Positions 1-38,326 of a stretch of DNA of 38,326 nt are shown here, in pieces. A program made the position numbers and the translations under genes. The stretch spans positions 1-38,326 of the forward strand of contig NZ_BLLI01000014.1 of the NCBI RefSeq assembly GCF_011170085.1. The letters are read 5' to 3'. Below the pieces are notes generated by a model. That model did no database searches. It saw only the letters and a program-made list of their open reading frames with translations, and was not told where the DNA came from. How positions within the stretch are numbered: the stretch's first letter is position 1; each line of letters starts with the position of its first letter. Origin of the DNA: Pseudolactococcus hodotermopsidis. Its GTDB lineage: Bacteria > Bacillota > Bacilli > Lactobacillales > Streptococcaceae.

Positions 1-226
1 CTTCTGGAATATCAAGCTGAAAATTCAGCATAAATCATAACTCAATCATATCAAAAATGGAATCTAAAAGTAAATTTTGCTTTAGCAAAACGTAACTCAT
101 GTTTAGACTTTTTTTGGGACATTTTCACTTTCGCTTGACAATATTTTTCAAACAAAATCTTTAAATTTATAAAATTGCGAGCAAATCACACTTTTTTTCG
201 TATAGTATAGTGAGAGGAATTTTAGT
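1..226. other. Intergenic region upstream of dprA
   Basis: No gene of credible length was found here on either strand. The stretch is AT-rich and holds a small hairpin around 76-99 (TTTTGC / GCAAAA). A TTGACA at 135-140 has no well-spaced -10 partner. The region ends in the dprA control sequence described separately. Confidence 0.5.
197..204 (+). promoter_or_regulatory. ComX-box-like promoter element of dprA
   Basis: A run of seven T followed by CGTATAGTATAG stands 23 bases before the dprA start. TTCGTATA matches 6 of 8 bases of the streptococcal/lactococcal com-box TACGAATA, which is bound by RNA polymerase with the competence sigma factor ComX. The position fits a start of transcription just ahead of the ribosome binding site GAGAGGA (212-218). 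dprA is a late competence gene in relatives, which supports the reading, but the match is imperfect. Confidence 0.4.
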
Positions 227-1087
227 ATGACTAATTTTGATTTGTATCGTTTAAAAAAAGCTGGTATGACGACTTTAATGATTAACAAGTTTTTAGCATT
301 TATCGCTGAATCTGATTTTGATGAAAAAAATAAAATGTTGTTGTTACCAAGTTTTGTGACAGCATCTACTATGAAAAACAAAGCCTTATTTTGGGAGAAG
401 TTTCGGCAGATTGATGTCAAAGAGTTGCGTAGGGAATTTCTTAAATATCCGTCTTTTTCAATTTTAGATGACACGATTTATCCCGAAAATTTGCGCGAGA
501 TATACAATCCGCCAGTTTTACTATTTTATCAAGGCGATTTAAGTCTCCTCACACAAGCAAAACTGGGGTTTGTTGGCAGTCGAGATTGTAGTAAGCAAGG
601 AATTGCCAGTGTTCAGAAAATTATCAGAGAATTGGAGAATCGGTTTGTGGTTATCAGTGGTCTTGCGCGTGGGATTGATACGGCTTGCCATATTGCTGCC
701 ATGAAAAATGGTGGCAAAACGATTGCTGTGATTGGCACTGGACTTGATGTCAACTATCCGCGTGAGAATTTTCAGTTACAGGATTATATTGCCAAAAATC
801 AGCTGATTTTGACAGAGTATGGGCCAACTGAAAAAGCGCTAAAATATCATTTTCCCGATCGAAATCGTATTATTGCAGGACTATCGCGTGGTGTCTTGGT
901 AACCGAGGCGAAGTTGCGCTCGGGTAGCTTGATTACTTGCGAGCGTGCCATGGAGGAAGGACGTGATGTTTTTGCGATTCCTGGTAATATCGTAGACGGT
1001 TTATCTGACGGCTGTCATCATTTGATACAGGAGGGTGCAAAACTCGTTTTTCATGGGCGTGATGTGCTTGATGAATATGAAGTTTAA
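227..1087 (+). CDS. dprA: DNA processing protein DprA (Smf family)
   Basis: DprA binds incoming single-stranded DNA in the cytoplasm during transformation and loads RecA on it. The 286-residue product is typical in length for streptococcal DprA. It shows the Rossmann-like core: GFVGSRDCSKQG (about residues 109-120), VISGLARGIDTACHIAA, the glycine-rich VIGTGLDVNYPREN, then HFPDRNRIIAGLS and the SGSLITCERAMEEGRDVFAIPG segment that marks the family. The N-terminal 75 residues are a variable helical region. ATG at 227 is preceded by GAGAGGA with 8 bases of spacing. In many relatives topA follows dprA; here a transposon-like repeat and the purine cluster follow instead. Confidence 0.95.
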   Translation: MTNFDLYRLKKAGMTTLMINKFLAFIAESDFDEKNKMLLLPSFVTASTMKNKALFWEKFRQIDVKELRREFLKYPSFSILDDTIYPENLREIYNPPVLLFYQGDLSLLTQAKLGFVGSRDCSKQGIASVQKIIRELENRFVVISGLARGIDTACHIAAMKNGGKTIAVIGTGLDVNYPRENFQLQDYIAKNQLILTEYGPTEKALKYHFPDRNRIIAGLSRGVLVTEAKLRSGSLITCERAMEEGRDVFAIPGNIVDGLSDGCHHLIQEGAKLVFHGRDVLDEYEV

Positions 1088-1155
1088 CACCAATACGTAT
1101 TAAAAATATGACAAGAGATACTTGATTTTTGCCAAAATGTTGTTAAACTTATCTT

Positions 1156-1216
1156 GATGTAAAAAATCTGCCTTATTTTACCAAAAATTCAGCTCGTCTT
1201 TTACATCACATTTTTA
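1156..1216 (+). terminator. Candidate terminator after dprA
   Basis: GATGTAAAA (1156-1164) can pair with TTTTACATC (1199-1207), followed by a short T run at 1211-1215. The loop is long (34 bases) and the stem is AT-rich, so the call is weak. The element adjacent to it begins immediately after the T run. Confidence 0.3.
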
Positions 1217-1217
1217 A

Positions 1218-1403
1218 GGGCATCTCTAAAAACTGCTTTTGTTCATTTTTAGATAAAATTTTCTTAGGCTAGGAAATTCGACGAAGGCTTGCTGGTGCAA
1301 GTCAAGGAGGATTAACGACGACTAAGGAAATTTTAGCAATTTTTTCATGCACCGAGTAACCGCAGGTGCAAAAATGGGCGAATCTGAGTTTTTAGAGATG
1401 CCC
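1218..1403 (-). mobile_element. MITE-like element, copy 1 (186 bp)
   Basis: Non-coding element bounded by perfect 17-bp terminal inverted repeats (GGGCATCTCTAAAAACT) and a direct 4-bp duplication TTAA (1214-1217 and 1404-1407). It lies in reverse orientation relative to the copies at 4325 and 10057, with which it shares nearly its whole interior. It carries no open frame for a transposase, so it was probably moved in trans by an IS with the same ends. It ends 25 bases before the PurBox of purD. Confidence 0.88.
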
Positions 1404-1428
1404 TTAACATGAAGGCGTATAAACTGAA

Positions 1429-1461
1429 AAAACCGAACGTTCTACTCGAATTTTCGGTTTT
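1429..1461 (+). promoter_or_regulatory. PurBox pair upstream of purD, with overlapping terminator-like hairpin
   Basis: AAAACCGAACGTT (1429-1441) matches the PurR-binding PurBox AWWWCCGAACWWT at 12 of 13 positions. An inverted, weaker copy lies at 1449-1461. In lactococci PurR bound to a PurBox about 76 bases before the transcript start activates pur promoters. Here that spacing points to about 1511, and TAAAAT at 1499-1504 is a fitting -10. The two boxes also form a 10-bp stem followed by T residues, so the site could alternatively act as a weak terminator. Confidence 0.65.
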
Positions 1462-1535
1462 TCGTCTATTATTTAACAGCTTTGCCTAAAATTAGTGATA
1501 AAATGAAATATAAAATAAGAAAAGGAAGAATCATC

Positions 1536-2792
1536 TTGAAATTACTTGTAATAGGCTCGGGCGGTCGTGAGCATGCGATTGCTAAGAAATTGTTAGATAG
1601 TCCCGAAGTTGAGACGGTCTTTGTGGCACCTGGGAATGCTGGTATGCTATTGGATGGTATCCAAACGGTTGCACTTGGTATTTCTCAGCATGCAGAATTG
1701 ATTGATTTTGCCAAAGCAAATGACATTGCGTTTACTTTTATTGGACCAGATGATGCCTTGGCAGCGGGAATTGTAGATGATTTTGAATTGGCGGGTCTCA
1801 CAGTATTTGGTCCGAATAAATTGGCAGCAGAATTGGAATGGTCAAAAGATTTTGCCAAACAAATCATGAATAAATACGGTGTACCGACAGCTGACCACCA
1901 GACTTTTGCTGATTTCGCTGAGGCAAAAAACTATATCGAAGAAAAAGGCGCGCCGATTGTCATCAAAGCTGACGGTTTAGCGCTTGGAAAAGGCGTTGTC
2001 GTTGCTGAAACGATTGCTGAGGCAGTTGCGTTCACACGCGATGTTCTTGAAAATAATAAATTTGGCAATTCTCGTGTAATTGTCGAAGAGTTTCTTGACG
2101 GCGAAGAGTTTTCATTGTTTGCCTTTGTCAAGGGCGATAAATTTTATATCATGCCGACAGCACAGGATCATAAACGTGCTTATGACGGCGATAAAGGGGC
2201 AAATACAGGCGGTATGGGTGCCTACTCGCCTGTTTCACATCTTCCTCAGTCGGTCGTTGACACAGCGATTGAGACGATTATCAAGCCCGTTGTCAATGGT
2301 ATGATTAGTGAGGGGCGCACTTACACGGGGATTCTCTATGCTGGCTTGATTGTGACAGCTGACGGTGTGCCGAGGGTTATTGAGTTTAACGCACGTTTTG
2401 GCGACCCTGAGACGCAGGTTATTTTGCCACGTCTGACGTCTGATTTTGCAGTTAATTTGCGGGACTTGTTGGCAGATAAAGCACCCGATTTTACTTGGTT
2501 AAATGCTGGTGTGACTTTAGGGGTCGTTGTGGCTGCTGAAGGCTATCCAGGGGATTATGTCAAAGGTCTTGTAGTACCCGAGAAAACTTCTGGTGCGATT
2601 ACCACTTATTATGCAGGGGTTACTACTGATGAAAAAGGACAACTTGTCACAAATGGTGGGCGTGTTTATCTCCTTGAAACGACAAGTGACAGCGTTGCTA
2701 GCGCACAGAACGCCATTTATAGCAAGCTAAAAAGCCAAGATACGACGGGACTTTTTTACAGAAACGATATTGGAGATAAGGCAAATGTTTGA
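1536..2792 (+). CDS. purD: Phosphoribosylamine--glycine ligase (GAR synthetase)
   Basis: PurD joins 5-phosphoribosylamine and glycine using ATP, the second step of purine synthesis. The ATP-grasp enzyme here has the N-terminal [13 protein letters not shown] nucleotide-binding turn, [42 protein letters not shown] (in two parts around residues 227-248) and RFGDPETQ. The start is taken as TTG at 1536, giving 418 residues and the usual [14 protein letters not shown] beginning; AAAGGAAG lies at 1521-1528. An upstream in-frame TTG at 1482 would add 18 atypical residues. The stop overlaps the purE start by 8 bases, so purD-purE-purK are translationally linked. Confidence 0.95.
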
Positions 2793-3279
2793 AAAAGTGA
2801 AAATTGCGATTATCATGGGTAGCAAGTCCGACTGGGCAACCATGAAACGCGCGGCGGACGTACTAGATATGTTTGGCGTGGCTTATGAGAAAAAAGTGGT
2901 TTCAGCGCATAGAACGCCAGATCTCATGTTTACCTTTGCAGAAAGTGCGCGTGAACGTGGGATTGAAGTGATTATCGCAGGAGCGGGTGGCGCAGCGCAT
3001 TTACCGGGCATGGTAGCTGCGAAAACGACTCTGCCAGTGATTGGCGTGCCAGTTAAATCTCGGGCGCTAAACGGTTTAGATTCGCTTTTATCAATCGTTC
3101 AAATGCCAGGTGGTGTACCGGTTGCAACGATGTCAATCGGAGAGTCTGGCGCACAAAATGCTGGGCTTTATGCCTTGCAAATCTTGGCGATTTCGGACAG
3201 CGATTTGGCTGAACGCTATGCCAAATTCCGCGCAAATCAAGAAAAGGCGGTAATAGAAAGTAGTGACGACCTTGACTGA
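2785..3279 (+). CDS. purE: N5-carboxyaminoimidazole ribonucleotide mutase
   Basis: PurE (class I) converts N5-CAIR, the product of PurK, to CAIR. The 164-residue protein has the signature [17 protein letters not shown] near its N terminus, then [26 protein letters not shown] and the GVPVKS segment that form the active site. ATG at 2785 lies inside the last codons of purD and has GGAG 9 bases upstream; a TTG at 2770 is in frame but has no such site. It overlaps purK by 17 bases. Confidence 0.95.
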
Positions 3280-4336
3280 GATAAAAACGATTGGCATTAT
3301 CGGTGGTGGTCAGCTCGGGCAGATGATGGCGATTTCCGCGATTTATATGGGGCATAAGGTGATTGCGCTTGATCCAGATGCGACTTGTCCTGCAGCGAGT
3401 GTAGCTGAGCTGATTGTGGCAAAATATGATGATACGGCAGCGATTGCTGACTTGGCTAGACGTTGTGACGTGCTGACTTATGAGTTTGAAAATGTCTCAG
3501 CTGATGCGTTAGCGCCTTATGCGGATAAGTTGCCACAAGGTTTGGACTTGCTGCGACTATCGCAAAATCGCATTTTTGAAAAAGATTTTCTGACTAAAGC
3601 AGGTGTGAGAGTTGCGCCTTATCAGGTCGTGAGCACGCCGACAGAGTTGGACGACCTTGACTTGTCCAAAAAATATGTGCTAAAAACGGCGACTGGTGGT
3701 TATGATGGCCATGGTCAAGTCGTGATTAAGTCGGTTGAAGACTTGGAAAAAGGGCGTGAACTTGCGACCACAGCTGACTGTGTTTGTGAAGAATTTGTTG
3801 ATTTTTTGAAAGAAGTTTCAGTGATTATTTCTGGCAATGGGACTGATTTTTCAGTTTTCCCAGTTTGTGAAAATTTACACAAAAATAACATTCTTGATAA
3901 AACAATTATGCCTGCCCGTATTTCTAAGTATCTGGCAGAAGAGGCGCGTGATATGGCGCTGACAATTGCTCAGTCGCTCAAATTGTCAGGCACTTTGTGT
4001 GTGGAAATGTTTGTGACACAGCATGATATTTTGGTCAATGAACTTGCGCCACGTCCGCACAATTCTGGTCATGCAACGATTGAAAGCTGTGATTTTTCAC
4101 AATTTGACTTGCATATTCGCGGTATTTTAGCTGAAGAATTGCCAAAAGTAACCTTGTTGTCCCCTGCAGTCATGTTACAGGTTTTGGGGCAAGATTTGGG
4201 TGCTGCACGTCATTTTGCAAAAGAAAATCCTAGCGCTCATCTACACTTATATGGTAAAATAGAGGCAAAGGAAAATCGGAAGATGGGTCATGTGACCCTG
4301 CTGACCGATGATTGTAATGTTATAGGGCATCTCTAA
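3263..4336 (+). CDS. purK: N5-carboxyaminoimidazole ribonucleotide synthase
   Basis: PurK carboxylates AIR with ATP and bicarbonate to N5-CAIR, which PurE uses. The ATP-grasp protein shows [13 protein letters not shown] near the N terminus, [13 protein letters not shown] around residue 140, [14 protein letters not shown], and the [16 protein letters not shown] signature. Start: GTG at 3263 (357 residues) or TTG at 3272; GAAAG at 3256-3260 suits the latter better. The last residues (GHL) and the stop codon come from the MITE-like element that begins at 4325. Restoring the empty site by removing the element and one TATA copy gives a frame ending NVILN, so only the last two or three residues have changed and function is probably kept. 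Confidence 0.93.
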
Positions 4337-4509
4337 AAACTCAGATTTGCCCATTTTTACTAAAATTTCCTTAGTCGTCGTCATTCCTCCTCGACTTGCA
4401 CCAACAAGCCTTCGTTGGATTTCCTAGCCTAAGAAAATTTTATCTAAAAATGAACAAAAGCAAATCTTTTTGCGACGAGTAATCGCAGGAGCAGTTTTTA
4501 GAGATACCC
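4325..4509 (+). mobile_element. MITE-like element, copy 2 (185 bp)
   Basis: Bounded by GGGCATCTCTAAAAACT on the left and its inverse with one mismatch on the right (TACCC instead of TGCCC), and flanked by a TATA duplication (4321-4324 and 4510-4513). It shares the interior CCTTAGTCGTCGTC ... CCTAGCCTAAGAAAATTTT with the other copies but lacks the GCACCTGCGGTTACTCGGTGC hairpin on its left side. It sits across the purK stop and 34 bases before purB, so it lies inside the presumed pur operon. Confidence 0.88.
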
Positions 4510-4543
4510 TATACTTAATTAAAATTAGAAAAGGATAAAAATC

Positions 4544-5836
4544 ATGTTAGAACGCTATACTCGTCCAGAAATGGGCGCTATCTGGACGGAAGAAAATAAA
4601 TATCGTGCTTGGCTTGAGGTGGAGATTTTGGCGGACGAGGCTTGGGCTGAGTTGGGTGAGATTCCTAAAGCAGATGTTGCTAAAATTCGTGAGCATGCCA
4701 AATTTGACGTTGACCGCATTCTCGAAATCGAGAAAGAAACGCGTCATGATGTGGTTGCTTTCACGCGTTCGGTGTCCGAAAGTCTTGGCGACGAGCGCAA
4801 GTGGGTGCATTATGGCTTGACTTCGACTGACGTGGTGGATACGGCTTACGGTTATCTTTACAAGCAAGCTAACGATATTTTGCGGGCTGATTTGCTACGT
4901 TTCACTGACATTATTGCTGATAAGGCGCGTGAACACAAGTTCACGATTATGATGGGGCGCACGCACGGTGTTCATGCTGAGCCGACGACTTTTGGTCTCA
5001 AACTCGCGACTTGGTATAGCGAAATGACACGCAATATTGAGCGTTTTGAGCATGCGGCGCGTGGCGTTGAGGCAGGTAAAATTTCAGGAGCTGTTGGCAA
5101 TTTTGCAAATATCCCACCATTCGTTGAAAGTTATGTGACGGAGAAACTTGGAATCACAGCGCAAGAAATCTCGACTCAAGTTTTGCCACGTGATTTGCAC
5201 GCTGAATACTTCTCAACCATGGCGATTATTGCAAGCTCTATCGAACGCATGGCAACAGAAATCCGTGGTCTGCAAAAATCTGAACAACGTGAAGTTGAAG
5301 AATTTTTCGCTAAAGGTCAAAAAGGTAGCTCAGCTATGCCCCACAAACGCAATCCGATTGGCTCTGAGAATATGACAGGTTTAGCGCGCGTGATTCGTGG
5401 TCATGCGGTAACTGCTTACGAGGATATTGCTTTATGGCATGAACGTGATATTTCCCATAGCTCAGCTGAACGCATTATCACGCCAGATACAACGATTTTG
5501 CTAGATTATATGCTCAATCGTTTTGGCAATATCGTCAAAAATCTAACGGTTTTCCCTGAAAATATGATTCGCAATATGAATAGTACTTTTGGCTTGATTT
5601 ACAGCCAACGCGTGATGCTCAAACTCATTGAAAAAGGCATGACACGTGAGGAGGCTTACGATTTGGTACAGCCTAAAACAGCTTATTCTTGGGACAATCA
5701 AGTTGATTTCAAGCCACAATTATTGGCAGATGAAAAAGTGATGGCAAAACTCAGTCTTGAAGAAGTTGAGGAACTTTTCAATCCTGTTTACTATACAAAA
5801 CGTGTGGATGAAGTGTTTGAGCGTATTGGGTTGTAA
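4544..5836 (+). CDS. purB: Adenylosuccinate lyase
   Basis: PurB cleaves fumarate from SAICAR and from adenylosuccinate, so it works in both IMP and AMP synthesis. The 430 residues match the usual length. Seen in the sequence: the N-terminal [43 protein letters not shown] (catalytic histidine region) and the fumarase/aspartase-superfamily signature [19 protein letters not shown] at 4544 follows AAAAGGA with 8 bases of spacing. Transcription probably continues from purK through the element at 4325-4509 unless that element provides ends or starts of its own. Confidence 0.96.
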
Positions 5837-5860
5837 AAAATTAAAATAAGGAAAAATCAT

Positions 5861-6355
5861 GTGATTAGGAAACTAACTGACGAAGAGGTTTTGGATATGT
5901 CAGATTTTTATTATAAAATTTGGTATGAGACCTATCACCCATTTTGCTCGCCCCATTTTTTTGATTATCAAACAGCTGAAATGGCTTACTTTGCTTTAGA
6001 AAATGGTTTAGAGACTGGCGAGATCTTTTTTGGAAAATTTCTTGGAGATGAACTGGTTGGCTTTATCTCAATTATCGAAAACCGTAAAGAAGTGCCAGAT
6101 TACACTTGGGAAATTCATACTTTATATGTTTCATCGTCTTATCAATCTCAAGGGATTGGTACGGCATTGTTTCAGTATGTTCGTGAGTTATTCTTAAATC
6201 TCAAAATCGAGAAATGCTTTCTTTTTGTCGTTGAGGGCAATACTGCTAAGGAATTTTACAAGAAAATGGGTGGTGTTCAATTGTCAAGTAGAAGAATTTC
6301 GTCGAGAATTCCTGAATTTGAAGCGATTATGGGTTTTGATTTTACGACTAAATAA
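5861..6355 (+). CDS. GNAT family N-acetyltransferase
   Basis: A 164-residue GCN5-related acetyltransferase. The acetyl-CoA-binding motif A is visible as LYVSSSYQSQGIGTALFQYV (about residues 89-108), followed by a C-terminal FVVEGNTAKEFYKKMGG that fits motif B. The substrate cannot be told. The start is GTG at 5861; AAGGA lies 8 bases upstream, and the ATG at 5859 would stop at once. It follows purB by 24 bases and ends before a terminator, so it is probably read from the pur transcript. A second, broken GNAT gene follows. Confidence 0.85.
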   Translation: MIRKLTDEEVLDMSDFYYKIWYETYHPFCSPHFFDYQTAEMAYFALENGLETGEIFFGKFLGDELVGFISIIENRKEVPDYTWEIHTLYVSSSYQSQGIGTALFQYVRELFLNLKIEKCFLFVVEGNTAKEFYKKMGGVQLSSRRISSRIPEFEAIMGFDFTTK

Positions 6356-6367
6356 GAATAATAAATT

Positions 6368-6397
6368 AAAAAAATGTTGCTACGGCAATATTTTTTT
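6368..6397 (+). terminator. Intrinsic terminator after the GNAT gene
   Basis: AAAAAAATGTTGC, loop TACG, then GCAATATTTTTTT form a hairpin with one wobble pair and a U tract of seven. It probably closes the pur/GNAT transcript. Confidence 0.75.
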
Positions 6398-6485
6398 GTG
6401 ACAATTTAAGAAAACGCAGGAAGTTTCAAAATAGAAGCGTTTTTATGTTATAATATGTTTAGTATTAAATGGAGAAGCTAAGAGA

Positions 6486-6965
6486 ATGATTGATGATGAA
6501 CTTGAACTAAGAAAATTATCCGAGCAAGATATGCGATCACTTTGGGGAAATCGCCTATGGCAAGCCAAAACCTGAATGGTTGAATTGGAATGGCTCATAT
6601 TTTAATGACCCTTTTCACACTTGGGAGAGTTTTCTGGCAGATGCGGTTTCAAGAATGATTTTCGTTATGGTATTTTTGGCAATGGTAAGCTGATTGGTGT
6701 TGTTTCGGCATATTTTGTGGATGGTGAGTTGTGACGGTGGTTGGCAATTGGTCTTGTCTTGTACGCTGAGACGACTTGGGGCAGGCAGATCGGCAGTCGA
6801 GCGCTAAAACTTTGGTTGACACATTTATTTGCAACTGTTGATTTACCGCATATCGGCTTTACGATTTGGTCGGGAAATATGGGCATGATTCGCATTGGGC
6901 AAAAGCTTGGTATGAGCGAAGAGGCGCAGATTCGCAAGGTACGTTATTGGCAAAATCGGTATTGA
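6486..6965 (+). pseudogene. Broken RimJ/RimL-type GNAT acetyltransferase
   Basis: The start (ATG 6486, GGAGAAG at 6471-6477, -10 TATAAT at 6449-6454) is intact, but the frame is broken at three places. A frameshift falls near 6530-6545 (frame 1 reads LRKLSEQDM, frame 2 continues HFGEIAYGKPKPEWLNWNG). A second shift falls near 6650 (continuing KNDFRYGIFGNGKLIGVVSA). An in-frame TGA lies at 6732-6734 inside GEL-RWLAIG. The last part reads TTWGRQIGSRALKLWL and IWSGNMGMIRIGQKLGM, the acetyl-CoA motif and the typical C-terminal end of this family. Total coding length would have been about 160 residues. It is not expected to yield a working enzyme. Confidence 0.8.
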
Positions 6966-7080
6966 GAGTCAGTTAAATTTGGCGTGTTGCGAGAGGAATG
7001 GGAGAAATGACAAGCTTCTGGAGATGAGAAAATAAAATTTTGTGAACTCAAAATAGCCTGACTGAAAAATGGAGAAAATA

Positions 7081-9036
7081 GTGACAAGGAAGAAGATAGT
7101 TATTGGGATTCTCGCCCATGTGGATGCGGGAAAAACAACACTTATTGAGAGCATTTTATATCAAACAGGTGTTATCCGTGAGCTTGGGAGAGTTGATCAC
7201 GAGGATGCTTTTTTGGATACGCATGAGCTAGAGAAAAAACGGGGCATTACGATTTTTTCTAAGCAAGCTCGGCTTGAACTCGGCGATTTCGAGATTGTTT
7301 TTCTTGATACGCCAGGTCATAGTGATTTTATGTTTGAAATGGCGCGAACTTTACAGGTGCTTGATTATGCAATTCTTGTTGTCGACGGCTCTAAGGAGCT
7401 CAAAGGTTACACCAAGACACTCTGGGATCTGCTTGCCCAGTATGAGATACCGACTGTTTTATTTGTCAATAAAATGGACAAGACAGGCAGCGACAAGCTG
7501 ATAGCACAAAAACGATTGCAACAAGAACTCAGCGATACTTGCCTAGCATTTGATATTGAAAATTCAGCTGACTTTTATGACAGTGTTGCTTTGTTAGATG
7601 AGACATTAATGGCAAATTATTTGGAAACAGGTAAGATTAGTGACGATGAAATTGCAGATTTGATTGGACAACGTTTGTTATTTCCATGTTTTTACGGTTC
7701 AGCCTTAAGATTAATTGGCACTGCTGAATTTTTGACAAATTTCCCAAGATTTATCCAAGCAAAATCGTATCCAACGCAATTCGGGGCGCGTGTTTTCAAG
7801 ATTTCACGAGATGAGAAAAAAACGCGCCTGACACATCTGAAAATTATGGGCGGTAAGCTGAAAGTCAAGGATATGTTATCTGGAATTGCTGGCAAAACAG
7901 GCGATGAGTGGTCTGAAAAAGTTGAGCAAATTCGCCTGTACTCAGGTGGCAAATATGAAACTGTTCAAGAAGTATCGGCTGGTAATATTGTGGCAATAAC
8001 GGGTTTAACACAAAGTTATGCTGGACAGTCGCTTGGCAATGACAGTACGCCTGTTACGCCTGTGATGACACCGATTTTCTCTTATGCAATAACGGTCCCA
8101 ATCGGGGTCGATACCGCCATTTTTTATAAGAATTTGCAGATTTTTGAAGAGGAAAATCCTGAGCTTCATATTGTTTGGTATAAAAAAACAAATGAAATAC
8201 ATGTTCGGGTCATGGGAGAGGTGCAGATTGAAATTTTGAAAAGTGTTATTTTTGCGCGTTTGGGCTTGAATGTGACTTTTAAGGAAAGTCGGGTCGTCTA
8301 TCAGGAGACGATTGCGCAGACGGTTTATGGTGTCGGGCATTTTGAACCTTTGCGCCATTATTCTGAGGTTCATGTTTTGCTAGAACCTTTGCCGAGGGGA
8401 GCTGGTTTGCAGTTTGCTAATCTTTGTTCTGAGGAAATGCTAGAGAAATCTTATCAAAAGGGTGTCATGACACATTTGCAAGAAAAATCACATCTCGGGG
8501 TGCTGACAGGTTCAGCAATTACAGATGTTAAGATAACACTTTTGACAGGGCGAGCGCACAATAAACACACGCATGGTGGTGATTTTCGTGAGGCGACTTA
8601 TCGGGCGGTTCGTCACGGTTTACGGAAAGCCGAAAGTGTTTTGCTAGAGCCATATTATTACTTCGATTTGGCAGTACCTGTTGATAAGATTGGGCGTGCC
8701 ATGTCTGATTTGACACGCATGCAGGCGGAATTTTCTGAGCCTCAGCTGACTGGCGATCTTGCAACTTTGTCAGGTACAGCACCAGCGATTCTCTTGCAAA
8801 ATTATCAAGCAGAAATTACTGCCTATACGAGTGGCAACGGCAATATCAGCCTGAATTTGGCAGGCTATGACCTTTGTCATAATGCTGATGAGGTAATTGC
8901 TGATTTTGCTTATGATATTGCTGCTGATTTGGAAAATACAGCAGACTCTGTATTTTGTGGCAAAGGAAAAAGTTTCTTGATTGCTTGGGACGAGGTTGAA
9001 AATTATCGACATTTGGAAAATCCTTACACGAGTTAG
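7081..9036 (+). CDS. TetM-like translational GTPase (ribosomal-protection family)
   Basis: A 651-residue EF-G/Tet(M)-like GTPase acting on the ribosome. The G domain has GILAHVDAGKTT (G1), KKRGITIFSKQ (G2 region), DTPGHSDFM (G3), NKMD (G4) and GSAL (G5). EF-G-like domains follow, with GAITDVKITLLTG-type domain IV and LLEPYYYFDLAVP at the start of the last domain. In Tet(M) the domain IV loop that reaches the drug site reads SPVSTPADFR; here it reads HNKHTHGGDFREATYRAVR, so tetracycline resistance should not be assumed. Start: GTG at 7081 has GGAG 6 bases upstream; ATG at 7069 has no ribosome site. Neighbours are broken genes, yet this frame is intact, which suggests selection. Confidence 0.85.
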   Translation: MTRKKIVIGILAHVDAGKTTLIESILYQTGVIRELGRVDHEDAFLDTHELEKKRGITIFSKQARLELGDFEIVFLDTPGHSDFMFEMARTLQVLDYAILVVDGSKELKGYTKTLWDLLAQYEIPTVLFVNKMDKTGSDKLIAQKRLQQELSDTCLAFDIENSADFYDSVALLDETLMANYLETGKISDDEIADLIGQRLLFPCFYGSALRLIGTAEFLTNFPRFIQAKSYPTQFGARVFKISRDEKKTRLTHLKIMGGKLKVKDMLSGIAGKTGDEWSEKVEQIRLYSGGKYETVQEVSAGNIVAITGLTQSYAGQSLGNDSTPVTPVMTPIFSYAITVPIGVDTAIFYKNLQIFEEENPELHIVWYKKTNEIHVRVMGEVQIEILKSVIFARLGLNVTFKESRVVYQETIAQTVYGVGHFEPLRHYSEVHVLLEPLPRGAGLQFANLCSEEMLEKSYQKGVMTHLQEKSHLGVLTGSAITDVKITLLTGRAHNKHTHGGDFREATYRAVRHGLRKAESVLLEPYYYFDLAVPVDKIGRAMSDLTRMQAEFSEPQLTGDLATLSGTAPAILLQNYQAEITAYTSGNGNISLNLAGYDLCHNADEVIADFAYDIAADLENTADSVFCGKGKSFLIAWDEVENYRHLENPYTS

Positions 9037-9054
9037 TTTGAGAGGAAATTGACG

Positions 9055-9476
9055 ATGAAAAATGTTATTGGGCATTGTTTATGTGAAAAAATTAAGTTGA
9101 ACATTAAAGAAACGGAGTTGTTAATTACCGCTTGTCATTGTGGCATGTGTCGGCGCCAAAATGCGGGTGTAACGATGTATACACCGTTGATTAAACAATC
9201 GATTATGAGATTTTATGTGGCAATGAGTTTATTTCACTCTATCAGTCAAGTAGTTGGGTGTCGCGTGCTTTTTGTCAATTTTGTGGTACTTATCTGTTTT
9301 ATCAGAATAAAAATGAGAATGCTATTTATTTAAATGCGGAATTATTCGACGAGTTTAGTCATAATGCTCAACTTATCAGTCACATTTTCTATGATGACAA
9401 GCCTGATTATTATGATTTTACCAATCATTGTCAAAAGTTGACAAGTGACGGGCATTGCATGTCAAATGACGATTAG
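9055..9476 (+). pseudogene. Broken GFA/CENP-V-domain protein
   Basis: The two halves lie in different frames. The first begins at ATG 9055 (AGAGG upstream) and has GHCLCEKIKL and ITACHCGMCRRQNAG, the first zinc-binding cysteines of the GFA fold. The second, readable as TIDYEILCGNEFISLYQ and SRAFCQFCGTYLFYQ, has the second CxxC and runs to TAG 9474-9476. The single shift falls near 9185-9197 (around GTTGATTAAACAATC). GFA proteins bind small thiol adducts or other substrates; the true role of most is unknown. The gene starts 18 bases after the GTPase and overlaps the next broken gene by 11 bases, so they were once one operon. Confidence 0.75.
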
Positions 9477-9925
9477 TGAGTATTGGGAGAGATTTTGTGA
9501 TATTTCAGGTGTTTTTAAATTAGCGAAATACGACAGTTGGCATTTTGGAGATTCTGTAAAAATGGCAGATAATCTAGCAGCATTAGTCATAAGTGGTAAA
9601 AAAAACGGCTACTGCAAGTAGCTTGGCTTGGTTTGACGACAATAAGGTCGCTTTACCGAGAGTTGGAGATTATATCATTTTACAAAATGGTTATGGCAAG
9701 CCAATCGCGGTTTTACGAGAACTTCAGGTGGAGGTGACGGCTTTTGATGAGATAAGTGAGGAACATGCTTTTTTGAAAGGCGAAGGGAATCGGTCGCTAA
9801 CTTATTGGAGATGATAACACGAATGTTATTTTTCACAAAATTTGACGAATGGTCAGATTTTTGATTCCAAAACTAAGTTAGTTTTAGAAAGATTTAAGGT
9901 CATTTTTACTCATAAAATTCAATGA
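9466..9925 (+). pseudogene. Broken ASCH-domain protein
   Basis: ATG at 9466 opens a frame reading TISEYWERFCDISGVF and MADNLAALVISGKK. A run of eight A at 9598-9605 then puts the rest one frame off; seven A would join it to KTATASSLAWFDDN. That second part runs through PRVGDYIILQNGYGKPIAVL and LKGEGNRSLTYWR, then meets TGA TAA (9812-9817). The same frame reopens as HECYFSQNLTNGQIF and continues to TGA 9923-9925, matching the YWR..H..FF end of ASCH proteins. ASCH domains are PUA-like and thought to bind RNA. Two independent lesions make function unlikely. Confidence 0.78.
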
Positions 9926-10056
9926 AAATAGACTTGAAAACGGTAATCTGTATGAAAAAATAATCATATTTGACCACAAACAAAATAATCATCAATTTCT
10001 AGCGCCTATTTTTTTTGAGATTATGATAAAATATAAATAAACGTATATAAATATAA

Positions 10057-10277
10057 GGGCATCTCTAAAAACTCAGATTCGCCCATTTTTGTTAGCTCAT
10101 AAAATCGCTAACAGAAAAAAGATGTGCACCTGCGGTTACTCGGTGCATGAAAAAATTGCTAAAATTTCCTTAGTCGTCGTCAATCCTCCTTGACTTGCGC
10201 TAGCAAGCCTTCGTCGGATTTCCTAGCCTAAGAAAATTTTATCTAAAAAAGAACAAAAGCAGTTTTTAGAGATGCCC
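10057..10277 (+). mobile_element. MITE-like element, copy 3 (221 bp)
   Basis: Perfect terminal repeats GGGCATCTCTAAAAACT and inverse, with an ATAA duplication on each side (10053-10056 and 10278-10281). It is the longest copy: relative to copy 1 it has an extra segment GTTAGCTCATAAAATCGCTAAC, itself an inverted repeat, near its left end. It also contains the hairpin GCACCTGCGGTTACTCGGTGC. Its right end lies 11 bases before the ribosome site of scrK, so any upstream scrK promoter now reads through it. Confidence 0.9.
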
Positions 10278-10302
10278 ATAAAAATTTGAAAGGAATGAGC
10301 TG

Positions 10303-11220
10303 TTGAACAGTTCAGTAGGAAAAATGGGAAAATTATTTGGCAGTATTGAGGCTGGTGGGACAAAATTTGTTTGTGCTGTCGGAAATGCAGATTTAATGAT
10401 TTTGGAAAGCACGACATTTCCGACAGAAAAGCCAGCAGAAACGCTACAAAAAGCAGTCGATTTTTTCAAGCCTTTTTATGATGAGGGCAGTTTAGCTGCG
10501 ATTTCAGTCGGTAGTTTTGGACCGATTGATGTGGCGATTGGCTCAAAAACTTACGGTTTTGTTACAACAACGCCAAAACCCCATTGGGCAAATGCTGATG
10601 TAATTGGCTTTCTGAAAGCGCAACTTGACTTGCCCATGTATTTTACAACAGATGTGAATTCGTCGGCATATGGCGAAAAAATACTGGATAGCTCGCTTAA
10701 CAGCTTGGTTTATTACACGATTGGCACAGGCATTGGCGCTGGTGCGATTCAAGGCGAGGACTTTATCGGCGGTGTCTCGCATACTGAAATGGGACATACG
10801 TTTGTCAAACGTCATGCGGATGACCTTGATTTTGCGGGTGTTTGTCCATTTCACAACGACTGCTTGGAGGGCGTGGCAGCTGGACCGTCTTTGGAGGCGC
10901 GTACGGGCGTTCGTGGTGAAAATATTGCGCTAGAGTCGCCAGTTTGGGACATTCAAGCCTACTATATTGCGCAAGCCGCTGTGCAAGCGACCTTAATTTT
11001 GCGCCCAGAAAGAATTATTTTCGGTGGCGGTGTCATGGCACAAGAACACATGATGAACCGCGTCCGCAAGCAGTTTGCAGCACAACTCAACGGCTATGTT
11101 ACCGTGCCAGATTTAGTGGATTATCTAAAAACGCCCGCTATTGCTGACAATGCCTCAGCAACTGTTGGAAATTTTGCGCTTGCTAAACGGGAGTATGAGC
11201 GGATGGTGTGTAAAAAATAA
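10303..11220 (+). CDS. scrK: Fructokinase (ROK family)
   Basis: ScrK phosphorylates fructose with ATP in the cytoplasm, typically fructose freed from sucrose-6-phosphate. The 305-residue ROK protein has the ATP-binding GSIEAGGTKFVCAVG near its start, SVGSFGPIDV, KPHWANADV, YYTIGTGIGAGAI, and the zinc-site block HTEMGHTFVKRHADDLDF followed by CPFHNDCLEGVAAGPSLEAR. The start is taken as TTG 10303, since AAAGGA (10289-10294) lies 8 bases upstream; ATG 10324 gives the shorter form MGKLFGSIEAGG and lies only 3 bases after AGTAGGA. No other sucrose genes are in the window, and a MITE-like element occupies the leader. Confidence 0.9.
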   Translation: MNSSVGKMGKLFGSIEAGGTKFVCAVGNADLMILESTTFPTEKPAETLQKAVDFFKPFYDEGSLAAISVGSFGPIDVAIGSKTYGFVTTTPKPHWANADVIGFLKAQLDLPMYFTTDVNSSAYGEKILDSSLNSLVYYTIGTGIGAGAIQGEDFIGGVSHTEMGHTFVKRHADDLDFAGVCPFHNDCLEGVAAGPSLEARTGVRGENIALESPVWDIQAYYIAQAAVQATLILRPERIIFGGGVMAQEHMMNRVRKQFAAQLNGYVTVPDLVDYLKTPAIADNASATVGNFALAKREYERMVCKK

Positions 11221-11297
11221 GAGATTCTTTAAAAGAAAACTCCGTTATTAAAAATTTCGGTATACCACTAGGAATTCTTATAATTATATTTTTTGGC

Positions 11298-11906
11298 GTG
11301 GTAAAAATAATTATTGATAGTGAGGTTGAAAGAAATTGGGAACAAGTTGCCCATTCTTCTTCTTTTGTTAAAAAAACAAATAATGAAGAGGAGGATAAAA
11401 CCACTGAAACCACAGAAATTTCTGAATCTATTGGAAAAAATTCGTCAGTAGATGAAGCTTCTGAAAAGTCTAAAGCTAGTGAATTTCTTTCTGAAAAGTC
11501 TCCTAAAAATCGAGGAGGGCAACTTCAATTGGATGAAACATATAGTGTGAATGGAGAAATAAAAAGTCATTCAATAAGATATGAAAGTAGGAGTTCTTTT
11601 TCCAATGATGGTGATGGAGAAATTGAATACAACCTAGGAAGGAATTATTCCAAGTTAGAGGGGATCTTAGGTTTAAATGATGATGGAAGTAATGAAGAAG
11701 TGGGGGTTTTAGATATTTATTTAGATGATTCCCCAGTAGACGTTGATATTAGTGGATGTTTAATTTTGAAACTTGTTTTTTCAGAAGTCGGTAACAGGAA
11801 AGTTGATAGTCCAGCCGATGCTGCGAAAATGGGGGTAAATGCAGCACAAGGAATTACTTCTGGTAAAACTGATATTGTATTTGGACAACCGAAAATAAAA
11901 AAATAA
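11298..11906 (+). CDS. Membrane-anchored NPCBM-like protein, start uncertain
   Basis: Not recognised as a named gene. The open frame actually runs from 11214, and its translation there reads FGIPLGILIIIFFGVVKIII, a clear membrane segment, but no ATG, GTG or TTG lies before it. The first usable start, GTG 11298, falls inside that helix and has no ribosome site. After the helix come an acidic Ser/Glu/Lys linker (about residues 20-70) and a C-terminal domain whose LGRNYSKLEGILGLNDDG and VLDIYLDD resemble NPCBM/NEW2 sugar-binding folds. It may be an exported anchored protein that lost its start codon, or one using a rare start such as ATA 11217 or ATT. It follows scrK directly and ends in a terminator. 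Confidence 0.55.
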   Translation: MVKIIIDSEVERNWEQVAHSSSFVKKTNNEEEDKTTETTEISESIGKNSSVDEASEKSKASEFLSEKSPKNRGGQLQLDETYSVNGEIKSHSIRYESRSSFSNDGDGEIEYNLGRNYSKLEGILGLNDDGSNEEVGVLDIYLDDSPVDVDISGCLILKLVFSEVGNRKVDSPADAAKMGVNAAQGITSGKTDIVFGQPKIKK

Positions 11907-11931
11907 GACATCACATTGTGAGGTCTTATTT
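11901..11931. terminator. Bidirectional terminator between convergent genes
   Basis: AAATAAGAC-ATCAC-ATT-GTGAG-GTCTTATTT is a near-perfect hairpin that overlaps the stop codons of both converging genes, with A and T runs on its two sides. It can end transcription in both directions. Confidence 0.85.
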
Positions 11932-12453
11932 CAATTGCTGATAGCGATTGTACCAAATTTCAACGTATTTTTTAGAAAATGGTCCCTTACCCTCATTTAT
12001 CCAATTGACCAAAATTTTGACATTTTCTTTCAAAATATAGTCAATATCTGCGGGATAACGCATTTCTCGCTTGTGGCGTTCGTATTCTTCGACATCTAAC
12101 AGCTTTTTTTCGCCGTCAGCGAAAACCTTGATGTCAAGGTCATAGTCGATATATTTGAGCGCCTCATTATCAAGCGTGTAGGGGCTAGCGAGATTACAAT
12201 AGTAGCTCACGCCATTTTCTCGAATCATAGCGATGATATTAAACCAAAACTTCTTGTGAAAGTAAACAATCGCAGGCTCGCGCGTTACCCAACGTCGCCC
12301 GTCGCTCTCTGTCACAAGGGTGTGATCATTCACGCCAATGATTGAATTTTCGTTTGTCTTTAGCACCATCGTATCACGCCAAGTACGATGCAAGCTGCCG
12401 TCATGTTTATAGCTTTGAATCGTAATAAAGTCGCCTTCTTTGGGGATTTTCAT
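11926..12453 (-). CDS. DUF402 nucleoside tri-/diphosphate phosphatase (NtdP-like)
   Basis: A 175-residue protein of the UPF0374/DUF402 family, whose studied staphylococcal member hydrolyses nucleoside tri- and diphosphates. The family blocks [19 protein letters not shown] at the N terminus, [60 protein letters not shown] with its acidic metal-binding residues, and DVEEYERHK are present. The start is set at the second of two adjacent ATGs (12453), matching the family start MKIPKEGDF; the first (12456) adds one residue. AGAAAG stands 8 bases before the first ATG. It is transcribed alone on the minus strand. Confidence 0.88.
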
Positions 12454-12529
12454 CATCCTACCAACTTTCTAACATTCAAAGTTCTCAAGATGATTATACC
12501 ATTTTTTTGATCATTTGTCAGATTTAAAC

Positions 12530-13390
12530 TCAGAAAAAAATGACCGATCTCTTGATTTCTTCGGAAAAATGTTCGAGGAGATAAGTATCGAATGTTTTTA
12601 TTTGTTTGAGTTGACGATAGCGCCTGTGAAGATTGTGGGTGTTAGGCGCGTCATATTCAGGATGAGCTTTGAAATAATCTCCCACTAAATGCCATTCTCG
12701 CTTGTAACCAAGTGGTTTTGATTGATAATGCACACCGTCAATTATCTTGTCATAAGAGCGATGATTATGCCCAAAAACAACGTTTTTTATGCCATATTTC
12801 ATGAAAATATCGTGAAATTTTTCAGAACCCATAAAAGCATTAAATTTCACAAATTTTGAATGGGTCATTAAAAATGATTTATCAGGTACAAAGTGCATCG
12901 CAACAATCAGATTTTCTGTGTCAAGTGTTGCAAGCGTGTCGTCTAGCTTAGCTAATATCTGATAAGTAGTCGTTGGGTCATCAAATTTCCGCTTAATTTT
13001 TCGATCAAACCAAAATGTATTTTTCGTTCGTAAATTCTGCTCAAGGCTGATTTCTGGGCAAAAAGAATAGTCATACCAACCTGCGAAACTTAGCAGTTTT
13101 TTATCGCCAAGCGCTCGAAGTTGAAAATCTTTGTCACTAATCTCACTCTCCGTCATACCAAGCATATCGTGATTGCCAAGGTTGTAAGAAACTGTAAAAT
13201 GCTCAGTAAGTAGAGCTAAAAAAGGTTTGGACAGTGTTTCAAAGTCGTTAGATATATCACCAGCCAGATGTAAATCAGTTACTCCCTCATCAAGTAAAGT
13301 CTGAATCAAAATTTCAATATATCTGCTATCCAAATGATTCACATCAAGATGTAAATCTGACATAATCGCTAGTTTTTTTGTCAATTTCAT
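12530..13390 (-). CDS. Metallophosphoesterase
   Basis: A calcineurin-like phosphoesterase of 286 residues from ATG 13390. The metal-binding motifs are in order: MSDLHLD (DxH), LAGDISNDFE (GDxx), YNLGNHDMLG (GNHD), AMHFVP and VFGHNHRSYD (GHxH). The substrate cannot be told; small cytosolic members of this group act on varied phosphodiesters. An earlier in-frame ATG adds 11 residues within the queG start region and is unlikely. ATG 13363 (MSDLHLD) is another possibility, because the minus-strand -10 TATAAT (13391-13396) would start the message near 13384, after the 13390 ATG. No ribosome site is seen for either start. The gene is divergent from queG. Confidence 0.82.
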   Translation of the reverse strand: MKLTKKLAIMSDLHLDVNHLDSRYIEILIQTLLDEGVTDLHLAGDISNDFETLSKPFLALLTEHFTVSYNLGNHDMLGMTESEISDKDFQLRALGDKKLLSFAGWYDYSFCPEISLEQNLRTKNTFWFDRKIKRKFDDPTTTYQILAKLDDTLATLDTENLIVAMHFVPDKSFLMTHSKFVKFNAFMGSEKFHDIFMKYGIKNVVFGHNHRSYDKIIDGVHYQSKPLGYKREWHLVGDYFKAHPEYDAPNTHNLHRRYRQLKQIKTFDTYLLEHFSEEIKRSVIFF

Positions 13391-13399
13391 ATTATAATA
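13391..13399. promoter_or_regulatory. Shared -10 region of divergent promoters
   Basis: ATTATAATA contains TATAAT on both strands (plus 13393-13398, minus 13391-13396). It stands 6 bases before the queG ATG and next to the start of the phosphoesterase gene. No convincing -35 was found on either strand. If used, the queG message would begin at or within a base or two of its start codon. Confidence 0.45.
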
Positions 13400-13404
13400 G
13401 TAGC

Positions 13405-14445
13405 ATGACTGACTTGAAATCACAAATTATTACTTTATCAAAAGAAATTGGTATTTCTAAAATTGGGTTTACAACTGCTGATAATTTCGATTATCTGGCA
13501 AAATCATTGAAAATGGCACAAGAAAACGGGACAAGTTCGGGTTTTGAGCATAAAAATATTGCTGAACGCACCAAACCCGAACTTTTATTGAAAAATGCTA
13601 AAACGATTATCTCAATTGCTGTTGCTTATCCCAATAAATTGCCGCAGATGCCACAGAAATCTGACTATAAACGTGGCAAATTTTCGCCGTCAAGTTGGGG
13701 TATGGATTATCATCACATCTTGACTGAAAAAATGGCATTATTGTCAGCTAGAATCGCCGAATTGACAGATGAATTTGACCATAAAGCCATGGTTGATACG
13801 GGTGCGTTAGTTGATACAGCAGTTGCTAGACGGGCGGGAATTGGCTTTATCGGCAAAAATGGTTTGGTCATCTCGAAAGAATTTGGTTCCTACATGTTTT
13901 TGGGGGAACTCGTGACTAATCTCAATCTTGCGCCAGATCGTCCTGTTACCTATGATTGTGGCGATTGCAATCATTGTGTCACGTCTTGTCCGACAAGCGC
14001 ACTTAATGGCGATTCGACCATGAATGCTAAGCGTTGTTTGAGTTTTCAAACGCAGACAACGGGGCAATTGGCTGAAGAATTTCGGGTAAAGATGAAAAAT
14101 GTTATCTATGGGTGTGATATTTGTCAAATTGCCTGTCCTTATAACAAAGGCATAGATAACCAAGCTCAGACGACGATTGACCCAGAAGTCGCCTTTCCCG
14201 AGCTGATACCATTTATCCAACTGACCAACAAGGAATTTAAGGCAAAATTCAGCGAAATTGCAGGGGCATGGCGTGGGAAAAATGTGCTACAAAGGAACGC
14301 AATTTATGCGCTTGCTAATCTGAACGATAAAACGGCAATCTCAGTTTTAGAAGAAATTGCGGAAAATCCACGCAATGAAGTACATCAAGAGGCGGCGCAA
14401 TGGGCATTAAGTAAACTGAAAATTAGGTTATTGAAAAAATCATGA
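13405..14445 (+). CDS. queG: Epoxyqueuosine reductase
   Basis: QueG performs the last step of queuosine formation in tRNA, reducing epoxyqueuosine with cobalamin and iron-sulfur clusters. The 346-residue protein has the N-terminal cobalamin-binding domain (IGISKIGFTTADNF, RYxR-like GKFSPSSWGMDYHH), the catalytic-aspartate segment MVDTGALVDTAVARRAGIGF, then two 4Fe-4S clusters CGDCNHCVTSCPTSAL and CDICQIACPYN. A C-terminal HEAT-like repeat VLQRNAIYALANL follows. ATG 13405 is chosen over TTG 13378, which would start inside the divergent gene. No ribosome site precedes it. The other queuosine genes of this window lie 15 kb away at 29.7-31.4 kb. Confidence 0.93.
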   Translation: MTDLKSQIITLSKEIGISKIGFTTADNFDYLAKSLKMAQENGTSSGFEHKNIAERTKPELLLKNAKTIISIAVAYPNKLPQMPQKSDYKRGKFSPSSWGMDYHHILTEKMALLSARIAELTDEFDHKAMVDTGALVDTAVARRAGIGFIGKNGLVISKEFGSYMFLGELVTNLNLAPDRPVTYDCGDCNHCVTSCPTSALNGDSTMNAKRCLSFQTQTTGQLAEEFRVKMKNVIYGCDICQIACPYNKGIDNQAQTTIDPEVAFPELIPFIQLTNKEFKAKFSEIAGAWRGKNVLQRNAIYALANLNDKTAISVLEEIAENPRNEVHQEAAQWALSKLKIRLLKKS

Positions 14446-14459
14446 AAACGTGGTAGAAT
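14431..14459 (+). promoter_or_regulatory. Promoter of prfB
   Basis: TTGAAA (14431-14436), a 17-base spacer and TAGAAT (14454-14459) with an extended TG two bases before. The expected transcript start, about 14466, is only 2 bases ahead of the prfB ATG. Confidence 0.6.
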
Positions 14460-14467
14460 AGAGTGTT

Positions 14468-15568
14468 ATGGAAATTAGTGAAATTCGCAATCAAATTGCG
14501 CAAAATACGGAAAAAATCGCCTCATTTCGAGAAAATCTCGACCTTGACCGCCTAGAAGAAGAAATTGCCCTCCTAGATAATGATATGTCAGACCCAAGTT
14601 TTTGGGATGACAACATTGCGGCGCAAAAAGTCGTTGAGCAATCAAATCTTCTCAAAGCCAAGTATCAGACTTTCATGGCAATGCAAGCCATGCACGACGA
14701 TCAAGAAGTCATGCTTGAGATGCTGGTAGAAGATGCTGACGAAGAAATGCAAGCAGAACTTGAAATGGAGCTTGAAAAACTTAGTAGTAAAATGCAAGGC
14801 TACGAGCTTGAAATGCTACTCAATCAGCCTTATGACCACATGAATGCTCTTCTTGAAATTCATCCAGGTTCGGGTGGCACGGAGTCGCAGGACTGGGGGA
14901 GTATGCTCATGCGCATGTATGAGCGTTGGGGCAATGCCCATAATTTCAAGGTCGAAGTGGTTGATTATCAAGACGGCGATGTGGCTGGGCTTAAATCTGC
15001 TACCCTCAAATTTACAGGCAATAATGCCTATGGTTTTCTGCGTTCTGAAAAAGGCGTTCATCGTCTCGTGCGCATTTCGCCGTTTGACTCGCAAAACCGC
15101 CGTCATACCTCATTTACATCAGTTGACGTCATGCCTGAGCTTGACGACTCAATCGAGGTTGACGTGCGCGATGCCGACATCAAGATGGATACTTTCCGCT
15201 CTGGTGGTGCGGGTGGGCAAAATGTCAACAAAGTTTCGACAGGTGTGCGCTTGACTCATACACCGACAGGCATTGTGGTCTCTTCCACCATGGATAGAAC
15301 TCAGTACGGTAACCGAGATTTGGCTATGAAAATGCTCAAATCTAAACTTTACCAGTTAGAAGTTGAGAAAAAACAAGCCGAAGTTGACGAATTAAAAGGC
15401 GACCAAGCCGATATTTCATGGGGCTCACAAATTCGTTCCTATGTGTTCATGCCTTATCAGTTAGTCAAAGATACGCGTTCAGGTTATGAGACGAGTCAGA
15501 TTGACAATGTTATGGACGGCGACCTTGACGGTTTCATTGATGCCTATCTCAAATGGAAAATGTTGTAA
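14468..15568 (+). CDS. prfB: Peptide chain release factor 2
   Basis: RF2 reads UGA and UAA and frees the finished peptide from the ribosome. The 366-residue product has the anticodon-like SPF tripeptide in [15 protein letters not shown] and the catalytic GGQ in [19 protein letters not shown]. Most bacteria interrupt prfB near codon 25 with a CTTTGA programmed +1 frameshift that lets RF2 regulate itself. Here that region reads without a break as [13 protein letters not shown], with CTCGAC in place of CTTTGAC, so the gene is one continuous frame. ATG 14468 has almost no leader and no clear ribosome site. ftsE follows after 70 bases with its own -10. Confidence 0.95.
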
Positions 15569-15595
15569 GCCTGTAATCCGTCGGTAATAATGTTT

Positions 15596-15604
15596 TGGTA
15601 TAAT
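15596..15604 (+). promoter_or_regulatory. Extended -10 promoter of ftsE
   Basis: TGGTATAAT (15596-15604) is an extended -10 hexamer in the 70-base gap between prfB and ftsE, without an obvious -35. The leader to the ftsE ATG would be about 28 bases. Confidence 0.45.
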
Positions 15605-15638
15605 AAAATTCAGTACCTGAAGAAAGAATGAGAAAAAT

Positions 15639-16334
15639 ATGAGCAGTATTATCAAATTAAATAATGCGACAAAAAAATACAATAATGGCACAACGGCTTT
15701 ACGTAATATTTCAGTTGATATTGAGGCGGGAGAGTTTGCCTATGTTGTTGGACCATCAGGTGCTGGTAAATCAACTTTTATCAAACTTTTATATCGCGAA
15801 GTACCGCTGAGCAAAGGCGAGGGCGTTGTTGCTGGCTATAATCTTGCCAAACTCAAGAAACGTGAAGTCCCTTTATTACGCCGTTCAATTGGTGTTGTTT
15901 TCCAAGATTATAAGCTGTTACAAAATAAAACGGTTTATGAAAATATTGCCTATGCCATGGAAGTTATCGGTAAACGACCGCGTGACATCAAAAAACGTGT
16001 TATGGAAGTGCTTGACTTGGTTGGGCTAAAACATAAAGTCCGCTCTTTTCCAAACGAACTTTCTGGTGGCGAACAGCAACGTGTGGCGATTGCACGCTCT
16101 ATTGCCAATGCACCAAAAGTCTTGATTGCTGACGAGCCGACTGGTAACTTAGATCCTGAAAATTCTTGGGAAATTATGAATTTGCTAGAAAAAATCAATA
16201 TTCAAGGCACAACGATTTTGATGGCAACGCATAATTCACAAATTGTGAATACGTTACGTCATCGCGTGATTGCTATTGAAAATGGTCGGATTGTGCGCGA
16301 CCAGATGGAAGGAGACTATGGTTACGATGATTAG
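15639..16334 (+). CDS. ftsE: Cell division ATP-binding protein FtsE
   Basis: FtsE is the ATPase of the FtsEX complex, which activates peptidoglycan hydrolases (PcsB in streptococci) at the division site. The 231-residue ABC protein has Walker [10 protein letters not shown] (about residues 37-45), the Q-loop in VFQDYKLL, signature [14 protein letters not shown] and Walker [15 protein letters not shown], with a switch histidine in MATHN. ATG 15639 is preceded by GAAAG and GAG at loose spacing. The stop overlaps the ftsX start by 8 bases, so the two subunits are made together. Confidence 0.95.
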
Positions 16335-17262
16335 AACATTCTTTAAACACCTGTGGCAATCAGTCAAAAATCTCCGCAGAAATGGTTGGATGACAGTGGC
16401 AGCAGTTTCTTCTGTGACGATTACACTCTTTTTAGTAGGTACTTTTCTAGCCGTTATTTTTAATACGACAAAATTGGCGACTGATTTGGAACATAATGTT
16501 CGGGTTTCAGCCTTTTTGAAAGTTAGTGTGCATGATAATGACGAAGAAATTGCCGATCCAAATGATACCTCAAAAATGATTGCTAACCCTGATTATCACA
16601 AAGTTTACGATGAAATTGAGAAAATTCCAAATGTGACCAAAATTACCTATTCGAGCAAGGAAAATGAGTTGGATAAGGTCGTTAAGACACTTGGCAAGGA
16701 ATGGAAGATGTTCACGGGCGATAGCAACCCGCTTTATGACCTTTATTTGGTTGAAGCAGACAAGCCTGAGAATGTCAAATCAGTTGCGAAAGCCATTGGT
16801 AAAATTTCAGGTATTTATCGTGCAGACTATGGTGGTACTAACACTGAGAAACTTTTTAGATTGTCAAATGTTATCCAAACTTGGGGACTTGGAGGTGCTG
16901 CTTTGCTCTTATTTGTTGCTGTTTTCTTGATTTCAAATACGATTCGAATTACGATTATGTCGCGACAAAGAGAGATTCAAATCATGCGTTTAGTCGGTGC
17001 AAAAAATGGTTATATTCGTTGGCCGTTTTTCCTTGAGGGGGCATGGGTTGGCTTGATTGGTTCAATCGCACCAAGCATTCTTATTGCCTTTCTTTATCGT
17101 ATTAGTTATGTGGCGTTTCAAAAATCACTTGCTCAAGAAGAACTATATCTGCTTAATCCGACTAGCTTTGTTCCGCAAATTATCGGTTTAATGATTGTGA
17201 TTGGTGTTGTGATTGGTTCAATTGGCTCGATCATTTCGATGAGACGTTTCTTGAAAATTTAA
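16327..17262 (+). CDS. ftsX: Cell division membrane protein FtsX
   Basis: FtsX is the membrane half of FtsEX and passes the ATPase signal to cell-wall hydrolases outside. The product of 311 residues begins [16 protein letters not shown], then a first membrane helix in MTVAAVSSVTITLFLVGTFL. A large extracellular domain follows, then three C-terminal helices (around WGLGGAALLLFVAVFLISN, EGAWVGLIGSIAPSILIAFL, IIGLMIVIGVVIGSIGSI), as expected for the family. ATG 16327 is chosen because streptococcal FtsX starts MI; AAGGAG ends 12 bases upstream. ATG 16318 is only 3 bases from that site. The downstream gap carries the glyQ leader. Confidence 0.93.
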   Translation: MIRTFFKHLWQSVKNLRRNGWMTVAAVSSVTITLFLVGTFLAVIFNTTKLATDLEHNVRVSAFLKVSVHDNDEEIADPNDTSKMIANPDYHKVYDEIEKIPNVTKITYSSKENELDKVVKTLGKEWKMFTGDSNPLYDLYLVEADKPENVKSVAKAIGKISGIYRADYGGTNTEKLFRLSNVIQTWGLGGAALLLFVAVFLISNTIRITIMSRQREIQIMRLVGAKNGYIRWPFFLEGAWVGLIGSIAPSILIAFLYRISYVAFQKSLAQEELYLLNPTSFVPQIIGLMIVIGVVIGSIGSIISMRRFLKI

Positions 17263-17279
17263 TGTTTGAAATAAAATGG

Positions 17280-17307
17280 TTGAAAAATATCAAAATTAAG
17301 TTATAAT
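17280..17307 (+). promoter_or_regulatory. Promoter of the glyQS leader
   Basis: TTGAAA (17280-17285), a 16-base spacer and TATAAT (17302-17307). Transcription would start near 17314 and run into the T-box leader. Confidence 0.7.
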
Positions 17308-17313
17308 AAAATA

Positions 17314-17458
17314 AAGCAATGAAGTCTGGTGGCGCAGGTGGAGCTAAAATTTAATACGAGTGCTTGGCAGTTGCCAAGAATTCAGGTGGAACCGCGTCTT
17401 TAATAGTAAGGCGTCCTGATACTAGAACACAGTGTGTTTTTGGTGTCAGGACGTTTTT
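17314..17458 (+). promoter_or_regulatory. Glycine T-box leader of glyQS
   Basis: The leader has the T-box sequence AGGTGGAACCGCG (17384-17396), which pairs with the tRNA acceptor end. Next comes a terminator of 11 pairs (CGTCCTGATAC at 17412-17422 with GTGTCAGGACG at 17443-17453) and a T run. GGC at 17331-17333 lies where the specifier codon is expected, matching glycine. A small hairpin CTTGGCAGTTGCCAAG (17363-17378) fits stem III. At about 145 nt it is short, as known glycyl T-boxes are. Uncharged tRNA-Gly should favour the antiterminator and allow glyQS expression. Confidence 0.85.
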
Positions 17459-17501
17459 GCGTTCTGTACGCCATTTTCAAACGAAAAAGATGGAGGAAAT
17501 T

Positions 17502-18449
17502 ATGTCTAAAAAACTAACATTTCAAGAAATTATCCTAACGCTCCAAGAATTTTGGAGCAAACAAGGTGCAAATCTCATGCAGGCTTACGATAATGAAGTT
17601 GGTGCGGGGACGATGTCGCCCTATACTTTTTTGCGGGCGAATGGTCCTGAGCCGTGGCACGCCGCCTATGTGCAGCCGTCACGTCGGCCAGCTGACGGTC
17701 GTTATGGCGAAAATCCTAACCGACTTTTTCAGCATCATCAGTTTCAAGTCGTGATGAAACCTTCGCCTAAAAATATCCAGCAACTTTACTTGGATAGCCT
17801 TGCTGCGCTTGGGATAAATGCGCTTGAGCATGATATTCGATTTGTTGAGGATAACTGGGAAAATCCGTCGATGGGTGCGGCGGGGATAGGTTGGGAAGTT
17901 TGGCTTGACGGTATGGAAGTGACACAGTTTACTTATTTCCAACAGGTCGGCGGCATTGAAGTTGATTCTGTCACGTCTGAAATTACCTATGGCTTAGAGC
18001 GTCTCGCCTCTTATATCCAAGAGGTTGCGTCAGTTTATGATCTCGAATGGGGCAATGGCGTGCTTTATGGCGATATTTTCACAGAACCCGAGTATGAGCA
18101 GTCAAAATTTGCTTTTGAAAGCTCAAATCAAGAAATGTTGCTGACACTTTTTGATACTTATGAGGCTGAGGCGACAAAATTGCTTGATTTGGGACTGGTT
18201 CATCCAGCTTACGACTTTATTTTAAAATCTTCGCATACTTTTAATTTACTCGATGCGCGTGGTGCGGTTTCTGTGACTGAGCGTGCGGGTTATCTGCAGC
18301 GTGTGCGGACAATGGCGCGTAAAGTTGCTCGGACTTTTATCAATGAGCGCGCAAAACTCGGTTTTCCTTTGCTTAAAGAGGCGCTTTTGCGTGATAAATA
18401 TCTCGGAGAAAATGGGAAATACACAGAAGTTGCGGGAGGTGACAAATAA
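17502..18449 (+). CDS. glyQ: Glycyl-tRNA synthetase alpha subunit
   Basis: GlyQ is the catalytic alpha subunit of the tetrameric bacterial glycyl-tRNA synthetase and carries the class II active site. The 315-residue chain begins [20 protein letters not shown] (ATG 17502 with GGAGG at 17492-17496). It shows [48 protein letters not shown] and [19 protein letters not shown], all well kept in the family. It is controlled by the T-box just upstream, and its stop codon shares one base with the glyS start. Confidence 0.97.
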
Positions 18450-20479
18450 TGGCAAACTATTTACTTGAAATTGGTCTGGAAGAAATGCCAGCACATCTGG
18501 TAAGCGCTGCGGCAAGGCAATTGGCAACACGTGTATCAGATTTTTTGATTGACAATCGTGTGACTTTTGAAACTGTGACAGAATTTTCAACACCACGTCG
18601 TTTGGCAGTACTTGTCAGTGGTTTAGCAAATGAATCAGAGTCAATCGACGAAGAAGTCAAAGGTCCATCTGCCAAAATCGCCAAAGATAGTGAGGGAAAT
18701 TGGTCAAAAGCGATTCAAGGTTTCTCACGTGGTCAAGGCGTGACACCCGATGATTTGGTGCTAAAAGGCGATTATTACTATGCCAATAAACATACTTCAG
18801 GCTTTAAAACAGCAGATATTTTAATAAAAATTGGTGCTGATGTGATTTCTAAGATGAATTTTTCAACTTATATGAAATGGGCAAACAACAATTTTCTCTT
18901 TATCCGCCCGATTCAATGGCTTGTTAGCTTGTTAGATAGCCAAATTGTTGCATTTACCTTGCTTGATGTGACGGCAAATGCAATGACGCGCGGTCATCGT
19001 TTTTTAGCAGATACGCCGATTGTACTTGAGCAGGCGACAGATTATGAAAATGCTTTGAAAAATGCTTTTGTTGTTGCTGATTCTGCGGTGCGAAAAGCCT
19101 TGATTGTAGCACAAATTGTAGAAATTGCTGACGATAACGATTGGACTATCTATCTTGTGCCCAATTTGCTTGAGGAGGTCAACAATCTTGTTGAGTATCC
19201 GACAGCTTTTATTGGTAATTTTGATGCCAAATATTTGGCTGTACCAGAAGAAGTTTTGGTCACGTCAATGCGTGAACATCAACGTTATTTTGAAGTTCGT
19301 GATTTAACTGGCAAATTGCAGCCGCATTTCATTTCTGTGCGAAATGGCAATGCTGAATTTATTGAAAATGTTGCGCGTGGCAATGAAAAAGTACTCGTTG
19401 CACGGCTTGAAGATGCTGAATTTTTCTGGCGTGAAGACCAAAAATTAAAAATTTCTGATTTGGTTGAAAAACTCAAAAAAGTCACTTTCCATGAAAAAAT
19501 TGGCTCCGTTTACGAACATATGAGACGTGTCAAAATGATTGCTGAAAAGATTCGCCAACAGGCTCATTTGCCAGAAGAATATGCTGAAAAACTTGACCGT
19601 GCGGCTGATATTTACAAATTTGACCTTTTGACAGGCATGGTCGGTGAATTTGATGAATTGCAAGGTGTCATGGGTGAAAAATATGCGCTATTAGCTGGAG
19701 AAGATGCAGCAGTTGCGACAAGTATTCGGGAACATTATCTGCCAACGTCTGCTGACGGTGCTTTGCCAGAGACAGCGATTGGTAGTGTGCTTGCGATTGC
19801 CGATAAGTTAGAGTCAATCTTGTCATTTTTCACAGTTGGTTTGATTCCGAGTGGCTCAAATGACCCTTATGCCCTGCGTCGTGCGACAGCCGGCATTTTA
19901 CGGATTATTGACAAGCAAAAATGGACGATTCAACTTGCTGAACTCATCGCTGAGCTTTATGAGTTGCCGCTCAATGGTTTCAAATATGCTAAGTATGATG
20001 AGGTTATGACCTTTATCAATGGTCGCGTTGCCAAAATGCTTGAAGGTACTGCGCGCCATGATATTGTCGAGGCTGTGCTTGCGACAAGTTCACTTAATGT
20101 GGCTAAACTTACTGCTATCGCTAACTATATTGACGTCAAATCAACTGAATCAACTTTCAAAAATTCAGTTGAAAATCTTGCACGTGTGTTTAACTTGGCA
20201 GATAAATTAGAAAATGAACCAAGCATTGATGAAACGAAATTTGAAAATGAGTCTGAAAAAGCTTTGTTTGCTGCAAGTCAAACATTAAATATGACAGCTG
20301 ATATTAACCAAAATATTACCCAACTTTTCAGTCTATCAAAACCAATCAGCGATTTCTTCGACAAAACAATGGTTATGGTAGAAGATGAAACGCTCAAAAA
20401 TAATCGTTTGAGTTTGCTTACTAATATTACCGAAAAAGCTAGTGAAATTGCTGATTTTAGGTTGATTAATACTAAATAA
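18449..20479 (+). CDS. glyS: Glycyl-tRNA synthetase beta subunit
   Basis: GlyS is the tRNA-binding beta subunit that works with GlyQ. The 676 residues start [18 protein letters not shown] and include [42 protein letters not shown], and GIPS-type [20 protein letters not shown] near residue 470, the family signature for the HD-like region. ATG 18449 uses GGGAGGTGA inside the end of glyQ. The overlap by one base indicates coupled translation. The DUF896 gene follows 17 bases after the stop. Confidence 0.97.
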
Positions 20480-20496
20480 ATTGCTGGGAGAAAAAT

Positions 20497-20739
20497 ATGG
20501 TAACACCTCAAGATATTGAACGCATTAATGCGCTTGCACGTAAGAAAAAATCGGTTGGTTTGACAAAAGCAGAGATGCTTGAACAAGCTGAACTCCGTAA
20601 GGCTTACATTTCTGGTGTCAAATCAAGTTTGCGCCATCATGTTGAGTCAATCAAGGTCGTTGACCCTAAGGGGAATGACATCACACCAGAAAAAGCAAGA
20701 AAAGCGCAATTTGAAAAAGGGTTGCGTGATACTTTATAA
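20497..20739 (+). CDS. DUF896 family protein
   Basis: A small cytosolic protein of 80 residues in the DUF896/UPF0291 (YnzC-like) family. The family blocks [39 protein letters not shown] and [12 protein letters not shown] are present and form two predicted helices followed by a charged tail. No enzymatic role is established. ATG 20497 follows GGGAG with good spacing, 17 bases after glyS, so it is probably the last gene of the glyQS transcript. A terminator follows. Confidence 0.88.
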
Positions 20740-20742
20740 GTT

Positions 20743-20778
20743 AAAAAATCATGTTGACGTTTTTCAGCATGATTTTTT
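20743..20778 (+). terminator. Terminator of the glyQS-DUF896 unit
   Basis: AAAAAATCATGTTGA pairs with TCAGCATGATTTTTT, with ACGTTTT as the loop and a T run at the end. Confidence 0.8.
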
Positions 20779-21084
20779 AATAATTTTTTTAGAGAAATTT
20801 GGAAAGTTATTGTTTGCAGTTGATTTGGAAAATAGTTATTTCACATATAAAACAAATTTATTGATTATAATCCGCTTAAATAAAAGAGGAAAACTAACAT
20901 ACATAGGTTCATTTTAACATGATTAGACGAAAAATCGTAATAAATGTTGAAATAATTGACTTTCTTCTCATTTTTATGCTTAAATAATAATTGAAATGAA
21001 CATTAGTTTCGCAAATTAATAATTTGATTTACAACACACTAACCCAAAAAGCGAGCTAAATTTCATAGTAAAGGAAGTGATAAA
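20779..21084. other. AT-rich intergenic region before the Rpn-type gene
   Basis: About 300 bases with no credible gene. It contains a separated inverted repeat (TTCATTTT near 20910 with GAAATGAA near 20993) and a possible -35 TTGACT near 20958 upstream of the decayed nuclease gene. AAGGAAGTG at 21071-21079 is the ribosome site of that gene. Confidence 0.5.
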
Positions 21085-21938
21085 TTGGCAAGAAAATTCA
21101 GTCCAACACTAGATACACTTGGACGTTTTGTTTTGGATAACAAATGATATACACGTCGTTTGATTCACGCAGTTTTAGGGTTGGATGTCAAAGATTTAGA
21201 AATTTTGGATGGCAAACAATTCCGCCGAACTGAAAATGACCTTGGCGAATCTGGCATCTTCTACACTGAGGTTGATGTGCTTGCGAAATTGGATAATGGT
21301 AGTCAAGTGATTATTGAGATTCAGGTCGCAAAGCAAAAAGCGTTTTTGAAACGACTCTTGACTTATTCTGTTGAACAAATGGTTAATAATTTTGAAAAAG
21401 CACGTGAAACTGTCGATTCGACACACTCAGCTTATTCGTTTGTTCAGCCTGTTTATATCGTCAGCATTTTATTTGAAAATTTTTCAAAGACGATGTGCCA
21501 TTTCAAGATTATACTTTAAAAGATAAAAACAGCGAAACACCTTTTGAAGATACATCGGCTCAAGAACTTGTGCACGATGCTTTTCTTGAGTTGAAAAAGT
21601 ATGATGTAGATAAATTAAGTGGCGCTCTCAAACAATGGTTTCAATACTGGGCGAATCTTGATTTTGACGAAGATACAGATACGATTATTTTGGACGCAGA
21701 TAATCTATTAGATGAATCTAAATGGAATTCGGAGGAAAAGAAAATGATTTCAACAGATGTTAAGCGGATTGAGGATTATAAGGCTACTTTGGAGCAAGCA
21801 ATTGAAGATAAGGCAATTACGGCAGCTATTAGTTTCTTGAAAGACGGTCTTTCTCCAGAACAAGTAGCTAAAGGGCTTGAGCTCAGTCTTGATTTGGTCA
21901 AACAACTTCAAGAAGAAAATGGTCTGAAACATGCTTAA
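21085..21938 (+). pseudogene. Decayed Rpn-family PD-(D/E)XK nuclease/transposase
   Basis: The frame starts at TTG 21085 after AAGGAAG, with the family opening FSPTLDTLGRFVL. An in-frame TGA (21145-21147) interrupts it after 20 codons. It resumes with YTRRLIHAVLGLDVKDLEIL, the nuclease core YTEVDVLAKLDNGSQVIIEIQ (D and ExQ of PD-(D/E)XK) and YSVEQMVNNFEKARE. Near 21480 a T run has five T where six would be needed to continue as FKDDVPFQDYTLKDKNSE. The rest runs to TAA 21936-21938 with a C-terminal region (SFLKDGLSPEQVAKGLELSL) typical of Rpn/PDDEXK_2 proteins. Such proteins nick DNA and promote RecA-independent recombination; this one should be inactive. Confidence 0.82.
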
Positions 21939-22059
21939 TTAAAAGGTTTATCTTAGCACCTTTCTCGCTCCTGCTTTTTGTTTGGGGCATTTTTTATACA
22001 AAAAATAAAGCTCACACTCTATTGAGGTAAATCTTATTTGATATGAAAATTATGTATTA

Positions 22060-22344
22060 TATACTCGCTTAAATATAAAAAAAGTTATAAAGCTTTTGAA
22101 CTATTTTTCGTCAATTTTAGTCAACGGCTAAACCACGTTGTTCATAGCTTTTACGTAAGCCAGGCGACAAGGCGAAGGTATACAGGTATACGGTGCGACT
22201 TATTGTTCAATGCCTAAGCGATAAATCGCTTAGGCACGCTACACATAGCTACTTATCTAAGCGCTAAAGCGCAAAGATAGTAGCCAAACGACGAAGTGGT
22301 GGATCTAGTCTAAAGCGTAATCTTTTTATAGTTAAATGAGTATA
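22060..22344. repeat. BOX-like structured repeat (285 bp)
   Basis: The unit begins TATACTC (22060-22066) and ends GAGTATA (22338-22344). Its first and last approximately 45 bases are imperfect inverted repeats. Inside are a perfect 11-bp hairpin (22211-22236, loop TAAA), a second hairpin (22248-22284, GCTAC/GTAGC and TATCT/AGATA around GCGC-TAAA-GCGC), and a doubled GTATAC at 22178-22191. Ends in TATACTC and the AAACCACGT motif recall pneumococcal BOX elements. No open frame of note is inside. Whether it is a true BOX relative needs other copies from the genome. Confidence 0.6.
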
Positions 22345-22552
22345 ATATAAGATTGAAATTTGTGAATAGTAACACCTTAAACTGTTATATTCACTTTATA
22401 AGCAAAAAAACAGATTTCAGTCAATTCTTCGTCAACCATTGAACCGTATATCTACACGTTTGCGATTGATTTTCTTGTCTGCTCTATCTCAAAATATTGC
22501 ATTTCATTTTTACACTTGAACGCGTATATTTTAGAAGATACTAGACTTTTTT

Positions 22553-22582
22553 CTGAAAATTCTATTTAAATTATGGTATAAT
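22553..22582 (+). promoter_or_regulatory. Promoter of tkt
   Basis: An extended -10, TGGTATAAT (22574-22582), with CTGAAA (22553-22558) 18 bases upstream as a weak -35. The leader to the tkt start is about 55 bases. Confidence 0.6.
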
Positions 22583-22644
22583 TGAGTAAATACAAAATTA
22601 TAAAAGCGACTATAATTTAGGTAACAAATGAAAGGGAATCAAAC

Positions 22645-24630
22645 ATGACTTTTGACAATACCGACCAATTGGCGGTTAATACAATTCGCACACTTTCTAT
22701 TGAGGCGATTCAAGCAGCAAATTCGGGTCATCCGGGTCTTCCTATGGGTGCTGCACCGATGGCTTACGTGCTTTGGAGCAAATTTCTCAATGTTAATCCA
22801 TTGACACACCGTAACTGGTCGAACCGTGATCGTTTCGTCTTATCTGCGGGGCATGGCTCGTCTATGCTTTATAGCTTGCTTCATTTGGCGGGCTATGACT
22901 TGTCAATTGATGATCTCAAAAATTTTCGTCAATGGGGAAGTAAAACGCCAGGTCATCCAGAAGTTGATTGGGTTGACGGTGTTGAGGCAACGACAGGACC
23001 GCTTGGTCAAGGCATTGCAAATGCTGTCGGTCTTGCTATGGCTGAGGCGCATTTAGCTGCGACTTACAACCGTCCTGGCTATGAAATCGTTGACCATTAT
23101 ACTTATGCGCTCAATGGAGATGGCGACTTAATGGAAGGCGTTTCGCAAGAGGCAGCATCACTTGCCGCACAGCTCAAATTAGGGAAACTTGTCCTTTTAT
23201 ATGATAGCAACGATATTTCACTTGACGGACCATTATCAAAATCGTTTCCAGACGACATCAAAATGCGTTTTGAATCTTACGGTTGGCAGCATATTTTGGT
23301 AAAAGATGGGAATGATTTGACAGAAATTGAATCAGCGATTAGTCGTGCCAAGGCAGAAACTGATAAGCCAACGATTATCGAAGTCAAGACTATCATTGGT
23401 TATGGTGCTGAAAAGCAAGGAACATCTGCGGTTCATGGTGCGCCACTTGGTGCCGATGGCATTCTTTATGCGAAAAAATCATATGGTTGGGAGTATCCAG
23501 ACTTTACTGTGCCAACCGAAGTTACTAAGCGGTTTGATGACACTTTGCGTGCGCGTGGCGAGCATCTTGAGCAAGTTTGGCGTGAGACTTTTGATGCTTA
23601 TGCTGAAGCTTATCCTGAACTTGCTAAGCAATATGCTGATGCTTTTAGTAATAAAACGCCTGAATTAGAGCTTGGTAAATACGAACTTGGTACAAGCGCC
23701 GCCAGTCGTGTTTCATCACAAGAAACAATTCAAAAATTATCAGCTCAAATGCCCAATCTTTGGGGGGGGTCTGCCGATTTGTCAGCCTCAAATAACACGA
23801 TGGTCAAATTAGAGAGTGATTTTGAAGTTGGCAATTATGCTGGGCGTAATATCTGGTTTGGTGTGCGTGAATTTGCTATGGCGGCTGCTATGAATGGGAT
23901 TGCCCTCCACGGTGGTACGCGCGTATATGGTGGCACATTCTTTGTTTTTTCAAATTATCTGCTCCCAGCTGTTCGTATGGCTGCCTTACAAGAGTTACCG
24001 ACAGTTTATGTCTTGACCCATGATTCGATTGCAGTTGGTGAGGATGGTCCGACCCATGAGCCAATTGAGCAATTAGCTAGCTTACGCTCAATGCCTAATT
24101 TGAATGTTATTCGTCCCGCTGATGGTAATGAAGTGGTTGCTGCTTGGCGTCGTGCTGTGACTGAAACGAAACGGCCAACTGCCTTGATACTCACACGTCA
24201 AAACTTGCGAGTGCTTAATCGAACAGCTGAATTAGCTGAAGAAGGTGTTAATCGCGGCGCTTATATCATTTACAAAGAAAAAGGAGTGCTTGACGGTATT
24301 ATTATCGCGACTGGTAGTGAGGTAAAACTTGCGCTTGATACCGCCGATGAGCTTGAAAAAATTGGTAAATCCGTTCGTGTTGTCTCAATGCCGGCGCAAA
24401 ATATTTTTGATGAGCAGTCTAGTGAATACAAGGAAGAAATTTTGCCTAGCAGTGTGACAAAACGTCTGGCAATTGAAGCTGGTACTAGCTTTGGTTGGGG
24501 CAAATATGTTGGACTTAACGGTCAAACACTTACAATTGATACGTGGGGTGCAAGTGGCCCTTGCGACCGTATTTTTGAAGAATATGGCTTTACGGTTGAG
24601 AATGCTGTTAAGCTGTATGAGAAGATGTGA
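22645..24630 (+). CDS. tkt: Transketolase
   Basis: Transketolase moves two-carbon units between sugar phosphates in the pentose phosphate pathway, using thiamine diphosphate and a divalent metal. The 661-residue protein has the N-terminal [20 protein letters not shown], the metal/thiamine motif [17 protein letters not shown] (from about residue 153), DSNDISLDG, and in the pyrimidine domain [18 protein letters not shown] and [23 protein letters not shown] 22645 follows AAAGGGAATC. The gene has its own promoter and a terminator, so it stands alone. Confidence 0.97.
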
Positions 24631-24647
24631 TGTGAACTTTAAAAAAA

Positions 24648-24679
24648 GTAAACTGCGACTATTTTTAGTTGCAGTTTTA
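24648..24679 (+). terminator. Terminator of tkt
   Basis: AAACTGCGACT (24650-24660) pairs with AGTTGCAGTTT (24666-24676) around ATTTT, followed by T residues. Confidence 0.7.
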
Positions 24680-24773
24680 TTGTTAGCTAAAATGTTCAGA
24701 TTACTAGCTTTTAATGAGTAATCGTCATGTATTATCTCATGCAACAGTCATTTTATAAATGATTGACTTGCTA

Positions 24774-25288
24774 TTACAAGAATCTTTGATAAAATCAGCA
24801 AAATCAAGTACAATAAGATAAACAACAAAATTAGAAAAGTAGTGATATGGCAACCAAAACTAAACAACTGACTTTATTTGGCTTTTTTGCCCTGACCGCC
24901 TCAATGGTGCTGGATGTTTACGAATACCCAACATTTGCAACCTCACAACTCAATCTTATCTTTTTCCTGATTGTCGGTGGCTTGCTTTGGTTTTTTCCCG
25001 CAGCGCTTTGTTCAGCTGAAATGGCAACGATTCCCGAGTGGGAAAAAGGCGGCGTTTTTACGTGGGTCAGCGAAACACTTGGCGAGGGTTTCGGGTTCAT
25101 GGCAATTTTTTTTCAATGGTTTCAGATAACTGTTGGTTTTGTGACCATGATTTATTTCATGATAAGCGCTCTATCAAACGTTTTATCGTGGTCAGCACTT
25201 GATAGCAATCCCATCCTCAAAACGATCGCTGTTCTTGTTATTTTTTGGCTCGTCACATTGAACAGCTCGGTGGGACTGGTTTTACCGA
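24774..25288 (+). repeat. Direct repeat, left copy: promoter and 5' part of the gadC-like gene
   Basis: These 515 bases recur at 26952-27467 with six substitutions and one single-base deletion. The repeat covers the promoter, leader and first 140 or so codons of the gadC-like gene. Similarity stops sharply at TTACAAG on the left and after ACCGA/ACTGA on the right. The two copies, in the same direction, flank merR, the quinone-reductase-like gene and marR. Confidence 0.95.
24786..24814 (+). promoter_or_regulatory. Promoter of the gadC-like fragment, probably driving merR
   Basis: TTGATA (24786-24791), 17-base spacer, TACAAT (24809-24814). It is identical to the promoter of the intact gene at 26964-26992. 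Confidence 0.7.
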
Positions 25289-25308
25289 ATTTTATCAAAG
25301 GAGCTTGA
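24847..25308 (+). pseudogene. 5' fragment of the gadC-like antiporter gene
   Basis: The first 138 codons match the intact gene downstream almost exactly (one amino-acid change, Leu to Ile, before the break). A missing C near 25260 (TTGAACAG against TTGACACAG) then shifts the frame, giving [15 protein letters not shown] and a TGA at 25306-25308. About four of twelve membrane helices would be made, so transport is not expected. The stop codon is 2 bases before merR, whose ribosome site AAAGGAG lies in the fragment's last codons. Transcription and translation of the fragment therefore lead into merR. Confidence 0.9.
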
Positions 25309-25310
25309 AA

Positions 25311-25751
25311 ATGACACAAACTTTAAAGGAATTCGCTGATTATCTTGGTGTGACAACGGACACAATTCGACATTACGAGAAAATCGGTCTGCTAACACCA
25401 GCTAGAAAGGCCAATAATTATCGTGCTTTTGGTGCGACTGAATTAGAGAAGATGAAATATATCGAGGTCATGAAAGCGGGTGCATTCTCTCTCAAAGAGA
25501 TTCAATTTTTTATGAATCTGCTCTATGGTAGCCAGTCTACAGGCGATTGTGTGCAAATATCGCAAAATATTTTGACGCAGAAAATCATAGAATTTGAAGA
25601 ACAAATTGCCATCTATCAGAAGATGATTGCGATGTGCCAAGCCTTTCTTCCAATGATTGCGACAGTTGGCGAGACTTCAAAAATGACTGATTTGACAGCA
25701 ACAGTTGATGAAATGTTTGAATTGATTCGGCTGAAACGTATCGGCGATTAA
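25311..25751 (+). CDS. MerR family transcriptional regulator
   Basis: A 146-residue MerR-type activator/repressor. The N-terminal winged helix-turn-helix reads TLKEFADYLGVTTDTIRHYE (residues 4-23) then KIGLLTPARKANNYRAFG, followed by a dimerising coiled coil (about residues 75-115). It has only two cysteines (about residues 82 and 110), not the usual metal-binding set, so the signal is unknown; small AdhR/NmlR-like members respond to aldehydes. ATG 25311 has AAAGGAG 7 bases upstream. It converges on the quinone-reductase-like gene and shares a terminator with it. It has no promoter of its own other than the duplicated gadC-like one. Confidence 0.88.
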   Translation: MTQTLKEFADYLGVTTDTIRHYEKIGLLTPARKANNYRAFGATELEKMKYIEVMKAGAFSLKEIQFFMNLLYGSQSTGDCVQISQNILTQKIIEFEEQIAIYQKMIAMCQAFLPMIATVGETSKMTDLTATVDEMFELIRLKRIGD

Positions 25752-25791
25752 GACAGGTTGATTATTTATCTTGCTATCATACTATGTTATA

Positions 25792-25821
25792 AAAACTGTG
25801 ACTAAATTTAGTCACAGTTTT
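25792..25821. terminator. Perfect palindromic bidirectional terminator
   Basis: AAAACTGTG, ACTAAATTTAGT and CACAGTTTT join into a perfect 30-base palindrome between two convergent genes. It includes the stop codon of the minus-strand gene (25812-25814). Confidence 0.85.
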
Positions 25822-26435
25822 CGAGCATATCGGCTAACTTTTGTCAAAAAATTCTGCCGTTTTTGTAACGTATTGACTTCTCGCCCCATATTGCCTAAAA
25901 TCATAATTTTCTTAGTTTTAACACCACAATGAGTTAAAACTGCATTTTTTAAACTGGCAATGCCGTAGGAATCGGGGACAGAAATCACGCCAGAAAAGAG
26001 ACGATACCAAAAGCTTGGCGCCATAGAAGTCGCAATAATGTCAGCCGTTTTACCAGTCAAAAGCTTTTTAAACTGCCGTCCGAGCATGAAATTTAGAAGA
26101 AAATGTCCCTTTTGATTGGCCGAATAAGCAAGACGAGGTGTGAAAACACGTTCAATCCAACCTGTCATAAGGCTTGGCATCGAACTCCACCAAATCGGAT
26201 AAATAAAGATAAAATGTTCCGCCCATTGAATCAAGGCTTGCGATTTTTCGATTGCCAAATCCTCTGGCATATGTTGCCGATAACCCAAACGCAAAACGGG
26301 GTCAAAGGTCATTTTGGCAAGCTCTAATGTTTCAATCTCGTGTTTATCAGTGTCTAAATTTTTGACAACTGCATCAAAAATGGCACTAGAAAAACTTTTC
26401 TCATCGGGATGACCATTAATGATTAGAATTTTCAT
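25812..26435 (-). CDS. NAD(P)H-dependent flavodoxin-like oxidoreductase (quinone reductase type)
   Basis: A 207-residue member of the Flavodoxin_2 family (MdaB/YwrO/NQO type), which reduces quinones and similar electrophiles with FMN or FAD. The N terminus MKILIINGHPDEKSFSSAI holds the phosphate-binding loop, and FIFIYPIWWSSMPSLMTGWI with RVFTPRLAYS is the second flavin contact. The start overlaps the marR stop by 4 bases, so the two are translated together. A MarR-type partner of this kind usually senses quinones or oxidants and represses the enzyme; that is inference here. Confidence 0.86.
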   Translation of the reverse strand: MKILIINGHPDEKSFSSAIFDAVVKNLDTDKHEIETLELAKMTFDPVLRLGYRQHMPEDLAIEKSQALIQWAEHFIFIYPIWWSSMPSLMTGWIERVFTPRLAYSANQKGHFLLNFMLGRQFKKLLTGKTADIIATSMAPSFWYRLFSGVISVPDSYGIASLKNAVLTHCGVKTKKIMILGNMGREVNTLQKRQNFLTKVSRYARKL

Positions 26436-26899
26436 TTATTTATTCCTTTTTTCACTTTGTTTTCAACTTGTGCGACACCTTGTGAGAGTTTTTCAAAAAA
26501 TGTGAGCAGTTGTGAGAGTTCGGCAGTTTCAAATGACTGGAAAAGGGTTTCAAGTGTCAGACGTTCAATTTCTCGCGTTCGTTTTTCGCATGCTAAAGCT
26601 TTTTCTGTCAATTCGATAAAAATTGCATTTTGTTTGCCACTTTTAAATCGAATATACTCTTTCTTTGCCAATGATTGTGCGACTTTCTTCACATTTTGGC
26701 GTGAAGAGCCCATTTTTTGGGCTAAAATGCTTAGATTATTTGGTTCATTAGTCGCTTGGAGCAAAGAAATCAGCATGTATTGTTTCATGGTGACGTTATC
26801 TTGCAACTGATTGCCAACCGTTTGTAATTTATTTTGCAAGATAAAAAGCCTTGTGACAATTTCTTGCATTTTAGGGTCAATTTTATTAGATTTCGACAT
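26432..26899 (-). CDS. MarR family transcriptional regulator
   Basis: A 155-residue winged helix repressor. The DNA-binding region reads YMLISLLQATNEPNNLSILA, KMGSSRQNVKKVAQSLAKK, then the wing YIRFKSGKQNAIFIELTEKA, with long helices at both ends for dimerisation (coiled-coil-like FEKLSQGVAQVENKVKKG at the C terminus). ATG 26899 has AGAGGA upstream on the minus strand. It is the first gene of a two-gene unit with the flavodoxin-like oxidoreductase and is divergent from the intact gadC-like gene. A palindrome over its own promoter suggests autoregulation. Confidence 0.87.
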   Translation of the reverse strand: MSKSNKIDPKMQEIVTRLFILQNKLQTVGNQLQDNVTMKQYMLISLLQATNEPNNLSILAQKMGSSRQNVKKVAQSLAKKEYIRFKSGKQNAIFIELTEKALACEKRTREIERLTLETLFQSFETAELSQLLTFFEKLSQGVAQVENKVKKGINK

Positions 26900-26913
26900 G
26901 TTTTCCTCTTAAA

Positions 26914-26957
26914 TAGTAACTAATTACTATTATACCGTAACTGCTTACCATTTACAA
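26914..26957 (-). promoter_or_regulatory. marR promoter and operator palindrome
   Basis: On the minus strand TTGTAA (26957-26952), 17 bases, TATAAT (26934-26929). TAGTAA-CTAA-TTACTA (26914-26929) is an inverted repeat over the transcript start region and is a likely MarR site. The -35 lies in the first bases of the right-hand direct repeat, back to back with the gadC-like promoter. Confidence 0.65.
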
Positions 26958-27467
26958 GAATCTTTGATAAAATCAGCAAAATCAAGTACAATAAGATAAA
27001 CAACAAAATTAGAAAAGTAGTGATATGGCAACCAAAACTAAACAACTGACTTTATTTGGCTTTTTCGCCCTGACCGCCTCAATGGTGCTGGATGTTTACG
27101 AATACCCAACATTTGCAACCTCACAACTCAATCTTATCTTTTTCCTGATTGTCGGTGGCTTGCTTTGGTTTTTTCCCGCAGCGCTTTGTTCAGCTGAAAT
27201 GGCAACGATTCCCGAGTGGGAAAAAGGCGGCGTTTTTACGTGGGTCAGCGAAACACTTGGCGAGGGTTTCGGGTTCATGGCAATTTTTTTTCAATGGTTT
27301 CAGATAACTGTTGGTTTTGTGACCATGATCTATTTCATGATAAGTGCTCTATCAAACGTTTTATCGTGGTCAGCACTTGATAGCAATCCCATCCTCAAAA
27401 CGCTCGCTGTTCTTGTTATTTTTTGGCTCGTCACATTGACACAGCTTGGTGGGACTGGTTTTACTGA
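26952..27467 (+). repeat. Direct repeat, right copy: 5' part of the intact gadC-like gene
   Basis: Partner of 24774-25288 (about 98.6% identical by eye, one single-base gap). Recombination between the two copies would remove 2.18 kb carrying merR, the oxidoreductase gene and marR, and leave one intact gadC-like gene. Confidence 0.95.
26964..26992 (+). promoter_or_regulatory. Promoter of the intact gadC-like gene
   Basis: TTGATA (26964-26969), 17-base spacer, TACAAT (26987-26992); leader of about 27 bases. Confidence 0.7.
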
Positions 27468-28533
27468 TAAATTGGTCAAGTTTACCTTTGCGCTCGGTAT
27501 TGTTTTGCCAGCAGTGATTTTGCTGGCACTTTGCGTGGCTTACGTCCTTGGTGGCAATCCCTTGCAATTTACTGGCGTTGGGGCTAGGGTGATACCCGAC
27601 TTTCGCCAAGCAGCGACCCTCGTCGTTTTTGTCTCATTTATCCTAAGCTACATGGGTGTTGAGGCCTCGGCGACTTACTCGAATGAACTCAAAAATGTTC
27701 AGCGCAACTATCCGATTGCCATGCTCATGCTAGTGATTTTCGCAATTGTCATCAATTCGATAGGCGGGCTGTCAGTCGGCGCAATTATCCCTGTGAAAGA
27801 CCTGTCCTTGAGCGGTGGTGTGCTACAAGCGTTTGAGAAGTATCTGGCGCATTTTGGCTTGGAGAGCCAAGTTTTGCTGAAAGTATTTTCAGTCCTAATC
27901 GCGCTAGGCATTTTGGGAGAAGTTACCTCATGGGTCGTAGGACCTGCGCGTGGTCTGTTTATGGCAGCACAAAAAGGGTTACTCCCCCCTATTTTCCGCA
28001 AGACAAATCAGGCTAATGTCCCAGTGCCGATTGTGCTTTTACAAGGCGGTATTGTCAGCATTTGGGTCATTGTTCTGACGCTTTTTGGTGGCGGTAATAA
28101 TCTGTCCTTCCAAGTTGCGCTATCATTGACAGCGACGATTTATGACATGATGTATTTGATATTTTTCATCGCTTATCTCGTTTTAGTGCATAAAATGCCA
28201 ACGCTCAAAGGCGATTATCAAGTTTTCGGCGGGAAGATTGGCAAAACGCTTATCGCAAGTTCGGGTATTATCTGCTCACTTGTCGTTTTGGGCATCTCAT
28301 TTGTCGTGCCAAGCGCCATTGCCAAAAATGAGGGGACGACTTATCAAGTGATGCTAGTGACGGGGTTTCTGTTGACAATGGCGCTGCCAGTCGCGATTTA
28401 TCAGCTTAACGATAAGACGAAACACAAGGTGATTCACAAACCTCTGCATCTGGTCGCTGATGAGGTAAATGTCTTTGTGCATCCCAAGGCGCGTGGCGAG
28501 CATCGGATTGTGGCGGATGAGGAGCGGAATTGA
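27025..28533 (+). CDS. GadC-like glutamate:GABA antiporter family permease
   Basis: A 502-residue membrane transporter of the APC superfamily with about twelve helices. The N-terminal part ([57 protein letters not shown]) closely follows lactococcal GadC, which exchanges glutamate for GABA in acid resistance. The C-terminal tail of about 40 charged residues fits the pH-gating plug of GadC. No gadB decarboxylase is next to it, so the true substrate could be another amino acid. The promoter and ATG are within the right copy of the direct repeat. No strong ribosome site is seen (GAAAAG at loose spacing). Confidence 0.85.
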   Translation: MATKTKQLTLFGFFALTASMVLDVYEYPTFATSQLNLIFFLIVGGLLWFFPAALCSAEMATIPEWEKGGVFTWVSETLGEGFGFMAIFFQWFQITVGFVTMIYFMISALSNVLSWSALDSNPILKTLAVLVIFWLVTLTQLGGTGFTDKLVKFTFALGIVLPAVILLALCVAYVLGGNPLQFTGVGARVIPDFRQAATLVVFVSFILSYMGVEASATYSNELKNVQRNYPIAMLMLVIFAIVINSIGGLSVGAIIPVKDLSLSGGVLQAFEKYLAHFGLESQVLLKVFSVLIALGILGEVTSWVVGPARGLFMAAQKGLLPPIFRKTNQANVPVPIVLLQGGIVSIWVIVLTLFGGGNNLSFQVALSLTATIYDMMYLIFFIAYLVLVHKMPTLKGDYQVFGGKIGKTLIASSGIICSLVVLGISFVVPSAIAKNEGTTYQVMLVTGFLLTMALPVAIYQLNDKTKHKVIHKPLHLVADEVNVFVHPKARGEHRIVADEERN

Positions 28534-28652
28534 GGCATATCTTTTTATATACTCGATTCGCTAAATAAGATATTGTAATATCGATATTTCTAATCTTCTG
28601 TTATTAAAAGATTAGAATAGTTTTCAATATCAGAGTTGATTAAACTGCTACC

Positions 28653-28681
28653 TTGCCAATCTCCCCATTTTCCACTATAAT
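28653..28681 (+). promoter_or_regulatory. Promoter upstream of fic
   Basis: TTGCCA (28653-28658), 17 bases, TATAAT (28676-28681). The 24 bases at 28667-28690 are identical to 29674-29697 in the queF promoter, including TTTTC and GAAAA arms around the -10. Confidence 0.65.
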
Positions 28682-28733
28682 AGAAAAGTAATAATACGTT
28701 ATTTTCAGCTAATTAATCGGTGTTGGGATTTAG

Positions 28734-28796
28734 GCGACTTATTGGGAAAATGATGTTTTTGAAAATCGCTTTGATAAAGCGCTATTAAGACGTTAG
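28734..28796 (+). other. Possible coding remnant before fic
   Basis: A 20-codon open stretch reads TYWENDVFENRFDKALLRR and ends at TAG 28794-28796, 11 bases before the fic ATG. It has no start codon in frame and its stop overlaps the fic ribosome site. It looks like the 3' end of a lost gene once coupled to fic, but is too short to assign. Confidence 0.3.
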
Positions 28797-28807
28797 GAGG
28801 AAAGTAA

Positions 28808-29545
28808 ATGACAATTAGGAAAAAGGAATTTTTAGCAATCGCTCAAAAAACGATGTGTCTCAATTCAGAATATGCTTTGGACGTTTTGATTCGGATTGCG
28901 CATCATTCTAGCGCAATTGAGGGAAATACTTTGTCGCTTAGTGATACGATAACGATTTTGATAGATGAGATGACACCTAGTCATTCAAAGTCATTGCGGG
29001 AATTGTACGAAGTCGCCAATCACAGAGAAGCATTTGCTGATTTGTTAGTACAAGTTGCAAGTCTGGAGAAGTTGACTGTTCAATTTGTTAAACAGATTCA
29101 AGCCGATTTGGTTGATCATATTCGAGAAGATAAGGGGCAGTTTAAAACGCAACAAAATGCTATTTTAGGGTCAATTGAGAGATTAGCAACACCTGCTGAA
29201 ACGCCTTTTTTAATGACACAATGGGTAGAAAATTATGATTGGCAACTTAACAATTTGCGAGATAGACATCTGATTGAAGCGATAGCGCAAAGTCATATTG
29301 AATTTGAGAAGATTCATCCTTTTTCAGACGGCAATGGTCGAACTGGAAGATTGTTGATTTCTTATGCAACACTTGTGACATTTGGTGTACCGATTGTGAT
29401 TGACAAAGAACAGCAGGCGCTCTATATTGAAATGATTCAAAATCGTGATGTGATGGCGCTTGCTGATATGATAGAGAAAAATGTTACTTTTGAGCTTGAA
29501 CGGCAGAAGATGTTTGTTTATCAGAGTTCGCTTGATGTGGAGTGA
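28808..29545 (+). CDS. Fic domain protein (class II, N-terminal inhibitory motif)
   Basis: Fic enzymes usually transfer AMP from ATP to a hydroxyl of a target protein. This 245-residue protein has the full catalytic motif HPFSDGNGRTGR (about residues 170-181), matching HxFx(D/E)GNGRxxR. It also has SSAIEGN (about residues 34-40), which fits the (S/T)xxxE(G/N) inhibitory helix placed before the Fic core. It is therefore self-inhibited (class II), needing no separate antitoxin. ATG 28808 has a strong TTAGGAGG site. The target is unknown. It stands alone between the gadC-like gene and the queuosine operon. Confidence 0.9.
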   Translation: MTIRKKEFLAIAQKTMCLNSEYALDVLIRIAHHSSAIEGNTLSLSDTITILIDEMTPSHSKSLRELYEVANHREAFADLLVQVASLEKLTVQFVKQIQADLVDHIREDKGQFKTQQNAILGSIERLATPAETPFLMTQWVENYDWQLNNLRDRHLIEAIAQSHIEFEKIHPFSDGNGRTGRLLISYATLVTFGVPIVIDKEQQALYIEMIQNRDVMALADMIEKNVTFELERQKMFVYQSSLDVE

Positions 29546-29659
29546 TAAAATTAACCAACTATAAAAATGAAAGTGTTAGAGAAATCTGGTGCTTTTTTCA
29601 TGAGAAGTCAAAAGCAACAAAAATAGAGATTCTAATCATAAACATTTAATTTAAAACTC

Positions 29660-29688
29660 TTGCACACCTAAAGATTTTCCACTATAAT
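29660..29688 (+). promoter_or_regulatory. Promoter of queF-queC-queT
   Basis: TTGCAC (29660-29665), 17 bases, TATAAT (29683-29688). Transcription would start near 29695, about 11 bases before the riboswitch. Confidence 0.7.
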
Positions 29689-29705
29689 AGAAAAGTATCA
29701 AAAAT

Positions 29706-29744
29706 AACGTGGTTCGTAACCATCCCACGAAAAAAAACTAGGAG
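29706..29744 (+). promoter_or_regulatory. PreQ1-I riboswitch
   Basis: P1 pairs CGTGG (29708-29712) with CCACG (29725-29729) around the 12-base loop TTCGTAACCATC. The A-rich tail AAAAAAAACTAGGAG (29730-29744) follows, as in the preQ1-I H-type pseudoknot. The tail includes the ribosome site AGGAG of queF, so preQ1 binding should block translation initiation rather than cause termination. The genes downstream are queuosine genes, which supports the call. Confidence 0.85.
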
Positions 29745-29750
29745 CTTATT

Positions 29751-30224
29751 ATGTCACACTTAACACAACTTGGTAGCAAAGGTACCGAGTATCCGACGGA
29801 TTATGCGCCGTCTGTGCTTGAAACCTTTGACAATCAGCACCCCGACAATGATTATTTTGTCAAATTTAATTGTCCAGAGTTTACCAGTCTTTGCCCGATT
29901 ACGGCACAGCCTGACTTTGCGACGATTTACATCTCGTATGTGCCAAATCTGAAAATGGTTGAGAGTAAGTCGCTGAAACTTTATTTGTTTTCTTTTAGAA
30001 ATCACGGTGATTTTCATGAGGATTGTATGAACAAAATCATGAAAGATTTGGTTGCGCTGATGCAGCCGAAATATCTTGAGGTTTGGGGCAAATTCACGCC
30101 GCGTGGTGGGATTTCGATTGATCCTTATGTCAACTATGGCGAGAAAAACACGCCGTGGGAGCAGGTGGCTTGGGAGCGCTTGACTCAGCATGATTTGTAT
30201 CCCGAAAAGGTGGCTAATCGATGA
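29751..30224 (+). CDS. queF: NADPH-dependent 7-cyano-7-deazaguanine reductase
   Basis: QueF reduces the nitrile of preQ0 to preQ1, the base later inserted into tRNA. The 157-residue unimodular protein shows [20 protein letters not shown] with the catalytic cysteine, the family motif [21 protein letters not shown] and the C-terminal [18 protein letters not shown] 29751 follows the AGGAG in the riboswitch tail. Its stop overlaps the queC start by 4 bases. Confidence 0.96.
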
Positions 30225-30886
30225 AAATGTCAACTTTTCCCCAAGCGCTCGTTGTTTTCTCGGGTGGTCAGGATTCGACAACCTGTCTTTTGCAGGCGAT
30301 TCATGACTATGGACGTGAGAATGTTCACGCCATCTCCTTTCACTATGGTCAGCGCCACAATATTGAGCTAGATAAAGCCAAATGGCTCGCCCAAGATTTA
30401 GGTGTCACGCATAAGCTGGTCAATATATCAGAATTTACGCAACTCACGTCAAATGCGCTGATGGATGAAAACGCAGAGATTTCCCAAGCCCGTGGTGCTG
30501 AGTTCCCAAATACTTTCGTTGCGGGGCGAAATGCCGTTTTCATCTTGCTTGCAAGCATTTACGCAGAAAGCCAAGGCATCAAAAAAATCATCCTTGGCGT
30601 TTGTGAGACCGATTATTCGGGCTATCCCGACTGTCGCGATGTGTTTATCAAGAGCATGAATGTGGCGGTCAATCTGGCGATGGCAAAGGATTTTCAGCTG
30701 ATAACGCCGCTCATGTATCTTGATAAGATACAGACTTGGCAAATGGCGGATGAGCTTGGTGCGCTTGACTATATCAAAAATCACACGCACACTTGTTATT
30801 TGGGCGTTGACGGCGGTTGTGGCGAGTGTCCTAGCTGTCAATTGCGCAACAATAGTTACGAGAACTATCTAGCTTTAAAAAATTAG
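30221..30886 (+). CDS. queC: 7-cyano-7-deazaguanine synthase
   Basis: QueC turns carboxydeazaguanine and ammonia into preQ0 with ATP. The 221 residues have the PP-loop [10 protein letters not shown] near the N terminus, [11 protein letters not shown], the core [14 protein letters not shown] and the zinc site [18 protein letters not shown]. Translation is coupled to queF. Its substrate comes from QueD and QueE, whose genes are not in this window. Confidence 0.96.
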
Positions 30887-30939
30887 AAAGGAATGAGCTA
30901 TTTCTGGCTCATTTCTAAGTTAGAATAGCTTGTTATAAA

Positions 30940-31434
30940 ATGAACAACAAAAATATCAAATTTCTAGCAACATCAGCGATTATCACAGCACTTTACGTCA
31001 CTTTGACCCTGGTTTTCGGTGCTTTTTCATTCGGAATTGTCAATTTTCGGATTGCCTCTATGCTGAATCATGTGATATTTATTAATAAAAAATATGCTTT
31101 TGCCATTATCCTAGGCTGTGGTATTGCCAACAGCACCTCGCCACTTGGTCTCATGGATGTTCTTGTTGGCGTGTCAATGAATGCGATTGCATTGGGCTTA
31201 ACGATTCTCATCACATCGAAAATGTCGTATTTGCCTGCCAAACTTGCCGTCAATACGCTAACGATTGCTGCCCTGATGTTCATGGTAGCCTTGGAGCTTG
31301 TCTACGCTTTCCACATGCCATTTCTTGCAACTTATGGCACGGTTGCCTTGGGACAATTTGTCTCTGTTGGCATTGGTGCTGTCCTTTATCAAGTCGTTTT
31401 TGGACGAACAAAGTTGGCTGAGAAATTAGCTTGA
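30940..31434 (+). CDS. queT: QueT, queuosine-precursor transporter S component
   Basis: A 164-residue membrane protein of the QueT family, the substrate-binding component of an ECF transporter that takes up a queuosine precursor. About five hydrophobic helices are visible (FLATSAIITALYVTLTLVF, YAFAIILGCGIANSTSPLG, MNAIALGLTILI, LTIAALMFMVALELVYAF, LGQFVSVGIGAVLYQVVF). It would need the shared EcfA/T module encoded elsewhere. The 53-base gap after queC holds a hairpin (AATGAGC/GCTCATT), so it is probably in the same transcript with possible fine control. Confidence 0.9.
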   Translation: MNNKNIKFLATSAIITALYVTLTLVFGAFSFGIVNFRIASMLNHVIFINKKYAFAIILGCGIANSTSPLGLMDVLVGVSMNAIALGLTILITSKMSYLPAKLAVNTLTIAALMFMVALELVYAFHMPFLATYGTVALGQFVSVGIGAVLYQVVFGRTKLAEKLA

Positions 31435-31443
31435 ATTAGAAAG

Positions 31444-31481
31444 AATACTCAGAATTTCAAGAAATTCTAAGTATTTTTTTA
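31444..31481 (+). terminator. Terminator of the queF-queC-queT operon
   Basis: AATACT-AGAATTTC pairs with GAAATTCT-AGTATT around AA, with a run of seven T. Confidence 0.88.
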
Positions 31482-31495
31482 TTGAGTCAAATGGC

Positions 31496-31545
31496 TTGTT
31501 TAAGCACCAAAATTAAGTTATAATTAAATGTTGGAAACGCTTACG
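31496..31545 (+). promoter_or_regulatory. Promoter with cre-like site for the amino-acid permease
   Basis: TTGTTT (31496-31501), 17 bases, TATAAT (31519-31524). TGGAAACGCTTACG (31532-31545), just after the -10, matches 12 of 14 positions of the lactococcal cre consensus WGWAARCGYTWWMA. At this place bound CcpA would block transcription, suggesting carbon catabolite repression. Confidence 0.6.
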
Positions 31546-31564
31546 ATATAAAAATAGGAGTAAT

Positions 31565-32926
31565 ATGAAAAAACAAGAAACACGCAAATTTGGTCTACTC
31601 ATGTCAATCGCCATGATTATCGGCATTGTCATCGGCTCAGGCATCTTTTTCAAGGCTGACGATATTTTAACGCAGACAAACGGCAACGTTCTCATGGGCT
31701 GTCTGGTCTTGTTAGTTGGCGCACTTGGCATCATTTTCGGTGGCATTACCATGGCGGAGTGGGCGAAAATTACTGACGATGCGGGCGGGCTGATTTCCTA
31801 TGCTGAAAAAGCCTTCGGCAAATTTTTTGCTTTTCTGCTCGGCTGGTTTCAAGCCATCGTCTATTTTCCCGCATTGACAGCGATTATCGCCTTTGTGGCG
31901 GCGAATTACACGATTTCGCTCTTTCCAAAACTAGCGCTCGGGCAAATAGGCATTTGGCTGTTGAGCCTTGTCTACTTGCTTGCAACCTATGCCCTCAACA
32001 TTTTTTCAAGTAAAATGTCGGAAATTTTTCAAACATCGGCGATGTTTATTAAGTTAGTGCCGTTATTGTTAATTGCCATTTGCGGTATAATTTTCGGCGA
32101 TCCACAAGCGATAACCTCGCATACCATTTCTTTACCTATCATCATGTCATCAACAGGTGCAATCGTTGCTGTTGCTTTTTCATATGACGGCTGGACAGTA
32201 GCGCCGTCAATTTGTCATGAAATCAAAAATGCCAAACGCAATCTGCCACTTGCTTTAATCATCAGTCCATTAGTTATCTTAGCTGTTTATGTCAGCTATT
32301 TTGTTGGCATTTCACTAATGATTGGCCCAGATAAAATCATGCAAATGGGTGATTTGGCATTTGCAGCAGCAGCGGAAAAATTATTTGGCACGTTTGGGCA
32401 GAAACTCATGCTTGTTGCTGTGATTATTTCTGTTTTAGGTACGGTAAATGGGCTGACCGTTGCGACAATTCGCGCACCCTATTTCCTAGCGCTCAGAAAA
32501 GAATTGCCACAAAGTGAAAAAATCGCCAAATTACATCCAAAATTTAATCTGTCAATTCCTTCCGTCATCATCAGTTTTATTGTTGTTTTGGCGTGGTTAG
32601 CCATTCACTTTTTGTCAATCAAAGTGCCTGTCATCAGCAAACTTCAAATTGACATTTCATCAATTCCAATTGTTATCATGTATGTTTTCTATGCTCTTTT
32701 ATATGTTGGCGTGATAATTCGCACGATGAAAGGCTTGATTCACAATAAAATTGTTGGTATTCTTTGTCCGATTCTGGCAATTTTCGGCGCTTTGATGATT
32801 TTATATGGCGGTTTGACCGCTTCAAATGCCATGATTTATATTGTCGTGTCACTTTTGATTTTAGCTAGTGGTGCTGGCTTGTATGCTCGATTAACTAAAA
32901 AGGATGACCAAAAGTCTTACTCTTAG
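31565..32926 (+). CDS. APC family amino-acid permease
   Basis: A 453-residue secondary transporter with about twelve membrane helices. The first helix has IGIVIGSGIFFKADDIL, matching the GSGIF substrate-backbone motif of the LAT/APC group. EWAKITDDAGGLISYAEKAFG and AFSYDGWTVAPSICHEIKNAKRNLPLAL are further marks of the family. The substrate cannot be told from sequence; related LAT proteins carry serine, threonine or branched-chain amino acids. ATG 31565 follows AGGAG. No good terminator is visible after it, so transcription may run on into the small-RNA locus. Confidence 0.87.
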   Translation: MKKQETRKFGLLMSIAMIIGIVIGSGIFFKADDILTQTNGNVLMGCLVLLVGALGIIFGGITMAEWAKITDDAGGLISYAEKAFGKFFAFLLGWFQAIVYFPALTAIIAFVAANYTISLFPKLALGQIGIWLLSLVYLLATYALNIFSSKMSEIFQTSAMFIKLVPLLLIAICGIIFGDPQAITSHTISLPIIMSSTGAIVAVAFSYDGWTVAPSICHEIKNAKRNLPLALIISPLVILAVYVSYFVGISLMIGPDKIMQMGDLAFAAAAEKLFGTFGQKLMLVAVIISVLGTVNGLTVATIRAPYFLALRKELPQSEKIAKLHPKFNLSIPSVIISFIVVLAWLAIHFLSIKVPVISKLQIDISSIPIVIMYVFYALLYVGVIIRTMKGLIHNKIVGILCPILAIFGALMILYGGLTASNAMIYIVVSLLILASGAGLYARLTKKDDQKSYS

Positions 32927-33034
32927 CGTGGAGATGAACTCTAAATTTAGCCTTGTCTTGAACCTTAACATTAGTAAAGCTGTTTCTTGAATTGGGTATT
33001 TGCAACATTCCCAAAAATAGTGTATAATAAACAC
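32927..33034. other. Gap between the permease and the small-RNA transcript
   Basis: Short AT-rich gap of about 100 bases with no frame worth calling. It holds the promoter of the small RNA at its right end. Confidence 0.5.
33000..33028 (+). promoter_or_regulatory. Strong promoter of a small RNA
   Basis: TTGCAA (33000-33005), a 17-base spacer, TATAAT (33023-33028). The next 165 bases have no translatable frame with a ribosome site and end in a strong terminator. Confidence 0.75.
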
Positions 33035-33199
33035 ATGCGATGAGTCGATTTGGAACGCAAGTTCCTCATTTACGCTACGGATAATCGGGGCATAGCCCGT
33101 CAAGGATTGATGGATTATTGCTTGCGAGTGTGAACCTTTCAAGCACATGAAAATGCCGTATTAAAATCTTGATGAGTTTTTCTCATCAAGGTTTTTTTT
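33035..33199 (+). ncRNA. Unassigned structured small RNA, about 165 nt
   Basis: The transcript predicted from a strong promoter and terminator has no matching frame. Several stems are visible: GGAAC-GCAA-GTTCC (33052-33065) with a GNRA loop, closed by ATGA/TCAT; GGGC-ATA-GCCC (33088-33098) nested in GATAATC/GATTATT; and GCTTG/CAAGC (33120-33144). The early GATGAG near 33039-33044 repeats the left arm of the terminator and could compete for its right arm. I do not recognise the family. A 6S-type regulator is possible in size and setting, but the long rod with a central bubble is not obvious. Confidence 0.6.
33168..33199 (+). terminator. Terminator of the small RNA
   Basis: CTTGATGAG-TTTTT-CTCATCAAG, nine perfect pairs, followed by G and a long T run. 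Confidence 0.92.
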
Positions 33200-33252
33200 A
33201 TTTAAAAGTCAAAAGTTTTGACACATTTATTTTTTAAGTAGCTCATGTTTTG

Positions 33253-33280
33253 TTGCCATGTTTTAAACATCTGTTATAAT
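33253..33280 (+). promoter_or_regulatory. Promoter of the Fst-type toxin RNA
   Basis: TTGCCA (33253-33258), 16 bases, TATAAT (33275-33280). The start near 33287 gives a leader in which CACCTC (33290-33295) pairs with GAGGTG (33309-33314), burying the ribosome site. Confidence 0.7.
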
Positions 33281-33320
33281 GTTTTTCGGCACCTCTTTGT
33301 TTAGGAGGGAGGTGTTAAGC

Positions 33321-33403
33321 ATGTTTAATTCATCACAGAAGTAGTAGCAAACGTCATCTCAGGCGTATTGCTTATCATCATTGACAAGATGTTGATAACC
33401 TAG
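33321..33403 (+). pseudogene. Frameshifted Fst-type small membrane toxin (type I toxin-antitoxin locus)
   Basis: ATG 33321 follows a very strong GGAGGGAGGTG site but stops after seven codons. One frame over, the same stretch reads VANVISGVLLIIIDKMLIT and ends at TAG 33401-33403. Adding one T to AATTC near 33328 would join them into a 27-residue peptide starting MFNFITE, with a single hydrophobic helix and charged tail as in Fst toxins. The setting also fits: a 5' hairpin hiding the ribosome site, an 11-bp hairpin (33391-33416) at the stop, and a terminator at 33433-33467 shared by the opposing RNA in known par loci. The antisense RNA promoter was not clearly found. Confidence 0.68.
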
Positions 33404-33432
33404 ACAGGTTGTCAACACACGCCGTTAGGTGC

Positions 33433-33467
33433 AAAAAAGAGCCGTGTATTGACGTACATGGCTCTTT
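33433..33467. terminator. Terminator of the Fst-type locus
   Basis: AAAGAGCC-TGTA pairs with TACA-GGCTCTTT around TTGACG, with A and T runs on the two sides, so it could serve both strands. Confidence 0.85.
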
Positions 33468-33531
33468 GTGTCTAACTCATCACAGATTTCCGATAGTTAT
33501 CACATATCATAACCAAATCTTTAAAAAAGAG

Positions 33532-33559
33532 TTGTAAAATATTAGTTTTGTGGTATAAT
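33532..33559 (+). promoter_or_regulatory. Promoter of the surface protein gene
   Basis: TTGTAA (33532-33537), 16 bases, TATAAT (33554-33559) with an extended TGG before the -10. The leader is about 55 bases. Confidence 0.65.
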
Positions 33560-33619
33560 GAATAGTAAATATATTATTTACATAAATGTTATTTAAAATC
33601 GACTAAAGGAGATGATATT

Positions 33620-36600
33620 ATGAAACATGAAACAAGTATAAACAGGAGAGGAAAGACTTATCTTCAAACGTGGCAATCAGTTAAAACATGGTTATATGCT
33701 GCTTCAATCTTGCTTTTAGTTTTCAGTAGCAGTGGCAGTGCTTTAACTGTTTTGGCAGATGAGTTGACATCAACTGTACCGCAAACTCAGTCAGTCAATC
33801 CAGAAGCGACCTTACCTGTCTCTTCTGAGGATGAAGCAACTTTAACGCCAGAGGAGTCAGTGCCGCAAGAACAGCTAGAAACAACATCAGATAAGTTGGA
33901 TGAGATAGCCACTCCTCTACCAGAAAATCAACCTGTCATTCATGATGCTCCTATTGATGATAGTGGTATTCTTTCTGTTAGATCGGAGCCAAATGTTGTG
34001 ACGAATGAAAGCTCAACTACTGTGCTTGAGATTGATTATTCTGCAAATCTTGGAGATTTACTCACAATTTCTTTGCCTGCGGGAGCAGATATGCAGGGAG
34101 AGTTTGAGGATTTGGGTGAAAACGGAGGATCTGTCGAAGAACCAATAACAGATGGTGAGACTGGCAAAATTACTGGTTACAAAATTCGTTTTTGGGATAG
34201 CAAAAGTATTAAGTTTTATATGACTTTGTCTTTTGCGGATGTCAACAATCTTCAAGCAACTTTAGATGATATTGTGAATGGAACAGGTCTTAAAGCAGTC
34301 AAACCTGGTAACTTTGAAACCACTTTTTTAGCCGTAAAACTTGATGGTACAAGCTATAAGACAAGTTGCGTGACTAATGTAGAGGCTGGCGTGTATATCG
34401 CTGGTAACGATTGGAAGTTATCAGGGATTTCAAAGTCTTATATGGGAAATAAAGATTATACGTTTTCTGTTTCAGGCTTTACTACTGAAGGTTCAGCGAA
34501 TGGTAAGAATGGACCGCTAATATGGGAGGGGGATAAAACTACTTTTAAGCTAGATATTCCAGCAGGTTTTGAGTTAAATGTTGATAAAAGTCCAGGTTGG
34601 ACACAACCAGCTGGTGTTGGAACACCAATCTATCGTTTAAACGCTAAAGATAGTCCTAGTTTTGTAGGGCAATTTACTAGTCCAATCGGAGAGTATTCTA
34701 GTCAAGCGAAGACGTCAACTATTACAGGTTATTTTGGTTACTCAACCGACCCAGTAGAATTACCTATGACTCAACCATTTAAGATTACAATTGTTGAGCC
34801 AGACTATACTGCTAAACCCAATGTTTCGAACTCGGATAGTACGGTAACAGTAGCAAATCACTCTAACGTATTTCGTGACGAAAAGACTAACTATGCCTTT
34901 AGCAGTACGTTTGGGGTGCCAACTACGCTTCCAAATTTGTCAAATGTTAATCAGACTTTGGTAGCACCACCTGATGGTTCTACTATTAGCGCTTTTACGT
35001 TGATATTTAACCCTGAAAGCAATGAAAAAAGTCAAGTTCGGACAAAGATTACCTATTCAGATGGAAAAATTGACATATTTGAAAATGAAATGTCTGGCGA
35101 TAACAATTCTCAAAAGTTTGAAGCAACTTCTCCCATAACAATTGTGAAGATAGAAAATATTTGGGATAATCTGGAGACGGGTTCTACGATTAAAATGATG
35201 GTAGAGGCTGAATCTTTAGAGATTTTTTCAGATAATAAGGTTATAGAGGATAATGATCAAAGAGATGTTGTAGTAAACTATAACTGGGGATATAAAGGGA
35301 GCGATAAACTTGGTTCTATTGAGACTAAGAGTAAGGTCACTTATCGGACTAAATTATTTAATTATGAGTTGATATTAGAAAAACCAAAAGAGTCTACGGC
35401 GCAATTTGGTGATGGTAAAACATACAATTTTGGACTCTCTGTGCCAGCGACTGGTAATGATACAACAGTAAAAAATGTAATCGACCCTATTGTTTACTAT
35501 TTACTTCCTAAAGGAACACAGTATCTGGGGGTTGACTATGGGTCTGTTTCAAAACCTGAGTTTTCAACTTATCAAATCGAAACTGGACAGACAGTTGTCA
35601 AATTAGACTGGACTGGTACTGGAACACTTGTCACGACAGAACTTCTTAGTGGCATTAAGATAGCGTATGGGACACTTGAATACGGAAAAACTTTGAAAAC
35701 GCAAATGGCGGTTTATTTGTCGACGAAAAATGACTCAGACTTAAATCTGTCAATTTCTTCATGGGGTGGTGAGGGAATTATAAAAACACCCCTTGGATCT
35801 GAAATAGCTAGTCAAGTGACTCAAAAAGAGGCTAAAACAGTCTTTTTAGGGGCATCTGAGATAACAATTAACTCTACTTTAGACCTAAAAAATGGTTTGA
35901 TGATAGAAAGTAACACTGGAACAATTGGGACCAAAGCTCTTAATGATGTTATTAAAGGGGGAGAACATCACCTAATAGTTGCTATGGTCAATACAAAGAC
36001 AAATTCAGTGATGACTAAGATGAGGGGAATAGTCAATTTGCCTGACAGTGCAGACGGCTTACGTCTGGAGTTGAATGGGGCAGCTGTTGAAATTGTTGAT
36101 GAGAATAACAAAGTTTCAAGCGATGTTCGTGTTCTTTATTCGACCAAGACGCAGGAAGTAACAGATGATTTGAGTTTGACAGGTTACGTGTCGGCGGAGG
36201 ATGTAAAGAGTTGGTCTGACATTCGTTCATTTATTGTAGTTGCTGATGATATGCCAGCTGATACGATATATTATGTGCGTATGCTAGTAACTGCACCAAA
36301 TTTTAAGGAGGAAGTGTGGCAGGAAGTGACGATTGACTTAACTACAGTCGCTGATACGCTACCTCAACATAGCTCTGTCATAGATGAATTTGTTGATGCT
36401 AGTACGCCCAATGAAGAGAAAACTATTACTAAAACAATTCGTTATGTTGCTGTTGATGAAAATGGTAAAGAAGAAGAATTAACTAAAAGCTACATTGATT
36501 CGGTAGTTTTCAAAAAAATATTTGATGCCACAACAGGTAAAATAACATATGCTCCTGAGTCAGCACCACTTGGTTTTCAAGAGTTACCTGAGATTAAAGG

Positions 36601-38326
36601 TTATAAAGTCAAAACTGTGCCTTCAGGTAGTGAGATAGAATCTACTGTAAAATTTGGCGATGCCAATATTAATTTGACCGTTGTTTATGAAAAACTTGCA
36701 CCAACTGTTACGACAAAAACAGTGACTAAAACGATTCATTATGTTGACGAAAATGGTAAAGAATTAGCTACAAGTTACACAGATTCAGTGACATTTACCA
36801 AAACAGTTGATGCGGTAACAGATGAAGTGACATATAGTCCTGTGTCAGCAAAACTTGGTTTTCAAGAGTTGCCTGAGATTAAAGGTTATAAAGTCAAAAC
36901 TGCGGAGTTAGGTAGCGAGATAAAATCTACTGTAAAATTTGGCGATGCCAATATTAATTTGACCGTTGTTTATGAAAAACTTGCACCAACTGTTACGACA
37001 AAAACAGTGACTAAAACGATTCGTTATGTTGACGAAAATGGTAAAGAATTAGCTACAAGTTACACAGATTCAGTGAAATTTACCAAAACAGTTGATGCGG
37101 TAACAGATGAAGTGACATATAGTCCTGAGTCAGCAACACTTGATTTTCAAAAGTTGCCTGAGATTAAAGGTTATAAAGTCAAAACTGCGGAGTTAGGTAG
37201 CGAGATAAAATCTACTGTAAAATTTGGCGATGACAATATTGATTTGACCGTTGTTTATGAAAAACTTGCACCAACTGTTACGACAAAAACAGTGACTAAA
37301 ACGATTCATTACGTTGATGAAGAGGGCGAAAAATTAGCGCCAGATTATGAAAAATCCGTAGAAGTTAAAAGTAATTTAGAGTCTGAAAACTTGTCAGGAC
37401 AACCTAATCCTCCGATTGAAGGATATGATGTTAAGGAAAGTCCAGAATATGCGGAAAAAGATTCAGTTGTCAAATTTGGTGATAAAGATATTGAATTGAC
37501 TGTTATTTATCGAAAACAAGCAACTGATACAGTTACTAAGACGATTCGTTATGTTGATGAAGATGGTAAAGAGTTAATTGAAAGTTACAAAGAGTCAGCA
37601 ACATTTAAGAGAACTTATGATATTGCATCGGCTAAAGATGTTTATAGTCCTGTGTCAGCAAAACTTGGTTTTCAAGAGTTGCCTGAGATTAAAGGTTATA
37701 AAGTCAAAAAAGCAGATACAGGCAGTGAGATAGAATCTACTGTAAAATTTGGCGATGACAATATTGATTTGACCGTTGTTTATGAAAAACTTGCACCAAC
37801 TGTTACGACAAAAACAGTGACTAAAACAATTCATTACGTTGATGAAAATGGTAAAGAATTAGCTACAAGTTACACAGATTCAGTGACATTTACCAAAACA
37901 GTTGATGCGGTAACAGATGAAGTGACATATAGTCCTGAGTCAGCAACACTTGATTTTCAAAAGTTGCCTGAGATTAAAGGTTATAAAGTCAAAACTGCGG
38001 AGTTAGGTAGCGAGATAAAATCTCGTGTAACATTCGATGATGAAGCTATTAATTTGACTGTTGTTTATGAAAAACTTGCACCAACTGTTACGACAGAAAC
38101 AGTGACTAAGACTGTCCATTACATTGATGAAACTGGTAAGCAAATTGCGCCAGACCATACTGTGTCTGTAACACTTACTAAATCAGTTGATGCCGTGACA
38201 GATGAAGTGACTTATACGCCAGTTGATGCCCATCTAGCAGGTCAGAATGCCCCAACAGTACCAGGTTATGTTGTCCAAACTGTCCCAGATGGTGCACAAT
38301 CTGATTCTATCGTCAACTATGGCGAC
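33620..38326 (+). CDS. MucBP-repeat surface adhesin, 3' end beyond the window
   Basis: The frame is open for 1569 codons up to the last base and no stop is reached. The N terminus has a long signal peptide of the streptococcal type: basic KTYLQTWQSVKTWLYAAS, hydrophobic core, likely cleavage after VLA at residue 46. A Pro/Glu/Thr linker (47-130) and a large non-repetitive region (about 130-930) follow; the latter has no motif I recognise and may be the binding part. From residue 936 come seven MucBP-like repeats. An LPxTG anchor is expected further on but is not in the window. ATG 33620 has AAAGGAG 8 bases upstream. Such proteins bind mucus or other host or plant glycans. Confidence 0.88.
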   Translation, partial: MKHETSINRRGKTYLQTWQSVKTWLYAASILLLVFSSSGSALTVLADELTSTVPQTQSVNPEATLPVSSEDEATLTPEESVPQEQLETTSDKLDEIATPLPENQPVIHDAPIDDSGILSVRSEPNVVTNESSTTVLEIDYSANLGDLLTISLPAGADMQGEFEDLGENGGSVEEPITDGETGKITGYKIRFWDSKSIKFYMTLSFADVNNLQATLDDIVNGTGLKAVKPGNFETTFLAVKLDGTSYKTSCVTNVEAGVYIAGNDWKLSGISKSYMGNKDYTFSVSGFTTEGSANGKNGPLIWEGDKTTFKLDIPAGFELNVDKSPGWTQPAGVGTPIYRLNAKDSPSFVGQFTSPIGEYSSQAKTSTITGYFGYSTDPVELPMTQPFKITIVEPDYTAKPNVSNSDSTVTVANHSNVFRDEKTNYAFSSTFGVPTTLPNLSNVNQTLVAPPDGSTISAFTLIFNPESNEKSQVRTKITYSDGKIDIFENEMSGDNNSQKFEATSPITIVKIENIWDNLETGSTIKMMVEAESLEIFSDNKVIEDNDQRDVVVNYNWGYKGSDKLGSIETKSKVTYRTKLFNYELILEKPKESTAQFGDGKTYNFGLSVPATGNDTTVKNVIDPIVYYLLPKGTQYLGVDYGSVSKPEFSTYQIETGQTVVKLDWTGTGTLVTTELLSGIKIAYGTLEYGKTLKTQMAVYLSTKNDSDLNLSISSWGGEGIIKTPLGSEIASQVTQKEAKTVFLGASEITINSTLDLKNGLMIESNTGTIGTKALNDVIKGGEHHLIVAMVNTKTNSVMTKMRGIVNLPDSADGLRLELNGAAVEIVDENNKVSSDVRVLYSTKTQEVTDDLSLTGYVSAEDVKSWSDIRSFIVVADDMPADTIYYVRMLVTAPNFKEEVWQEVTIDLTTVADTLPQHSSVIDEFVDASTPNEEKTITKTIRYVAVDENGKEEELTKSYIDSVVFKKIFDATTGKITYAPESAPLGFQELPEIKGYKVKTVPSGSEIESTVKFGDANINLTVVYEKLAPTVTTKTVTKTIHYVDENGKELATSYTDSVTFTKTVDAVTDEVTYSPVSAKLGFQELPEIKGYKVKTAELGSEIKSTVKFGDANINLTVVYEKLAPTVTTKTVTKTIRYVDENGKELATSYTDSVKFTKTVDAVTDEVTYSPESATLDFQKLPEIKGYKVKTAELGSEIKSTVKFGDDNIDLTVVYEKLAPTVTTKTVTKTIHYVDEEGEKLAPDYEKSVEVKSNLESENLSGQPNPPIEGYDVKESPEYAEKDSVVKFGDKDIELTVIYRKQATDTVTKTIRYVDEDGKELIESYKESATFKRTYDIASAKDVYSPVSAKLGFQELPEIKGYKVKKADTGSEIESTVKFGDDNIDLTVVYEKLAPTVTTKTVTKTIHYVDENGKELATSYTDSVTFTKTVDAVTDEVTYSPESATLDFQKLPEIKGYKVKTAELGSEIKSRVTFDDEAINLTVVYEKLAPTVTTETVTKTVHYIDETGKQIAPDHTVSVTLTKSVDAVTDEVTYTPVDAHLAGQNAPTVPGYVVQTVPDGAQSDSIVNYGD
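36425..38326 (+). repeat. Tandem MucBP repeats in the adhesin gene
   Basis: Repeat starts (at the codons for V/ITKTI.YVDE) lie at 36425, 36722, 37007, 37292, 37532, 37817 and 38102. The usual period is 285 bases (95 codons). The first is 297 and the fourth only 240. Long stretches between copies 2, 3 and 6 are identical or nearly so, showing recent duplication. Copy 4 (APDYEKSVEVKSNLESENLS) is a diverged type inserted among them, and the last seen copy is again diverged. Confidence 0.92.

Follow-up and report, generated by a model that had tools for sequence, protein, structure and literature searches.

In the window (the whole stretch of DNA analysed here, 38,326 nucleotides), the head of a gadC-like glutamate/GABA antiporter gene of the acid-resistance type occurs twice, and the first copy, which is truncated, is joined together with a predicted promoter directly before another, intact gene, merR. 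The locus would be a natural instance of promoter capture of an already known type, and it is most likely an ordinary rearrangement scar rather than a circle that inserted itself. The genes run in the order tkt, gadC head (R1), merR, oxr, marR, gadC (R2), with the following features:

24774 to 25288, + strand: R1, a truncated gadC head that carries a promoter-like site, 98.6% identical to R2
24786 to 24814, + strand: copied gadC promoter-like site upstream of merR (TTGATA-17-TACAAT, 10 of 12, a consensus match only)
24847 to 25308, + strand: gadC' reading frame, 153 aa (from the list of open reading frames and its translation)
25289 to 25310, + strand: new joint from the end of R1 to the merR leader, with a likely ribosome-binding site AAAGGAG (read from the sequence)
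25311 to 25751, + strand: merR, MerR-family regulator (PF13411, 2.5e-15)
25812 to 26435, - strand: oxr, flavodoxin-fold NAD(P)H oxidoreductase (PF02525, 9e-34)
26432 to 26899, - strand: marR, MarR-type regulator with a weak Pfam match
26916 to 26948, no strand assigned: two inverted-repeat boxes, GTAACTAATTAC and GTAACTGCTTAC, which lie outside the repeat and may be MarR operators
26929 to 26957, - strand: predicted marR promoter (TTGTAA-17-TATAAT), with a -35 box formed by the opening six bases of R2
26952 to 27467, + strand: R2, head of the intact gadC and probably the parental copy
27025 to 28533, + strand: intact gadC-like gene for a glutamate/GABA antiporter of 502 aa (TIGR00910, 3.2e-200)

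The antiporter scores 666.1 bits against TIGR00910, below the cut-off of 673.5, and "gadC-like" is therefore the right strength of naming; marR likewise stays below the cut-offs for the Pfam family (20.5 vs. 24.6 bits) and for similarity to MprA (31.8 vs. 157 bits). The gadC' product covers only positions 8–145 of the 511 in the GadC model, and its stop codon lies two bases upstream of the merR ATG, so that the predicted gadC promoter now faces merR. An RNA family scan returned a single match, the preQ1 riboswitch before queF.

R1 and R2 start 2178 bases apart and comprise 73 bp of upstream DNA with the promoter-like site plus the first 147 to 148 of the 502 gadC codons. They differ by six substitutions (at 24888, 25152, 25167, 25225, 25268, and 25286) and by one base absent from R1 after 25261, and share identical stretches of 114 and 263 nt; a match of 516 alignment columns at 98.6% identity is not due to chance. 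As R1 lacks the one base and the frame is intact in R2, R1 is the truncated partner. When 24700–25300 served as query, only the places of R1 and R2 matched in the assembly (E ≤ 0.001), and the repeated DNA is 515 bp only: no further close copy of merR, oxr, or marR exists there (for merR, the next match is 28% identical). The original prediction had described just such a pair of near-identical gadC heads, promoter included, with these differences and this spacing, and its description holds. Its further claim, that an exchange between the repeats would delete merR-oxr-marR and leave a complete gadC, is borne out by the geometry. Recombination between R1 and R2 is a plausible source of instability at the locus, and the 1.4% divergence of the copies suggests that the duplicated state has persisted.

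The surroundings of the repeat can be compared with a congeneric genome, G002, in which tkt, oxr (- strand), marR (- strand), and a permease gene have the same order and orientation as here and in which gadC has no match. The oxr protein encoded beside tkt in G002 is 78% identical to its counterpart in the window, and the marR protein 62%. Because G002 keeps tkt-oxr-marR-permease without gadC, it is unlikely that oxr and marR arrived as a cassette placed between the repeats; oxr is probably an older neighbour of tkt, and marR probably one of oxr. The DNA upstream of marR also aligns, including two operator-like boxes (similar to GTAACTAATTAC and GTAACTGCTTAC, for which a role as MarR operators is possible), the -10 box, and the -35 box, and reaches beyond the R2 boundary. 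At the marR promoter position G002 reads TTGCAA-17-TATTGT, with the 17-base spacing found in both genomes, and past the boundary the shared stretch is short (TTACAAG here vs. TTGCAAG in G002). As the predicted marR -35 box lies within the repeat and is conserved in G002, the marR-gadC arrangement, i.e., the context of R2, is probably the older one.

In G002, the DNA that follows tkt contains neither merR nor R1. Close relatives of merR were absent from the samples: among 394 other genomes from the order, one gave a match at E ≤ 1e-22 (33% identity). The single-copy arrangement, which the original prediction had proposed to look for in relatives, was sought, and none of the 11 congeneric genomes, of which one is 70% complete, has an orthologue of this gadC; a second strain of the species was not found. 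The closest gadC relative, a Lactobacillales MAG from another genus of the family, is 70–71% identical, and gadC looks like a newcomer at the locus. The unduplicated part of gadC has a G+C content of 0.476 vs. 0.397 for the window, but tkt has 0.446, which makes this weak evidence for acquisition. A single genome, G002, supports the old gene order, and gadC and merR could alternatively have been lost from it; G008, whose contig ends downstream of tkt, was left out of the gene-order comparison beyond that gene.

This gene order bears on the two origins first suggested for the repeat. In one, a circle carrying the gadC head and merR-oxr-marR would have integrated by a single crossover into a gadC next to tkt. 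Such an event is compatible with the repeat geometry alone, but oxr-marR adjoin tkt in G002 without a gadC match, and the predicted marR -35 box falls inside the repeat, so the gadC fragment of the circle would have had to start by accident exactly at that box. Nor do the repeats enclose any integrase, replication, or transfer gene, all three enclosed genes being of other kinds. Circle integration, a poor fit on these grounds, is in our estimation highly improbable. Searches for a plasmid origin gave no near match to 22000–33500 in plasmids; 17 plasmid records matched distantly (67–72% identity), and where these were annotated the matches fell within genes for gadC or an amino acid permease; the best merR matches in plasmid records reached 37%. 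In viral contigs, a 39-nt gadC string had no exact match and merR no relative. The other suggested origin, tandem duplication, survives in part: the gadC head is present twice, but merR, oxr, and marR are single, and since the head alone is duplicated, a plain tandem duplication is incomplete and needs a second loss or another route.

The history that we favour, and to which we would commit about half our belief, is that gadC was joined near codon 148, end to middle, to the merR leader, with loss of the DNA between tkt and R1 and capture of the promoter. A horizontally acquired gadC would have been placed in front of marR, beside the older oxr-marR pair. Two gadC-bearing copies of the region—sister chromosomes, or resident DNA and incoming DNA of a near relative—would later have been joined end to middle, by unequal exchange or through the incoming DNA, such that the merR leader became attached to a gadC broken off near codon 148. 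On the left side, the stretch from tkt to the marR -35 box would have been lost, before or after the joining. In this way merR would have gained the gadC promoter but not the putative MarR boxes found upstream of the true gadC, and it would be read behind a truncated gadC frame ending two bases before its start codon. This history needs two events and has no known intermediate, and as merR does not follow tkt in G002 and has no close relatives in the samples, an ancestor with the order tkt-merR-oxr is an assumption.

The distribution of differences between R1 and R2 bears on how the second head arose. Five of the six substitutions are at third codon positions (P = 0.018 if position is random; 0.084 and 0.233 under hand-set expectations of 0.47 and 0.6), a bias that leans toward two living alleles over a long-dead copy within the lineage and proves neither. 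Outgroups are too distant for polarising the synonymous differences; the residue at 25225 is Leu, the R2 state, in the nearest relative (L015), Ile, the R1 state, in five more distant relatives, and Ser in L021. Contrary to the prediction of simple divergence, six of the seven differences fall in the last 137 bp of the repeat (P about 0.004 for either end and 0.028 for any window, the clustering having been noticed post hoc). This concentration toward one end would suit a templated copy, in which the polymerase switched template during replication or repair, took up 515 bp at the marR-gadC junction, and then re-entered the leader of a merR already placed between tkt and oxr. A single event would then be enough, R2 would be the natural template, and the imperfect inverted repeat that bounds R1 (26 of 36 nt; best 24 nt equalled in 0 of 400 mononucleotide shuffles) would have its place. 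However, the clustering and the inverted repeat were both noticed post hoc, and 515 bp is long for a template-switch insertion; we consider a templated copy unlikely.

Alternatively, R1 and merR may have been inserted between tkt and oxr as a 1-kb unit bracketed by a short direct repeat:

24767 to 24774, + strand: left copy of CTTGCTAT, an 8-bp direct repeat, next to R1 (its partner lies at 25770–25777)

R1 and merR are both absent from this place in G002, and a 21-mer near the left end of the repeat has five imperfect matches in the assembly where a reversed control pattern has none. Yet chance would yield such an 8-bp match about 3% of the time, which makes it suggestive only, the five extra matches of the 21-mer, an AT-rich motif, have 2 or 3 mismatches, and a scan of the ten reading frames running from tkt through queT found no transposase. 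Insertion of such a unit is, in our view, distinctly unlikely. Two related candidates were rejected: a mobile end at the repeat start (the 21-mer has seven assembly matches, exact in R1 and R2, one with 2 and four with 3 mismatches) and an IS or transposon insertion, given the missing transposase and an 8-bp repeat compatible with chance. An assembly artefact, whereby a draft of 138 contigs mixed two strains or misjoined the repeat, is quite improbable: the 263-nt perfect run exceeds the usual short-read length, but seven differences distinguish the copies, and since no string of more than 8 nt spanning the gadC'/merR joint (25288/25289) recurs on the + strand of the window, an in-contig k-mer collision is no explanation.

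As far as the available excerpts of the cited papers describe them, several known systems share parts of this layout. In Escherichia coli Cit+, too, a new joint sets a truncated head gene and a promoter before another gene: tandem duplication of rnk-citG activates citT by way of a truncated fusion frame and a captured promoter, and the duplication collapses readily by homologous recombination without selection (PMC5918244). Unlike in Cit+, the head alone is still duplicated here, the genes between are single, and the copies have diverged by 1.4%; whereas citT is activated there, an effect on merR expression is what we infer. A literature search on promoter capture with tandem duplication in bacteria matched four papers, PMC5526668 among them. 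In insertion with long target duplication (Nobusato et al., 2000, as cited in PMC1643837 and PMC4978471), long direct repeats of chromosomal DNA bracket genes as they do here, and what has been inserted is the DNA between them, in many cases restriction-modification genes. In contrast, oxr and marR probably predate the repeat at this locus, and G002 has oxr-marR and no gadC rather than an empty site with one copy of the repeat. Homology-facilitated illegitimate recombination combines a homologous side with a non-homologous joint on the other (PMC3240628, PMC5361080), and in a Vibrio model older genes remain beside incoming ones (PMC5361080). No donor strain for the homologous anchor was found here. 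Tandem duplications are also made by transformation in Streptococcus pneumoniae, which we take to be among the bacteria related to this organism. One of these, of 3,276 bp, is without flanking repeats (PMC3784515); unlike there, nothing else of a duplicated unit is present here beyond the gadC head.

A direct-repeat survey of the window and 67 further stretches (1,309,304 bases from five genomes) listed 72 pairs, and the layout of a repeated, truncated gene head was seen in two of the 18 pairs checked for genes, namely the window and one G002 stretch picked because it was already known. Among the pairs sampled in this way the layout is uncommon, the other 54 (40 of them within L131, L141, and L142) lying outside the gene check. 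Two candidates were set aside, L099 being read as an interspersed repeat not of the gene-head type and L122 as a whole tandem paralogue pair (proteins 57.5% identical). At another locus of G002, a gadB fragment has the same layout before a 180-aa gene, with the gadB' stop overlapping the ATG. A 24-nt copy of the queF promoter before fic would be a shorter form of a copied head. That the genus repeatedly wires incoming or silent genes behind copied heads of neighbouring stress genes without transposons (gadC'-merR, gadB', queF-fic), the copied head being a promoter, a ribosome-binding site, and first codons with a frame ending at the start codon, is a reading to which we attach little probability. 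A literature search on gadC with merR and duplication in Lactococcus found no paper, which is not taken to mean that the layout has gone unpublished. Of the 166 papers that matched any two of gadC, partial duplication, and Lactococcus, the 8 listed concerned GABA and lactococcal topics (PMC10492284 was also consulted), and PMC2884548 matched in its reference list alone.

The locus is a natural, apparently long-standing case of putative promoter capture as known from laboratory evolution, for which the sister genome makes the relative order of events partly readable. The repeat offers a simple handle for measuring the collapse frequency of such scars. If merR answers to the gadC promoter, one rearrangement would have linked a transporter and a regulator.

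The window is one entire contig of a draft assembly of 138 contigs (2,297,451 bases), and two near-identical copies of a gadC head with six substitutions and one gap between them, as the original prediction had it, are what the alignment returned: six substitutions and one base absent from the first copy. No third match to the repeat occurs in the assembly (query 24700–25300, E ≤ 0.001). The features are as follows.

24774–25288: R1, the truncated copy of the gadC head (gadC')
Between R1 and R2, + strand: merR, a regulator gene
Between R1 and R2, − strand: oxr, a flavodoxin-fold NAD(P)H oxidoreductase gene
Between R1 and R2, − strand: marR, a regulator gene
26952–27467: R2, the head of the intact gadC-like gene
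27025–28533: gadC-like antiporter gene (502 aa), its ATG 73 bp after the R2 start

Both copies start at the same point of the DNA upstream of gadC and carry a predicted promoter-like site (TTGATA-17-TACAAT); R2 ends within gadC codon 148. The stop of the R1 reading frame, at 25308, leaves two bases before the merR ATG (25311); without the one-base loss the frame would continue into merR. The ends of R1 (24774–24809 and 25275–25310) form an imperfect inverted repeat (26/36 nt with a 12-nt perfect core), the best 24 nt of which were equalled in 0 of 400 shuffles. A terminator-like hairpin at 25267–25288, just 5' of the merR leader, is strengthened by two R1 substitutions when isolated (−8.6 in R1 vs. 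−3.4 kcal/mol in R2), though its 71-nt surroundings fold otherwise (−12.4 in R1, −16.0 in R2).

Gene order in the congeneric genomes bears on which part of this locus is old. In G002, whose transketolase (tkt) protein is 89% identical to that of the window, tkt is followed by oxr (−), marR (−) and a permease gene whose window counterpart lies at 31565–32926 (protein identities 78, 62, and 75%, respectively); merR is absent from this stretch and the genome gave no gadC match. Relative to G002, the window has two additions: tkt and oxr are separated by R1 with merR, and marR and the permease gene by gadC-fic-queF-queC-queT. Elsewhere the permease gene directly follows tkt without oxr-marR (G004, G007, G009, and G010) or lies ~5, 4, and 1.4 kb from it (G001, G005, and G006, respectively); none was found within the stretch read in G003 and G011, and the G008 contig stops after tkt. 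Oxr relatives of lower identity (≤41%) occur in seven other genomes of the genus. Because a marR orthologue was found in only two of 196 family genomes (the window's own and G002), support for the old gene order comes from a single sister genome, which may instead have lost gadC and merR. A gadC orthologue was found in 0 of the 11 congeneric genomes (G011 being only 70% complete), seven of which gave only permeases 21–26% identical and four nothing; across the family, eight of 196 genomes, the window's own included, matched at 1e-100. The nearest relative, from a contig with the title Lactobacillales MAG, is 70–71% identical.

Glutamate decarboxylase matches occur in five of 12 genus genomes (G002, G003, G004, G009, and G010); the window's own genome has none, despite its gadC, which is the reverse of G002, G003, and G004, where the decarboxylase occurs without a gadC match. 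Queuosine genes neighbour gadC in two settings: in the window (27025–31434), fic and then queF-queC-queT are 3' of it, and in another stretch (L005:4818–7512) queG is directly 5'. An exact 24-nt copy of the queF promoter region (29674–29697) lies 5' of fic at 28667–28690, with no match in any of 100 shuffles, and queF carries a preQ1 riboswitch (29703–29747). A second transketolase-like gene (G000:C24:7815–9800, own genome; 68% identical) has one in-frame TAA, and a similar one in G009 has one TGA.

The marR side suggests which copy is parental. Reading outward from marR, the window and G002 have in common the start codon region, two GTAAYTNNTTAC-form boxes, the −10, the −35, and a few bases past it; the predicted −35 is TTGTAA in the window and TTGCAA in G002, with 17-base spacing in both. 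This common stretch extends slightly past the R2 boundary, and the first six repeat bases are the predicted marR −35 box, so part of the repeat appears to be native marR DNA, which R1 carries to a site without marR after it. Read most simply, this makes the R2 arrangement older than R1; because little common sequence lies past the boundary (TTACAAG vs. TTGCAAG), the evidence for this order is circumstantial and no proof. An inverted repeat 5' of R1 (GATTACT...AGTAATC, 24699–24723) could be a regulator box to the left of the copied gadC head.

Two events would convert two merR-oxr-marR-gadC copies into the observed order, and either could have come first: the joining of gadC codon 147 or 148 to the merR leader (25288/25289), and the loss of the whole stretch from downstream of tkt to the marR −35 box. 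One route would be tandem duplication inside one lineage and then the loss; the other would join a resident tkt-gadC to an incoming merR-oxr-marR-gadC. The main rival, in which R2 served as template for a one-step copy into the merR leader, explains the layout as well. No string of >8 nt across the joint was found again within the window. Five of the six substitutions fall at third codon positions (P = 0.018 with random positions; with the expectation set by hand to 0.47 or 0.6, P = 0.084 or 0.233, respectively), a bias that leans weakly toward two living alleles. The last 137 bp hold six of the seven differences (P = 0.004 if either end is allowed, 0.028 if any window is), a pattern noticed post hoc.

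The nearest known kind that gadC'-merR would join, by one route or another, is promoter capture by duplication. An example is Escherichia coli Cit+, in which a truncated rnk-citG fusion frame accompanies a promoter newly 5' of citT and the duplication collapses readily if unselected (PMC5918244). Insertion with a long target duplication (PMC1643837) looks outwardly alike but has a different history. Homology-facilitated illegitimate recombination (PMC5361080; PMC3240628) and transformation-made duplications, as in Streptococcus pneumoniae (PMC3784515), are credible routes.

A second instance of this layout, older-looking to judge from its divergence, lies at the gadB locus of G002 (contig C9, L085:726–2853), where a gadB head fragment (164 bp at 77% identity) precedes a 180-aa gene (NF006753, 129.8 bits against a cut-off of 137) and then a complete gadB, and where the stop of the fragment frame overlaps the ATG of the 180-aa gene. 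Among the 4.3-kb gadB loci read (G002, G003, G004, and G010), that of G004 contains the 180-aa gene and gadB but no fragment, and in G003 and G010 the 180-aa gene is missing beside gadB. A direct-repeat survey of the window and 67 stretches (1,309,304 bases, five genomes) listed 72 pairs, 18 of them gene-checked; only the window and G002 gadB (in a stretch chosen because already known) had the layout, which is therefore not common in this partial sample. Other direct repeats in the window lie close to the contig end (36419–38216; 418–699 bp aligned, 78–85%) and at 4357–4462/10156–10261 (106 bp, 92% identical, 5.8 kb between), the latter with no ORF of ≥40 aa overlapping it by half.

The prediction that recombination between the repeats would cleanly remove the cassette holds geometrically: 2178 bp would be lost, including merR, oxr, and marR as well as the boxes at 26916–26948, and the gadC promoter kept. 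With seven differences between R1 and R2, the duplication has probably persisted for some time, and if deletion is frequent, loss of merR, oxr, and marR may be selected against. To judge from sequence, R1 would place the gadC promoter before merR without those boxes, which fall outside the repeat, and would give merR a nearly coupled translation start.
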